The notes below the pieces were generated by a model that saw only the letters and a program-made list of their open reading frames with translations, searched no databases and was not told the origin of the DNA. Made by a program: the position numbers and the translations under genes. From Saccharofermentans sp. (GTDB taxonomy: Bacteria > Bacillota > Clostridia > Saccharofermentanales > Saccharofermentanaceae), in the NCBI GenBank assembly GCA_024692235.1, contig JAILMW010000007.1:62001-126000 (forward strand): 64,000 bases of DNA. The letters are read 5' to 3'. Position 1 is the first letter of the stretch. Each line of letters begins with the position of its first letter. This document shows positions 1 through 64,000 of this stretch, one piece after another.

Positions 1-1
1 T

Positions 2-3000
2 ACATTCAACGGTTCAAGACCCACTGGTTTTGATGGAAAAGATAATATAGCTATAGGCGGTCTTATCGGCTTTAACGCAGGTGTTGTCGGTCTGCAGAAC
101 GAGTCTGCGCTGTACGGCAGTAATACGGTATGTATGAGTAACCCTATAGTAATGCTGTCTAATTATTGGAAGATTTATAAACCTAATAAGAACAATTCCT
201 GTGTTGGTGGGATGATCGGTATCAATCAGGGTACTTTATATGGAAGAATCAAGACTGATGGCTCATTCGCAGTATTGAGCAGTGATAAAGTCGGCGGCAT
301 CATCGGTAGGAACAATAATTCTTCTATCGGAGCCATGCTTGTAGTTGACGGTAATTCAACAGGAACCGGTGTGTTCACTTTACCTGATGAAATGACATTT
401 AATAACGGTCAGCCTTTGGCTTGTGTTGTTGCTTCAGGATATGTTGCCGGCGGTGCGTTGGCACATAGCGAGATCAGTATGTCTTTTACTAATCCTGATG
501 TTAATGCAAATGACGGGATATACGATATTGATGTAACGATTCCGGAGAATGGTGTAGTTACATCAGTACTTGGCTATAAGGAAGAATCCGTTGGCGGTGC
601 AATAGGTATGCTTAAGAATTGCACCGGTGATTCGCTTGATATAAGGGTAAGTAACTCCGGTAATATAGTTTCTGCCAAGACGAACGAGATGTATTATGTC
701 GGCGGTGCGATAGGTAAGGAAGATTCTTGCTACGTTAGTAACGTTCGTATCGATATATATAATGGTCCAACAGGCCGTATCGGTTATGTTAATGATACTA
801 GTGGTCCATCCAGTGCAGGTGGCGCTTACGGTATTTTGCTTTGTAATTCTAATGCAACGCGCAATTTTGATATTAATCTGGATGATGAAGGCGTGATCAT
901 TGCAAGAGGCGATGATAATAACGGTTCCGGCGGTGTTGCAGGTGTAATCAATTCTAACCAGCGACTTACATTTAATATCAATGCAGTAATTCATTCCAGC
1001 GCTAAGATAATTGCTACAAGCAAGAATGCTGGCGGAGTTTTCGGCTGTACAAAAGGCAACAATAATAATCCTATCAATGCTACTATAAATATTACTCTTG
1101 CTGATAATGCGGTTATTACGGGCGCAGAAAGAGTAGGTGGAAGCGTAGGCTATAACAATAGAACGATTTCCTACAATATAGATTCTTCTATCGAGGGAAA
1201 TGCCGCTGTCATCGGAACGGGAAATGCCAAGTTTATAGGCGGTGTTATAGGATATAACCATAATCCTTTGTCAGGAAGCATCACTTCTAATATCTCAAGT
1301 CCCATTTCCGTTAGCGGTAATGTAGATATCGGCGGCATGATCGGTCATAATGAGAATACTATCGATTCAGGTGATTATACTGTTAATATCAGCGGCAGCG
1401 GCGTTGAGACTGCAATAATATCAGGTGTCAAAAACGTAGGTGGCGTGATCGGATATAACAATAATAACATAGCTTTTGGAACTGACTTTTCTGTTACTAT
1501 TAACAATGCTCTGATATCAGGAACCGAGGATAAGATCGGCGGTGTTATCGGTTGTTCTTTTAAAAGCTTCAATTCTAATACGAATGTAACTATCAGTAAT
1601 TCTCATGTTAAGGGTAATTGTGATGTTGGTGGTTCGATAGGATATTCGAATAGTGGAAAGCTTTGGGAGGACGGCGGGTACGTAAATATAGATATTACTA
1701 ACTCGTCAATATTCGGAAGCTACAATATAGGCGGTGTTATCGGTCATAATAACTGTGAGATCAAAGGCGATATAGCAGCTGATATCACAGGTTGCAATAT
1801 TACAGGTGACCATGAGATCGGTGGCATCATCGGTTGGTGTGAATACGATATGCTCAGCGGTAAAATACTTACTGCCAATATCAGTAATGCTACGATATCG
1901 GGAACTGGTGATTATGTAGGTGGTATTCTTGGTAAGAATTCCAGGAACTTTAATGCCATTACTACTACTACGCTCACCAATGTTACGATCAATGGATGTA
2001 ATTATGTAGGTGGCGGCATCGGCTATACTAATAATGGTGCTATATTTGATGGCGGATCATTTAATATCGTTCTTACAGAAGATACATCTGTTACCGGTAG
2101 CGGCGATTGTGTCGGCGGCGGAATAGGTTGCAATAATTCAACTATTAAGGGATCAGTATCTGTCGAACTTGATTCTGTCCCGATTGTAGGTCAGAATTGC
2201 ACGGCAGGTGGTATCGGAAGGTGCGATTATGATATCAATTCCGGTGTTACTTTAGGTGTCAACTGTGTTGATTCAACTATAAGCGGCGCAGAAAGCGTTG
2301 CAGCCGCAATAGGCAGAAATAACAGGTATATTAACGGTATCGTAGATCTTACTGTTTCCGGTTCTTCTATAACAGGTACCAATTATGTTGCCGGTATTGT
2401 CGGATATAACGATGGTGGTGCAGCGGCAGCTGCACAGCTTAATATGTCATTCACTGATACTTATGTTGCCTCAAGTTCTAACTATGCAGCGGGCGCCATC
2501 GGATACAATAACAAAGAGATAAGTTCTTCTATAAATGCGACGATAACAACAACTGCAAGCGGAGAATCTGTTATCGGCGGATCGAACTATGTAGCAGGAG
2601 CGATCGGATTTAATAATTCTAATCAGATCAAAGGTAAGGTTACTGTTGGTATCTCCGGCAATTCAATTGTTACAGGATCTGAATATGTAAGCGGCGGTAT
2701 CGGATCTACATTGGGAAGCTTGTCCTACAATACTTCAGGACAGTATGCACTTAATGTTACGATAGATTCTTCTAATGCCATACAGGGTACTAGATATCTT
2801 GGAGGAGCAATTGGAAGCGTCGGTGGTCCAAATAACGCTCCTACAGTCAACAGCATCAATTTAACGCTGAATACATCTTGTCCGGTTATTCAGACAACTT
2901 CTCTTGCCGTCAATCAGGACGCATGTATAGGAAGCACAGTTGGACAACTCTTAAGAGGCACTGTCAGCAATATAAACGTAACCGGAAGTGGAGCCTCCGT

Positions 3001-5632
3001 TAATCCTTCAACGGCTAATTCTGCGTTGCCTTCAAGAGTTTATTCGAATGCGATCCTTATTTCAGGTTCCGGCAGATACATCGGCGGTGTCATAGGAAGA
3101 TCCGGTTCTGAGAGCAATGTAGCCGCCAGCAGGATAGCGACGGTATCTGTATCCGATATCAACCTTTGTGTTGTATCTGCGAATGGCTCTGACTTCATAG
3201 GAGGATATATTGGCGGAAGTTACGGAAGGATTGGCGGTACAGGAACAAATGACAGGATCACATACGATGTAACAGGCGTTAAGGTCGTATATAGTAACGC
3301 TGAGCGTGTCGGCGGTTTCTGCGGAGCTCAGTATGGTAATAATACAACTTCAGCTAATCTATATTCCGTTATAAATATCACTTACGATAATGCGATAGTA
3401 TCAGGGCGTGCTCAAGTTGGCGGCGTTTATGGTGTCATAAGCGGTTCGATGTATAACGGCGATATAAGAGTTAATCTTACTAATGGTACTAGAATAGGTG
3501 ATTTTGACGGTTCATTAACGGCAAATGGTGATATTGATGTGAATTCACTCAGCAACTGCATATGTATCGATGTAGGAGGAGTTATCGGATACATATCCGC
3601 GACATCAGGATCCAATTTCCGAGACGGACTTATCGCAGTTGAATTCGATGCGACGTCTAAGATCTTTGCAGGCGGAAGGTCTGACAGTACTACTGTAGAT
3701 CTTAACAATGCCGGTGTAGGCGGTGTTTTCGGTCGTATCGGTACGAGCGGAGGCGGAATCCTTCCTCAGATAGGTGTGAATTCCCGTCAAGACAATGTAT
3801 CCAGACACATTTCTGTCATCTCTGCTACTGCTACACCTGTAATCTGCTCTGCTTCTTCCAATCTCGGCGGAGTTGTAGGTAACATGTACAGCGGTCAGTT
3901 AAGATATGCTTATTCAACAGCTGCCATTGTTAATTGTACACAGACTACCGGTTCCGGAAGGACCGGAGGAGTTGTTGGCTGGGTAAATGAAGGAATAGTA
4001 GAGAACTGTTACTGTAGCGGTCATACCGTCGGCGGCAGATTCGTCCCCGGACAGGATAATATTATCGGACGTGATAATGTTGGCGGATTGGTAGGGCGTG
4101 CAGGTGGATCAGTTAATATCAATCAGTGTTATTCAACCGCTTCTGTAAGAGGTGATGAATGGGTTGGAGGATTTGCAGGATATATTGAAGCATCTCAGGC
4201 TGAAATAATCATGATATTACCTCCTTCCGGTCCGAACAGGTTCCATACTAATTATTGTGTCGGTCGTGTAACGGGTTCGAATGATAACTCTACCGGAGTA
4301 TTCGCAGGAGGTGTAGATACAAGATATTCTATTTGGAATAATGCAGCTGCATACAGAAATAAAGTTTTGCGGAATATGCAGGAACTTAATCCTGACATGA
4401 GAAGGATCGGTAATATATCAGAAGGATTTAGTATCGATGGTATTATAGCGCTGCAGGATCAATGTGTTATGTGGTGTGATGCCGGTGTTGTTAATCCAAA
4501 TAATACCAATAGTCGTGAGGAGCAACCTAATTGTATTAATACCCATGGTGATACTTATAATGCATTTCCTTTTGATCCTTATCTTAACAGCGGAAATCTT
4601 AATCCTAATGGTCACTTGTACTATCCATACAGATGTTTTACAGGATATATTAGTGGTAATAATGCAGGTAATCACATTGGTGATTGGCCGATGCCGCCCG
4701 GAAATAAGCCTTTGACGGAAGTTGGTACGATAATCGATATCCCTGAAACCGTGACATATACTGGCGATGCCATTGAGTTCTCACCTGAAGAGTTACGTGT
4801 CTATAATCAAGGTGAACTGGTATATGGTGTTGATTATCTTGTAACATATCAATCCAATATAGATGTAGGAACTGCAACTATCCAGATTTTTGGAATAGGC
4901 GATTACTACAGCGGCAATACTTCTATTACAAGGACGTTTAATATAGTTCCTGCTAACATCGATACAGTTGAATTTACAAGAGTATTTGCTGAATCAGGTG
5001 ATGTTAACCTTGAGGCTGTATATACAGGTGAAGAGATTCGACCTTCTGTTAATATAACGTATGGCGACATTACTCTTGTTGAGGGTCCAGACTATACTCT
5101 TGAATACTTTAATAACGTAAATGTGACAAATGAGGCTTATGTTTCTATAACGGGTACAGGTAACTATACAGGAACGCATGCTCTGTACTTTACAATCTTG
5201 CCGAAGGATATATCGGAAGGTCAGATAGATGTTAGTCCTGACGATTCCAATACTGTTACTGTGACAGTCGATGGAATATTGTTGACAGAAGGAACAGACT
5301 ATACTCTGGCGACAGATAATGTTGACGGATCAACTGTCTATACTGTTGAAGGAAAAGGTAATTATACCGGAACTGTCAGCCTTACTGTAGAACCGCCGGA
5401 GCCTGAAGAAACAGAAGCTACTACTTCGGAACCGACAGATACTCTCCCTGCTGATACAAGTGAGTCTTCGGAAGAAACAGGTGGCAGTCAAGACGACAAT
5501 ACAGGCGGTAGTGGCGGAGAAACGTCCGATAACGAACCGACTCAACCTGAATCCAATCCGGGTGATGAACAAGAGAGTTCGGAGACTTCTGAGAGCTCGG
5601 ATGATACTTCACAAGACGAAACTGAGATTTGA
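2..5632 (+). CDS. Giant GLUG-repeat surface protein (partial; start lies upstream of the window), with C-terminal Ig-like 'YTG' repeats and an acidic Ser/Thr/Glu tail
   Basis: The frame stays open from base 2 (TFNGSRPTGFDGKDNIAIGGLIGFNAGVVG...) into the listed ORF, so the ATG at 134 is internal. More than 30 [VIA]GG-x-[IVL]G motifs at roughly 40-aa spacing; a classic GLUG stretch VGGLVGRAGGSVNINQCYSTASVRGDEWVGGFAG; about three repeats like GVDYLVTYQSNIDVGTATIQIFGIGDYYSG. Confidence 0.85.
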   Translation, partial: TFNGSRPTGFDGKDNIAIGGLIGFNAGVVGLQNESALYGSNTVCMSNPIVMLSNYWKIYKPNKNNSCVGGMIGINQGTLYGRIKTDGSFAVLSSDKVGGIIGRNNNSSIGAMLVVDGNSTGTGVFTLPDEMTFNNGQPLACVVASGYVAGGALAHSEISMSFTNPDVNANDGIYDIDVTIPENGVVTSVLGYKEESVGGAIGMLKNCTGDSLDIRVSNSGNIVSAKTNEMYYVGGAIGKEDSCYVSNVRIDIYNGPTGRIGYVNDTSGPSSAGGAYGILLCNSNATRNFDINLDDEGVIIARGDDNNGSGGVAGVINSNQRLTFNINAVIHSSAKIIATSKNAGGVFGCTKGNNNNPINATINITLADNAVITGAERVGGSVGYNNRTISYNIDSSIEGNAAVIGTGNAKFIGGVIGYNHNPLSGSITSNISSPISVSGNVDIGGMIGHNENTIDSGDYTVNISGSGVETAIISGVKNVGGVIGYNNNNIAFGTDFSVTINNALISGTEDKIGGVIGCSFKSFNSNTNVTISNSHVKGNCDVGGSIGYSNSGKLWEDGGYVNIDITNSSIFGSYNIGGVIGHNNCEIKGDIAADITGCNITGDHEIGGIIGWCEYDMLSGKILTANISNATISGTGDYVGGILGKNSRNFNAITTTTLTNVTINGCNYVGGGIGYTNNGAIFDGGSFNIVLTEDTSVTGSGDCVGGGIGCNNSTIKGSVSVELDSVPIVGQNCTAGGIGRCDYDINSGVTLGVNCVDSTISGAESVAAAIGRNNRYINGIVDLTVSGSSITGTNYVAGIVGYNDGGAAAAAQLNMSFTDTYVASSSNYAAGAIGYNNKEISSSINATITTTASGESVIGGSNYVAGAIGFNNSNQIKGKVTVGISGNSIVTGSEYVSGGIGSTLGSLSYNTSGQYALNVTIDSSNAIQGTRYLGGAIGSVGGPNNAPTVNSINLTLNTSCPVIQTTSLAVNQDACIGSTVGQLLRGTVSNINVTGSGASVNPSTANSALPSRVYSNAILISGSGRYIGGVIGRSGSESNVAASRIATVSVSDINLCVVSANGSDFIGGYIGGSYGRIGGTGTNDRITYDVTGVKVVYSNAERVGGFCGAQYGNNTTSANLYSVINITYDNAIVSGRAQVGGVYGVISGSMYNGDIRVNLTNGTRIGDFDGSLTANGDIDVNSLSNCICIDVGGVIGYISATSGSNFRDGLIAVEFDATSKIFAGGRSDSTTVDLNNAGVGGVFGRIGTSGGGILPQIGVNSRQDNVSRHISVISATATPVICSASSNLGGVVGNMYSGQLRYAYSTAAIVNCTQTTGSGRTGGVVGWVNEGIVENCYCSGHTVGGRFVPGQDNIIGRDNVGGLVGRAGGSVNINQCYSTASVRGDEWVGGFAGYIEASQAEIIMILPPSGPNRFHTNYCVGRVTGSNDNSTGVFAGGVDTRYSIWNNAAAYRNKVLRNMQELNPDMRRIGNISEGFSIDGIIALQDQCVMWCDAGVVNPNNTNSREEQPNCINTHGDTYNAFPFDPYLNSGNLNPNGHLYYPYRCFTGYISGNNAGNHIGDWPMPPGNKPLTEVGTIIDIPETVTYTGDAIEFSPEELRVYNQGELVYGVDYLVTYQSNIDVGTATIQIFGIGDYYSGNTSITRTFNIVPANIDTVEFTRVFAESGDVNLEAVYTGEEIRPSVNITYGDITLVEGPDYTLEYFNNVNVTNEAYVSITGTGNYTGTHALYFTILPKDISEGQIDVSPDDSNTVTVTVDGILLTEGTDYTLATDNVDGSTVYTVEGKGNYTGTVSLTVEPPEPEETEATTSEPTDTLPADTSESSEETGGSQDDNTGGSGGETSDNEPTQPESNPGDEQESSETSESSDDTSQDETEI

Positions 5633-5642
5633 TGTATTTAGC

Positions 5643-5676
5643 ACAAAAAGCGTACCGTACAATGTACGCTTTTTGT
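5643..5676 (+). terminator. Intrinsic terminator after the GLUG protein
   Basis: ACAAAAAGCGTAC-cgtacaat-GTACGCTTTTTGT, 13-bp perfect stem ending in a T-run. Confidence 0.85.
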
Positions 5677-5768
5677 ATGATTTAAAATAAAATTAACATT
5701 TTTGGTGGGAAACCAAGACACAATTTTGATATTCTTAAATTAGCAATTCAGCAAAGAGAGGGCATGGT

Positions 5769-6257
5769 ATGACAGACGAAAGAACCGACAAAGCCTTCGA
5801 TGAGGGAGTTCAGTTCTATAGGAAACGTCCCGTTAGAGTCATCGTTATGGATACTCTTGCTGTGTTCGTCTGTTTTGTATTCATGGCTGTCTTTATAGGT
5901 TGGGCTGTTGCTGATGCAGGTGCCAGAAAAGCTCACAAGGAGGCTCGTGATATAAGAAGAGCTTTGATCTCTGTCGGTACCGAGTATTATGCTGAGAGCG
6001 GATCTTTATATGATCCGTCCAGGAGAAGCGGTCTGTCTAATGGTGCAGCGGATCGTATCGCCGAACTCTCGACCCGTAATGGCGACGTTATCCTATATTC
6101 GTGGGATGATGAGAATAATAAACCGTTACAGTTTGAGTATCGTATCGGAATGTACAGGGTCATCTATACTGATTCATCAATAATGGATCAGGTTGGTGCC
6201 AAGGGTGAATATGAAGTTTACTATTCAATTGAGCTTCTGACTTTTGAAGCCGAGTAG
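5769..6257 (+). CDS. Single-TM protein at the head of the pilus operon (unknown, possibly pilin-like or assembly accessory)
   Basis: One N-terminal TM (VIVMDTLAVFVCFVFMAVFIGWAVADAG) and a short extracytoplasmic domain; immediately upstream of pilC. Confidence 0.6.
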   Translation: MTDERTDKAFDEGVQFYRKRPVRVIVMDTLAVFVCFVFMAVFIGWAVADAGARKAHKEARDIRRALISVGTEYYAESGSLYDPSRRSGLSNGAADRIAELSTRNGDVILYSWDDENNKPLQFEYRIGMYRVIYTDSSIMDQVGAKGEYEVYYSIELLTFEAE

Positions 6258-6277
6258 GTAAACGGAAGGGAGAGCTT

Positions 6278-7474
6278 ATGCCGGAATATAAGTATCGGGC
6301 ACAGGACAGCAAGGGCAAGATAGTTAAGGGTAAGGCCGAAGCTATAGATGAGTCTGATCTTCAGAAGCGTTTCCACGATATGGGGATGCTGCTCCTTGAT
6401 GTAAGTCCCGTTGTTAAGCAGATCGCTCTTAAGCCTTTGAAGAAGATGCAGCTTGCAGACTTCTGCCGTCAGCTTGGAACTCTTACTAAGGCCGGTGTTA
6501 CGCTGGTCAAGGCTCTCGAGATCGTAGCTAATGATGAATCCTTATCTGATTATGAGAAACAACTCTATATCAAGCTTCGAGACCGTATCGTTCAAGGTGT
6601 TGCTCTATCTAACGTTATGACGGAACTTGATCCTGCATTCCCTCCGCTTCTGATATTCATGATAAAGGCGGCTGAGACTTCAGGTACGTTCGATACAACG
6701 TGCTTAAGGCTGGCGGATCAGTATACAAGGGATGCACAGCTTGAGCAGACTGCGAAGAATTCTCTTACGTATCCTAAGATCCTGGGTGTTCTTATTGTAA
6801 TAGTTCTTCTTATTCTATTCGGATATGTTCTTCCTCAGTTTGAAGATATATTCTCGACGTTGCCTGAACTTCCGCTTCCTACCAGGATACTTATGGGTAT
6901 CTCGAACTTCGTTGCAACGAAATGGTACGTACTTGGAATAATAATAGTTCTTGTGATCGTATTCGGTAAGATGATAGGCAAGCTCCCGATTGTAAAATAT
7001 AACATCGACAAGATAAAGACTAAGGGGATGTGGGGCAAGCTTACTAAGATCATCTATTCGGCAAGGTTTGCCCGCACTATGAGTTCACTTTATTCATCAG
7101 GTATTCCGATCTACAGCTGTGTTCAGATCGCAAGAAATACAATCGGCAATTCTTATATAGAAGCACAATTCGATGAGGTCGAAGCTAAAGTCCTTGGAGG
7201 TTCGAACGTATCAGCCGCTATTCAGGATGTTGACGGATTCGTTCAGAAGCTTCCCGCTACTATCAAAGTAGGTGAGGAGACCGGTATGCTCGGACCTATG
7301 CTCGAGTCAGTAGCTAATGATCTTGATTTCTATGCACAGCAGGCTCTTATTCGCCTGACATCTTATATTGAGCCTGTAATGATCGTAGTTATGGCTGCAA
7401 TGGTCGGATTTATCATGATAGCGATAATCCAGCCTATATATCAGTCTTATTCAACGATCGGCGCAGGAACTTAA
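6278..7474 (+). CDS. pilC: Type IV pilus / type II secretion inner-membrane protein, PilC/GspF family
   Basis: MPEYKYRAQDSKGKIVKGKAEA start, LADFCRQLGTLTKAGVTLVKALEI, and a GspF-type C-terminal repeat. Confidence 0.93.
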   Translation: MPEYKYRAQDSKGKIVKGKAEAIDESDLQKRFHDMGMLLLDVSPVVKQIALKPLKKMQLADFCRQLGTLTKAGVTLVKALEIVANDESLSDYEKQLYIKLRDRIVQGVALSNVMTELDPAFPPLLIFMIKAAETSGTFDTTCLRLADQYTRDAQLEQTAKNSLTYPKILGVLIVIVLLILFGYVLPQFEDIFSTLPELPLPTRILMGISNFVATKWYVLGIIIVLVIVFGKMIGKLPIVKYNIDKIKTKGMWGKLTKIIYSARFARTMSSLYSSGIPIYSCVQIARNTIGNSYIEAQFDEVEAKVLGGSNVSAAIQDVDGFVQKLPATIKVGEETGMLGPMLESVANDLDFYAQQALIRLTSYIEPVMIVVMAAMVGFIMIAIIQPIYQSYSTIGAGT

Positions 7475-7490
7475 GGAAAGGAGAGCAAAT

Positions 7491-8981
7491 ATGTCTATTG
7501 TAGTATTTCTCTCGAATATCAATCTACAGGTAGCCGTCGGCAGTCCTTCTGCTACGGGTGTTAAGGTCTCTAAGCTCTTCTCGGCTCCGCTTCCGGAAGG
7601 CGCAGTACTTAATGGCGTTGTAATGGATCAGGATCTTCTGACGCAGGCTATCAAGACGGCATGGGAACTTAATAAGCTTCCGAAGCAGGAGATAACCCTT
7701 ATCATCAACAGCCCTCAGCTTAGGGCGACAAGACTTGATGCTCCCATAGCTTCTGAGCATAAGACCACTGAGTACATAAGAAGAGAGATATCTCAGACTG
7801 ATTACGGCAGGTTCCAAAAGCCTGTCACCGGTTGGTATGTAGTTAAGAAGAACAGCAAGGCAAAGACAACGAGTCTTATAGCTGAGACTGCCGAGACTGA
7901 ATTTGTAAATAAGTACGTTGAGATATTCGATAAGGTCGGTCTTAAGCTTAAGTCCATCCATAACGGTGTTCAGCTTGCTACCGAATTTTTCAGCAGGCAG
8001 GTAGCAGGTAAGACCGTTATCTACATGATCCTTGACGGTAATTCACTTGTTACTATCTTCTTTGCTGAAGGTAAGTATTACTACGATTCTACCTTAAGAG
8101 TATTTGCTCAGCCCGGTACACCGGAGTTTGCAAGAGAGATCTACAATTCTATATCTTCTATAAGGCAGTTCATATCTGCTCAGCATCTTAATCAGACTGT
8201 TAAGGATGTTATCTTCGCAGGTGTTACTCAGCAGCAGGTCAATACTCTTGTTAATGACATCCTTAATATTGACAGTCAGGTTGATATCTCCATGGCTACT
8301 CCTCCTTCCGGTACATCGATCGCGAAGGAGTCAGGTTCATTCCCTTTCTATGTATATCCTATCTCAGGACTTAAGAAAGTAGATGAGAAACTATCAATCT
8401 TAAAAGCTTCCAAGGAAAATGCGAAGCAGGCTGCAAGCAGCAATAGCGTTATCAAGATGATGATCCCTTTTGTTGCACTCTTAGTAATTGCTCTTGTTGT
8501 TTTTGTAGGACTTCAGGTTGTTAAACAGCAGAGGAAAGACGAGCTTAATGATATTAAGAAGTATAATCTGGATCCTGAAGTATTGGCACAGGTAGCCGAA
8601 TACGATGCGATGCATGACCATATGGAGGAGATCGGTTCCATACAGGGCGGCGTTGATATGCTCAATCAGGATCTTGCATCTTATCCTATAGCGGATTCTT
8701 CGATCAATGAACTGATACTTCAGGCTGCAAGATCTAATAATGTTGATGTTACTTTCCAGACTTACGATGCGAATACCGGTGTCTTCAGCATCATGACTTC
8801 ATCGGAGACTGTAGAGAACATAAACAGGTTCATAGCAGATCTTCTGAATGTGGATGTATTCGAGAATGTAGATTACACGGGATATACACTCAATGATGAC
8901 GGTACTTCGTACAACATAAACGTTGTATGTTATCTCTCAAGTCCCGATATTCCTGAAGAGACTGAAGAGGAGGTGAACTGA
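7491..8981 (+). CDS. PilM-PilN (GspL-like) fusion pilus assembly protein
   Basis: About 310-aa PilM-like N-terminus, then TM (VIKMMIPFVALLVIALVVFVGLQVV) and a PilN-like coiled-coil/periplasmic domain; sits between pilC and pilO. Confidence 0.75.
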   Translation: MSIVVFLSNINLQVAVGSPSATGVKVSKLFSAPLPEGAVLNGVVMDQDLLTQAIKTAWELNKLPKQEITLIINSPQLRATRLDAPIASEHKTTEYIRREISQTDYGRFQKPVTGWYVVKKNSKAKTTSLIAETAETEFVNKYVEIFDKVGLKLKSIHNGVQLATEFFSRQVAGKTVIYMILDGNSLVTIFFAEGKYYYDSTLRVFAQPGTPEFAREIYNSISSIRQFISAQHLNQTVKDVIFAGVTQQQVNTLVNDILNIDSQVDISMATPPSGTSIAKESGSFPFYVYPISGLKKVDEKLSILKASKENAKQAASSNSVIKMMIPFVALLVIALVVFVGLQVVKQQRKDELNDIKKYNLDPEVLAQVAEYDAMHDHMEEIGSIQGGVDMLNQDLASYPIADSSINELILQAARSNNVDVTFQTYDANTGVFSIMTSSETVENINRFIADLLNVDVFENVDYTGYTLNDDGTSYNINVVCYLSSPDIPEETEEEVN

Positions 8982-8982
8982 T

Positions 8983-9822
8983 ATGAAGTTTGAATCCAAC
9001 CTCAATGATAAGGATAAGAAGACGATAGCATTGGTATTGGGTGCCGCAGTTGTATTCCTGTTCTGTTGGTTCGGTATCAGGCCTACGGTAAACGACATCC
9101 TTGAACTTGATGGTGATATTGATACAGCAAGCTTGAAGCAGACTGAGTATAAGAATAAGATAATCAATCTTTCAAGTGCCGAGACAATATTCGGCAGAGC
9201 AGTTACTGATCTTTCTGACAGCACGGAAGAATATTATCCGATGATGCAGAGCTCTGATATCGATCGCATGATGACTTCTTATGTTCTTGAATTCGGATTA
9301 TATCCGGAGTCAATGAATATCACGATGCCTGTTGAACCGGTAGTCGAAGCTCCTTATGTATATTCGGATATTGAGCAGGTAACCGTAACACCTGCTCCGC
9401 TTCCTACAGCTACACCTACACCTGCCGCGAACTCAACAGGCTCCGGTAACAATGAGAGTTCGACATATATGCCAGAGCAGATTGATAGCCTCTTTGTTCC
9501 GTATAACGACGCCAGAACGAATGCTGTTTCTACGGCTTCATCCGGAATCTATTGCGTAACACTCTCTTATACAGTAACAGGTTCTGAAGAAGCATGTCAG
9601 TCTCTTATTGATGATCTTTCAGTTAAGCCTTCGATCAGACTTACAGGATTTGAATGGCAAGAAGTTGATCAGATAGCTGAAGAACAAGAAGACGGAACTG
9701 TAATATACGTTGATTCCGAGAATGTAAGACTTCGTGTGGATTTCAATCTCTACATGACGGATATAGCTGACTACGAAGAAGTAGTACAAGAAGCGGTCGA
9801 TGCCGCAGTAGTGGAGGAGTAA
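8983..9822 (+). CDS. pilO: PilO-like pilus assembly protein
   Basis: N-terminal TM, coiled coil and C-terminal ferredoxin-like region (YCVTLSYTVTGSEEACQSLIDDLSVKPSIRLTGF); position in operon. Confidence 0.75.
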   Translation: MKFESNLNDKDKKTIALVLGAAVVFLFCWFGIRPTVNDILELDGDIDTASLKQTEYKNKIINLSSAETIFGRAVTDLSDSTEEYYPMMQSSDIDRMMTSYVLEFGLYPESMNITMPVEPVVEAPYVYSDIEQVTVTPAPLPTATPTPAANSTGSGNNESSTYMPEQIDSLFVPYNDARTNAVSTASSGIYCVTLSYTVTGSEEACQSLIDDLSVKPSIRLTGFEWQEVDQIAEEQEDGTVIYVDSENVRLRVDFNLYMTDIADYEEVVQEAVDAAVVEE

Positions 9823-9827
9823 CGGAT

Positions 9828-11513
9828 ATGGCAGATAATTCCAAGATTCGTATCGGTGACCTGATGGTCACTGCCGGTTATATAACCGAAGATCAATTGA
9901 AAGAAGCTCTTGCCATACAGAAACAGTCAGGCGGCAAGAGAATAGGGCAGACGCTTATCGACTTAGGGTATGTTACCGAAGCTCAGATGCTCTCGGCACT
10001 TGCAGACAGGCTTGATATGCAGCTTATCGATATCGCATCTTTCCCGGTAGATGCTGAGACTGTTCAGCTTATACCCAAGCAGATGGCCGATCAGTATCTT
10101 ATGCTTCCGGTAGCACAGGATGACAGTGGAGTTATCCTTGCTGTTAACGATCCATTAAACCTGTATGCCATAGAGGATGTCAGGCAGACCATAGGACTTC
10201 CGGTCAAGACGGTAATCGCTCAGGAGCAGCCGTTAAGAGATGCCATAGATTACCACTATGCAGGCATCAAGGCGCAGCTTGCAGCTCAGGATGCTAATGA
10301 GAATACAGCCGGCTCCAATATGGATGAGATCGTCATCGACACAAGTGCCGGCGCAGACGATGCTCCCATTATCAACCTCGTTAACTCACTCCTCGATAAG
10401 GCATTCCAGGATAATGCTTCCGATGTCCATATCGAACCATTCGAGAATAACGTTGTCGTAAGGATGCGTATCGACGGTACTCTTATCGATTACATTACGT
10501 TGCAGAAGAACGTTCAGGATTCTCTTGTTGCACGTATCAAGATCATGGGTGACATGGATATTGCCGAGCGCCGTATCCCTCAGGACGGTCACTTCAGAGT
10601 AAGGATCGCAGGGCAGATCATCAACATCCGTGTTAACGTTATTCCCACTGTTTTCGGTGAGAAGGTCGTTATGAGACTTATAATGTCCGCCGTCAATATC
10701 GATAACAATTCCACATTCGGTATGGACGAAGATTCCTATAAGAAGTTTACGACTATGCTCATGTCTCCCAACGGTCTTATCTATATCACGGGACCTACGG
10801 GTTCAGGTAAGTCCACGACTCTTTATATGGCTCTCGGATCTTTGTCCCAGAAGCCCATTAACATCAGTACCATCGAGGACCCCGTCGAGAAGAATCTTCC
10901 GAGACTCAATCAGGTACAGGTACATCCTACAGCCGGTCTTACATTCGAAGTAGGACTTCGTGCTCTCATGCGTCAGGACCCCGATGTCATAATGGTAGGT
11001 GAGACAAGAGATGCCGAGACAGCTTCTATTTCTATAAGAGCTGCCGTTACAGGTCACTTGGTCCTTTCCACATTGCATACCAACGACGCCGCATCTACAG
11101 TCGTTCGTCTTATTGACATCGGAGCCGAGCCTTATATGCTCTCATCAGCTCTCGTAGGCGTCGTAGCACAGCGCCTTATGCGTAAGGTATGTCCGTACTG
11201 CTCCAAGGTGGAACCTCTTACTGAGCGTCAGATAGAATTCGTAGGACACGATATCCCCGGTGCCAAGAAGGCAGTAGGCTGCGGTCAGTGCCACGGCTCA
11301 GGTTACTTAGGAAGAACTGCCATCCACGAAGTTCTTGTAGTAGATAAGCATATGCGAAAGCTCATCGCTCAGAATGCTGAAGCCGAGGAAATGAAGCAGT
11401 ATGCTATCCAGAACCAGAACATGAAGACTCTTAAGCAGCAGGCGATAAACCTTGTTGAAAAGGGTATAACTACCATGGAAGAACTTGAGCGTATCGCATA
11501 TTACGATGACTGA
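9828..11513 (+). CDS. pilB: Type IV pilus extension ATPase PilB/GspE with N-terminal MshEN domain
   Basis: RIGDLMVTAGYITEDQLKEALAIQ (MshEN), Walker A GPTGSGKSTTLY, Walker B DPDVIMVGETRD, CPYC...CGQC zinc motif. Confidence 0.95.
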   Translation: MADNSKIRIGDLMVTAGYITEDQLKEALAIQKQSGGKRIGQTLIDLGYVTEAQMLSALADRLDMQLIDIASFPVDAETVQLIPKQMADQYLMLPVAQDDSGVILAVNDPLNLYAIEDVRQTIGLPVKTVIAQEQPLRDAIDYHYAGIKAQLAAQDANENTAGSNMDEIVIDTSAGADDAPIINLVNSLLDKAFQDNASDVHIEPFENNVVVRMRIDGTLIDYITLQKNVQDSLVARIKIMGDMDIAERRIPQDGHFRVRIAGQIINIRVNVIPTVFGEKVVMRLIMSAVNIDNNSTFGMDEDSYKKFTTMLMSPNGLIYITGPTGSGKSTTLYMALGSLSQKPINISTIEDPVEKNLPRLNQVQVHPTAGLTFEVGLRALMRQDPDVIMVGETRDAETASISIRAAVTGHLVLSTLHTNDAASTVVRLIDIGAEPYMLSSALVGVVAQRLMRKVCPYCSKVEPLTERQIEFVGHDIPGAKKAVGCGQCHGSGYLGRTAIHEVLVVDKHMRKLIAQNAEAEEMKQYAIQNQNMKTLKQQAINLVEKGITTMEELERIAYYDD

Positions 11514-12102
11514 CAAGAAAGAGACAAGACTAATAAAAGACTTAAAGAGCATTCCGTCGCCGGTATTCTATATCTTTGCGGCGGTTGCTCTTTTCTGCGG
11601 CCTTTTTGTAAAGGGCTTAAATCTTCACGGTGTTGTCACAAGTATCTTTCTGATACTTCTTGTAGCATGCGCCTCAGCGGATATAAAAGACGGTATTGTT
11701 CCTGATGCAGTCCTGATCTTTATCGCACTCTTGGCACCTGTTAAGATATTGTTTCTCGAAATGCACTCTCCGGAAGTATGGATACAGCACCTTATAGGAG
11801 CGTTAATAGTATCAGTACCCATGCTTATTACAGCGATATTAATAAAGGGAGCATTCGGCGGAGGAGACATAAAGCTCATGGCAGCAGCTGGTCTTTATAT
11901 GGCTTGGGAGTCGGCCCTGGGAGGTGCTGTATTAGGCATCTGTACTGCAGGTTTATATGCCATTATTCTTATTATAATTAAGAAGGCCAATAAGTCCTCA
12001 AAGATAAGACTGGCGCCCTTTCTAGTTTATGGTTTGGCAATATTTTCGTTATATTATGAACAGCTTTTTAATAGACTGTCAATTGTGGCGCAAATGTGTT
12101 GA
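11506..12102 (+). CDS. pilD: Prepilin peptidase, A24 family
   Basis: FGGGDIKLMAAAG signature; polytopic. ATG at 11506 preferred over TTG 11485; ATGACTGA overlap with the pilB stop. Confidence 0.85.
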   Translation: MTDKKETRLIKDLKSIPSPVFYIFAAVALFCGLFVKGLNLHGVVTSIFLILLVACASADIKDGIVPDAVLIFIALLAPVKILFLEMHSPEVWIQHLIGALIVSVPMLITAILIKGAFGGGDIKLMAAAGLYMAWESALGGAVLGICTAGLYAIILIIIKKANKSSKIRLAPFLVYGLAIFSLYYEQLFNRLSIVAQMC

Positions 12103-12201
12103 AAACGCCCGTTACATCGTGTAAAGTCCAAGTATAAGTTGATCGGACCTAAAAAACTCGATTAAAACTCAATCTAAAACTTGTGGAAGGTGGTGCACAT
12201 T

Positions 12202-12624
12202 ATGAAGAAGACAAGAAAGTATTCGAAGAAGGGTTTCACATTGGTAGAGCTTATCGTTGTACTTGTTATCCTTGCAGTTATGGCAGCAATGCTCGTACCC
12301 GCACTTACAGGTTACATCGATGAGGCAAGAAAGAAGAAGGACTACAATGCAGCAGCAGAAGTTCTTACAGCAGCACAGGCAGTTGTTACACAGTATTATG
12401 GAGCTAATGATCCTTGTACGGTAGCAGGCGCTAAGGCAGCAGTTACACCTGCAGCTATTCAGAAGTTTACTGGTGATCTTAATGGTTTGGCCGTACAGAA
12501 CATTACTTTCGCTGATGAGTCTGATTCTGATGGTGATGGTTTTGATTTCACAATTACTGGTATCGAGGTTTCATTTGATGACGGTGACACATACTATGAG
12601 TGGGATGGTTCCACATGGTCCTAA
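12202..12624 (+). CDS. pilA: Major type IV prepilin
   Basis: KKGFTLVELIVVLVILAVMAAMLVPALTGYIDEARKKKDYNAA leader/N-helix; ATG at 12202. Confidence 0.93.
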   Translation: MKKTRKYSKKGFTLVELIVVLVILAVMAAMLVPALTGYIDEARKKKDYNAAAEVLTAAQAVVTQYYGANDPCTVAGAKAAVTPAAIQKFTGDLNGLAVQNITFADESDSDGDGFDFTITGIEVSFDDGDTYYEWDGSTWS

Positions 12625-12662
12625 TAGGTAGTCAATTAATCTACTAATTAATTAAACAACAG

Positions 12663-12693
12663 CAACCGGGGAGTAAATCCCCGGTTGTTCTTT
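12663..12693 (+). terminator. Intrinsic terminator after the pilus operon
   Basis: CAACCGGGG-agtaaat-CCCCGGTTG then TTC TTTG. Confidence 0.85.
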
Positions 12694-12730
12694 GTTAGAA
12701 TATATTTAAGTTGTTTCGGGAGGTGATCAC

Positions 12731-13576
12731 TTGTCTAATCATCAGCAGAGGATAGAAGTATTTGAAGATACATTGGACTGGATCCATTCAGATCAGGAAT
12801 TATCTGATTCCGTAATTGAAGCTAAGAAGAATACACGTGTCTACTATGAGCATGAGTATCCTTCTTTTTCACGTGAAGAGAATCCTTCGCAGAAGGTAAG
12901 TGTAAGTCCTTCCAGAAGTTTTGAAGCTGCAGTTCGCCTTCATTCTGAGTATCCTTCTGCTCGTATTGCGGTAATGAATTTTGCCAATGCATTTCATGCA
13001 GGCGGGGGAGTAACAAAGGGTAGTAGTGCTCAGGAAGAATGTCTTTGCAGGACATCTACTTTGTATCCTCTTATATATCGTAAGACATTGCGTGATTCTT
13101 TCTATAAATACCATGCTGATCGTGGTACGCCTCGTGCATCTGATTCACTTATATATACGCATGGAGTTATAGTTTGTAAGAGTGATACGGATCTTCCTGA
13201 GAGGCTTCCTCGTGAGAAGTGGATCGAAGTAGATGTTATTACTGTGGCAGCTCCTGATCTTCGTGATAAGTCTAATGAGCACTTTGATCTCATATCAGGC
13301 GGTACATATATGAGTGATGCCGAACTCTTCGGTTACCATGTACGTCGTGCTATGCATATTCTTACTTGCGCTGCGGCAGAAGGAGCAGATGTGTTGGTGC
13401 TGGGTGCATTCGGATGCGGAGCATTTCGGAATAACCCCGAGGTGGTGGCAAGTGCTTATAAGGTGGCTCTCTCTGAATTTCCTTCGGTATTTACTCATGT
13501 GGAGTTCGCAGTTTTTTGTCCGCCTAACGGAAGTAGCGAGAATTACTATGTGTTCAAAAGGGTACTAAGTTGTTGA
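12731..13576 (+). CDS. TIGR02452-type protein with bacterial PARG-like macrodomain fold
   Basis: NFANAFHAGGGVTKGSSAQEECLCRTSTLYP contains the PARG signature GGG-X(7)-QEE. TTG start preceded by GGGAGGTGA. Confidence 0.85.
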   Translation: MSNHQQRIEVFEDTLDWIHSDQELSDSVIEAKKNTRVYYEHEYPSFSREENPSQKVSVSPSRSFEAAVRLHSEYPSARIAVMNFANAFHAGGGVTKGSSAQEECLCRTSTLYPLIYRKTLRDSFYKYHADRGTPRASDSLIYTHGVIVCKSDTDLPERLPREKWIEVDVITVAAPDLRDKSNEHFDLISGGTYMSDAELFGYHVRRAMHILTCAAAEGADVLVLGAFGCGAFRNNPEVVASAYKVALSEFPSVFTHVEFAVFCPPNGSSENYYVFKRVLSC

Positions 13577-13609
13577 TATTGAAATAGCTATATCGCTGTA
13601 GTAGTATGT

Positions 13610-13624
13610 ATATACAATGTATAT
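13610..13624. promoter_or_regulatory. Inverted repeat upstream of mazEF (candidate autoregulatory operator)
   Basis: ATATACA-A-TGTATAT, 7-bp perfect arms. Confidence 0.45.
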
Positions 13625-13645
13625 CCACTTCTGGAGGTGATGCAT

Positions 13646-13882
13646 ATGACAACAACTGTACAAAAATGGGGAAACAGCCAAGGAATAAGACTTTCAAAAG
13701 AAATCTTGGCAACCGCTGATATTAATTGCGGCGATAAGGTCGATATATATGTTGCAGATGATGTAATAACTATCCGTAAGATAAAAGCTAAGAAGATAGA
13801 TCTGCTGTTTGAAAACTACAACGGTGATTATGTACCGACAGAACTTTCTTGGGGCGAACCCATAGGAGGAGAGTTATGGTAA
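13646..13882 (+). CDS. mazE: MazE-like AbrB-fold antitoxin
   Basis: MTTTVQKWGNSQGIRLSKEILATADI; GGAGGTGATGCAT RBS; ATG at 13646. Confidence 0.9.
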   Translation: MTTTVQKWGNSQGIRLSKEILATADINCGDKVDIYVADDVITIRKIKAKKIDLLFENYNGDYVPTELSWGEPIGGELW

Positions 13883-14202
13883 ATCAAGGAGATATTATAA
13901 TAATCAATCTTGATCCAAGATCCGGTCATGAACAAGCAGGTAAGCGTCCGGCTTTGGTTGTTAGCAATGATACGTTTAATAGCAGATGCAATATAGTTCT
14001 CGCTTGTCCTATCACAAGTACGGTCAATGGTTTTCCTCTTCATGTTATTCTTGATGACAGGACTAAGACGCAAGGATCAGTGCTATGTGAACATATAAGA
14101 TCACTTGATATTGAAGCCGGAGGCTATCGTGTCGTTGAACGATTACCTTCTGATCTTCTCAGTAATGTTATTGATGTGATCAACGCTGAGATAGAAGTTT
14201 GA
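13876..14202 (+). CDS. mazF: MazF-family endoribonuclease toxin
   Basis: MVNQGDIIIINLDPRSGHEQAGKRPALVVSNDTFN; start overlaps the mazE stop (ATGGTAA). Confidence 0.93.
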   Translation: MVNQGDIIIINLDPRSGHEQAGKRPALVVSNDTFNSRCNIVLACPITSTVNGFPLHVILDDRTKTQGSVLCEHIRSLDIEAGGYRVVERLPSDLLSNVIDVINAEIEV

Positions 14203-14247
14203 ACATTTTTCCATAGTATTTGTTTGCTGATGTGTGCTTGTGGTATA

Positions 14248-14259
14248 CTTGTATACAAG
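14248..14259. promoter_or_regulatory. Perfect 12-bp palindrome overlapping the -10 of the GH115 promoter
   Basis: CTTGTATACAAG directly following/overlapping GGTATACTT. Confidence 0.45.
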
Positions 14260-14283
14260 ATATGACTCAAAAGGAGTTTTACT

Positions 14284-17160
14284 ATGTCGTACATTATTTC
14301 CACTGAACTTATAAAGAGCGGTAAGATTGCTATAGTCGTAGATAAAGATCAGCCTTCGGGTGTCCGTAAGATCGCAGGTAGAGTTGCAAGCGATATGAAG
14401 GCAGTATTTGGGTTTGAACCTAAGGTCAAGACTTCAGGTAAGGTTGAATGTCCTATCGTTGTTGTTGTCGATCCTTCCTTTTCTTCCTGTCGTGAAGTAT
14501 ATGAGATCAAGGTAAACGGTTCTTCTCTTCGTATAACGGGAAGTGATAAAAGAGGTGCTATATACGGTCTTTTTAAGATATCTGAGCTTCTTGGTGTATC
14601 GCCCTTTATTGACTGGCTTGATGTACAACCTGTTCCCATGAAGGAGTATAGTTTTTCTTCTTCGTATCATTTTGTATCCAAGGAGCCTTCCGTTCGTTTC
14701 AGAGGATTCTTCATTAACGATGAATGGCCTGCTTTCGGTAATTTCTGTAATCGTAATTACGGAGGCTTTAATGCAAAAGTATATGAGCATGTATTTGAAC
14801 TTCTTTTGCGTTTGAAGGGCAATTATCTCTGGCCTGCAATGTGGTCAGCTATATTTCCGAATGACGGTCCCGGATTGGAGAATTGTATCCTCGCTGATGA
14901 ACTTGGTGTAGTAATGGGAATGAGTCACCATGAACCCTGTCTTCGTCAGGGTGAGGAATATAAGTATCTTCGCGGACCTAAGTCCAAGTATGGTGATGCT
15001 TGGAACTTCCTTACCAATGAAGAAGGTATAACTCGTTTCTGGGATGACGGACTTAAAAGAAGCGGTAAGTTCGAGAATGTTATAACTGTCGGTATGAGAG
15101 GCGAAGCCGATACTGCGATAATGGGCAAGGAAGCGACTTTGAAGGATAATATAGATCTTCTTCGTAAGGTATTAAAGACACAGAATTCCCTTATTAAGAA
15201 GAATGTTAATCCTAACCTTGATGAAGTTCCCCGTATGCTTGCTCTTTATAAGGAAGTAGAACCGTATTTCTATGGCGATTCTAAGACAAAGGGACTTATG
15301 GGAGATCCTGAGCTTGATGGTGTAACACTTATGCTTTGTGACGATAATCACGGCAATCTTCGTACAGTTCCTACGCCTGCCATGCGTTCTCATAAGGGCG
15401 GATACGGTATGTATTACCACTTTGACTACCACGGACTTCCCAGGTCATTTGAGTGGCTCAATACGACGCATCTTCCTAAGGTATGGGAGCAGATGACTAC
15501 TGCTTATGACTTCGGTATCCGTGATCTTTGGATAGTAAATGTAGGTGATGTATTCTCTAATGAGTATCCTCTGGCATATTTCCTGGATCTTGCTTATGAC
15601 TTCGATAAGTGGGGAACATCTAATCCCGACAGTGCGCGTGAATATACATCCTTACTTGTTAAGAGGAACTTCAAGGGTAAGATGACTTCATCGGAACTTA
15701 AGAAGTGCGAAGAACTTCTTCTCGGATATACCCGTATTACTTCTTCAAGCAGGACAGAAGCTCTTAACGATCTTGTGTATGCGCCTTTCGCTTACGATGA
15801 GTGCTTCGATCAGTTAGCGGCAGTAGAGTCCCTTATGGCTTCTGCTTCCAAGTTGTATTCTAAGCTGAAGGGTAATACTCGTTTTGCTTTCTACGAGCTT
15901 ATTTACCTTCCTCTTACAGCTAATCTCAATGTACAGAAGATGTGGCTTCTGACATCTCTTAACCACGGCTTTGCAAGGATCGGAAGTACATATGCCATGA
16001 CTTTGGGTAAGAAGATAAATGAGTGTATCGCTTATGACCGTGAACTTGTAGATGAGCTCCATACAATAAAGGGCGGCAAGTGGTACGGCATGGGCCTTAG
16101 TGAACATATCGGTTTCAATGCATGGTGTGAGGAGGGATGTAAGTATCCCGTTATCCATACTTTCGAACCCGGCAATAAAGAGAGGCTCCTTGTTCAAGTT
16201 AAGGGTTCTAATCAGGCTACGGAAGGTAAGTTCTGGACAGCTCGTGTTCTTGTTCTTGATTCATTCCTTGACCCTTCCTGCGATGAAGGTTCTCTTATCC
16301 TTACTACCGCAGGCTCACCCAAGGCTTCCTTTACTGTTGAAAATCCCAATAAGTTCATTACGGTATCAGAGATGTCCGGTACCGTAAAGCCTTATACTAT
16401 GAAGATACTGAAAGTTAAGATCGACCGTAAGAAGTACAAGGCAACTTCTAATACTCCCGAGATCTGTATACATAGTGCTGACGGTGCTGCCGTAGTTAAG
16501 ATACCGGTCAATACACCTGCTTCTGTCGGAGCAGGTAAGAAGGCTTCAGATACATTCTATTGGTGCGGTAAGAAGGTAGATGACTCTGAGAAGGTCATAA
16601 ATGCCAATATCTTTGACAGGTCTCTTGCTTCAGGGTGTGACTATATGAACTATATATCCATCCCTGCTGAAGCATACTCTTCTAAGACTGATTCAGCTAA
16701 GGGCGGCTTCAAGGTGATATCTGATTACAGCAGAGGAATGTCTGTAGTAAAGGCATATCCTCAGGATATCAAGTTCGGCAAGGATGCTCCTAAGTTGACT
16801 TATAAGGTCTGTGTTCCTGCTGCAGGTAAATATGAGATACGCATCTTTACTAACCCGAGTAATCCTTATTCAAGAGATAATAAGATATTCTTCGGTATAT
16901 CGGCTAATTCTTCTTCCATGAAGAAGATCAACATGGTTCCGTCTGACTTTGCGGTAGGTGACGGCAATATCCCCTGGTCTTTGGGCGTTCTTAATAATAT
17001 AAGAAGGACTGATGTAGTTCTTTCCCTGGAAGAAGGAGTTAATGAGATTAATCTCTATGCCGTAGATCCTAACTTCGTTCTTCAGAAGATAGTAATAGTA
17101 CAGGAAGATCAGAAGCTTCTTCGTTCGTACTTCGGACCTAAGAGTACTTACAGGGCCTGA
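14284..17160 (+). CDS. Glycoside hydrolase family 115 (alpha-glucuronidase-like), no signal peptide
   Basis: RFRGFFINDEWPAFGNFCNRNYGGFNAKVYEHVFELLLRLKGNYLWPAMW and MGMSHHEPCLR, typical of GH115. Confidence 0.85.
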   Translation: MSYIISTELIKSGKIAIVVDKDQPSGVRKIAGRVASDMKAVFGFEPKVKTSGKVECPIVVVVDPSFSSCREVYEIKVNGSSLRITGSDKRGAIYGLFKISELLGVSPFIDWLDVQPVPMKEYSFSSSYHFVSKEPSVRFRGFFINDEWPAFGNFCNRNYGGFNAKVYEHVFELLLRLKGNYLWPAMWSAIFPNDGPGLENCILADELGVVMGMSHHEPCLRQGEEYKYLRGPKSKYGDAWNFLTNEEGITRFWDDGLKRSGKFENVITVGMRGEADTAIMGKEATLKDNIDLLRKVLKTQNSLIKKNVNPNLDEVPRMLALYKEVEPYFYGDSKTKGLMGDPELDGVTLMLCDDNHGNLRTVPTPAMRSHKGGYGMYYHFDYHGLPRSFEWLNTTHLPKVWEQMTTAYDFGIRDLWIVNVGDVFSNEYPLAYFLDLAYDFDKWGTSNPDSAREYTSLLVKRNFKGKMTSSELKKCEELLLGYTRITSSSRTEALNDLVYAPFAYDECFDQLAAVESLMASASKLYSKLKGNTRFAFYELIYLPLTANLNVQKMWLLTSLNHGFARIGSTYAMTLGKKINECIAYDRELVDELHTIKGGKWYGMGLSEHIGFNAWCEEGCKYPVIHTFEPGNKERLLVQVKGSNQATEGKFWTARVLVLDSFLDPSCDEGSLILTTAGSPKASFTVENPNKFITVSEMSGTVKPYTMKILKVKIDRKKYKATSNTPEICIHSADGAAVVKIPVNTPASVGAGKKASDTFYWCGKKVDDSEKVINANIFDRSLASGCDYMNYISIPAEAYSSKTDSAKGGFKVISDYSRGMSVVKAYPQDIKFGKDAPKLTYKVCVPAAGKYEIRIFTNPSNPYSRDNKIFFGISANSSSMKKINMVPSDFAVGDGNIPWSLGVLNNIRRTDVVLSLEEGVNEINLYAVDPNFVLQKIVIVQEDQKLLRSYFGPKSTYRA

Positions 17161-17184
17161 TATCCATTTTACATATATTGAGCA

Positions 17185-17220
17185 GACGGGCAGTTTCTTG
17201 TAGGGAGCTGCCCGTTATTT
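17185..17220 (+). terminator. Intrinsic terminator after GH115
   Basis: ACGGGCAG...CTGCCCGT then TATTTG. Confidence 0.75.
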
Positions 17221-17325
17221 GTATCCGTAATAGATTATTCAGATATTGTTTACCTATGTGCCCATATCGTCAATGTTATAATCAAGACAGTTAGGAGTTG
17301 TGGCTTGTACATCCGGAGGGTGTGT

Positions 17326-19254
17326 ATGGAAAAACGTTTGAAGATAGCTGTCTTTACTTCGAATATATATGAGCCTATGGTTCAAACGATGCTTAACGGC
17401 ATTACCAAAGCTGCAGAAGAACTTGGCATCAAGCTCATATGCTTTACAAGCTTCAGCGATTCATACAGCAGTAAGACTTATCAGAAGTTCCAAAGATATA
17501 ACGAAGGTGACATAGTAGCCATAGAGCTTCCTGACCTCGACGATTTTGACGGAGTTATAAAGGTCGATCAGTCGTCGAGCGGATATACACATGAACATCT
17601 CATGAGAAGACTTAGCGGTATTACTATACCGGTCATAAATGTCGGAAGTAAGGTCGACGGCCTTGTAAATATTCTTAATGACGAGACAAGATCTTTCAGT
17701 GACATCGTTGAACATGTAATATCTCATCACGGGTGCAGGGATATCTATCATCTTGCAGGGATCGAGGATAAGTACTTTACAAAGGAGAGAGTCGATGCCT
17801 ATAAGAATGTTCTTATAGAGCATGGTATCGATTATGATCCTTCCAAGGTCTATTACGGGACATTGTGGAAAGATTGCGGTGAAGCAGCTCTGGATTATTT
17901 CCTTGATGATTGTAAGAAGAAGGGTAAGGTATATCCTGACGCTATTGTATGCGCCAACGATTATTCTGCCATAGGTCTTATAGCGGCCTGCAGCAGAAGA
18001 GGTATAAGAGTACCGGAAGATATTATCATTACGGGATATGACGGTGTTGATGAAGCTTATCAGAATGTTCCTTCTCTGACTACTTCCGAGCAGCCTTTCT
18101 ACGATTCGGGTTATAACAGCGTCTATGTTATAAAGCGTATGTGCGAAGGTGAACGTATCGCCGAGAATATCAGGATTAAAGGCAAGATCATGTGTAAGCA
18201 GTCCTGCGGATGCGAAGCTATATCTTCAACTGCTTTCGAAGATATAAGAAGTACATTTCAAGCGCAGATCGACGGTGCATCGTATCTTGCTCAGTCGATG
18301 ACGAATCTTACTTTGGGAATATCGGATGCTTCTACACTTGAAGAATGCTTCCGTGAGATATCGAATAATGCTTCGATAGATACAGGATTTGAAGACATGC
18401 TCCTTTGCCTTCCTGATAACTGGGATCAGAAAAGAGTAATAACAGAAGGATTCTGCAAAGAGAACGAAGAGATGACCATCGTTGCAGGATTTGTGAACGG
18501 AGCTCCTGTAACTCCTTCTAAGTTCATGAAGAGAGATCTTCTTCCGGAAGCTCTTCTTAATGATGATAAGCCTTACTATATCTTCTCGATACATCACCTG
18601 CAGTATTATATGGGATATCTTATCGTATCGCCCAAGGATAAGTCATATAACAAGCTTACTATGCAGGCCTGGGTAGTTAATCTCGGTTGTATGCTTGATA
18701 ACTGGATAACAAGACAGGAACTCGGAGATGCCTTGAAGCGTATGGAGAATCTTTATAACAGGGATACTCTTACGGATCTTTATAACAGGCACGGATATAA
18801 TATGTTCTTTGAAGAATTTTGCGGGGAGTGCATGAGTTCCGCTTTGCCTCTCGGAGTTCTTATTATCGATATGGACGATCTTAAGTATGTAAACGATAAC
18901 TTCGGCCATGCTGACGGGGATTACTGCCTCTGTGCAATAGCAGAAGGTATGCGGGTCGCATCCAAGCACGGTGAGATATGCCTTCGTACCGGCGGAGACG
19001 AGTTCACGGTAATAGCCAAGGGCTATACGGAAGATATGGCGCGAGAATTTATAGAGCGTATGAGAGAACATATCGATAGCAGGATAAGACGCGATAAAAA
19101 GCCGTATGATGTCAAGGTAAGTACCGGTTATTGCATAAGTATCCCCGAGAACGATCCATCCATGATGACGGAAGTGTCAGAAGAGTATCAGAAGATCGCA
19201 GATTCCATGATGTATGAGGAGAAGAAGACACATAAGGCCAGGAGAAACAGATAA
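17326..19254 (+). CDS. LacI-type substrate-binding (PBP-like) domain fused to a GGDEF diguanylate cyclase, no HTH
   Basis: LKIAVFTSNIYEPMVQTMLNGITKAAEELGIKLICF; IVCANDYSAIGLIAACSRRGIRVPEDIIITGYDG; intact RTGGDEFTVIA. ATG 17326 preferred over 17305. Confidence 0.88.
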   Translation: MEKRLKIAVFTSNIYEPMVQTMLNGITKAAEELGIKLICFTSFSDSYSSKTYQKFQRYNEGDIVAIELPDLDDFDGVIKVDQSSSGYTHEHLMRRLSGITIPVINVGSKVDGLVNILNDETRSFSDIVEHVISHHGCRDIYHLAGIEDKYFTKERVDAYKNVLIEHGIDYDPSKVYYGTLWKDCGEAALDYFLDDCKKKGKVYPDAIVCANDYSAIGLIAACSRRGIRVPEDIIITGYDGVDEAYQNVPSLTTSEQPFYDSGYNSVYVIKRMCEGERIAENIRIKGKIMCKQSCGCEAISSTAFEDIRSTFQAQIDGASYLAQSMTNLTLGISDASTLEECFREISNNASIDTGFEDMLLCLPDNWDQKRVITEGFCKENEEMTIVAGFVNGAPVTPSKFMKRDLLPEALLNDDKPYYIFSIHHLQYYMGYLIVSPKDKSYNKLTMQAWVVNLGCMLDNWITRQELGDALKRMENLYNRDTLTDLYNRHGYNMFFEEFCGECMSSALPLGVLIIDMDDLKYVNDNFGHADGDYCLCAIAEGMRVASKHGEICLRTGGDEFTVIAKGYTEDMAREFIERMREHIDSRIRRDKKPYDVKVSTGYCISIPENDPSMMTEVSEEYQKIADSMMYEEKKTHKARRNR

Positions 19255-19377
19255 ACACTGCTTCTTTCTTATTGATTTGTTAACAGAACGTTATCTTACG
19301 ATTGTTGAAGTGGTTATCCATAAAAGCTAAAATTATATTGTAAGTTTATGTTCTGCACACAGGATAAAGGGTCTTAT

Positions 19378-19821
19378 ATGAAGAGATTTAACAAGATATC
19401 TGTTATCAAGAGGACTGCAGGTATACTTCGAGGTAATGAAGGTACCAGTCTTATCCTTGTGTCTGTTATTGCCATCCTGATCATAACTTGTGTTGTTATA
19501 CTTCACGTTACTACAAGTTCATTGTGGGCTTCAGCCGATCTTCAGAAATATCAGGATCAGGCTTATGTCTTAGCTACTTCAATGGGTGATTCCATAGACG
19601 ATCTCGTAGATGAAGGCAAGATCAATATCGCTTCTTATAACGGACAGGTTTTTATAAATGATTCTACACTTCCTGCTTCGTCTGTAACTGCTCAGGTCAA
19701 GCAAAATGCCGACGGTAACTATGAAGTGACAGTTACAGCTACTGCAGGTAACGGTAAGGCAACTTATATCTATAAGGCGACTTACAGGGGCTCGGGAACA
19801 TCTTATACGAGGGTCTATTGA
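19378..19821 (+). CDS. Pilus-associated single-TM protein (PilX-like context)
   Basis: GNEGTSLILVSVIAILIITCVVILHVTTSSLWA TM helix; adjacent to two prepilin-like genes; AAAGGG upstream of ATG 19378. Confidence 0.6.
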   Translation: MKRFNKISVIKRTAGILRGNEGTSLILVSVIAILIITCVVILHVTTSSLWASADLQKYQDQAYVLATSMGDSIDDLVDEGKINIASYNGQVFINDSTLPASSVTAQVKQNADGNYEVTVTATAGNGKATYIYKATYRGSGTSYTRVY

Positions 19822-19822
19822 T

Positions 19823-20161
19823 ATGAAGAAGCTAAGAAAAGTAACTTCCATATTAAAAGATAACTCCGGCGAGTCCATAGTAGAAGTCCTCGTTGCATTT
19901 ACCGTGCTTTCCATTATGCTTCTTATCTTTGCTGAAGGTCTTCAGATGGCTACGAGAAATTCGGTCAATGCGGATAAGAGCCGTGACGGAGCAGATGCGG
20001 CTATGGCTACGGTACAAAACAGGATAGCTGCAGGAGAGCCTCTGGGTGTAGAAGGGCAGGAGATAGAACTTTCAAACAGCGGAGACGAAGTAACCGGTAT
20101 CGTTCCATATACATATACGGTAGACGGATATACATATGTTATCTATCAGGCGGATCCTTAA
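19823..20161 (+). CDS. Minor pilin, PilV/type II prepilin-like
   Basis: GESIVEVLVAFTVLSIMLLIFAEGLQMA: processing-site-like motif and hydrophobic helix. Confidence 0.7.
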   Translation: MKKLRKVTSILKDNSGESIVEVLVAFTVLSIMLLIFAEGLQMATRNSVNADKSRDGADAAMATVQNRIAAGEPLGVEGQEIELSNSGDEVTGIVPYTYTVDGYTYVIYQADP

Positions 20162-20162
20162 T

Positions 20163-20900
20163 ATGAGAAAGATGAAGTACAATAAGCGCTCCAAGAAGGG
20201 CATGACATTGGTGGAGATGATCGTCGCCATGGCTTTGACGTCGATATTTCTTGCTTCTTGTGTTGTTCTTATACTTCCCGTCGAAAGGATATATACGGAA
20301 GTTGATAACTCAAGCCGCGCTCAGCTTCTTGCAGATACGGTAGTTAATTCCTTAAGAGCAGAGTGCTCAGGTGCATACATAACATCTCCGACTGACGTTC
20401 GTGTCGTGACATCAGGCGCTTCCGGCACTATCGTTGATGAGTGTAATGCAGCTTACGGTAATACGCTTATAGTAAGGAAGACCGCTTCGTATTTTGCTAC
20501 GATATCCTCTAACTATAATCTTACTCAGACTCATAAGGATACCGTACTTGCTAATGATCCTTCTCCCGTTATGAATTCGACTACGAGCCGTTCCGTATAC
20601 AGGATGACCTTCGTATCAGATCCTCCGAGAAGTGATTCGGCTCACTACGGTCATCTTCATTACGGATATCTTAATGTCGGAGCTGCTTCGTCTGAAGCGG
20701 ATCCTTCTACTTGGGTTCCTTATGACTTTACTAACCCTCTTATAAGCGGCGCTTACGGAGATTTCCTTGTAGCAGTCGAATTCGGTTCCGTCGTTAACGG
20801 TACTGACGGTCTGCCTTCTTATGTCAATTGCACTGTTCGTATATTGAACAGTAATAACGATACAGTCTATTCGAGACAGACGGTTCTCTGCTTTACCTGA
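20163..20900 (+). CDS. Minor pilin, PilW-like prepilin
   Basis: KKGMTLVEMIVAMALTSIFLASCVVLI class III leader. Confidence 0.8.
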   Translation: MRKMKYNKRSKKGMTLVEMIVAMALTSIFLASCVVLILPVERIYTEVDNSSRAQLLADTVVNSLRAECSGAYITSPTDVRVVTSGASGTIVDECNAAYGNTLIVRKTASYFATISSNYNLTQTHKDTVLANDPSPVMNSTTSRSVYRMTFVSDPPRSDSAHYGHLHYGYLNVGAASSEADPSTWVPYDFTNPLISGAYGDFLVAVEFGSVVNGTDGLPSYVNCTVRILNSNNDTVYSRQTVLCFT

Positions 20901-20966
20901 TAACACACTCTTATCCGCTTTGTGGTAAAATAACCACAGTAGTAACGGGAGTGTGTTCTATTAATC

Positions 20967-21632
20967 ATGAAGAAGATCCTCATTGTAGAAGACGACAGTG
21001 ATAACAGGGAAGAACTCTCTGTTCTCTTATCTTGTTCAGGATATGAAGCGCAGTATACGGATAAGTTCGATAATGTTGTTGATACTATCGTCAAGAGTTC
21101 TCCGGATCTTGTTCTTCTTGATATCGATCTTCCCGGATCTGACGGTAAGGAGATCCTTAAGGATGTCCGTAAGAAGAGTAAAGTTCCCGTTATAATGGTG
21201 ACCGGAAGCCAGAGAGAAGCAGATGAGATATTCTCATTCGGATACGGTGCCGACGACTATGTAACAAAGCCCTATAATCCCACTTTGCTCCTTCTTCGAA
21301 TCAATAATATCTTCAAGAGGACTTCCGTCTCGGAAGATGCTATAGAGTATATGGGTCTTAAGATAAATCCCGTACGTAATACCGTGACCGATCCTTCCGG
21401 TAAAGAGTTAGTACTTACTAAGAACGAGAATCTTATCCTCTGTCATCTTATAGGTAAGAGAGGTTCTATCGTCAGTAGAGACGAGCTTATGGATCATCTG
21501 TGGAATAACAGCGAGTTCATAAATGACAATACTTTGACCGTTAATGTCAGCAGGCTTAGAGGCAAGCTTGAATCGGCAGGTGTATCTGACGCTATCGAGA
21601 CAAGGAAAGGCTTAGGATACGTACTGAGATAA
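20967..21632 (+). CDS. OmpR-family response regulator (BceR-like by context)
   Basis: MKKILIVEDDSDNREELSVLLS, LLDIDLPGSDG, winged-helix C-terminus. Confidence 0.92.
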   Translation: MKKILIVEDDSDNREELSVLLSCSGYEAQYTDKFDNVVDTIVKSSPDLVLLDIDLPGSDGKEILKDVRKKSKVPVIMVTGSQREADEIFSFGYGADDYVTKPYNPTLLLLRINNIFKRTSVSEDAIEYMGLKINPVRNTVTDPSGKELVLTKNENLILCHLIGKRGSIVSRDELMDHLWNNSEFINDNTLTVNVSRLRGKLESAGVSDAIETRKGLGYVLR

Positions 21633-21633
21633 T

Positions 21634-22704
21634 ATGAAGATCGGTATCTACTTTAAGGATAAGTTTTGTGCCCTTACTGCCGTATTACTTCTATGCATTT
21701 TCGTAAGTGCGGTACTTTGGTGCTTTAAGGTAGATATACACGCCATAGTTATTACTGTAGTTCTCATACTTTTTACATTCGGCTTCGATCTTATCATGGA
21801 GTTAAGGAGCAAGAAGAGGTTCCTTGATGCTCTTTATGATAATGCCCATAATATCGACAAGGCATATCTTGTTCTGGAGACCATAACTGAGCCTTCATCT
21901 TCTGAAGGCAAGTTCATCTATGAGCTTCTTTTACATATCAACACTTCGATGGCAGAAGAAGTCAAGAACATAAAGAAGGAATCTTCAGAGTTCAGGGATT
22001 ATATAGAGCTTTGGATACATGAGGTCAAGCTTCCTTTATCAGCCATGAACTTAAAGCTTACTAACCTTATAAGGAAGGAACTTGATAAAGGAGACGAAGA
22101 GTCTGCAGCCAGGATATCAGATTACCGTAAGCTTATGTCTTTGATCCATGTGACACAAGGTTACTTAGAGCAGATCATGTACTATTCAAGGCTTGAGGTG
22201 TCCTCTAAGGATTATCATCTTACGGCCGTGTCCGTTAATTCCATAATCAAGGAAGTAGCAGTCAAGAACCGAGAGAGCATAACAGATAAAGATGTGACAT
22301 TGAACGCTGAGCCTATATCTTCCGACGTCAATGTCATAACAGACGATAAATGGATGATATTTATCCTCGGGCAGCTTATATCTAACAGCCTTAAGTATAA
22401 ACGAGATCCTGATTCTGTAATTGACCTTAAGGCGATAAGGCCGTCTGATAATACCGTAGAGATCAAGGTTCGTGATAACGGTATAGGAATTCCTGCATCA
22501 GATCTTGATAAGGTATTTGAGAAGAGCTTTACGGGAGAGAACGGCAGATTATTCAGTGAGTCTACCGGTATGGGGCTTTATATCGTAAAGACATTATGTG
22601 ACAGGCTCGGTCACGATGTCCGTATCGATTCTGTTCAGGGGCAGTGGACCGAAGTTACCATATCTATCGGTATCAACGATTATCTTGAAGCTGCCGTTAA
22701 GTGA
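21634..22704 (+). CDS. Intramembrane-sensing histidine kinase (BceS-like)
   Basis: Two closely spaced TMs, WIHEVKLPLSAMNLKL H-box, DNGIGIPASDLDKVFEKSFTG. Confidence 0.9.
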   Translation: MKIGIYFKDKFCALTAVLLLCIFVSAVLWCFKVDIHAIVITVVLILFTFGFDLIMELRSKKRFLDALYDNAHNIDKAYLVLETITEPSSSEGKFIYELLLHINTSMAEEVKNIKKESSEFRDYIELWIHEVKLPLSAMNLKLTNLIRKELDKGDEESAARISDYRKLMSLIHVTQGYLEQIMYYSRLEVSSKDYHLTAVSVNSIIKEVAVKNRESITDKDVTLNAEPISSDVNVITDDKWMIFILGQLISNSLKYKRDPDSVIDLKAIRPSDNTVEIKVRDNGIGIPASDLDKVFEKSFTGENGRLFSESTGMGLYIVKTLCDRLGHDVRIDSVQGQWTEVTISIGINDYLEAAVK

Positions 22705-22800
22705 CGGTAATGTCACCATTTGTAATATTAGATTCACGACCGGTTCCCTAATTATCAGTTATAGTTAACGTACGTTATGAGTTCGTGTGTGTTGAACTTA
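22701..22800 (+). promoter_or_regulatory. Regulatory module 1: GTGAC-N6-GTCACC box, TAACGTACGTTA palindrome, leader hairpin
   Basis: GTGACggtaatGTCACC 22701-22717; TAACGTACGTTA 22766-22777; TGAGTTC-gtgtgtgtt-GAACTTA 22778-22800. Confidence 0.7.
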
Positions 22801-22834
22801 ATTACCCTCAGGATTAGGGATGGGTTAAAGTCAG

Positions 22835-22880
22835 GGTCTTCCTTTGTCATTTATACTGACGAGGGAAGATCTTTGCTTTT
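22835..22880 (+). terminator. Hairpin plus T-rich tract between the two regulatory modules (terminator or attenuator)
   Basis: TCTTCCTTTGTCA-tttatac-TGACGAGGGAAGA, 13-bp stem with two G-U pairs, followed by TCTTTGCTTTTG. Confidence 0.65.
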
Positions 22881-22898
22881 GTCTCCCGGTTTCTCAGA

Positions 22899-22993
22899 GT
22901 GACAAAAACGTCACCTTAAGTTATATTCAAATTAGGACAACCCCTTTTCTTTAATGGTAAGTTAACGTACGTTACAAGTGAGTGTTCTTGTAA
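22899..22993 (+). promoter_or_regulatory. Regulatory module 2 (copy of module 1) upstream of the transporter genes
   Basis: GTGACaaaaacGTCACC 22899-22915; TAACGTACGTTA 22963-22974; TTACAAG-tgagtgtt-CTTGTAA 22972-22993. Confidence 0.7.
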
Positions 22994-23011
22994 ACATCAG
23001 AGGGAAAGGGT

Positions 23012-23230
23012 ATGGAAATGAGTAAGAGTATAATTGGTCTTGTAATAGCAACAGCAGGAGTTATAGTTGCAGCCTTAGGTACGATGATACGTTTTGTGTC
23101 GACAGGTATGTTGAACGGAGCAGGGATCATAGTTATCGCATTAAGCTGTATCTTAGCCGTTTATAATCTTATCTGTTGCAGGAGTACGAGGGTCGGATCA
23201 ACTGTCTGTGAAAGAGATACTGAGACTTGA
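23012..23230 (+). CDS. 72-aa two-TM small membrane protein
   Basis: RBS GAGGGAAAGGGT; two hydrophobic helices; overlaps the downstream ATPase start. Confidence 0.65.
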   Translation: MEMSKSIIGLVIATAGVIVAALGTMIRFVSTGMLNGAGIIVIALSCILAVYNLICCRSTRVGSTVCERDTET

Positions 23231-23975
23231 TAATGTAGAGAAGTATTACGGAAGAGGATCTTCTCTTACCAAAGCCGTTGACGGTATATCCTTTTCCGTC
23301 AGCGAGGGCGATTTTGTCGTAATCATGGGTCCTTCGGGCTGTGGCAAGACAACTGTACTTAACTGTATCTCATCTATAGATGACGTCACGTCAGGTAAAG
23401 TCTATCTTGAAGGTGAAGATCTTACCGGAGTATCACGTAAATTCAGGAGTATCATAAGACGAGATAAGCTCGGTATAGTACTTCAGGACTATAACCTTCT
23501 TAATAATCTTACTGTCTACGAGAATATCTCTCTTGCCATGTCCATAAAGGGGATGAGGGTCCGTAAGGATGACCCTGCCATCTTAAAGCTTGCCGAAGAA
23601 CTTGATATAAAAGATCTTCTGGAGAGATTTCCTGATCAGTTAAGTAACGGTCAGAGACAAAGAGCAGCTACTGTAAGAGCGCTTGTCACATCGCCTTCGA
23701 TCCTTCTTGCAGATGAACCTACCGGAGCTCTTGATTCCGAGTCATCATCGAAGCTCTTATCTAAGCTCTTCTATCTTAATTCTCATGACGGAGTCACCGT
23801 TCTTATGGTCACCCATGACGTATTTGCCGCATCTTACGGTAACAGAGTGCTGTTCATGAAGGATGGTATGATTTTCCACGAGCTTAACAGAGGCGATAAG
23901 ACCAGAAAGGAATTCTTTGACGAGATCGTCAGTATCTATTCCTTGTCGGGAAGAAGGAACATCAGTGCCGATTGA
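23208..23975 (+). CDS. ABC transporter ATPase (BceA/MacB type)
   Basis: GPSGCGKTTVLN, LSNGQRQRAATVRAL, LLADEPTGALD; GTG start. Confidence 0.93.
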   Translation: MKEILRLDNVEKYYGRGSSLTKAVDGISFSVSEGDFVVIMGPSGCGKTTVLNCISSIDDVTSGKVYLEGEDLTGVSRKFRSIIRRDKLGIVLQDYNLLNNLTVYENISLAMSIKGMRVRKDDPAILKLAEELDIKDLLERFPDQLSNGQRQRAATVRALVTSPSILLADEPTGALDSESSSKLLSKLFYLNSHDGVTVLMVTHDVFAASYGNRVLFMKDGMIFHELNRGDKTRKEFFDEIVSIYSLSGRRNISAD

Positions 23976-25908
23976 GATAATAATCCGTAATATCAAAAGA
24001 TCGATAAATGATTACAGGGTATATTTCTATACTCTGATGATCTTCTCTATGATCTTCTATGTATTTAATGCCGTAGGAGACGATATATCAGGAAGAAGCT
24101 TCAATATCGGTAAGATAAATATATTCGTCTCCCTGATATTCTCTCTGCTGCTTTTATATGCCAATCACTTCATGATAAGGCAGAGAAGACCTGAGTTCAT
24201 GAACCTGGCGCTCTTGGGAATGAGCTTCAGGGATATTACCCTGGTATTATGTCTTGAGACTATCGTTGTTATACTGCTGTCTCTGATCCTCGGTCTTACA
24301 AGCGGGATCTTCGTCTCTCAGCTTGTTAATCTCTTCCTCAGGTATTATCTTTACGGTTCCGCAGAAGGTTACATATTCAGTTTGTCATCTTCCGCATTTC
24401 TCGGAATTATAAAGTTATACGGCATAGTCATATTCTTTCTTTGTGCATTCAATTCCTTGTCTGTAGGAAGGATAAAGATGCATCTTCTGCTTCGAGAAGA
24501 CTATGTAAGGAGCAAGAGGATAACGCAGATAGGATATGCCCGCCCTACGATCTATCTGTTGCTCTCGTTGATCATTGTCTTTATCAACAGACGGCTTCTT
24601 GTAGACCGCCTTGATTCTTTATCTGTCTTTGTTCTGATATTAACTTTTGTATTGTCGGTAATATCTATCCTTCTGATGATTCGTTCTGCTTTCCTGTTCT
24701 TAAGTGCATTCGCATCATCCGAGAAAGGATATAAGTATGTCTTCGAAGTAAGGTTCATAACAGATAACGGTAATGAGCTTACGTACCTTATGACAGCGGT
24801 AAGCGTTACTATCCTTATATCTTTTGTTCTTGTAGCAGGTTCCTTCGGTATTATCAATAACTTAAGAAAACTGTCTATAGAAGATATGCCATGCGATCTC
24901 ATGATAGAAGGTCCCGGGGATGTCTTATCAGAACTTGAAGATAACGGCATAGTTATATCCGATCATCTCTCTTCCTGGGAACAGGCTTATATCTATAATG
25001 ATCCCGATATAACTTATACAAGTATGTTCCTTGATCGTTCTCTTCTTACTGACAGGTATTACTATCTTGAACCCGAGCAATGCATAGATATTATGTCAGT
25101 ATCTGATTACAACAGATTAACGGTTATATATGATAATGATCCCGTTGTGCTTGACGAAGACGAGTTCCTTCTTACATCAGATCTTCCGTCCTTTAAGAAA
25201 GCTTATGATGAATCCTTGTCGTCGCATAATAAGATGATGATAAACGGGTATGAACTTAAGAGTATATCTTCGTCGTGCGTTGATGCGACTGTTTATCTTA
25301 ACCTTTCAAAGTCCAATGCCGGACTTCTTATAGTCCCCGATAAGGTGGTATCTTCCTGCACACCTAAGGGCAGTATCCTTCTGGGTGAACATATCTTAGA
25401 TAAAGCCGAAGAAGATCTTGATTCTCTTACCATAGAAAGACTGGTTCCTCACGGGTATCACATAGAGACGGCGTCGATGATAAAGGATGATTACAGAAGG
25501 CTTACCATTGATACTATGTATGTTTGCCTTTATACATCTTCGGTATTTATTATATGCTCCATGGCTGTCTTATCCTTCAAGGAGATGATAACGATAGGAA
25601 GAAGATCTTCTATGCTAAAGTCATTAACGTTGATGGGATTTCCCGATGAAGAGATAAGAAGATACTTCGTGTGTCATATAACTACTATCTTTTCATGTAC
25701 CGCGATAGCATCTTATATCCATTCCGGCTATCTTATCAGGGTCATAAACAGATTCGTAGAGACCGTCGGAACCTTCGATATTCCTTTAAGCTATACGGTA
25801 TATTCCGCATTTCTCTTTCCGTTTCTTATCGCATTTGCGGTCTTAACTTACAAGACATCATCAGATCTTTGCTTCAGGGTCAGAAGTAATTCTTACGGTA
25901 AGTATTGA
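23965..25908 (+). CDS. BceB-like FtsX-family ABC permease with large extracytoplasmic domain
   Basis: About 10 predicted TMs with a roughly 200-aa loop; GTG 23965 overlaps the ATPase end. Confidence 0.85.
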   Translation: MPIEIIIRNIKRSINDYRVYFYTLMIFSMIFYVFNAVGDDISGRSFNIGKINIFVSLIFSLLLLYANHFMIRQRRPEFMNLALLGMSFRDITLVLCLETIVVILLSLILGLTSGIFVSQLVNLFLRYYLYGSAEGYIFSLSSSAFLGIIKLYGIVIFFLCAFNSLSVGRIKMHLLLREDYVRSKRITQIGYARPTIYLLLSLIIVFINRRLLVDRLDSLSVFVLILTFVLSVISILLMIRSAFLFLSAFASSEKGYKYVFEVRFITDNGNELTYLMTAVSVTILISFVLVAGSFGIINNLRKLSIEDMPCDLMIEGPGDVLSELEDNGIVISDHLSSWEQAYIYNDPDITYTSMFLDRSLLTDRYYYLEPEQCIDIMSVSDYNRLTVIYDNDPVVLDEDEFLLTSDLPSFKKAYDESLSSHNKMMINGYELKSISSSCVDATVYLNLSKSNAGLLIVPDKVVSSCTPKGSILLGEHILDKAEEDLDSLTIERLVPHGYHIETASMIKDDYRRLTIDTMYVCLYTSSVFIICSMAVLSFKEMITIGRRSSMLKSLTLMGFPDEEIRRYFVCHITTIFSCTAIASYIHSGYLIRVINRFVETVGTFDIPLSYTVYSAFLFPFLIAFAVLTYKTSSDLCFRVRSNSYGKY

Positions 25909-25934
25909 CCGATATTACAAGTTTCTTATTATGC

Positions 25935-25946
25935 TATAATCAAGGC
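25935..25946 (+). promoter_or_regulatory. Extended -10 promoter immediately before a response-regulator ATG
   Basis: TGCTATAAT ending at 25940, six bases, then ATG at 25947. Confidence 0.6.
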
Positions 25947-26639
25947 ATGAGATATGATTGCCTGATAATAGATGATGAGAAGGAACTTGCGGATAATACC
26001 CGTGATTACTTTAACCTCTTTGATGTCTCTTCCTATTCGGTATACGGAAGGGATGAGGCTATTGAGTTTCTTAAGGACAACGAAGCTTCTCTTATCCTTC
26101 TTGATATCAACTTAGGAGACGGAAGCGGTTTTGAGCTTTGTAAGAAGATAAGGGAAGAAATGGATATCCCGATACTTTTTATATCTGCCAGAAATACCGA
26201 TGATGATAAGCTTATAGCTCTTAACATAGGCGGTGACGATTATATAGAAAAGCCCTATTCCATGGGTGTTATCTTAGCTAAGGTCAAGGTTTTCCTCAAA
26301 AGGTTCGGTAAAGTATCTTCTGACACTTCCGGTATATACAAAGACTCCCGTATCAGTGTCGACAAGATAAATAAGACTTTAACGGTGGAAGGCACTCCCA
26401 AGAAGCTTACGAGTCTTGAGTTCACGCTCCTTTCGTATCTTACGGATAATCCCGGGCGTCTTATCACGAAGAAGGAGCTTTTTGACAACGTATGGAAAGA
26501 TAAGTTCACTTCAGACGGTACTTTGAATGTACATATAAGAAAACTCAGGGAAGCTATCGAGAAGGATCCGCAGGAACCGTCCTATATCGTTACCGTATGG
26601 AAGGAAGGATATAAGTTCATTCCGGAGAAGATCAGATGA
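25947..26639 (+). CDS. OmpR-family response regulator
   Basis: MRYDCLIIDDEKELADNTRDYFNLF, LLDINLGDGSGFELCKKIRE, winged helix. Confidence 0.92.
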   Translation: MRYDCLIIDDEKELADNTRDYFNLFDVSSYSVYGRDEAIEFLKDNEASLILLDINLGDGSGFELCKKIREEMDIPILFISARNTDDDKLIALNIGGDDYIEKPYSMGVILAKVKVFLKRFGKVSSDTSGIYKDSRISVDKINKTLTVEGTPKKLTSLEFTLLSYLTDNPGRLITKKELFDNVWKDKFTSDGTLNVHIRKLREAIEKDPQEPSYIVTVWKEGYKFIPEKIR

Positions 26640-27883
26640 AGATCACAAGATATATCGTAGCTCTTGTGATCACGTTTATCCTTGAAGCAGTATTATGCGT
26701 CTTTTTCCTCGGGCAGTTAAAGACCGACTACAACGATCCCGTTAAGATAAACGAGTGCCTCAAAAGCGTTGAGACCAATTTCCCTGATGAGTCTTCTTAT
26801 ATAACATCGGTCGACTACACCGTATTATCTTCCGAAGGAGAATTATTATTTGCTACAAGAAGCGGCCTTGCATCTTCAGTTAATGACGCTGTTAAGAATA
26901 ACGATACTATCCTGGATGTAGAATTAAGCGGAGATCATGGCAAGATCATAATCCATAACGATACTAAAGCGATGCTGACTTCTTCCAAGAAGAATATCAC
27001 CATTACGGTCGTCTCCATGACTGCGGTTCAGCTTACAGTTATCTTTTTGTACTTAACATACCTTAGAAATAACATTACAAAGCCGTTTAAGAACATGAAC
27101 GATTTTGCCTACAGGGTAGCTGAAGGTGACCTGGACGTTCCTTTGTATATGGATAAGAAGCATGTTTTCGGCAATTTCACGGAAGCTTTTGACATAATGA
27201 GGACTGAGCTTAAGAAAGCTCGAAATGCAGAGAAAAAGGCAAGCGACGACAAAAAGGAGATAGTAGCAAAGCTTTCTCATGACATTAAGACCCCCATAGC
27301 TTCCATCAAGTCAACGTCGGAGATAGGATATGAACTCTCATCCGACGAGAAGATAAAAGACTACTTTAATCTTATAAACGTTAAAAGTGACCAGATAACT
27401 CTTCTTGTGGATAATCTCTTTAATTCAAGCGTCAATGATGTTATAGAGATCCCGGTGGAGCCTTCGTCTTACGACAGCTCTATCCTTGAAGATATGATAA
27501 GAAGCGCAGATCACCTTAATAAAGCTACGGTACCTTCTATACCTTCTTGTACCATCTATGCGGATAAGGTAAGACTTCAGCAGGCTTTTGATAATATCTT
27601 CATGAACTCATATAAGTATGCGAATACGCCTATTACCGTAGATGCTTTACTGGATAAAGATCATCTTAAGATAATGATAGGAGATACGGGCCCGGGCGTC
27701 ACTGAAGAGGAATTACCGCTTCTTAAGAATAAATACGAGAGAGGATCTAATGCTTCAGATAAGGATGGCGCGGGATTAGGACTATATCTTACGAATTATT
27801 ATATGGAGCGTATGGAAGGTAAGCTTATATTGAATAATAAGGATCAAGGTTTTGAGGCAACTCTTTATTTAAGAACTATTTAA
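26636..27883 (+). CDS. HAMP-containing sensor histidine kinase
   Basis: KLSHDIKTPIASIKSTSEI, HAMP-like region, GDTGPGVTEEEL, GAGLGLYLTNYYME. Confidence 0.92.
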   Translation: MKITRYIVALVITFILEAVLCVFFLGQLKTDYNDPVKINECLKSVETNFPDESSYITSVDYTVLSSEGELLFATRSGLASSVNDAVKNNDTILDVELSGDHGKIIIHNDTKAMLTSSKKNITITVVSMTAVQLTVIFLYLTYLRNNITKPFKNMNDFAYRVAEGDLDVPLYMDKKHVFGNFTEAFDIMRTELKKARNAEKKASDDKKEIVAKLSHDIKTPIASIKSTSEIGYELSSDEKIKDYFNLINVKSDQITLLVDNLFNSSVNDVIEIPVEPSSYDSSILEDMIRSADHLNKATVPSIPSCTIYADKVRLQQAFDNIFMNSYKYANTPITVDALLDKDHLKIMIGDTGPGVTEEELPLLKNKYERGSNASDKDGAGLGLYLTNYYMERMEGKLILNNKDQGFEATLYLRTI

Positions 27884-27945
27884 GGGTTCTTTAAAGGCAC
27901 TTAAGGGTCATAGAACTAAGATGGTGTCATAAGGAGGAGATAATA

Positions 27946-28701
27946 ATGAAAAACATCATTGAGACTTCAAAACTTTGCAAGACATATTCATCGAACGGCG
28001 TGCAGCAGCATGTGCTTCGTAATATCGATCTTGAGATCAAAGAGGGTGACTTTACAGTGCTTATGGGACCTTCAGGTGCCGGTAAGTCAACGCTTCTTTA
28101 TTCGCTGTCGGGTATGGATAAGCCCAGCCTTGGAAAGATCACTTTCTGTGAGACTGATATCACCGATATGAATTCCGATCAGCTTGCAGTATTCAGAAGG
28201 AAGCATTGCGGATTTGTATTCCAGCAGACATATCTTGTAGATTCCATGAGTATCATGGATAACGTATTATCCGCAGGTTTTCTTATAAGTAATGACAGGA
28301 AAGAAGTAATAAGCAAAGCCCGTGAGATATTAAAGTCTGTAGATCTTACAGGAGAGTTGTGGGATAAGTTCCCGTCTCAGGTATCAGGCGGTGAAGCACA
28401 AAGAGCAGGCATCGCCAGAGCTCTTATCAACAGACCCGCCATGCTTTTTGCAGACGAACCCACGGGTGCTCTCAACTCGAAGACAGGGAAAGATGTATTG
28501 GATGCGCTTACTAAGTTTAATGTTGAAGGACAGTCGATCGTTATGGTCACTCATGACATCGTAAGTGCAAGAAGAGGTAACAGGATCTTATATCTTAAGG
28601 ATGGCGAGATCGCAGGTGAACTTGACCTGGGAAGATATATCTCAGGCGATAAGGAGAGGCATAACGCTCTTCGAGATTTCTTAGGCGGAATGGGGTGGTG
28701 A
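27946..28701 (+). CDS. ABC transporter ATPase (MacB/LolD type)
   Basis: GPSGAGKSTLLYSLSGMDKPSLG, VSGGEAQRAGIARALINRPAMLFADEPTGALN. Confidence 0.94.
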   Translation: MKNIIETSKLCKTYSSNGVQQHVLRNIDLEIKEGDFTVLMGPSGAGKSTLLYSLSGMDKPSLGKITFCETDITDMNSDQLAVFRRKHCGFVFQQTYLVDSMSIMDNVLSAGFLISNDRKEVISKAREILKSVDLTGELWDKFPSQVSGGEAQRAGIARALINRPAMLFADEPTGALNSKTGKDVLDALTKFNVEGQSIVMVTHDIVSARRGNRILYLKDGEIAGELDLGRYISGDKERHNALRDFLGGMGW

Positions 28702-28704
28702 TCC

Positions 28705-31059
28705 ATGAATAAGTCATTACTTCTTGCACGTGCTCACTTCCGCAAGAATAAGGGTACGTCGATAGGACTTTTATGCCTTCTTATAATTACGGCGATGCTT
28801 CTTTGTCTGTCGCTTCTTATGGTTACGGATGCTTATCCTCTTGCATCTATCGAGGCCGAGCGTCTTGACTCAGGAGACGGTTTTTTCAGGATAACTGAAG
28901 ATCTTACGGGATTAGACGAACAGGTCTTTGATGAGATCTTAGAAGAAGATACCGGCCGTCATTATACATATCAGTGCTTAAACTACATTATGAGCGTTCC
29001 TTTTGCAGGCGGAGATATGTCATGTAATTTCCAGTTCTGCGACGGTGATACGGCATTTAACAAGGGTCTTGCTCGTTCCGAGATAGTTACCGAGGACACT
29101 TCAGTTACAACTGATTATGTTATCCTTCCGTATCAGTTCTATACTTCAGGCGGATATAAGATCGGAGATGATTTTAATATCGTAGTTCAGGGCAATAAGT
29201 ATGATCTTAAGGTAAGGGGCTTTCTTACTACTCCGTATTTCGGATGCAATAATTCCGGTTCTTATGAGGTAGTAGTAGATGATGATACATATTCTGAGAT
29301 GAATAGTATCGAATCTCCTTCTCTTTGCTACATCGTAGTATATGAGCTTAAAGAAGGCGTTAAGGATTCCGCGTTCGGTATCAGGTTCCTAAATGACTGT
29401 CTTACATATGCGCCCGGTTCTGCAGTATCTCACGTACCGCTTGATGTCAGCATTTCGAACAGGACGTTCGTATCTCTTATCTTCGTTATCGCATTTATGT
29501 CAGTGACGCTTATCCTTATGCTCGTAGTTCTTATGATGCTTATTAATTCCATCTCAAATTACATCAAAGAGAGCATGAAGACATTAGGCGCACTTAAGGC
29601 TATCGGTTATACGAGCAGGGATATAAAGGTCTCACTTCATATACTCTTTACGCTTCTTGCGGTAATAGGATCTGTAGCCGGTATCCTGATCTCTTATGTC
29701 TCTATGCCAATTTTCTCCAAGATCGTCGTTGCACAGATGGGCATACCGTATAAAGTATCTGTTGTGTTGTTACCTACGCTTTTGATATTAGTTATCGTCG
29801 TTCTTTATACCATGCTCGTGACAGAAGCAGCGCTTCACGATATAAGAAGGATAGAGCCTATCGTTGCTTTAAGAGACGGTACAGAGGGCCACAGCTTCAA
29901 GAGGAACAGAGTAAGACTTGATAAGTCAGATCTTCGTATCAATATCGCTCTTGCTCTTAAGACGACGCTTTTTAACATAAAGCAGAATATAATCTCATTC
30001 GTAGTAGTAGGAGCAATGGTATTCTTATGTACCCTCGGAGTTCTTATGTATGAGAATTTTAATGTTCATCCCAAGATCGAGATGTTGTCCTTTGAGTTCG
30101 GAAGCGGAGTTGCAGCCTTCGACAACACCTCTAAGGAAGAAGCAAAGGAATATCTTGAATCATTAGACGGAGTATCTAATGTTCGTAACTGCATAAATCT
30201 TTATTTCTGTTACGGTGACGAGGAGAGGCTTTATACTTATATCATGGATGATGTCTCTAAGCTTGATAACAAGAATGTATGTTATGAGGGGCGTTTACCT
30301 CAATATGACAACGAAGTGGCAGTAAGCGGTAAGTTCTGCAGAGAATACGGTTTATCAGTAGGGGATATATTGGAACTTACATACGGCGATGAGACCTACG
30401 GTTATCTTATTACCGGACTTATCCAGACTACCAATAACCAGGGTAAGGAAGCGGTTATGAATGAGACGGCGGCTTCTCATATCGTGGATCTTACGGATGC
30501 TCCTGCTTATTATCACTTTGACTGCGACGAAGAGACTTCTGAAGCTTCCGATAAGGTGCTCGATAAGTGTGAAGAGAAGTTCGGATCTCATATGATCTCT
30601 AGAATGAACTTCTACGACATAATAGAAGGAGCTCTTACGACATTTAAGATGGTTGCCGTTGCAATGCTCTCGGTTATGTTCGTGGTATCTGCTCTTGTAA
30701 TACTTCTGGTACTTTATCTTCTTGTTAAGTCCCTTATCCTTAATAAGCGCAAGGATTACGGTATATTGAAGGCAATAGGATATAAGACTTCAGATCTTGT
30801 CATACAGACAGCCGTAAGCTTTATGCCGTCCATATTGATATCCGTGATAGTATTCTCGGTATTGTCATATCATCTTGCCAATCCCTTTATGAATCTGGCA
30901 ATGGGATCCTTCGGCATAGTAAAAGCTGATTTTACAGTCCCTATTCCGGGCGTAGTCCTGGTAAGTATCTTTATAACGGCAATATCCTTCGCTTTTGCAA
31001 TATTAGAGTCTCGTAAGATCCGTAAGATAGAAGCTTATAAGATGCTCGTAAGTGAATAA
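28705..31059 (+). CDS. FtsX-family ABC permease with two FtsX modules
   Basis: 784 aa, repeated 'KTLGALKAIGYTSRDIK' and 'KDYGILKAIGYKTSDLV' FtsX motifs. Confidence 0.9.
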   Translation: MNKSLLLARAHFRKNKGTSIGLLCLLIITAMLLCLSLLMVTDAYPLASIEAERLDSGDGFFRITEDLTGLDEQVFDEILEEDTGRHYTYQCLNYIMSVPFAGGDMSCNFQFCDGDTAFNKGLARSEIVTEDTSVTTDYVILPYQFYTSGGYKIGDDFNIVVQGNKYDLKVRGFLTTPYFGCNNSGSYEVVVDDDTYSEMNSIESPSLCYIVVYELKEGVKDSAFGIRFLNDCLTYAPGSAVSHVPLDVSISNRTFVSLIFVIAFMSVTLILMLVVLMMLINSISNYIKESMKTLGALKAIGYTSRDIKVSLHILFTLLAVIGSVAGILISYVSMPIFSKIVVAQMGIPYKVSVVLLPTLLILVIVVLYTMLVTEAALHDIRRIEPIVALRDGTEGHSFKRNRVRLDKSDLRINIALALKTTLFNIKQNIISFVVVGAMVFLCTLGVLMYENFNVHPKIEMLSFEFGSGVAAFDNTSKEEAKEYLESLDGVSNVRNCINLYFCYGDEERLYTYIMDDVSKLDNKNVCYEGRLPQYDNEVAVSGKFCREYGLSVGDILELTYGDETYGYLITGLIQTTNNQGKEAVMNETAASHIVDLTDAPAYYHFDCDEETSEASDKVLDKCEEKFGSHMISRMNFYDIIEGALTTFKMVAVAMLSVMFVVSALVILLVLYLLVKSLILNKRKDYGILKAIGYKTSDLVIQTAVSFMPSILISVIVFSVLSYHLANPFMNLAMGSFGIVKADFTVPIPGVVLVSIFITAISFAFAILESRKIRKIEAYKMLVSE

Positions 31060-31061
31060 AG

Positions 31062-31100
31062 AGTAAGGCCTGAACTGTATAAAGTTCGGGCCTTATTCTA
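31062..31100 (+). terminator. Intrinsic terminator
   Basis: AGTAAGGCCTGAAC...GTTCGGGCCTTATT then CTA. Confidence 0.8.
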
Positions 31101-31208
31101 TATTTATAATAAAAAAATAATGAACAGGCATAAAGTATTTCAGTTAAATTCAACCTTAAAATTTGACTTCGTTTCTACTATAATCTCTACAGTTAGTGTG
31201 GAGAGAGA

Positions 31209-33788
31209 ATGGACAGATATAAGAAGACAGTAACAAAGTTCTTGACGCCGATCCTCAAGGCTGACGGTTTCTTGAACGGACATTATATATACCATATCCT
31301 GCTTATCCTTACGGTCTGCATCGTTGTCTTTATGTTCAGGGACAGCTTCTATTCTGATAAGATCTTCAGGAACTACAGGCAGGATGATGCCACGGATCTT
31401 AAGATCGCCATGAACATGACATACAATATGTCATTCGAGGCTCAGGCTGACTCGCTTTCATCTTTCAGGATATTCATGGATCCCGAAGCTTCACGTCTTA
31501 AGTCTACGGATAAGATGCATATCACTATCCTTAATGACGAGAATATGAAGCTCTTCGAGACCGATCAATATCTTTATAACTCCGATCGTAAATACATAAG
31601 AGTCGATGTTGACGGCTTGGATCTGGAGCCCGGTGATTGGTATTACGTTCTGATCAATTTTTCTCAGATGTCACCGACGTCTTTGTTGGTATTAGATTCC
31701 CATCAGGTAAATTCCTTCAGTGAAGCCGTACAGTATGCGGAGCAGGGTACAGATGATGATAACGATACATTGTCCCTCGATAAGTCCATAGGTTTTTCCA
31801 AGGTGCCGAATATCAGTTATTACTACGGCTCCGTCAATTTCTTAAGCGTATTTATACATCTCGTGTTCTTTGCAGCAGTCATGGGAATACCGTTCCTTGG
31901 CGTGTTCAAGACAAGCACGGCGATACGCAATATGTATAGGATCATAGTATTCCCGGTATTCGTCTATCTTGTCGCAGAGGTAATGAATATCGAGAAGGAC
32001 AGACCCTTAAATTTCCTGTACATTAATTCTCTTAAGAAAGCATTTACCGTACTTTCAGCGCTTCTTCTGCTTGCGATGCTGCTTCTTCTCGTTCATATGC
32101 TTACAGGTCACGGATCTGTTGCCGCTTTTGTCGTGGCAATACCCTTTATAGTTCTTGCTTTTGTTAATCATTCGAAGCTTGTTATGAGGGGAGATTCCTT
32201 CATGCCATGGGATCTTATGGTTGCAGGTATCGGTCTTAAGACAGGCTCGACTTATTATTTCAGGGTGACACCGAACTTTATAGCAGGTATCCTTCTTTGT
32301 ATCTCCGTTCTTATGATAATCCGCCTGTCACATACTCCTTATATAAGGCTTACATCTCAGAGAATGTCCATGGTTGCTTTCTCCGTGGTAGCAGTTCTTC
32401 TCATCTTTACTACAGCTGTATTTAATACATCTCTTCTTAAGAGACTTCATGTTTACTATGAAGTTAATCCTCCGATACAAAGCTATAACGAGAACGGTAC
32501 TTATATGGCATTTCTTATGCATCTTAATAATCTCGAGGCAAAGGGAGGAGATAATTCTACTCCCGAGAATGCCCAGGAACTTATATATACATATACCGGT
32601 CTCGCAGCTTCCATGGATCTTGATTCCAGGGTAAATGATCCTTCTGTAAGGCCGAATGTCATTTGTATCATGAGTGAAGCTTATGCAGATCTTAGAAATA
32701 TAAGGGACTTTAATACAACTGAGCCCGTTATGCCTTATTACGATTCTTTAATGGGTGAATGTATGCACGGCGATCTTGCCGTAAGTATATTCGGCGGAGG
32801 AACATGTAATACGGAGTTCGAATTCCTTACGGGCTATTCCATGTCTTATCTTCTTCCCGGGTCATCTGTTTATTCTCTTTATGTAAACAGCCCCATCGAT
32901 GCTCTTCCTCAGATCTACAGGGATAACGGATACAGGACTGTTGCTCTTCATTCATTTGACGGCAGCTGGTGGGACAGGCAGGATAAATATCCCATGCTCG
33001 GATTTGACGAATTCATAACAAGGGATGACTTTGACCCTAACTGCGAATATGTAAGAAGATATATATCTGACAGAGCAACTTTTGAGATGTTGACAAGTAT
33101 CTACGAAGAGAGCGAAGAACCTCTGTTCCTTTTCTGCGTTACTATGCAGAACCATGCTGACTTTGCGGATCATTACGATAATATGCATTACGATATACAT
33201 GTTACAAATCCCGTAAGTCCTACGGGAGAGCCTTTTAACTATGCAGATAATTATCTTTCTCTCCTTCGTGAGTCCGACGATGCTCTGGAGTATCTTATCG
33301 AGTATCTCAGGACTTCGGATGAGCCTACTATCGTAGTATTCTTCGGAGATCACTGTCCTACATTATCTCCCGATTTCTACGAGGAGCTTTTACAGACTGA
33401 TCTTGGCGGTATCACTATAGAAGATTCCGTTCCGATCTATGAGACGCCTTATTTTATATGGGCTAACTATAACCTGGGTTCAGGCGGTACTACGATCAAT
33501 ACAAGAGCAGGTGACAGAGGCATAACAAGCCCTAATTTCTTAGGCCAGACGGTCCTTGATCTGTCAGGTATCTATTCTCCCGAGTCAAGATCCTGCCTCA
33601 GGGTCCTTCAGCAAAGGATAGGCGCTATGAGTTCTCTCGGAATATTTGATCCTTCAGGAGCTTTACATACCGATCTCTCATTCTTTGACGATGAGACATT
33701 AGATACATTGGATGACTATTCGAATATCCAGTATTATCTTATCTATCCAGACAGTATTGTTCCCGAAGATGAGGGAGAAGGCTCTTGA
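31209..33788 (+). CDS. LTA synthase (LtaS)-like sulfatase-family membrane enzyme with an N-terminal extracytoplasmic insertion
   Basis: PNVICIMSEAYADLRNI, SIFGGGTCNTEFEFLTGYSMSYL, TIVVFFGDHCPTLSPDFYEE. Confidence 0.85.
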   Translation: MDRYKKTVTKFLTPILKADGFLNGHYIYHILLILTVCIVVFMFRDSFYSDKIFRNYRQDDATDLKIAMNMTYNMSFEAQADSLSSFRIFMDPEASRLKSTDKMHITILNDENMKLFETDQYLYNSDRKYIRVDVDGLDLEPGDWYYVLINFSQMSPTSLLVLDSHQVNSFSEAVQYAEQGTDDDNDTLSLDKSIGFSKVPNISYYYGSVNFLSVFIHLVFFAAVMGIPFLGVFKTSTAIRNMYRIIVFPVFVYLVAEVMNIEKDRPLNFLYINSLKKAFTVLSALLLLAMLLLLVHMLTGHGSVAAFVVAIPFIVLAFVNHSKLVMRGDSFMPWDLMVAGIGLKTGSTYYFRVTPNFIAGILLCISVLMIIRLSHTPYIRLTSQRMSMVAFSVVAVLLIFTTAVFNTSLLKRLHVYYEVNPPIQSYNENGTYMAFLMHLNNLEAKGGDNSTPENAQELIYTYTGLAASMDLDSRVNDPSVRPNVICIMSEAYADLRNIRDFNTTEPVMPYYDSLMGECMHGDLAVSIFGGGTCNTEFEFLTGYSMSYLLPGSSVYSLYVNSPIDALPQIYRDNGYRTVALHSFDGSWWDRQDKYPMLGFDEFITRDDFDPNCEYVRRYISDRATFEMLTSIYEESEEPLFLFCVTMQNHADFADHYDNMHYDIHVTNPVSPTGEPFNYADNYLSLLRESDDALEYLIEYLRTSDEPTIVVFFGDHCPTLSPDFYEELLQTDLGGITIEDSVPIYETPYFIWANYNLGSGGTTINTRAGDRGITSPNFLGQTVLDLSGIYSPESRSCLRVLQQRIGAMSSLGIFDPSGALHTDLSFFDDETLDTLDDYSNIQYYLIYPDSIVPEDEGEGS

Positions 33789-34588
33789 TCGCGCTGTTCT
33801 TCGCCATGAAAGGTGAAGCCGAACCTTTTATCGATGCGCTCGGACTTAAAGGTTCAGGTGATATCTCAGGTTATAAAGTATTCTCTAATGAGAACTATAT
33901 CCTTACCATAACCGGAATGGGCAAGATAAATGCGGCCTGTGCAGTAACAAGGATATTGTCCTTATACGAAGAAAGTATCGATCTTGTAGTAAACATCGGT
34001 ACATGTGCAGGAGAAGATAAAGGGCATACTTATATAATTAACAGGATAAGCGATATCGATTCCGGTAGGGACTTCTATCCCGATATGGTATATAAGACGC
34101 ACTTTGACGAGATATGTCTTCATACGTCGGATAGATATAAGAAAGACTCTGTCTTTGAAGACGAATTCGGACCTTATGTCTATGATATGGAAGGCGCAGC
34201 CGTATTTGCAGCAGCTTCCAACTTTTTATCTCCCGATAAGATCAACCTTATAAAGACGGTATCAGACAGCGGTGATCCTGATATCGTGACAAGGGATTAC
34301 TGCATAAAGCTTCTTATGCCTTCAGTAAAATATACTTTGAAGCTTATCGAAGGGATCGCAAGCACCTCACAGGAAGATCCATATAATGAAGCTGATTCTT
34401 TTACATCGTATTACGAAGAGAAACTTCATTGCAGCGAATATATGCGAAATGATCTAAAGCACCTTATACGTTTTGCTTTAAGTTCTGATATCGATATTAA
34501 ACGTATTATCGATTCATACCTGCCTGTTAAGGACAGGGTAGAGGGAAAGAAGGTATTAGAAGATGTCAGACAAAGCCTTCTACAATAA
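33785..34588 (+). CDS. Phosphorylase-superfamily nucleosidase (MTAN-like)
   Basis: IALFFAMKGEAEPFIDAL, VVNIGTCAG, VYDMEGAAVFAAASNF. TTG start overlaps the upstream TGA. Confidence 0.8.
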   Translation: MIALFFAMKGEAEPFIDALGLKGSGDISGYKVFSNENYILTITGMGKINAACAVTRILSLYEESIDLVVNIGTCAGEDKGHTYIINRISDIDSGRDFYPDMVYKTHFDEICLHTSDRYKKDSVFEDEFGPYVYDMEGAAVFAAASNFLSPDKINLIKTVSDSGDPDIVTRDYCIKLLMPSVKYTLKLIEGIASTSQEDPYNEADSFTSYYEEKLHCSEYMRNDLKHLIRFALSSDIDIKRIIDSYLPVKDRVEGKKVLEDVRQSLLQ

Positions 34589-35585
34589 ACCTTTCTCTCA
34601 TATATATGTTGAGAAAGATATCAAGGGCATCCCCCTTGTAGAGGAGGTCCTTAATAATCTTCCTTCGGCCAAAGTCATCCTAATAAAGCACTATAAGGAT
34701 ATCTTCAACAGGAAAAAGCAGGACTTCAGGGTACAGAGTAAGTCGCGAAGCCTTATCCTTGCGAAGAATACAGGAAATCTTATCTTCGAAGGATCCGATA
34801 TGTGTCAGGATCACGGTAATTCCAGGTTCTTCTATGCTACAAGCGTCATGAACTGCTTATTTGACTGCGATTACTGCTTTCTTAAGGGCATGTATTCCAC
34901 GGGTAATATCGTACTCTTCGTCAATCTTGAAGATTATGAGAAAAAGATAGTGGAGATGCTTAAGGAAGGACCAATGTATCTAAGCGTATCTTATGACACT
35001 GATCTTCTTGCTCTTCAGGGGATCGCTGATCTTTGTTCCTTCTGGACTGAACTTGCTAAGAATAACGAAGATCTTACTATAGAGTTCAGGACTAAGGCAC
35101 ATGTTAAGAGGTTCGATCCTGCACCTAATGTTATATACTCCTTTACGCTCTCGCCTCAAAGTGTTATCTCTTCTTATGAGCACTATACGGCAAGCCTTGA
35201 AGGAAGACTTGATTCAGTAAATAGAGCTTGTGAGGCAGGTTGTAATGTCAGGCTCTGCTTTGATCCTGTGCTCTATGTTAAGGACTACATGAAGTGCTAC
35301 AATGACTTTATGGATGAAGTGCTCCCTAAGGTCTCCTGGGACAAGATAACAGATGTTTCCGTGGGTGCATTTCGCATATCCAAGGATTATATGAAGGGGC
35401 TTAGAAGCTGCTGCCCTATGTCGGCAGTAACGGAGTTCCCTTATGTTAACGAAGGCGGCTATATGAAGATGCCTTCTGATATCTATAAGGGTATGAGAGA
35501 TCTTCTCGTATCAAGGCTTAAAGAGGTGAAAGATGAAGGAAAGATCTTCTGCGATAGTGACGGGAGCATCGTCAGGGATAGGTAA
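34563..35585 (+). CDS. Spore photoproduct lyase-family radical SAM protein
   Basis: FFYATSVMNCLFDCDYCFLKGMYSTGNIVLFVN (CxxxCxxC) and the SPL-like C-terminal half. Confidence 0.85.
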   Translation: MSDKAFYNKPFSHIYVEKDIKGIPLVEEVLNNLPSAKVILIKHYKDIFNRKKQDFRVQSKSRSLILAKNTGNLIFEGSDMCQDHGNSRFFYATSVMNCLFDCDYCFLKGMYSTGNIVLFVNLEDYEKKIVEMLKEGPMYLSVSYDTDLLALQGIADLCSFWTELAKNNEDLTIEFRTKAHVKRFDPAPNVIYSFTLSPQSVISSYEHYTASLEGRLDSVNRACEAGCNVRLCFDPVLYVKDYMKCYNDFMDEVLPKVSWDKITDVSVGAFRISKDYMKGLRSCCPMSAVTEFPYVNEGGYMKMPSDIYKGMRDLLVSRLKEVKDEGKIFCDSDGSIVRDR

Positions 35586-36237
35586 GGCTATTGCCTGTAT
35601 GCTGGTAGAAGAAGGCTACGATGTATATGGTGTAGCAAGACATTTTGAAGAAGAAGTCAGCTTTAATAAGATAATTGCCGATGTAACAGATACTGATTCG
35701 ATATCTAAGGTCTTTTCTGAAGTAAAAGATATAAGTGTTCTTGTAAATTGCGCCGGGACTGCATCTTACGGTCTTGCTGAAGATATATCGCCGGAAGATA
35801 TAATGAAGATGGTAAGGACCAACCTTGAAGCTCCGATCATATTAACAGGGCTTGCTCTAAAGGCAATGAAGAGGCAAAAGTACGGCCATATAATCAACGT
35901 CTCTTCCGTAGTAAGTGAGAAAGCAAGTACATATGCCGCATGTTATGCTGCGACAAAGGCGGGATTGTCCAGTTTCTCAGCTTCTGTTTTCGAAGAAGCG
36001 AGGAAGCACAATATAAGAGTAACTGATATTTGTCCTGATATGACAAAGACCGATCTCTACGCTGATGCATATTTTGAGACGGATGATGATCCTGAAGCTT
36101 ATCTTTTTCCTGAAGATATTGCCTCCTGCGTTAAAGACGCTATTAGTATGAGAGAAGGAACATGCATAACGAAGTTCTTTGTTAAGCCCAGATACCATCG
36201 AGTTAAGCGCAAAACTGTATTATTAAAAGATAATTAA
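35533..36237 (+). CDS. Short-chain dehydrogenase/reductase
   Basis: AIVTGASSGIGKAIA, NCAGTASYG, YAACYAATKAGLSSFS. Confidence 0.92.
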   Translation: MKERSSAIVTGASSGIGKAIACMLVEEGYDVYGVARHFEEEVSFNKIIADVTDTDSISKVFSEVKDISVLVNCAGTASYGLAEDISPEDIMKMVRTNLEAPIILTGLALKAMKRQKYGHIINVSSVVSEKASTYAACYAATKAGLSSFSASVFEEARKHNIRVTDICPDMTKTDLYADAYFETDDDPEAYLFPEDIASCVKDAISMREGTCITKFFVKPRYHRVKRKTVLLKDN

Positions 36238-36295
36238 CATCTATTGATAGAAGTACATGCTTACATGGGGTATCTTGTAACAAGAGGGTTCATGT

Positions 36296-39200
36296 ATGAG
36301 TAGAAGAAGGATAGCCGTGTTAACGGCACAGATCGAAGAATATGGACAGACCGTCTTCCTTCGCGGTCTTATTCGATCTGCCTTCGAACATGATATCGAA
36401 GTATCAGTATTCTCAATGTTCCAGAAGATACAAAGTTCTATCGCAAGGGAGAAGGGTGACAGTTCTATCTTCGACCTTGTTAATTATTCTCTGTACGATG
36501 CTATAGTAGTAGTTCCCAATACAATACATACTCCCGGCATCGTCGATGAGATAGTAGATAAGATAAAGTCGACTTATAACGGTCCGGTACTTTATATCGA
36601 CAGGGACAGTGAAGATTTCTATTCGTTTAAGATATATGCATCGCATTCTCTATATAAGGTCGTATCACATCTTATTGAAGACCATAATCTGACCGATATA
36701 GGCTTTATATCAGGTAAGACTTCAAGTACTCATACGCAGATAAGACTTGATGCATATATCGAAGCCATGACATCTCACGGGCTTACTGTGGATAAAGATC
36801 GTATATACTACGGTGATTACTGGTATCTGTCAGGTGAGAGTGTTGCCGAGAAGATATTAAAGTCCCCTAAAGGGCTTCCTCAGGCGCTTGTATGTTCCAA
36901 TGACAGGATGGCAATAGGTGCTGCCAAGTATCTTACTTCTCACGGTATCAGTATCCCCGAAAATATTGCGATAGCAGGATTTGATTCTTACGAAGACGGT
37001 CAGCATTCTCCCGTGCCATTAACTTCAGTTAATGTCCCTATTAATGAGTTCGGCTCTTATATAGGAGACTGCATCGATGACATATTAAACGGTCGTGAAT
37101 ATAAGCAGTTCGACGGAGAGTCTGAGCTTTTTATCGGAAGTTCATGCGGATGCAACTGCGAGAGCATAAGACCCGAATTCCCGCTTAGAAGATCATGGGA
37201 TACAGAGGAGAGCAGAGGCAGGGTAAACAGTGTCTTCAATCACATGAATGAGGACATGATGCTTCAGAATTCCTTCAACGGGATAATCAACAGCATCTTC
37301 CTTAATGTCTATCAGATAAGACCTTTCCACGGGCTTGATATATGTATTAACGAGAACTGGACTGATGAGAGATCTACTTTTACTTCCAGGCTTCTTAATA
37401 TCGTCAGCTGCGGTGAGAGTGAAGATAAGCCTGATGCTATTGACCTTTCTAACTACTACGATAAGAAAGATATCCTTCCCGATATCTTGCGCGAAGAATT
37501 CGAGCCCAGGTCTTTCTTCTTCTATCCTTTGTTCTTTGAGTCTAACTGCTTCGGCTTCGTGTCTTTAAGCTATACGGATCCTGACATCATTCCTTCAAGT
37601 GATGAGAGGGTATGGATAAGAAATACTTCTATCGGTCTTGAGAACTATAGAAGAAAGGATTCCACGATCCTTAAGAATAAGATAATCGAGGAAGGAATCA
37701 ACAAGGATCCCGTAACGGGGCTTAATAACTACAGCGGCTTCATGAAAGAAGCTCCCGCACTTGTATCCAGGATGTCTATGCTTGGTAACAATGTGGGTGT
37801 TATCGCATTCGATATAAAGGGATTATCTGCCATTAATAAGCAGTACGGTCACTCCGAAGGCGATGTCGTTATAAATGCATTGGGAATTATAATCTCCAAG
37901 GCCTTCGACGATATATCATCATTCTGCTTCTGCATGGGTAATGGAGAGATCGTAGCTCTTCGAATGTATAAGTCTGATCCTGAAGAAGGTCTTAAGGAAA
38001 AGCTTAATAAGGTATCGGATTATCTTAACGAATATAATTCGACTCTAAGCGAAGATAAGAAAATAGAAATATATTCTTCTACAGGTATAGGAGAGATTTA
38101 TTCTCAGAACGAGCTTGAGAAGCTTGTTAATGAGACGATAAATAAGAAAAATACCATGAAGAACTCTCTGGTATCCAAGCTATCCGAAGACGAGAAGAAG
38201 GAAGAAGAGGCAGTAAGGGCAGTCCTTGACAATAACTGTCTTGTATATCATTTCCAGCCTATCGTTAATGCAAGGACAGGTGAGATATTCTCTTACGAAG
38301 CTCTTATGAGATCTTCTATAGATCCTTATCCCAACCCTCTTACCATCATCAAGTATGCAGAGCATATGGACAGGCTCTACGATGTTGAAGCGCTTACTTT
38401 CAGAAATGTCCTTGCCATAATGAAGCAGCGTCAAGACATATTCGACGGAAGCAGGAAGCTTTTTATCAACAGTATCCCGGGGCAGAATCTTAAGGGAGAC
38501 GATCTTATGGAGCTTGTATCCGCTGCTTCCGAAGTTAAGGATACTATCGTAATTGAGCTTACTGAGCAGGCCGAGCTGTCAGATGAAGACGTCCACGCCA
38601 TGAAGAATGACTTCTATTCTCTCGGGATCCAGACTGCTATCGACGATTACGGCACGGGATATTCCAATGTCGTTAATCTTCTAAGATACGATCCCGACTA
38701 TCTTAAGATAGACAGAGCGCTTCTTAGCGAGATACAGAACAGTTCTCAGAAACAGTACTTTGTTAAGCAGATGGTAAGATTCTGTCACGAGAATAATGTA
38801 ATGGCGTTGGCAGAAGGCGTAGAGACATACGAAGAGCTTAAGACTGTAATAGAGCTTGGTGTAGATCTTATTCAGGGATACTACACGGGTCGTCCTCAGA
38901 AGGAAATCGTGAGAAGTATCCATCCTAAGATCTTCGATGAGATCAGGAGTATAAATGCACGTCTTAAGAATAACGATAACGCAGGTATCTACTATGCGGG
39001 AAGAGAATCAAGGATCCTTCTTACGCAGCTTGATATCGAAGGCATGTCCGTTATAGATATCACCGACAACGATTCGGGTCTTACGGACTTTGAGATAACA
39101 GGTGTTCCGGGAACCATATATAAGACCGGTATACATATTCACGGAGGATATACCGGCAGGATCAAGCTCGATAATCTTATGCTCAAGAAGATGGTCGGAT

Positions 39201-40069
39201 ACAATGCCGTTATCGTAATAGAGGACGGATCTGATGTCACCATATCCTTCCACGGAGATTGCTCTTTCTACGGCTCCATATATGTATCTGAAGACTCAAG
39301 AGTACTGTTCGAAGGCGATGGTGCAGTGACCCTTTATACTGATCCTAAGGAATACTACGGTATAGGTTCAGGCAAGGATCAGATGTGCGGCAGCATGACC
39401 TTTGACATGACAGGTACATTGGACATCATATGCTCAGGTCTTGAAGGTGTAGGCATAGGTTCCTGGGAGAACTGCGATCTTAAGTTCATAGACGGACTGT
39501 ATTCCGTTACCATGACAGGCCAGCATGCTGTAGGCATAGGCTCTGTTAAGGGCTCCGCGGATATATCCGTAACAGACTGTAAGTTCGATGTTATATCTAA
39601 GGCTTCAAACTGTATTGCCATGGGTTCTTACAGTGCGGATGCCAACATATCACTTAACCACATATTCTTTACGGCTAAGCTTGAAGGTAACCGTCTTGCC
39701 GCAATGGGCACATTAGACGGTGATCTTGCTACCGTTTACATAACCAAGTCCAACGTTACAGGCATAATCAAGGGCAGGGAGTGTATCGGTATAGGCGTAG
39801 CAGGAGACGGTGACTCTGTATTTACCGTAGACAATGCTGCAGTATCCCTTACTGTAAAAGGCGACAGAGCTTTTGCAATAGGCACATGGGATCAGAACGG
39901 CTCTCTTAAGGCAACAAATGCAAGACTTGCGGTCGCAGTCATGAACAACGAAGCAACATTCATAGGTTCTTCCGGAGATGATGTCACGATCTCAAACTGC
40001 GATGTTAAGTTCGAACATAACGACAAGACATATCTTATGCCTGATCTTATGAGGCTTATTCATTCCTGA
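36296..40069 (+). CDS. PBP-like sensor, degenerate GGDEF, EAL phosphodiesterase and C-terminal beta-helix-like repeat domain
   Basis: LacI-like N-terminus (VCSNDRMAIGAAKYLTSHGISIPENIAIAGFDS); degenerate GGDEF (MGNGEIVAL); YEALMR, IELTEQ, AIDDYGTGYSN, LKIDRALL; C-terminal [AVI]GIGS/[AI]MGS repeats. Confidence 0.85.
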   Translation: MSRRRIAVLTAQIEEYGQTVFLRGLIRSAFEHDIEVSVFSMFQKIQSSIAREKGDSSIFDLVNYSLYDAIVVVPNTIHTPGIVDEIVDKIKSTYNGPVLYIDRDSEDFYSFKIYASHSLYKVVSHLIEDHNLTDIGFISGKTSSTHTQIRLDAYIEAMTSHGLTVDKDRIYYGDYWYLSGESVAEKILKSPKGLPQALVCSNDRMAIGAAKYLTSHGISIPENIAIAGFDSYEDGQHSPVPLTSVNVPINEFGSYIGDCIDDILNGREYKQFDGESELFIGSSCGCNCESIRPEFPLRRSWDTEESRGRVNSVFNHMNEDMMLQNSFNGIINSIFLNVYQIRPFHGLDICINENWTDERSTFTSRLLNIVSCGESEDKPDAIDLSNYYDKKDILPDILREEFEPRSFFFYPLFFESNCFGFVSLSYTDPDIIPSSDERVWIRNTSIGLENYRRKDSTILKNKIIEEGINKDPVTGLNNYSGFMKEAPALVSRMSMLGNNVGVIAFDIKGLSAINKQYGHSEGDVVINALGIIISKAFDDISSFCFCMGNGEIVALRMYKSDPEEGLKEKLNKVSDYLNEYNSTLSEDKKIEIYSSTGIGEIYSQNELEKLVNETINKKNTMKNSLVSKLSEDEKKEEEAVRAVLDNNCLVYHFQPIVNARTGEIFSYEALMRSSIDPYPNPLTIIKYAEHMDRLYDVEALTFRNVLAIMKQRQDIFDGSRKLFINSIPGQNLKGDDLMELVSAASEVKDTIVIELTEQAELSDEDVHAMKNDFYSLGIQTAIDDYGTGYSNVVNLLRYDPDYLKIDRALLSEIQNSSQKQYFVKQMVRFCHENNVMALAEGVETYEELKTVIELGVDLIQGYYTGRPQKEIVRSIHPKIFDEIRSINARLKNNDNAGIYYAGRESRILLTQLDIEGMSVIDITDNDSGLTDFEITGVPGTIYKTGIHIHGGYTGRIKLDNLMLKKMVGYNAVIVIEDGSDVTISFHGDCSFYGSIYVSEDSRVLFEGDGAVTLYTDPKEYYGIGSGKDQMCGSMTFDMTGTLDIICSGLEGVGIGSWENCDLKFIDGLYSVTMTGQHAVGIGSVKGSADISVTDCKFDVISKASNCIAMGSYSADANISLNHIFFTAKLEGNRLAAMGTLDGDLATVYITKSNVTGIIKGRECIGIGVAGDGDSVFTVDNAAVSLTVKGDRAFAIGTWDQNGSLKATNARLAVAVMNNEATFIGSSGDDVTISNCDVKFEHNDKTYLMPDLMRLIHS

Positions 40070-40165
40070 TAAGAATGTGTCAGTCTGTCTTAAACAGATA
40101 GCGGATATCCTGCTAATAGTGTTAGTATTATTCGGATAAGTTAATCGAAGGGACTGACAAAATAG

Positions 40166-40591
40166 ATGTTTAAGATCAGATATCTTGTAAGCGAAAGAGA
40201 TATTATCGATTGGTATAAGAATAAAGACGATACTTTGTATGGTTATCTATGGTTTATCATAAATGATACTGTAGTAGGTGAGCCTCCCGTTGAGGATTTC
40301 CCCATGGGCTTTTACTACGAAAGTCTCTTATGGTGGCAAAGCCAAATGACGGCAGTTGCCGATCTGAAATCAGGTGAGGAGAAGAAGTGTTATTTTTGCA
40401 CGCCTAATCGATTAAACCTTGTATTCCGTAATGTTGATGACCAACAGTATGAGATCACTCTTTTACATGATGACAAGGAAGAATGGAGAATATCGATAGA
40501 CAGTTCGTCAGTTCTTGATGCTATCGAGAAGTTTGTCAGCACTTTTAATAACGGTATCGAATATGTAGTTAATAATTGTATTGATGATTAG
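40166..40591 (+). CDS. Hypothetical 141-aa protein
   Basis: Open ORF with plausible start; no recognised motif. Confidence 0.6.
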   Translation: MFKIRYLVSERDIIDWYKNKDDTLYGYLWFIINDTVVGEPPVEDFPMGFYYESLLWWQSQMTAVADLKSGEEKKCYFCTPNRLNLVFRNVDDQQYEITLLHDDKEEWRISIDSSSVLDAIEKFVSTFNNGIEYVVNNCIDD

Positions 40592-40653
40592 AGCAATATT
40601 CGGATTTGACCTACGGCAGATAGTTGAAGTGTAGCGGTATATTGATAAGTTCC

Positions 40654-40682
40654 TTGACCGTTACCCTTTGATTTGGTAACAT
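40654..40682 (+). promoter_or_regulatory. Promoter of leuA T-box transcript with inverted repeat
   Basis: TTGACC - 17 nt - TAACAT; GTTACC...GGTAAC spans the spacer and -10. Confidence 0.55.
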
Positions 40683-40703
40683 CGTGTTAATTACATATTC
40701 TTG

Positions 40704-40960
40704 CGTTGATGAGGAATAGTACTTATTGATTCTGCTTAACAGAGAGCTGCAGATGGTGGAAGGCAGTAAGAAGAGCAGTAGGGAACTCGCCTCAGAGCAT
40801 CCGGTTGAAAGCTTTGGCAAGTAGATCAGGACGGAAGTCCACCGTTACAGGGACAGGATATCGGTAGATTACCCGTATCCGGTAAGTGCATCCAATGACG
40901 GATGAATTAGAGTGGTACCGCGAACGCCCCTTCGTCTCTATTAGATGAAGGGGCTTGTTG
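40704..40960 (+). ncRNA. T-box leader (Leu specifier CUC) with terminator
   Basis: GAGGAATAGTA, AGAGAGCTG, specifier region GAACTCGCC (CTC 40786-40788), T-box AGAGTGGTACCGCG 40909-40922, terminator GCCCCTTC...GAAGGGGC. Confidence 0.93.
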
Positions 40961-40979
40961 TATATATTGGAGGTGCAAT

Positions 40980-42644
40980 ATGAACTATCAGCGGTATCGC
41001 AAGATCCCCGAGGTCCCTATGGTGAACAGGACCTGGCCCGGAAATACGATAAAGAAAGCTCCCATATGGTGCTCCGTTGATCTTCGTGACGGTAATCAGG
41101 CATTGGAAGTGCCTATGAATCTCGAGCAGAAGCTGGAATTCTTTGATTTTCTTGTAAAGCGCGGATTTAAGGAGATCGAGATAGGATTTCCCGCGGCTTC
41201 CGATACCGATTATAACTTCTGCCGTGAACTTATAGATAATGATCTGATCCCTGATGATGTAGCTATTCAGGTCTTAACTCAGTCAAGACCGCATATCATA
41301 GAGAAGACTATCGATGCGGTTTACGGTGCCAAGAATGTGATCATTCACTTATATAATTCGACAAGTACTCTGCAAAGAGATGTAGTATTCGGATTCGATA
41401 AGAAGGAGTGTCTGGACCTGGCTGTATCAGGTGCAAAGCTCATTAAGGAATATATCGATAACGATGAGAGCGGCACTAACTTTATATTCGAGTATTCTCC
41501 CGAGAGCTTCTCTTCGACAGAGCCTGATTTTGCGGTTGAGATATGCGATGCGGTAGCTTCCGTTATGTGTCCGACTCCCGACAAGAAGATGATCGTTAAT
41601 CTGCCTGAGACCGTGGAATATACGCTTCCTAATGTATATGCGGATATGGTTGAATTCTTCTGTCAGAATACCAAGTTCAGAGACAGTATTATCGTGTCAT
41701 TGCATACACATAACGACAGAGGAACAGGTGTAGCCGCATCCGAATTGGGATTACTTGCAGGCGCTGACAGGATAGAAGGTACGCTCTTCGGTAACGGCGA
41801 GAGAACAGGTAATGTTGATATCATTACACTGGCCGTAAATATGATGATGCAAGGTGTGAATCCGGTACTGGATTTCTCATCTATTGATTCCTGTGTCGAT
41901 ATATACGAGAGATGTACTTCAATGCAGGTGGAACCTCGTCATCCCTGGGCAGGTAAACTTGTATTTACCGCATTCTCCGGATCTCATCAGGATGCGATCA
42001 ATAAGGGTAAGAAAAAGATGGAAGAGAGACATTCAGATATATGGGATGTTCCTTATCTTCCCGTGGATCCTGCAGACCTCGGAAGAGACTACGAGCCTAT
42101 CATAAGGATCAACAGCCAGTCCGGAAGAGGCGGTGTCTCCTATGTCATGGAGCAGTACTTCGGTATTATGCTGCCTAAGAGCTTCCAGAAAGATTTCCTT
42201 TCGCTTATAAAGACCGAGAGTGACAGTAACGAGAAGGAACTTCTTCCTCAGCAGGTATTCGAGCTCTTTGACGATAACTATATTAACGTTATAACTCCTT
42301 ACGGACTTAACAGGTTCAGTGAGCATGCTCTGGGTGATAAAAAGTCCGAGGTAGAGGCATTTATTACCGATAACGGTAAAGAAGTCAATATCAAGGGCAG
42401 AGGTAAGGGTCTTCTTGATGCTTTCGTAAATGCTTTCGGAGAATATACAGGAGTAAAGTTCTCGATCAATATGTATAACGAGCATGCCATGAAGAGCGGT
42501 ACTGATTCTGCGGCTATTACATATATCGAGATCAAGCGTGAATCTGACGGTCAGATCTTCCTTGGTGCCGGTGTATCCTCTTCTGTGACAAAGAGTTCCG
42601 TTCGTGCTATCATTAGTGCGTATAATCGCATGATAAAGGAATAA
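40980..42644 (+). CDS. leuA: 2-isopropylmalate synthase
   Basis: APIWCSVDLRDGNQALEVPMNLEQKLEFF, SLHTHNDRGTGVAASELGLLAGADRIEGTLFGNGERTGNVD. Confidence 0.97.
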   Translation: MNYQRYRKIPEVPMVNRTWPGNTIKKAPIWCSVDLRDGNQALEVPMNLEQKLEFFDFLVKRGFKEIEIGFPAASDTDYNFCRELIDNDLIPDDVAIQVLTQSRPHIIEKTIDAVYGAKNVIIHLYNSTSTLQRDVVFGFDKKECLDLAVSGAKLIKEYIDNDESGTNFIFEYSPESFSSTEPDFAVEICDAVASVMCPTPDKKMIVNLPETVEYTLPNVYADMVEFFCQNTKFRDSIIVSLHTHNDRGTGVAASELGLLAGADRIEGTLFGNGERTGNVDIITLAVNMMMQGVNPVLDFSSIDSCVDIYERCTSMQVEPRHPWAGKLVFTAFSGSHQDAINKGKKKMEERHSDIWDVPYLPVDPADLGRDYEPIIRINSQSGRGGVSYVMEQYFGIMLPKSFQKDFLSLIKTESDSNEKELLPQQVFELFDDNYINVITPYGLNRFSEHALGDKKSEVEAFITDNGKEVNIKGRGKGLLDAFVNAFGEYTGVKFSINMYNEHAMKSGTDSAAITYIEIKRESDGQIFLGAGVSSSVTKSSVRAIISAYNRMIKE

Positions 42645-42649
42645 ATCAC

Positions 42650-43747
42650 ATGAATTACGACTATTTGATCGTTGGCGCAGGTCTTTACGGCGCTATCTTT
42701 GCAAGAGAACTTACAGACGCAGGCAAGAAAGTACTTGTTATCGATAAGAGAGATCACGTTGCCGGCAACATCTATACAGAAGAAGTAGAAGGCATCAATG
42801 TACATAAATACGGAGCTCATATCTTCCATACGAATGATAAGCGTGCGTGGGAATATGTAACTCGTTTTGCCGACTTTAACAGATATACGAACTCTCCCGT
42901 AGCTAACTACAAGGGTGAGCTTTATTCTCTGCCTTTTAACATGTACACCTTCAATAAGATGTGGGGTGTAGTTACTCCCGAGGAAGCTGCAGCTAAGATC
43001 GAAGAGCAGCGTAAGGCAGCAGGCATCACAGAGCCTAAGAACCTCGAGGAGCAGGCTATAAGTCTTGTAGGTACTGATATCTACGAGAAGCTTATCAAGG
43101 GATATACACAGAAGCAGTGGGGCAGACCTTGTACTGAGCTTCCTTCTTTCATTATTAAGAGACTTCCCGTAAGGCTTACTTTCGATAATAACTACTTTAA
43201 TGCTCTCTATCAGGGTATTCCCATGGGCGGATATACTAAGATGATAGAGAATATGCTTGATGGTATCGAAGTTAAGCTCGGTGTTGATTTCTTGGAGAAT
43301 AGGGATGAACTTACTAAAGTCGCATCTAAGATAGTTTATACAGGCCCTGTTGATGCATACTTTGACTATAAGCTCGGAACACTTGAGTACAGATCTGTAA
43401 GATTCGAGACTGAGATCCTTGATAAGCCTAACTTCCAGGGTAATGCCGTAGTTAACTATACTGATGCAGAGACTCCTTATACACGTATCATCGAGCATAA
43501 GTTCTTCGAGTTCGGGACACAGGAGAAGACTGTAATAAGCCGTGAGTACAGCTCCGAGTGGAAGAAGGGCGATGAGCCTTACTATCCCGTTAACGACGAT
43601 AAGAACGGAGCTCTCTATCAGGAGTATAAGGAACTCGCGGATAAGGAAGGTAATGTCATCTTCGGCGGACGTCTCGGCGAGTACAAGTACTACGATATGG
43701 ATGCTGTAGTAGTCAAGGCTCTTGATATGGTAGCAAAAGAAATCTGA
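42650..43747 (+). CDS. glf: UDP-galactopyranose mutase
   Basis: YDYLIVGAGLYGAIFARELTDAGKKVLVIDKRDHVAGNIYTE, KYGAHIFHTNDKRAWEYV. Confidence 0.96.
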   Translation: MNYDYLIVGAGLYGAIFARELTDAGKKVLVIDKRDHVAGNIYTEEVEGINVHKYGAHIFHTNDKRAWEYVTRFADFNRYTNSPVANYKGELYSLPFNMYTFNKMWGVVTPEEAAAKIEEQRKAAGITEPKNLEEQAISLVGTDIYEKLIKGYTQKQWGRPCTELPSFIIKRLPVRLTFDNNYFNALYQGIPMGGYTKMIENMLDGIEVKLGVDFLENRDELTKVASKIVYTGPVDAYFDYKLGTLEYRSVRFETEILDKPNFQGNAVVNYTDAETPYTRIIEHKFFEFGTQEKTVISREYSSEWKKGDEPYYPVNDDKNGALYQEYKELADKEGNVIFGGRLGEYKYYDMDAVVVKALDMVAKEI

Positions 43748-43766
43748 TAATAACGACTGAGAACTA

Positions 43767-43797
43767 CGGGCTTCCGGCTTATGTCGGGAGCCTTTCT
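43767..43797 (+). terminator. Intrinsic terminator after glf
   Basis: GGCTTCCG-gcttatgt-CGGGAGCC then TTTCTT. Confidence 0.7.
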
Positions 43798-43813
43798 TAT
43801 ACGGAGAAGACAT

Positions 43814-44419
43814 ATGCGTAAAGGTTATGATCTTGATGAGATCCTATCCGGATGTTTATATCACGCTATCGGAGCCGTGCCTGATGCTGACGGCTGGTTC
43901 AGTATCGATGATGTCCTGCAGGTCATAGCGGCTGTTTGTCCGACAGATCGTTCTAAACTTATTGCTCATATATCAGATAATGATCGGTATATCTTAAATG
44001 ACGATAAGACAAAGATACGTATAAGCCCCGAATTCCTCATTCCTTCAGATGTGGAATCGCAGCTGATTGATCTTCGTAAGATCGATATCAGAGATATGGT
44101 CTTTAAGAAGAATGATCTATCTTATCTCGCCGATATAGATAAGAAGATCATTGTTGAGAGAAATGACGGGAAAATATGGGAATTTCCCTTTTATACGAAT
44201 ACCGTTCATTATATTGATGATATGAGATTCTTTATGGTACTGGAAAAGCACGGCAAAAGGATGCTGGCGGTAAGTTCTTATATGACCAAGAGTTATAAGA
44301 ACAGATACAGGATGTTCATAAGCGGCTTTCCCAAGGTTATAGATAACGAATATCCGATAGATGCCGAGCTTGTTGATTTTGACGGATATAGCTATAAGAT
44401 CATGGTAACCGGTGAATGA
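43814..44419 (+). CDS. KptA/Tpt1 N-lobe-like domain fused to an uncharacterised C-terminal domain
   Basis: LDEILSGCLYHAIGAVPDADGWFSIDDVLQVI...NDRYILNDDKTKIRIS resembles the RNA 2'-phosphotransferase N-lobe. ATG 43814 chosen because 43781 lies inside the terminator hairpin. Confidence 0.55.
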   Translation: MRKGYDLDEILSGCLYHAIGAVPDADGWFSIDDVLQVIAAVCPTDRSKLIAHISDNDRYILNDDKTKIRISPEFLIPSDVESQLIDLRKIDIRDMVFKKNDLSYLADIDKKIIVERNDGKIWEFPFYTNTVHYIDDMRFFMVLEKHGKRMLAVSSYMTKSYKNRYRMFISGFPKVIDNEYPIDAELVDFDGYSYKIMVTGE

Positions 44420-44554
44420 AACTGTTAATATAATTCGCGAGTAAGATTTCTTTGATATTTGGTTTCCTTACTCGAAACTAACACGTTTCACTCATCTGTG
44501 GTATAATAAATTAGATAGTTTCCATCAGTTAATGAGCATTCAAGGAATAATTCT

Positions 44555-45214
44555 ATGCTGGGTTTTAAGTATGAGATGCTAATGGATAACGATTATGTTC
44601 CCGAGTTCAAGTGTCCCGTCTGCGGCAGTCTTGGACTTGTGCATGAACATGATGCTCTGTCTGATAATTCCCCTGAGATATGCAGATGCTGCGGTGCGAT
44701 CATTCTGGGCGGCTCTAATCTTGATGCCAACAGCTGGTACAAGATATGGCGCGAACATGGTTCCAAAGTCCTCTTTGATATGCCTTTCGAAGAAAGAAGC
44801 GAATACTACAGGACTTTACTTGAAGAATATGAAGTAAAACATATCTATATACCTTCAAGAACTGATATAGAGAATCTTACTATCGAAGAGAGAGCATTTA
44901 CTCAAAACTTCTTTAAGAAGATCATAGATCACGATAAGAAGATAATGATAGAGACAGGGGGGAAGAGATATACTTTCCCTTATGTTACCAATACTATCTT
45001 TGTAGTAAGGGATGACTCTACTTATATTGCGGTAGCAGAGAAGTATGACTCTAAGATCTTATTCCTGAGTCATGAATTCCAATATAATCCTTATGTCTAT
45101 AGGACTGCTTATGTCGGTCTTCTTCCGGATGTGTTTAAGCTTTCGATGTCACTTGATGAGACCTGTGAAGTAGAAGATAACGAGGGCAATACCTACGTTA
45201 TCTATGTGAAGTGA
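44555..45214 (+). CDS. Zinc-ribbon protein sharing the C-terminal domain of the upstream gene
   Basis: CPVCGSLGL...CRCCGAII; DKKIMIETGGKRYTFPYVTNTIF aligns with DKKIIVERNDGKIWEFPFYTNTVH. Confidence 0.6.
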   Translation: MLGFKYEMLMDNDYVPEFKCPVCGSLGLVHEHDALSDNSPEICRCCGAIILGGSNLDANSWYKIWREHGSKVLFDMPFEERSEYYRTLLEEYEVKHIYIPSRTDIENLTIEERAFTQNFFKKIIDHDKKIMIETGGKRYTFPYVTNTIFVVRDDSTYIAVAEKYDSKILFLSHEFQYNPYVYRTAYVGLLPDVFKLSMSLDETCEVEDNEGNTYVIYVK

Positions 45215-45306
45215 CGTATTGTTGACTGATATGCAGATGGAACGACAGATTATTCGTAAGAAAGCACAGTCTGCAGAGACGGTTGCTTCCAAGTTAATGT
45301 ATATCT

Positions 45307-45347
45307 AAACCTCAACCTTAGATTGCCGGTCCCGAGTTGAGGTTTTC
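45307..45347. terminator. Terminator between convergent genes
   Basis: AACCTCAAC...GTTGAGGTT then TTC ATTTT. Confidence 0.75.
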
Positions 45348-45358
45348 ATTTTCTCTTA

Positions 45359-46768
45359 TTAGAGCATCTTATTCTTATTTCTGAACTCTTCGTCGTATCT
45401 TCTGATCCTGTGCTTTCTGAAGATCATGAGAGCTACTATCAGGATAAGAGCAAGTAATATAACTCCTGCAAATGTAATAAGAATATTCTTGATGCTGGTC
45501 CAGGGAGTGGTCTTGGTGGGATTAACTGATACGACATGGTCCTTTATCGCTATCTCCAGATGAAGTACACCGACGATATATGTCTTGCCGTCGCTATAAG
45601 TCTTTAATATCGGTATCTCAAAGTTCTGTTCGTCAGCATTGACGTCGATCATGACTTTTGACAGATCTACCGAGTTGGAGCTTCCTGCAGCTGTCCTGTA
45701 GGAAGTGGTCGTTAAGTAAGATGAGAATTCCATTTCAGAGGACATAACGCCAAGCTTAGTATCAAGTAAGGCTCCGTTTATCTGTTCTATTGTCTCGTTA
45801 TATACGGGAGTAAATTCAGACGGCTCGATCATTACTGTGGAGAATGCGGAATAGCCGTATTCAAAAAGATCTATGGTATCTCTGTATCGTGTCTCGTTAT
45901 TAGTAGCTCCGAGAAGTACTGTAATAAGTCTTCTGCCGTTCTTCTCCGATGCTGCTACCTGAGTGTAGCCTGCGCCCTCCGCATAACCGGTCTTTCCTCC
46001 GATGTAGTAATCGTATGAATATTCCTGCGTGGAGATGAACCTGTTGGCATTGGAGATAGTCCTTGAATCAGGGTAGAGATTTGTAGGGTTCATTGTGTGC
46101 TGGAATGTAGTTGCTATATCTTTAAAGTCTTCATATTCGCAGCATTCGTTAAGAATTATCGCCATGTCCCTGGCAGAACTGTGGTTGGTCGCACCGCCGT
46201 TTGTTATTCCGTAGCAGGAAAGGAAGCTTGTGTTAGTACATCCGAGTTCCTGTGCCTTGGCGTTCATGAGAGTGCAGAAAGCTGCTTCGGATCCGGACAC
46301 CTTGATCGCCAGAGCAAGACAGGCATCGTTGGCAGATTGAAGGAGTGCTCCGAAGATCATGTCCTTGACCGTGACTTCTTCGCCTTCCGTAAGTCCTAAC
46401 GTCTCATATCCTTCAGGGATACCGATATACATGGACTGATCGATGGTTATAGTGTCATCAAGATCAAGGTTCTCAAGGGCGACAAGGACAGTCATTACTA
46501 TGGTACATGTAGCGGGATTTATCTGTGTATCTATCTCTCGGCCCATGAGGACGGTATCGGACTGAGCGTCATAAAGGATATATGCCGTTCCCGTAGGACT
46601 GGGAGCATCGGGAAGTTCCTCGTTAAGAAGATCTTCCTTGGATTCATTCTGTGATATAACGTCATCTTCAGGATCATCGAACTGCTCGTTAACCGCAAGT
46701 ACGGTACCAGGAAATATAAAGTTCAATGCGATGATCGCGGTCAAAAGTAACAATAATGGCTTTTTCAT
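45359..46768 (-). CDS. dacF: D-alanyl-D-alanine carboxypeptidase
   Basis: Signal peptide; AIILNE/SARDMA and KTGYAEGAGYTQVAASEKNGRRLITVLLGA; C-terminal TM. Confidence 0.92.
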   Translation of the reverse strand: MKKPLLLLLTAIIALNFIFPGTVLAVNEQFDDPEDDVISQNESKEDLLNEELPDAPSPTGTAYILYDAQSDTVLMGREIDTQINPATCTIVMTVLVALENLDLDDTITIDQSMYIGIPEGYETLGLTEGEEVTVKDMIFGALLQSANDACLALAIKVSGSEAAFCTLMNAKAQELGCTNTSFLSCYGITNGGATNHSSARDMAIILNECCEYEDFKDIATTFQHTMNPTNLYPDSRTISNANRFISTQEYSYDYYIGGKTGYAEGAGYTQVAASEKNGRRLITVLLGATNNETRYRDTIDLFEYGYSAFSTVMIEPSEFTPVYNETIEQINGALLDTKLGVMSSEMEFSSYLTTTSYRTAAGSSNSVDLSKVMIDVNADEQNFEIPILKTYSDGKTYIVGVLHLEIAIKDHVVSVNPTKTTPWTSIKNILITFAGVILLALILIVALMIFRKHRIRRYDEEFRNKNKML

Positions 46769-46834
46769 AAATAAGATTATAACAAAATATGGTATTTCTA
46801 GTATAATAATTCGGTAACAAAGAATAGAGGTATA

Positions 46835-48304
46835 ATGATGTCGATCGTACGTGTAGATGAAGCGGGATTACAGCCGCAGTATAAGGCTATCTCAGAGCTT
46901 CGAGACTTATTTTTCAGCATAGCTGCTTCCAAGGGCAGACCCGTAACTTACAACCTCAGGACTTATGGCTGCCAGCTCAATGAAGCTGATTCTGAGAAGC
47001 TTCACGGTATGTTTGCCCGTATGGGTATCAATGAGGCTTTAGAAGGTGAGGAAGCCGATATCGTGATCCTTAATACATGTGCGGTCAGAGAAAATGCCGA
47101 AGACAGGCTTTTCGGTAATCTGGGTGAATTCAAGGTATCTAAGAAAAAGAATAAGGATATGGTCATCGCAGTCTGCGGATGCATGATGAAGGTCCCCGAT
47201 AATGTAGAGAGGATCAAGAAGAGCTTTCCTTATGTAGATCTCGTATTCGATCCTCAGCAGATACATAATTTCCCCACGCTTCTTCTTGAGACTGTTTCCA
47301 AGTCCAAGCAGAATATAAATATTACTGATGTTGACTATATCGCTGACGATAAGTTCCTTCCCGTTGAGAGACAGAGAAAGTTCAGAGCATTGGTGCCTAT
47401 AATGTACGGCTGTAATAATTTCTGTTCTTTCTGTATCGTTCCATATACGAGAGGAAGAGAGAGGTCCCGTGACTTCGATTCCGTTGTGGAAGAGCTTAAG
47501 AGTCTTGCAGATCAGGGTTATAAAGAGGTTATGCTCCTTGGCCAGAACGTCAATTCCTATGGTAAGGGTAATGCTGACGGTAAGACATTCCCGGATCTTC
47601 TTCGTGCGGCAGCTTCCATCAAGGGGTTTAGCAGAATAAGGTTCATGTCTTCTCATCCTAAGGATATCTCCGATGAAGTACTTGAGATAATGGCATCGGA
47701 GCCTAATATCGAGAAGCATCTTCATCTGCCTTTGCAGTCAGGTTCCGACAGGCTCTTAAAGAAGATGAACAGACCGTACGATACGGCAAAGTATATGCAT
47801 ATCGTTGATAAATTCAGAGAACTTGTTCCTGAAGGATCCATATCTACGGATATCATCGTAGGATTCCCCGGAGAGACCGAAGAGGACTTCCTGGGTACCA
47901 TGGATATCGTAAGAAGAGCAAAGTTCGATGCCGCATTTACATTCCAGTACTCTATAAGACCCGGTACAAAGGCCGCGGAGATGGAGGACCAGATACCTCA
48001 CGATGTTGTTACCGAGAGGTTCGGAAGACTTCTTAAGCTTCAGAACGATCTTGTATTTGAATCTAATAAAGCTATGGTCGGTAAGACCGAGGAGATACTT
48101 ATAGAGGGAGTAAGCTCCACAGCAGAAGATATACTTACCGGAAGGACTAAGTCCAATCATCTTGTTAACTTTACTGTCCCTTCTGATCTTCGCCTTCCCG
48201 ATGTTCCTTTATCTTCTTATGAAGGCCGTCTTTGTGAAGTAAAGCTTACTAAGGCTAAGCCCTATTCTGTCGAAGGAGTAATGGAGAGATTTATAAATGA
48301 CTGA
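46835..48304 (+). CDS. miaB: tRNA-2-methylthio-N6-dimethylallyladenosine synthase
   Basis: TYGCQLNEADSEKL, MYGCNNFCSFCIVPYTRGRERSR, LLGQNVNSYG. Confidence 0.97.
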   Translation: MMSIVRVDEAGLQPQYKAISELRDLFFSIAASKGRPVTYNLRTYGCQLNEADSEKLHGMFARMGINEALEGEEADIVILNTCAVRENAEDRLFGNLGEFKVSKKKNKDMVIAVCGCMMKVPDNVERIKKSFPYVDLVFDPQQIHNFPTLLLETVSKSKQNINITDVDYIADDKFLPVERQRKFRALVPIMYGCNNFCSFCIVPYTRGRERSRDFDSVVEELKSLADQGYKEVMLLGQNVNSYGKGNADGKTFPDLLRAAASIKGFSRIRFMSSHPKDISDEVLEIMASEPNIEKHLHLPLQSGSDRLLKKMNRPYDTAKYMHIVDKFRELVPEGSISTDIIVGFPGETEEDFLGTMDIVRRAKFDAAFTFQYSIRPGTKAAEMEDQIPHDVVTERFGRLLKLQNDLVFESNKAMVGKTEEILIEGVSSTAEDILTGRTKSNHLVNFTVPSDLRLPDVPLSSYEGRLCEVKLTKAKPYSVEGVMERFIND

Positions 48305-50996
48305 GAATAATAAGCCTCTTAGATTAGCAGATATATCGCCCGATGACTTAAGTCCCATGATGCAGCAGTATGCTGAGCTCAAGACTAAGCTTGGCGATAC
48401 GATACTCTTCTACAGATTAGGCGACTTCTATGAGATGTTCTTTGACGACGCTCTTTATGTATCTAAGACGTTGGAGCTGACTCTTACTGCAAGAGACTGC
48501 GGCAGTAATATGAGAGCACCTATGTGCGGTGTTCCTTTCCATGCATTTCAGACATATGCCAACAGGCTTGTTTCCTTAGGACATAAAGTCGCTATCTGCG
48601 AGCAGCTCGAAGATCCTGCTCTTGCTAAAGGTCTTGTTAAAAGGGGCATAGTAAAGGTCTTAACTCCCGGCACCATGACTGATACCACAGGTCTTGATGA
48701 CAGGAAGAATAACTACCTGATGGCTATTATGTGCGTAGGTAAGCAATTCGGTGTAGCAGTAGCCGATATCACGACCGGAGACTTTGAAGCTACACAGTTA
48801 TCCTTTGCAGATAACGGAGAACATCTTATTAATCTTATCGGTAAGTACCTTCCTTCAGAGATAGTACACGATAAGGCTTTCTGCGATACAAGAGAATATC
48901 AGGTGATAAACAAGGGCTTTAGTACTTCGTACACTCTTCGTTCCGACAGGGATTTCTCACCTTCAAGGATCACATCAGATAAGCATATAAAGACATACGG
49001 TGACGATAAGTTCAACGATAAGGAGCTGATGTTCGGCGCCTGTGCCGCAGTACTTTCATATGCTGAAGAGACACAGACCGATAAGGTATCACATCTTCGC
49101 GAGATCAAGTGCTTCAAGGTATCGGATACCATGGAGCTGGACCTTACTACAAGGATCAACCTGGAGCTTACTTCCACTATACGTTCCAAGTCCAAGAAAG
49201 GTTCCTTGCTTTGGGCTATCGACAGGACTAAGACAGCCATGGGAGGACGTCTTCTTCGTAAATGGGTAGAAGAGCCTCTGATAATTACATCTGCTATTAA
49301 CTCAAGGCTTGATGCAGTAGAGGAAGCTGAGAGCAAGTTCATCGCAAGACAGGAGATAATGGACGGCCTTACCGGACTTTACGATATCGAGCGTCTTGCA
49401 GCAAAGGTATCACTTGGCAGCATCAATGCAAGAGAGATGCTTTCTTTGAAGAATTCCATAGGTAAGCTTCCGTTCCTTGTAACTACCTGTAAGGAGTTCG
49501 GTAAGGGTATCTTTCGCGAGATAACGGATATCTTAGATCCCATGGAGGATATATACGAGCTTCTTGATAAAGCTATAGCCGAGGATCCGCCTGTTACCAT
49601 AAAGGACGGCGACATCATAAAGAGAGGCTATAACGAAGAATGCGACGAGCTTTACGATATTGCTCGAAATGCAAAGGAATACATACTCGCGCTCGAAGCT
49701 AAGGAGAAAGAGAGAACAGGAATAAAGAACCTGAAGATAGGTTATAACCGTGTCTTCGGATACTATGTGGATGTTCCCAGGAGCAATACCACCGAGCTTC
49801 CTCCCGAATATACCCGTAAGCAGACTCTTGCTAATAACGAGAGGTACATTTCCCCTGAGTTAAAGGAGCTTGAAGATAAGATCTTAGGCGCTCAGACTAA
49901 GAGGATGGCGCTGGAATATGAGCTTTTCGTACAGGTAAGAAATGTTGTATCAGATAACATCGGTCGACTCTTCGGAAGTGCACGTGCAGTAGCTTTACTT
50001 GATGTAGTCACATCTCTTGCGGAGCTTGCCTCCGAAGAAGGATACGTAAGACCTAAGGTAGATAACAGCGAGATAATCGATATTAAGGGCGGACGTCATC
50101 CGGTAGTAGAGAGGATGCTTACAGGGGACGACAGGTTCATCCCCAATGATACATCTCTTAACGACGACAACCGCCTCATGGTACTTACGGGACCTAATAT
50201 GGCAGGTAAGTCTACTTATATGCGCCAGGTGGCAATAATTGTCCTTATGGCGCAGATAGGTTCATTTGTTCCTGCTAAGAGCGCACACATAGGTCTTGTA
50301 GATCAGATCTTTACAAGGATCGGAGCTTCAGACGACATCTCGATGGGTGAGTCCACATTCATGGTAGAGATGAAGGAAGTATCCTCTATCCTTCGAAATG
50401 CTTCCAGAAGAAGTCTTCTTCTCTTAGATGAAGTAGGAAGAGGAACAAGTACTTACGACGGCCTTTCCATCGCATGGGCAGTAATAGAATACATAATCGA
50501 TCCTAATATACTTTTTGCAAGGACTATCTTTGCTACTCATTACCATGAGCTTAATCAGCTTCAGAAGATGACTAAGGGTGTCTTCAATAACCACGTAGAC
50601 GTTAAAGAGACTGATGACGGTGTCGTATTCTTACATAAGATAGTAGACGGCGGTACTTCCGACAGCTACGGTATCGAGGTTGCTCGTCTTGCAGGTATCC
50701 CCGAAGATGTCTTAAAGAGATCTCGTTCCATCCTTAAGGAACTTGAGAGGATCGGTAATTTCAAGGTAACGGGTAACGTAGAGATGGATGGCGGACAGGC
50801 TCAGCCTGCATCTACCGCTATGCCCGGACAGGAATCTATCTTCAATCCGGATAATGTTGTCTACCGTAAGGAAGATAAGCTCAGAAAGACGGTAAAAGAG
50901 ATAGATATCACAAAGGTCACTCCTCTTGAAGCCATGAATATCCTTTACGGACTTATCGAGGAAGTTAGAGCGGAGGATAACGATGGGCAGGATTAA
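48297..50996 (+). CDS. mutS: DNA mismatch repair protein MutS
   Basis: SPMMQQYAELKTKLGDTILFYRLGDFYEMFFDDA, TGPNMAGKSTYMRQ, LLDEVGRGTSTYDGLSIAWA. Confidence 0.98.
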   Translation: MTENNKPLRLADISPDDLSPMMQQYAELKTKLGDTILFYRLGDFYEMFFDDALYVSKTLELTLTARDCGSNMRAPMCGVPFHAFQTYANRLVSLGHKVAICEQLEDPALAKGLVKRGIVKVLTPGTMTDTTGLDDRKNNYLMAIMCVGKQFGVAVADITTGDFEATQLSFADNGEHLINLIGKYLPSEIVHDKAFCDTREYQVINKGFSTSYTLRSDRDFSPSRITSDKHIKTYGDDKFNDKELMFGACAAVLSYAEETQTDKVSHLREIKCFKVSDTMELDLTTRINLELTSTIRSKSKKGSLLWAIDRTKTAMGGRLLRKWVEEPLIITSAINSRLDAVEEAESKFIARQEIMDGLTGLYDIERLAAKVSLGSINAREMLSLKNSIGKLPFLVTTCKEFGKGIFREITDILDPMEDIYELLDKAIAEDPPVTIKDGDIIKRGYNEECDELYDIARNAKEYILALEAKEKERTGIKNLKIGYNRVFGYYVDVPRSNTTELPPEYTRKQTLANNERYISPELKELEDKILGAQTKRMALEYELFVQVRNVVSDNIGRLFGSARAVALLDVVTSLAELASEEGYVRPKVDNSEIIDIKGGRHPVVERMLTGDDRFIPNDTSLNDDNRLMVLTGPNMAGKSTYMRQVAIIVLMAQIGSFVPAKSAHIGLVDQIFTRIGASDDISMGESTFMVEMKEVSSILRNASRRSLLLLDEVGRGTSTYDGLSIAWAVIEYIIDPNILFARTIFATHYHELNQLQKMTKGVFNNHVDVKETDDGVVFLHKIVDGGTSDSYGIEVARLAGIPEDVLKRSRSILKELERIGNFKVTGNVEMDGGQAQPASTAMPGQESIFNPDNVVYRKEDKLRKTVKEIDITKVTPLEAMNILYGLIEEVRAEDNDGQD

Positions 50997-52944
50997 TATC
51001 CTTGATACACTTACGGCCAATGCCATCAAGGCAGGAGAAGTAATAGAGCGTCCAGTCTCCGTTGTTAAGGAGCTTGTCGATAACAGCATCGATGCAGGTG
51101 CTACTTCCGTTAAGATAGAATTCGAGAACGGCGGTATATCTCTTATAAGAGTTTCTGATAACGGAATCGGCATGGACTCTGAAGACGCACATAAGGCTTT
51201 TCTTATTCATGCTACGTCCAAGATCCGCTCTGTAGAAGATATATACGATCTTAGTACTCAGGGCTTTAGAGGCGAGGCTCTGGCTTCTATAGTCGCATGC
51301 TCTAATGTAACGCTCATAACCAAGATGGCAGATCAGGATGCCGGAACTCTTATAAGATACGAGGACGGTAAGCTTATAACAGATTCGGAGACTTCCGCCG
51401 ATAACGGTACCGTAGTTACCGTGACTGAACTTTTTGCAAGGATCCCCGCAAGGTATAAGTTTCTGAAGAAAGATTCCACCGAAGGCATGTATATCTGTTC
51501 TCTTGTCGAGAAGCTGGCTATCATAAACAGCGAGATATCCTTTAAGCTTATAAAGGACGGTAAGACCATACTTTCAACTCCGGGTTCAGGCGACATGAAA
51601 GATGCTATCTACAGTATCTACGGCAAGCAGATAACATCAGGCCTTATTCCCGTTAACTACGAGTACGAAGGTACCAGACTTACGGGATTTACGGGCGATA
51701 CGGCGACTGTTCGAGGCAACAGGTCAATGCAGTATCTCTTCGTTAATAACAGAGCTATACGTAATACTTCCGTAAGTGCAGCAATAGATGAAGCATACAG
51801 GAACAGTGTCATGAAGAACAGATTCCCCATATGCTTCCTGGCTGTATATGTTCCTGCGGATAAAGTTGATGTTAATGTTCATCCTCAGAAGGCTGAAGTT
51901 AAGTTCTCTTCAGAGACAGACATATTCAGACTTGTATATCACGGCATAAAGAATGCATTATCTTCATCTGCTCCTGCATTTCCTGCTGATGCAGCTGATA
52001 TCGTTACTGATCTTAAGGAAACATCCAATAGTCCCGAGAGGATACAGATACATATGGACCATGTATCTTCATCTGTGCCTTCTTCAGGTAAACTTCGCGG
52101 TTCTGTTACTTATAACGATCAGCCTACTAAGAAAGAAGCAACAGCTGCCAACGATCTTCTTAAGATACTCTCGGAGTTTAAGCCGGATATAGATGAGATA
52201 GCAGGTAAGGAGCCGTCTGTTGAAGCTACACCTGTATCTTATGAAACTACTGATACGAAGGATATCTCTACTGTACCTTCTTCTGAAGAGACAGTGTCAC
52301 AAGAACCTGTACGTGAGATAATAGGCGAGATAGCACTTCTTAAGAACGCAAGATTTGTCGGATTCTTATTCAATACTTATATAATCTTACAAGGCGAAGA
52401 AGACTTCTTCCTTGTAGATCAGCATGCCGCACATGAGCGTGTTCTCTACGAGAGATTTATGGCTAAGAAAGTCGATCGTGACGGGGAAAAGAGAGATAGC
52501 CAGACTCTTCTTGTTCCTCAGATAGTTGATCTTTCTACAGCTGATTATTCTTTTGTCAGTGATAACCTTGATCAGTTTGAAGCTAACGGATTTGAGATAG
52601 AGATATTAGGCGACAGACAGATCGCGCTTCGTGCCATTCCAGTTGCTGATAAGGCGGAAGACAGATTAAAGTCCATGAGTAAGCCTTCGGTATTTTTCCA
52701 GATGATCCTTAATGATCTTAAGAAGGAGACCCCCGAGAAGGGAAGTATCTGGTATTCGCTTATTCAGACTACAGCATGTAAGGCCGCTATTAAGGCACAC
52801 GATGTAATAACACAAGAAGAAGCAATGTCTCTTATAGAACAGCTTGTTGTATTAGATGATCCTTATCACTGTGCTCACGGTCGTCCCACATATATCAGGA
52901 CTTCTCTTACAGATCTTGAGAAGAGATTTAAGAGGATAGTCTGA
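50983..52944 (+). CDS. mutL: DNA mismatch repair protein MutL
   Basis: AGEVIERPVSVVKELVDNSIDAGAT, GFRGEALASI, C-terminal QHAAHERVLYERF. Confidence 0.98.
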   Translation: MGRINILDTLTANAIKAGEVIERPVSVVKELVDNSIDAGATSVKIEFENGGISLIRVSDNGIGMDSEDAHKAFLIHATSKIRSVEDIYDLSTQGFRGEALASIVACSNVTLITKMADQDAGTLIRYEDGKLITDSETSADNGTVVTVTELFARIPARYKFLKKDSTEGMYICSLVEKLAIINSEISFKLIKDGKTILSTPGSGDMKDAIYSIYGKQITSGLIPVNYEYEGTRLTGFTGDTATVRGNRSMQYLFVNNRAIRNTSVSAAIDEAYRNSVMKNRFPICFLAVYVPADKVDVNVHPQKAEVKFSSETDIFRLVYHGIKNALSSSAPAFPADAADIVTDLKETSNSPERIQIHMDHVSSSVPSSGKLRGSVTYNDQPTKKEATAANDLLKILSEFKPDIDEIAGKEPSVEATPVSYETTDTKDISTVPSSEETVSQEPVREIIGEIALLKNARFVGFLFNTYIILQGEEDFFLVDQHAAHERVLYERFMAKKVDRDGEKRDSQTLLVPQIVDLSTADYSFVSDNLDQFEANGFEIEILGDRQIALRAIPVADKAEDRLKSMSKPSVFFQMILNDLKKETPEKGSIWYSLIQTTACKAAIKAHDVITQEEAMSLIEQLVVLDDPYHCAHGRPTYIRTSLTDLEKRFKRIV

Positions 52945-52945
52945 T

Positions 52946-53914
52946 ATGGCAGTTAAGGATATATCTTCAAGGCTTGAAGGCTTTTCTAAGATCCCGATAA
53001 TATGCGGTCCTACTGCAAGCGGTAAGAGTGCTATTGCTCTGCGACTTTGTGAGATAACAGGCGGAGAACTTCTCTCCTGTGATTCCATGCAGATCTATAA
53101 GCATCTTGATGTCGGTACTGCAAAAGCTACTAAAGAAGAAAGAGAACATATACCTCATCATCTGACGGATATAGTAGAGCCCGGAACTTATTTTTCCGTG
53201 AACGACTATATTCACAGATGCTATGAAGCTATAGAAGACTGTCTTAACAGAGGAAAGCTTCCTGTCATATGCGGCGGAACAGGTCAATATATCTCCGCTC
53301 TTCGTGACGGAGTGAGGTTTGTTGATGAACCTGTTCCGGATGCTCTTATCGCAGAGCTTGAAGCCGAGTACGACAGTAAGGGTCCTCAAGATCTATACGA
53401 TAGACTTCAGGCTTTAGATCCTGATGCGGCATCTAAGATGCATATGAATAATAAGCGCCGTGTGGTAAGAGCTCTTGCTGTATGTATAGCAACAGGGAAG
53501 ACCTTTACGGAGTGGAACAGTACTTCTAAGACAACAGGACCTATGTATCCTTTTCTACTCTTTGAACCTGATTATGAGGATCATAGAGACGTCTTATATG
53601 ATCGAATCAATAAGAGAGTCGACATCATGGTCGAGCAAGGGATCATAGAAGAAGCAAAGTATCTGTATTCACTTGATATAGATCGTATGTCTACATGCTT
53701 TCAGGCGATAGGCTACAAAGAGTTCAAAGATTATATTAATGATCCTACTCCTGAGAACCTTGAACAAGCAATATATAAGATAAAGCTTAATTCAAGACAT
53801 TATGCCAAGAGGCAGCTTACATGGTTCAGATATATCGATGATATCGTTAAGCTTGATATTGCATCCGGTATCGATGATATGATCAACGGCAGGATCTTGC
53901 CGTACTTACATTGA
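52946..53914 (+). CDS. miaA: tRNA dimethylallyltransferase
   Basis: GPTASGKSAIALRLCEITGGELLSCDSMQIYKHLDVGTAK. Confidence 0.97.
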   Translation: MAVKDISSRLEGFSKIPIICGPTASGKSAIALRLCEITGGELLSCDSMQIYKHLDVGTAKATKEEREHIPHHLTDIVEPGTYFSVNDYIHRCYEAIEDCLNRGKLPVICGGTGQYISALRDGVRFVDEPVPDALIAELEAEYDSKGPQDLYDRLQALDPDAASKMHMNNKRRVVRALAVCIATGKTFTEWNSTSKTTGPMYPFLLFEPDYEDHRDVLYDRINKRVDIMVEQGIIEEAKYLYSLDIDRMSTCFQAIGYKEFKDYINDPTPENLEQAIYKIKLNSRHYAKRQLTWFRYIDDIVKLDIASGIDDMINGRILPYLH

Positions 53915-53995
53915 TTCCGTCATGATCTTGAGGGAATTGCTCAAACCGTAATGATATTTATGCCTTTAAGAAGGTTTTCTCTCATAAACTAAGAT

Positions 53996-54046
53996 AAAAA
54001 CACCTCCGCCTGTGTATAGTCACATCAAAAAGCGGAGGTGTTATAG
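53996..54046. terminator. Terminator between miaA and lexA (convergent)
   Basis: AACACCTCCGC...GCGGAGGTGTT. Confidence 0.8.
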
Positions 54047-54072
54047 ATCTTGCGATTATTTATTCTGTTCGA

Positions 54073-54732
54073 TCAGTTGATATTGTATCTGTGAAGACCT
54101 ACGACCTTACCGAGGATCTTGCATTCCTCAGTATCAAAGGGAATAGGCGCATAGAGCTCATTCTCCGGGAAGAGGTAAGGCTTACCGTTCTGCTTACCGT
54201 ATCTCTTGACAGTAGCTTCATCACCGATAAGTGCAGCGATGATGTCGCCTTCATCACAGGAATCCTGCTTCCTTACGATGATATAGTCGCCGTCAAGGAT
54301 ATGAGCATTGATCATACTGGTACCGCTTACCTTAAGAAGGAAGCAATCATCAGATCCTATGATCGACTTGTTTATATACTGAGAATCGGAATAGTCCTCG
54401 TGAGCGTAGATGGGCTGACCTGCAGTGATCTTACCGACACAATTAAGCTTGATCACATCTGCGGGGATGCGTTCTTCTTCCTCGGAATTCTCATTCTGAT
54501 TCTTAAGTATAATAGCTCTTCTCATACCGGGTCTGTACTCTATAAGACCCATCTCATCAAGCTTACGAAGATATGTATGTACTGAAGAAGTGGACTTGAG
54601 TCCTGCTCCGGCACATATATCTCTTACTGAGGGAGAAAGAGCGTTCTCATGGATATATCTCTGTACATATTTATAGACACGTTCGATGGATTTGGCGGAT
54701 TTGCTTTCCGGGTTATGCTGCGTAACTGACAT
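54073..54732 (-). CDS. lexA: LexA repressor
   Basis: N-terminal wHTH (TSSVHTYLRKLDEMGLIEY), TAGQPIYA cleavage site, KVSGTSMINAHILDGDYIIVRKQ. ATG at 54732 (MSVTQH). Confidence 0.95.
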   Translation of the reverse strand: MSVTQHNPESKSAKSIERVYKYVQRYIHENALSPSVRDICAGAGLKSTSSVHTYLRKLDEMGLIEYRPGMRRAIILKNQNENSEEEERIPADVIKLNCVGKITAGQPIYAHEDYSDSQYINKSIIGSDDCFLLKVSGTSMINAHILDGDYIIVRKQDSCDEGDIIAALIGDEATVKRYGKQNGKPYLFPENELYAPIPFDTEECKILGKVVGLHRYNIN

Positions 54733-54788
54733 AAAAACCTCCAAACATATTTTCTTGATTACATTGTATTTTAAATACATAAGAATGT

Positions 54789-54802
54789 CAAACACTTGTT
54801 CT
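54789..54802 (-). promoter_or_regulatory. LexA/SOS box
   Basis: On the minus strand AGAACAAGTGTTTG matches CGAACRNRYGTTYG at 13/14; lies between lexA and the divergent operon. Confidence 0.75.
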
Positions 54803-54816
54803 AAAAGGAGAGAACT

Positions 54817-55314
54817 ATGGATAAGAAAACTTTAAAGACAATACTTGATAACCTTTACGACGATATGATCATCACTGACAGGGAAGCTGTTAAGCTCGCA
54901 TCATTTATATCTTCAAGCAGAAGAGATAAGAACAATATCCTTAAGAAGTTATATTATAGTGATAATGCTCCGGTGAAGGTCCTTTCCACGGAATTCAAGG
55001 GGAAGGGCGAATCTGATGTGACGGGAGAGATGATCGACGTCTCTGTAAAGTATGACGAGTTTATAGAAAGACTTGAAAACAGGATGAATGAACTTATCGC
55101 CCGTCACAATAAGGCAATGAACGTATTCTTCCTTATTATGTCTCTTCCGGAACCCTTCTGCAGAGTCCTTTATCTTAAGTACTTCAAAAGGATGACTTGC
55201 GATGAGGTAAGCGTCGAACTCTATATAAGTCCGTCAACTTTTTACCGTAAGCTTCATGACGGTGAGGATCTTCTTATCAAGAACATAAACGATAAAGGAG
55301 AACATCTGATATGA
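54817..55314 (+). CDS. Sigma-70 region 4-like / ArpU-like HTH protein
   Basis: MSLPEPFCRVLYLKYFKRMTCDEVSVELYISPSTFYRKLHDGEDLL. Confidence 0.65.
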   Translation: MDKKTLKTILDNLYDDMIITDREAVKLASFISSSRRDKNNILKKLYYSDNAPVKVLSTEFKGKGESDVTGEMIDVSVKYDEFIERLENRMNELIARHNKAMNVFFLIMSLPEPFCRVLYLKYFKRMTCDEVSVELYISPSTFYRKLHDGEDLLIKNINDKGEHLI

Positions 55315-55847
55315 AGTTTGCGGTCTTTATCGACGATATACTGAAGAAGGAATGTATCTGCCTTCAAAGTGAACTTATAAAGGAGCCATGTGATGTCTTT
55401 GAAGCTGACAGCTGGGAAGAAGCCGCATCTCGTTTAATTTGTACTGATGACAACTCCTTGATCGCTCTTATCTGTCTTCCTATACATTCAGCTTATATAA
55501 CTTATGTAGATAATATAGATATATGCGCAATAACTTCTGGTCATTACGATATAGAGAATTACTGTGATGATAACAGTATCAAGCTTATATATGACCATAA
55601 CGGTATGAGAAAAAAGAAGATGCTTAACAGAGAACTTACTTCCGAAGGCAGGATATACGATATAGTTGCAGGTAATCTTATCGTATTTCCGGAAGATTCA
55701 TCATACGGAATAGAAAGAGCATATGAGATCTTCGGAAAAGGTCAGGTCTTTATATATGATAAAGAAAATAAAGATATAAAGACAATAAGATGCTCACCGC
55801 AAGCTCTTTCAGTTTTGCGCGAAAATAATATTTCAATAATCGTATGA
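55311..55847 (+). CDS. Hypothetical protein, coupled to upstream gene
   Basis: ATGA start/stop overlap; no recognised motif. Confidence 0.65.
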   Translation: MKFAVFIDDILKKECICLQSELIKEPCDVFEADSWEEAASRLICTDDNSLIALICLPIHSAYITYVDNIDICAITSGHYDIENYCDDNSIKLIYDHNGMRKKKMLNRELTSEGRIYDIVAGNLIVFPEDSSYGIERAYEIFGKGQVFIYDKENKDIKTIRCSPQALSVLRENNISIIV

Positions 55848-55866
55848 AAAAATATATAATCTTCTT

Positions 55867-56346
55867 ATGCAAAACGGAAAGAGTAATAACGGATCCTTTT
55901 TTGAGACTATACTTAACAGATTCAGCGGCATATGCGGATCTGTAGCAAGAACTACCGTTCGCTTCTTTAAGAACCTTCCCGGAAGGTCCATGAACTTTGT
56001 AAGAAGGAAGATAAACGAATATAAGAGAAGACCTCCCAGGGAAGATATCAATAAGGTATATGTATTAGTAGGATATACTACTAAGAAGCATATCGAAGCC
56101 AGGTATAACAGGGAAAGAGAGATGATGATCTTAAGAAGGGGACTTCTTCTTATAATCTTCGTTCTTCTGCTTCTTATATCATTTAAGACAGTAGTTCCTT
56201 ATGTAAATGTAGATCAGTATAAGAATATGTTCGGTATCGGCGATGTAGACGAGCTTACGGAAAATGATCCTTTCGCGGAGGATGCTATATCAACTCCTAC
56301 GATATATGCAGAGACTTCCGCTACGTCAGAATCAGAACAGATCTGA
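55867..56346 (+). CDS. Single-TM basic membrane protein, unknown
   Basis: Basic N-terminus, TM RRGLLLIIFVLLLLISFKTVVPYV, acidic tail. Confidence 0.6.
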   Translation: MQNGKSNNGSFFETILNRFSGICGSVARTTVRFFKNLPGRSMNFVRRKINEYKRRPPREDINKVYVLVGYTTKKHIEARYNREREMMILRRGLLLIIFVLLLLISFKTVVPYVNVDQYKNMFGIGDVDELTENDPFAEDAISTPTIYAETSATSESEQI

Positions 56347-56439
56347 CAAAAATGAATGAAAGCTGAATAAATTCTGCATTTTAAGGTTTTGAATGTTGCA
56401 AGATTTGCGCAATTGATATATCATTTCTCTTGATTATGA

Positions 56440-57846
<1,407 letters not shown>

Positions 57847-57873
57847 TAAATATCAGATTATTTTCTGACTATA

Positions 57874-57904
57874 GACGGCTTCGCTTCGGCGGAGCCGTTT
57901 TTGT
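57874..57904 (+). terminator. Intrinsic terminator after gdhA
   Basis: ACGGCTtcGCttcgGCggAGCCGTTTTTG. Confidence 0.8.
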
Positions 57905-57960
57905 TGACAGAAAAATCCCGTTAGGTTACCATTCGTTGAATGTTTGTGCGGAGGTGGATC

Positions 57961-58545
57961 ATGGCAAGTTGCGTGATATGTAATTCAGAAGAGGCAGATA
58001 AGACTTACCGTTTTGCGGTTGTAGACAGAAGAACTTCTTCTGAGACTAAGGAATATGTAGTAGCCAGAAAGACTACTACGACGATCTATGAACGCTTTGC
58101 CGGAGTATGCAGGGAATCGTTCTGTGACAAGTGCCTCAAGAAGCAGAAGATGAAGAATCTAAGGACGGCCGTACCTGTTTCTTTCGGTTTGACTCTTCTT
58201 ATACTTGTGGTCATTGGTCTTAATGCCGGAGGCTTGTCTAAAGGCTATTTTATCGCGTCATTGATAATCTCTGCTCTTGTATCTGTTATAGCTCTGGTGA
58301 TCTGTTTAACTGCAAAAGATACTTCTCTTGCAAAAGAACTGTTATTTGATAAGAGAGGTCGTCGACTTACTTATGTGCATGTCGATCCGTCCATTTATAT
58401 GAGCGGTAACAAGACTACTCTTGCCAAGTTCAAGGAGAAGTCCGGACTTCGTACGGAAGTCGCTGAGAAGATATATGAGAAGTTTATCGAATCAGGGAAG
58501 GGAAATGAGCTCGTTGATGAGATCATCAGCAACAGCGCTCAGTAA
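57961..58545 (+). CDS. Zinc-finger-like two-TM membrane protein, unknown
   Basis: CVICNSEEADKTYRF...CRESFCDKCLKKQK followed by two TM helices. Confidence 0.65.
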   Translation: MASCVICNSEEADKTYRFAVVDRRTSSETKEYVVARKTTTTIYERFAGVCRESFCDKCLKKQKMKNLRTAVPVSFGLTLLILVVIGLNAGGLSKGYFIASLIISALVSVIALVICLTAKDTSLAKELLFDKRGRRLTYVHVDPSIYMSGNKTTLAKFKEKSGLRTEVAEKIYEKFIESGKGNELVDEIISNSAQ

Positions 58546-58583
58546 GTTATATGATCGACAGAAATGATATAAGGATGGAATTT

Positions 58584-58617
58584 AAAAGAGGTGCTTCCTT
58601 GTGGAAACACCTCTTTT
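58584..58617. terminator. Terminator between convergent genes
   Basis: AAAAGAGGTG-cTTCCttgtGGAAa-CACCTCTTTT. Confidence 0.8.
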
Positions 58618-58639
58618 CAAACTCAATAAACTATTGAAC

Positions 58640-59938
58640 TTAACCTAATGTGACCATCTGTCCGTCAGCTGTCTCGGAATATGTGCTCATTCCGTAGTAA
58701 TCCTGGTCAACGATACAAACATAGCTTACGCCTCTGTTAACTTCGATCTCTTCGCCGGCATCGTTGTAGACTCTGATCTTATCTGTAGGCTGGTCTTTGA
58801 CCCATGTGAGGTGAACCATTCTGCCGTCAGAGATATAGTAACCTTCGCCGCCGTCCTCGAAATAAACGTCTACTGTCGTATCACCGTGTCCGCAGATATT
58901 TGTATAGAGAACGAATACGTTTTCTACAGCGATCTGATCGCATGCTGTCTCGGCATCAGGATCTTCAGCAAGAAGTGCACTGTTGGACTCCTGTACTGTA
59001 AGGTCTACCTGAGGGTTACCGTACTGACTCTTGTAGTAAAGACCTGTCTCTTCGTCATACTGGAAGAGTGCATCAGAGTTAGTTCCGGAAATATATACGT
59101 TAACATTGTAGCAGGGAGCACCGTTAGCGATATCAACGGAATCACCGGGAACAAGGTTAAAGATCCTCTCGGGGAACGGATCTTCCTGTGTAGGAACAAA
59201 GTTTGTCTCTCTTCTGATGCTGAAGTAATCGATACCTTCGGAGATGTGCATACCGTCAGATACAGCTGTATGCTCGAGAGCTCTCTGTGAAAGCCATGTA
59301 GAATCTCTCCAGAAGAAAAGTCCGTCGGAAAGCTGTACATAACCGTCCTGGGTATTTCTTACGCTGTTGGAACCTGCACTGCAGTTATTACCGTCGATGT
59401 GATCGATACCCCAGATAGCAAGATGATCGGGAACACGGGGATTCCTTCCGTAGTGAATAAAGATGGAATCTGTACCAGCGGCAAGATCGGAAGCAACGAT
59501 ACGTGCACTTCTGAGTGAACCGATCTCGGGAACTTCGTTAACATCTGCGAAAACGCAGAGAAGACGAGTCTGTCCGCCCTCTGTCTCATACTCATAGATG
59601 GTATCAGCCTGAGAGATACCTCTCTGGGGCATTGCAGCACGGCAGTTATTAACTACGATGGCAACACTTCTCATACCAACATTTGCGGGATCCATATCTT
59701 GAATACCTGTAATAGGATTTACTGCCAAAGGATTGGAAGGATCGTAGAGTCTGTCCTCAACATCGATAGGTTCCATTGTTGTCTCAACAGGAGCCTCTGT
59801 CGTGCTTTCTGCAGTAGTTGTTGCAGCAGTAGTAACTGTTGTTTCCTCCGGCTTCTGACAACCTGCAAGGTTTAAGAGCATTGCAGCGCTTAAAGCCAAA
59901 GCTGTTGATCTTCTCTTAATCATTAAAAATCTCCTCAA
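58640..59938 (-). CDS. DUF3048-family (YerB-like) lipoprotein
   Basis: LNLAGC lipobox; NPITGIQDMDPANVGMRSVAIVVNNCRAAMPQRGISQADTIYEYETEGGQTRLLCVF. Confidence 0.9.
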   Translation of the reverse strand: MRRFLMIKRRSTALALSAAMLLNLAGCQKPEETTVTTAATTTAESTTEAPVETTMEPIDVEDRLYDPSNPLAVNPITGIQDMDPANVGMRSVAIVVNNCRAAMPQRGISQADTIYEYETEGGQTRLLCVFADVNEVPEIGSLRSARIVASDLAAGTDSIFIHYGRNPRVPDHLAIWGIDHIDGNNCSAGSNSVRNTQDGYVQLSDGLFFWRDSTWLSQRALEHTAVSDGMHISEGIDYFSIRRETNFVPTQEDPFPERIFNLVPGDSVDIANGAPCYNVNVYISGTNSDALFQYDEETGLYYKSQYGNPQVDLTVQESNSALLAEDPDAETACDQIAVENVFVLYTNICGHGDTTVDVYFEDGGEGYYISDGRMVHLTWVKDQPTDKIRVYNDAGEEIEVNRGVSYVCIVDQDYYGMSTYSETADGQMVTLG

Positions 59939-60077
59939 ATTTCTTTTTTATACAGCGTAAACTGTATAGGTTCAGTATACCATTACGTTCGGAATTCAAT
60001 GTTACAGTGATATTATTTTGCATTTCCTACGCTAGTGATATAATAGTGCGAGATTAACATAAATAAGGAATTAATCT

Positions 60078-61175
60078 ATGGCAAAAAAGAAAGAAAACAC
60101 CGTTAAACAAAGCAAAGGTGCAAGGATCAAGAGGGGATTTATCAGATTCTTATGCGGCCTTTTAGGAATAATTACCGGTTGCGGACTTTATCTATATAAC
60201 ATGCTTGGCGGATTCGGTTATGTCATGACTCCTATCGTAACGGAGGAGGAATATGACACATTAGAGATCACCGAAGGATCCTTTACAGGCGGAGATGTTA
60301 CATCGTCCTGGGCTGACGGAGGACATACGAGGGTATATGTCGATCCTAATCATCCCATTATCAAGGTGGATCAGATCGATCCCGATGTTGAGAATATTCT
60401 CGTATTCGGTGTCGATTCAAGAGGTACTGATGATTACAGGTGCAGATCCGATGCGATGATCGTAGTATCTATCAATAAAGCTGAGAATACAGTAAAGCTT
60501 ATTTCCTTAATGAGAGATACAGGTGTATATATCGGAGATACGGACGAGACTGCTTCATCTTCTCTTGATAAGCTTACACACGCATATGCTTACGGCGGTG
60601 TGGGCCTTATGATCAACACAATCAACAGGAATTTCGGTCTCGATATCCAGAGATTTGTCATGCTCGACTTTAACAGTTCCGCAGACGTTATAGATCTTGT
60701 CGGCGGCGTTACGATCGACGTATCTCCCGACGAGGTCAAATATGCCAATAACTGTATAGCTGAGGAGAGCAGCCTTCTCGGTATCGATCCGCCGTTCATA
60801 TCATCAGGCGGAACTCAGACGCTTTCCGGAGTACAGGCTATCGGATGGTCCAGGATCAGGTATCTTGATTCTGACTTTGTAAGGACATCAAGACAGAGAA
60901 CAGTAGCTACCGCTTTGATCAATCAGGTCAAGGGTATGAGCAGGATAGACCAGCTTGCCATGATCGAGGATTCCGCAGGAATGTTCGAGACCAATATGCA
61001 GCAGCTGGATCTCGCAAGAGTGGCTGTTAACGCAGTAGGCGGGGCAGATAACATGTCAGAGTACAGAGTTCCTGCCGACAATATGTATTCGGTTCAGCCG
61101 GATCCTTGGATGATGGTCGTTGATTGGGATCAGCAGCTGCCTGAACTGCATGCATTTATTTGGGGAGAATCTTAA
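60078..61175 (+). CDS. LytR-CpsA-Psr (LCP) family protein
   Basis: ILVFGVDSRGTDDYRCRSDAMIVVSINKAENTVKLISLMRDTGVYI; SRIRYLDSDFVRTSRQRTV. Confidence 0.94.
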   Translation: MAKKKENTVKQSKGARIKRGFIRFLCGLLGIITGCGLYLYNMLGGFGYVMTPIVTEEEYDTLEITEGSFTGGDVTSSWADGGHTRVYVDPNHPIIKVDQIDPDVENILVFGVDSRGTDDYRCRSDAMIVVSINKAENTVKLISLMRDTGVYIGDTDETASSSLDKLTHAYAYGGVGLMINTINRNFGLDIQRFVMLDFNSSADVIDLVGGVTIDVSPDEVKYANNCIAEESSLLGIDPPFISSGGTQTLSGVQAIGWSRIRYLDSDFVRTSRQRTVATALINQVKGMSRIDQLAMIEDSAGMFETNMQQLDLARVAVNAVGGADNMSEYRVPADNMYSVQPDPWMMVVDWDQQLPELHAFIWGES

Positions 61176-61188
61176 GGAGTTATTACTA

Positions 61189-62904
61189 ATGAGCAAGACA
61201 GTATCGACATGTATTTGTGAGACCAACCAGGTCCAGAATCAACCGCAGGAGAATGTATTCTTTCATACACTCTACAGAACTCAGGCGGACTTTCCCAATG
61301 AGTTCTTAAGGACCGCAAGATCAACATCACCGATCCAGATCTGCGCTGTATTCTCTACTCAGGGACCTGACAGTCTCGGAGCAATGCTCAACATTCAGCT
61401 TAATGATGAATTAACTAAGATAGTTGCAGCAGCTCAGAGTCAGCCGGTACTTGATTTTGACGCTTTTTCTAATCAAGTCGTCAATGTACTTAATATAAAG
61501 GTCTGTAATTATGTAGTTGCCAAGGGAGGCACTCCTCTTAAAGTATCTATGACCATGGCTATCATAGAAGGTGACACCTTAAGGATCATCCATATCGGTA
61601 ATACTAAGGCTGTTCTCATAAGAGATAATAAGATAATGGCTCTTACCGAGGAGCAGACTGTCGCTCACAGATATGTCCAGATGGGCGCCATAACTCCTGA
61701 TCAGGAGAAGACTCACCCCGAGAGCATGAATCTTACTCAGTATCTCGGTAAACTTCCTCAGGACGGTGCCGTAATGGCAGATAAGAAGGTAAGACTTAAG
61801 CTCAAGGATAATGATCAGATCTGTCTTATGGGATTAGGAGTTGCAAAGCTCATGCCCGCTCAGATGAGAAATATGATCCTTGTAAAGCCTCAGGGTACTG
61901 AGAATAAGTGTCGTGACCTTGTTACTTCCGCTTATAACTACGGAGTTAAGTACGGTCTTACCGTCATAATGATCAATGTAGAATCAACATTCCTTCTTCC
62001 GGGAGATGCTGTTATCAACAGCAATCTTGCTACGGAAGCCGGTATGGGCAAGGCTCAGCCTCAGAAGGAGGAAGAACCCTACAGTCAGTTCAGTGAACCT
62101 TACGGTGACTTAGCTGACGATGATGATGAGACTACAAGATTCGGTGCTACGTCAGAAGATGAAGAAGAACTCGGAAGTAAACACGGTTCTAAGTCAAAGA
62201 AGAATAAGAACAAGAATGCAAAGTCTTCCGATAAGAAGAAGGATTCCAACCCTTCTGCTAAGAAAGATATTATCGGTGCAGTGCTTACATTCCTTATCTG
62301 CGGTGCTATCGCATACGGCGGAATGTATCTTCTTTTTAACGCGAAGCATCTCTTTGATGTCTTTAAGCCCAAGACTTCCGAGACCATAGTAAATGAAGAA
62401 CATGTTATGTATGTTGTTACGGACAGTACTCCGGTATATGAATCTGCTTCTCTCGACAGTGCCGTTATCGCTACTCTTAACAGAGGTGACCTTGTAACAT
62501 TTACGGGAGAAGAGGATACATTCTCCAAGGTAAGGTTCGGAGAAGGAACAGAGGGCTTCATCCTCAGTATGCAGCTCTCTGAAGAAGATCCTACATTAGG
62601 TGAGACACTTCCCGAAATGCAGGATCCTACACCTGTACCTCAGGATACCGCAGCTCCAGCAGCCGATCCCGCACCCGCTGCTGACCCTCAACCTGCGGCA
62701 GAGACTCCTGCAGAGACACCTGCTGCTACCGCAGCACAGACAGAGGCACCTACTGAGCCCGTCATTACGGAATATGAGCCTGACGATGCACTTGAGACAA
62801 CTGCTGCTCCTGTCGAGACTACAGCTGAAGCTCCCGTTGAGACTACAGTAGCTGAAACAGTCGCTGAGACTCCCGCAGAGACAGCTGCCGAGACACAGGC
62901 TTAA
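61189..62904 (+). CDS. PP2C-like (probable pseudophosphatase) domain, TM, SH3-like domain and Pro/Ala/Thr/Glu-rich tail
   Basis: DTLRIIHIGNTKAVLIRDNKIMALTEEQTVAHRYVQMGAITPDQEKTHPESMNLTQYLG is PP2C-like; TM LTFLICGAIAYGGMYLLF; SH3-like VYESASLDSAVIATLNRGDLVTFTGEED. Confidence 0.7.
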   Translation: MSKTVSTCICETNQVQNQPQENVFFHTLYRTQADFPNEFLRTARSTSPIQICAVFSTQGPDSLGAMLNIQLNDELTKIVAAAQSQPVLDFDAFSNQVVNVLNIKVCNYVVAKGGTPLKVSMTMAIIEGDTLRIIHIGNTKAVLIRDNKIMALTEEQTVAHRYVQMGAITPDQEKTHPESMNLTQYLGKLPQDGAVMADKKVRLKLKDNDQICLMGLGVAKLMPAQMRNMILVKPQGTENKCRDLVTSAYNYGVKYGLTVIMINVESTFLLPGDAVINSNLATEAGMGKAQPQKEEEPYSQFSEPYGDLADDDDETTRFGATSEDEEELGSKHGSKSKKNKNKNAKSSDKKKDSNPSAKKDIIGAVLTFLICGAIAYGGMYLLFNAKHLFDVFKPKTSETIVNEEHVMYVVTDSTPVYESASLDSAVIATLNRGDLVTFTGEEDTFSKVRFGEGTEGFILSMQLSEEDPTLGETLPEMQDPTPVPQDTAAPAADPAPAADPQPAAETPAETPAATAAQTEAPTEPVITEYEPDDALETTAAPVETTAEAPVETTVAETVAETPAETAAETQA

Positions 62905-62922
62905 TATCTTTATAAAAGCATA

Positions 62923-62955
62923 AAAAATAGCGCTTCATTCTGAAACGCTATTTTT
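62923..62955. terminator. Bidirectional terminator
   Basis: AAAAATAGCGcTTCAttcTGAAaCGCTATTTTT. Confidence 0.85.
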
Positions 62956-62981
62956 GTTTGATCGATTTCCGATAATACTTA

Positions 62982-64000
62982 TCAGTATCTGAACAATTCC
63001 TTATAGAGAACTCTTACTGAATAATCGCAATATGCTTCAGATACACCGAACATCATGGAGATCTCTGACGCACCCTGGTTAACGATCTTAAGGTTGATAC
63101 CTGCAGAGGAGAGCGCGGATGCTGCTCTTGCCATGATACCTACGGACTTCTCCATTGCCTGACCTACGATCATTACTATAGCAAGGTCTTTCTCGATATG
63201 GACTTCATCAACCTTAAGTTCGTTCTTAACTCTGTTGACGATGATCTCTTCCTTCTCGGGAGTGAAGTACTTCTTTCTTGCAATAATAGTAACGGAATCT
63301 ATTCCTGAAGGCATGTGCTCGATAGATACACCTTCCTCTGTAAAGATCTTAAGAAGGTTCATAAGGAAGCCGATCTCGTGATTCATAAGATACTTGGTGA
63401 TCGTAATAGTAAGGAATCCCTTTTCTCCTGCGATACCCGTTACAAGAGAATCAAAATGAGATCTCTTGGATACGATCTTTGTCCCGCTTGCCTTGGGATT
63501 ATTGGTGTTCTTTATATGAACGGGGATGCCTCTTACATATACAGGGTATAAAGCTTCCTCGTGAAGTACCTGGAATCCTGCATATGCAAGTTCTCTCATC
63601 TCATCGTAAGTGATCTCTGTGATAGGGAAGGGATTCTTAACGATGTTGGGGTTAACGGCGTAGACATTATCTACGTCTGTCCAGTTCTCATATACTTCGG
63701 CATCAACTGCACCTGCGAGGATGGAACCTGTGATATCGGATCCGCCTCTGGAGAATGTGATGATCTGACCTTCCTTGCTGTAGCCGTAGAAGCCGGGGAA
63801 GATACATAACTGCTTCTCATATTTAAGTTCCTCGAGATTCTCATAAGACTCTCCAAGGATACGTGCCTTACCCATTTCGTCATGCTCAAGGAAAAGTCCG
63901 CACTTCTTGGGATTACAGTACTTAGCCGGGTGACCTATGGATGTAAGATACTTGGCAACTACTCTGGCTGAGCAATCCTCACCCATGGCCTTAACGGAAT
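62982..64000 (-). CDS. Aspartate kinase (partial; N-terminus beyond the right edge)
   Basis: ITFSRGGSDITGSILAGAVDAEVYENWTDVDNVYAVNP plus ACT domains. Frame is open to base 64000 (..SVKAMGEDCSARVV), so the Met at 63986 is internal. Confidence 0.93.
   Translation of the reverse strand, partial: SVKAMGEDCSARVVAKYLTSIGHPAKYCNPKKCGLFLEHDEMGKARILGESYENLEELKYEKQLCIFPGFYGYSKEGQIITFSRGGSDITGSILAGAVDAEVYENWTDVDNVYAVNPNIVKNPFPITEITYDEMRELAYAGFQVLHEEALYPVYVRGIPVHIKNTNNPKASGTKIVSKRSHFDSLVTGIAGEKGFLTITITKYLMNHEIGFLMNLLKIFTEEGVSIEHMPSGIDSVTIIARKKYFTPEKEEIIVNRVKNELKVDEVHIEKDLAIVMIVGQAMEKSVGIMARAASALSSAGINLKIVNQGASEISMMFGVSEAYCDYSVRVLYKELFRY

Follow-up and report, generated by a model that had tools for sequence, protein, structure and literature searches.

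The operon of a putative peptide-defence transporter, part of a Bce-like module in the rumen-type bacterium Saccharofermentans sp., appears to be read from two tandem, diverged copies of one Bce-type inducible promoter (P1 and P2), each of which carries, at its predicted start site, a palindrome that may serve as the operator of a second regulator. We consider this reading as a whole, that is, a duplicated Bce-type promoter joined to an operator of CRP/FNR-like frame from which the second regulator most likely represses at +1, moderately probable. The window (the whole stretch of 64,000 nucleotides that was analysed) belongs to one of two sister species that are each other's closest relatives (genomes G000, containing the window, and G001). 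With 83 further genus genomes the comparison covered 85 in all, and for the box described below it drew on another 40 kinase or permease loci taken from related genomes.

The module and its two promoters

The locus is rightly called Bce-like, as the earlier note had it, because of its BceS and BceB matches and the topology of its kinase and permease. The kinase HK1 matches BceS (PDB) with an E value of 1.2e-20, and its two predicted transmembrane (TM) helices (11–29 and 37–55) leave almost no loop between them. The permease matches BceB (PDB 7tcg, E 1.1e-5 over profile positions 4–280). Permeases of the BceB type have about 10 TM helices, TM7 and TM8 being set apart by a large extracellular domain; here hydropathy called nine, the gap at 298–519 separating the seventh from the eighth. 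The OmpR-family regulator RR1 and a BceA-type ATPase lie in the same locus (Table 1). The gene for a 72-aa protein without Pfam or NCBIfam match sits between P2 and the ATPase gene, whose start it overlaps; it is kept in the sister genome (L039, near 2430–2643) and the protein is possibly an accessory subunit.

Table 1. Features of the Bce-like locus and its promoter region (positions in the window)
Feature	Position	Strand	Basis or remark
RR1, OmpR-family response regulator of the Bce-like module	20967–21632	+	Response_reg and Trans_reg_C
HK1, BceS-like intramembrane-sensing kinase	21634–22704	+	BceS match, TM prediction (two helices, short loop)
Box 1 of P1, GTGACGGTAATGTCAC	22701–22716	+	BceR-type, TGACG-N4-TGTCA
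Predicted -10 of P1, TATAGT	22760–22765	+	58 nt from box T; genus spacing
Palindromic operator 1 (putative), TAACGTACGTTA	22766–22777	.	spans predicted P1 start
Hairpin 1 of the earlier note	22778–22800	+	not supported as functional
Box 2 of P2, GTGACAAAAACGTCAC	22899–22914	+	BceR-type, TGACA-N4-CGTCA
Predicted weak -10 of P2, TAAGTT after TGG	22958–22963	+	58 nt from box T; inference
Palindromic operator 2 (putative), TAACGTACGTTA	22963–22974	.	at predicted P2 start
Hairpin 2 of the earlier note	22972–22993	+	not supported as functional
72-aa small protein, first gene behind P2	23012–23230	+	two predicted TM helices
BceA-like ABC ATPase	23208–23975	+	ABC_tran
BceB-like permease	23965–25908	+	FtsX domain; large loop between 7th and 8th predicted TM helices
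RR2, second OmpR/VanR-type regulator	25905–26639	+	co-directional, downstream
HK2, second histidine kinase	26636–27883	+	
Second ABC ATPase (27946–28701) and FtsX-type permease (28705–31059)	27946–31059	+	

Several neighbouring features were recorded alongside. Directly after the permease follow a VanR-like regulator/kinase pair and an FtsX-type ABC transporter (25905–31059), and HK2 has 50–60 % identical relatives in most of the genus. Before RR1 (20895–20960) lie the inverted repeats AACACACTC/GAGTGTGTT and TGTGGT/ACCACA, which are absent from the sister genome. Judged by eye, the window also holds a MazE/AbrB-like and PemK/MazF-like toxin-antitoxin pair (13637–14202) and, on the minus strand, a LexA-like repressor gene (54073–54795) whose start is without a TAACGNNCGTTA site.

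Both GTGAC-N6-GTCAC boxes described in the earlier note are present and exceed chance, being intact in the sister genome and part of composite sites in the sister genomes (see below), and the first indeed overlaps the TGA stop codon of the kinase gene (22702–22704). Their assignment to the adjacent OmpR-family regulator likewise holds up as likely. The motif TNACA-N4-TGTNA, which has been published (PMC9020739) as the consensus site of regulators acting on bceAB-type genes, occurs about 95–105 bp before the ABC gene in most of the fetched genus loci with a nearby ABC gene. Set against TNACA-N4-TGTAA, the window boxes fit in geometry and in the outer TNAC/GTNA bases (TGAC-N6-GTCA), but they depart from it at one inner base of one half and, in the right half, at position four, where C replaces A. 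They are close variants of a BceR-type site and likely candidates for binding by phosphorylated RR1.

Across the genus, the Bce-like modules (L081, L090, L092–L120) carry a TGTGACA-N4-TGTNAG box, often followed after about 11 bp by a GTAAG repeat, and together with the spacing to the predicted -10 this box makes up a clear genus-wide Bce promoter grammar. In all 22 distinct promoters of this kind the distance from the box T to the start of the -10 element is 58 nt, one base allowed, so that the box lies at a constant distance ahead of the transporter promoter; in the composite promoters the corresponding spacing is 57–58 nt. The 58-nt rule picks out TATAGT for P1, TAAGTT for P2, TAAAGT/TACAGT for a leucine-rich repeat (LRR) gene and TAACAT for a lipoprotein gene. 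As the box to -10 spacing matches that of the genus, P1 and P2 should each start inside their own palindrome, and the starts predicted in this way agree with the ranges of the earlier note (22766–22780 and 22963–22975). The -10 predicted for P2 is weak, which counts against the reading. An alternative arrangement, with a box-overlapping -35 and the -10 at TATATT/AATATT, was not adopted, since TATAGT stands at the 58-nt distance that is usual in the genus.

The palindrome, its distribution and its possible readers

The two TAACGTACGTTA palindromes of the earlier note are in place and, being kept in the sister genome, are more than chance. The layout that it described stands too, its distances of 48 or 47 nt becoming 49 and 48 bp when measured from the end of the box (GTCAC) to the palindrome, as the note counted one more C into the box. 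Among the 85 genus genomes, only the sister genome has an orthologous permease (83 % identity), and its kinase is 85 % identical to HK1, the next best relatives found being less than 40 % identical. There, both boxes and both palindromes are intact and much of what separates them is kept too, while the stretch immediately following the palindromes has diverged. Conservation of the operon elements is accordingly judged from one species pair, since only two genomes carry the operon.

A search for TGAC-N6-GTCA followed by TAAC-N4-GTTA within 38–66 bp found four such composites in each of the two species and one unrelated place in the 83 other genus genomes, where the palindrome is without CG pairs. 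In both species the four are P1, P2, the promoter of a ChW/LRR surface protein gene and that of a lipoprotein gene, with gaps from GTCA to TAAC of 50, 49, 59 and 48 bp in G000 and of 49, 49, 59 and 48 bp in G001, the 59-bp gap lying one helical turn beyond those of 48–50 bp. The exact GTGAC-N6-GTCAC sequence occurs at five sites in G000, and as four of these are composite and the fifth lies within a coding frame, every non-coding box of this variant there has a palindrome near its predicted start.

Beyond the composites, GTTAACNNNCGTTA occurs at 9 sites in G000 and 12 in G001 (1 and 0 for the backward control), as compared to about 0.5 per genome, with similar controls, in the 83 other genus genomes. 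All 21 sister-genome sites are intergenic versus 8 of 28 examined elsewhere, where the other 20 fall within genes. The core TAACGNNCGTTA, with 10 sites in G000 (one of them, L221, in a coding frame) and 12 in G001 (controls 0 and 1), shows a preferred outer G-T on each side among the 32 listed sites. Sites of the GTTAACNNNCGTTA form mostly precede secreted or envelope genes. Several palindrome sites are orthologous and lie upstream of a CAAX-protease family gene (L181/L187) or of the genes for the ChW/LRR surface protein (L183/L192), the lipoprotein (L184/L186), a large secreted protein (L185/L194), a ChW/esterase protein (L220/L224) and a small membrane protein (L195/L196), and others lie before further secreted proteins. 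The third exact TAACGTACGTTA copies of the two genomes are not mutual orthologs; at the place orthologous to that of G000, a one-base variant is found in G001 (L003/L140). The palindrome set therefore appears, from its sequence distribution, to mark a small regulon-like gene set found only in the two sister species. One pair of sites (L185:2690, GTTAACGTACGTTA, and L194:2701, GTTAACGGACGTTA), kept in both species with differing flanks, lies between convergent genes, where an operator is not expected, and so counts against the promoter-operator reading; it may perhaps point to an unannotated small RNA or gene.

At the composite promoters the palindrome spans roughly positions -1 to +10 relative to the predicted starts, and repression is therefore argued there. 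Elsewhere it lies between about -38 and +13 (positions judged by eye), namely near -38 at L182 and L190 and just downstream of the predicted start at L184, L189 and L222, placements that would suit a dual regulator. As to the protein involved, the TTAAC-N4-GTTAA frame of the palindrome is that of CRP/FNR-family operators, and the TAACGNNCGTTA core has the dyad of roughly 5-bp half-sites 4 bp apart that is typical of such operators. Since this frame is common to the NssR and HcpR2 motifs, a CRP/FNR-type protein is our first guess for the palindrome reader.

If this guess were wrong, the palindrome could serve as operator for a dimeric repressor from a different family (TetR, MarR, XRE or similar), with all other parts of the reading unchanged. 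Many dimeric repressors typically have sites of dyad symmetry that are scattered around core promoters, although the frame is a described CRP/FNR motif (PMC1274295), and we regard this alternative as unlikely, though worth keeping in mind. A particular candidate, a response regulator of G001 with an HTH (XRE) domain ahead of its receiver domain (L223:1269–1865, minus strand), adjoins a His_kinase-family kinase gene (L223:3–1269, minus strand), the pair being divergent from a secreted-protein gene with a palindrome site; it was excluded as the common reader because G000 has no close homolog.

Quite improbable, in our view, is that RR1 itself reads both kinds of site, its molecules co-operating along one DNA face. 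Box and palindrome are both built of TNAC/GTNA half-sites: the box region has GTCA/GTAA, and GTTAACGTACGTTA has two copies of GTTA at a distance of 10 bp. The composite gaps (48–50 and 59 bp) are about one helical turn apart; against this, the half-site spacing is unlike (TNAC-N6-GTNA versus TAAC-N4-GTTA) and most palindromes have no nearby box. Close kinase and permease orthologs and the palindrome set are confined to the same two genomes, a co-occurrence that is weak evidence because these are closest relatives. The second regulator of the locus, RR2, lies behind P1/P2 in the same direction with no clear gap and might conceivably bind the palindromes and thus autoregulate, but genus genomes without the palindrome set have an identical or almost identical recognition-helix region (SDGTLNVHIRKLREAIE), which makes RR2 a very unlikely reader, and it was disfavoured accordingly.

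Stems behind the palindromes

The earlier note had further seen in the sequence behind each palindrome a hairpin kept by compensatory change and had taken palindrome and hairpin together as a second DNA or RNA control element. The palindrome may well be such an element at the DNA level, given its regulon-like enrichment and its place in the composites, but the hairpin part did not stand. Stems of 7 bp can indeed be drawn in both window copies (TGAGTTC/GAACTTA with one G-T pair, TTACAAG/CTTGTAA perfect), and shorter or bulged ones in G001, which speaks for a conserved RNA stem at the mRNA 5' end, controlling stability or translation. However, the 61-nt folds of the window copies (z = +0.43 and +0.87) are no better than those of shuffled sequences, with the same outcome in G001, and fixed 32-nt windows gave p values of 0.008–0.16, the stems of the window copies having been picked after the fact. 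By base composition, a stem of at least 7 pairs in the 26-nt slot has a probability of 0.11–0.22 per copy. No stem was found at the lipoprotein composite promoter, nor one kept by compensatory change across orthologs and paralogous promoters. In the orthologous region, to which the earlier note had looked for conservation, box and palindrome are thus kept, but the hairpin is weakened. The seemingly compensatory difference between P1 and P2 is most simply explained as two unrelated stems expected by chance, and a conserved element is, to our mind, most improbable.

A search for Rfam families found none in the leader (one sub-threshold microRNA match only). Another stem considered for the Bce-like leaders of the genus, in which the -10 region would pair with the bases preceding the ATG, looked covarying by eye but was rejected, as own pairs gave 6.2 bp versus 5.7 bp for swapped ones.

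A two-input reading and known systems

As for the proteins that bind, the stimulus and the sign of the effect, we infer the following. The kinase-transporter pair would sense an envelope-active peptide, whereupon phosphorylated RR1 would activate the small-protein/ABC/permease operon from the BceR-type box about 57–58 nt upstream of the -10. A second, homodimeric regulator would use the 12-bp palindrome TAACGNNCGTTA at the start site as operator. This regulator would have a small regulon of envelope and secretion genes, confined to this species and its sister, and would most likely repress when bound at +1, so that the transporter would be fully on only with the peptide signal present and the second regulator off the DNA. 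A stronger version, which we put forward tentatively and with somewhat less than even confidence, is that every promoter with the RR1 box variant has acquired, at phased distances (48–50 or 59 bp), the 12-bp palindromic operator of a lineage-specific regulator, the two proteins touching or competing on one DNA face as a two-input gate for peptide defence. To our knowledge, a gate of this sort is undescribed for Bce systems. The usual view of a Bce-type module is that of a closed loop whose expression depends on transporter activity alone; a second regulator appearing on the same promoters would tie the peptide-defence circuit to a wider envelope/secretion programme, and the palindromic operator is characterised sharply enough to be used as bait for its binding protein.

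With the BceR-type promoters of bceAB of Bacillus subtilis, psdAB and bceAB of S. pneumoniae (TCS01), the window shares the RR-HK-ABC-permease order, the BceS/BceB homology and, ahead of the transporter genes, a box that forms an inverted repeat (TNACA-N4-TGTNA). It differs in that its boxes vary in one half (TGACA-N4-CGTCA, TGACG-N4-TGTCA) and in having two promoter copies, a start-site palindrome and a 72-aa membrane protein before the ATPase. The GraR site of Staphylococcus aureus (AAGTGACA-N4-TGTCATTT), which precedes vraFG, is placed within the last part of graS, the kinase gene, comparably to box 1, which overlaps the end of HK1, whereas the part of that source available here describes no TAACGNNCGTTA palindrome or promoter duplication (PMC3128592). 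The palindrome, compared by motif, resembles the operators of the CRP/FNR-family proteins NssR (TTAACnnnnGTTAA) and HcpR2 (GTAACnnnnGTTAC) in the half-site class and N4 spacing of TTAACGNNCGTTAA (PMC1274295), but in most of the sites here the inner G..C is fixed, and the genes concerned are those of envelope and secretion rather than nitrosative stress. Summed up, the box belongs to a kind of site that is already known, and the region is best read as a duplicated Bce-type promoter to which a lineage-specific, putative palindromic operator has been added.
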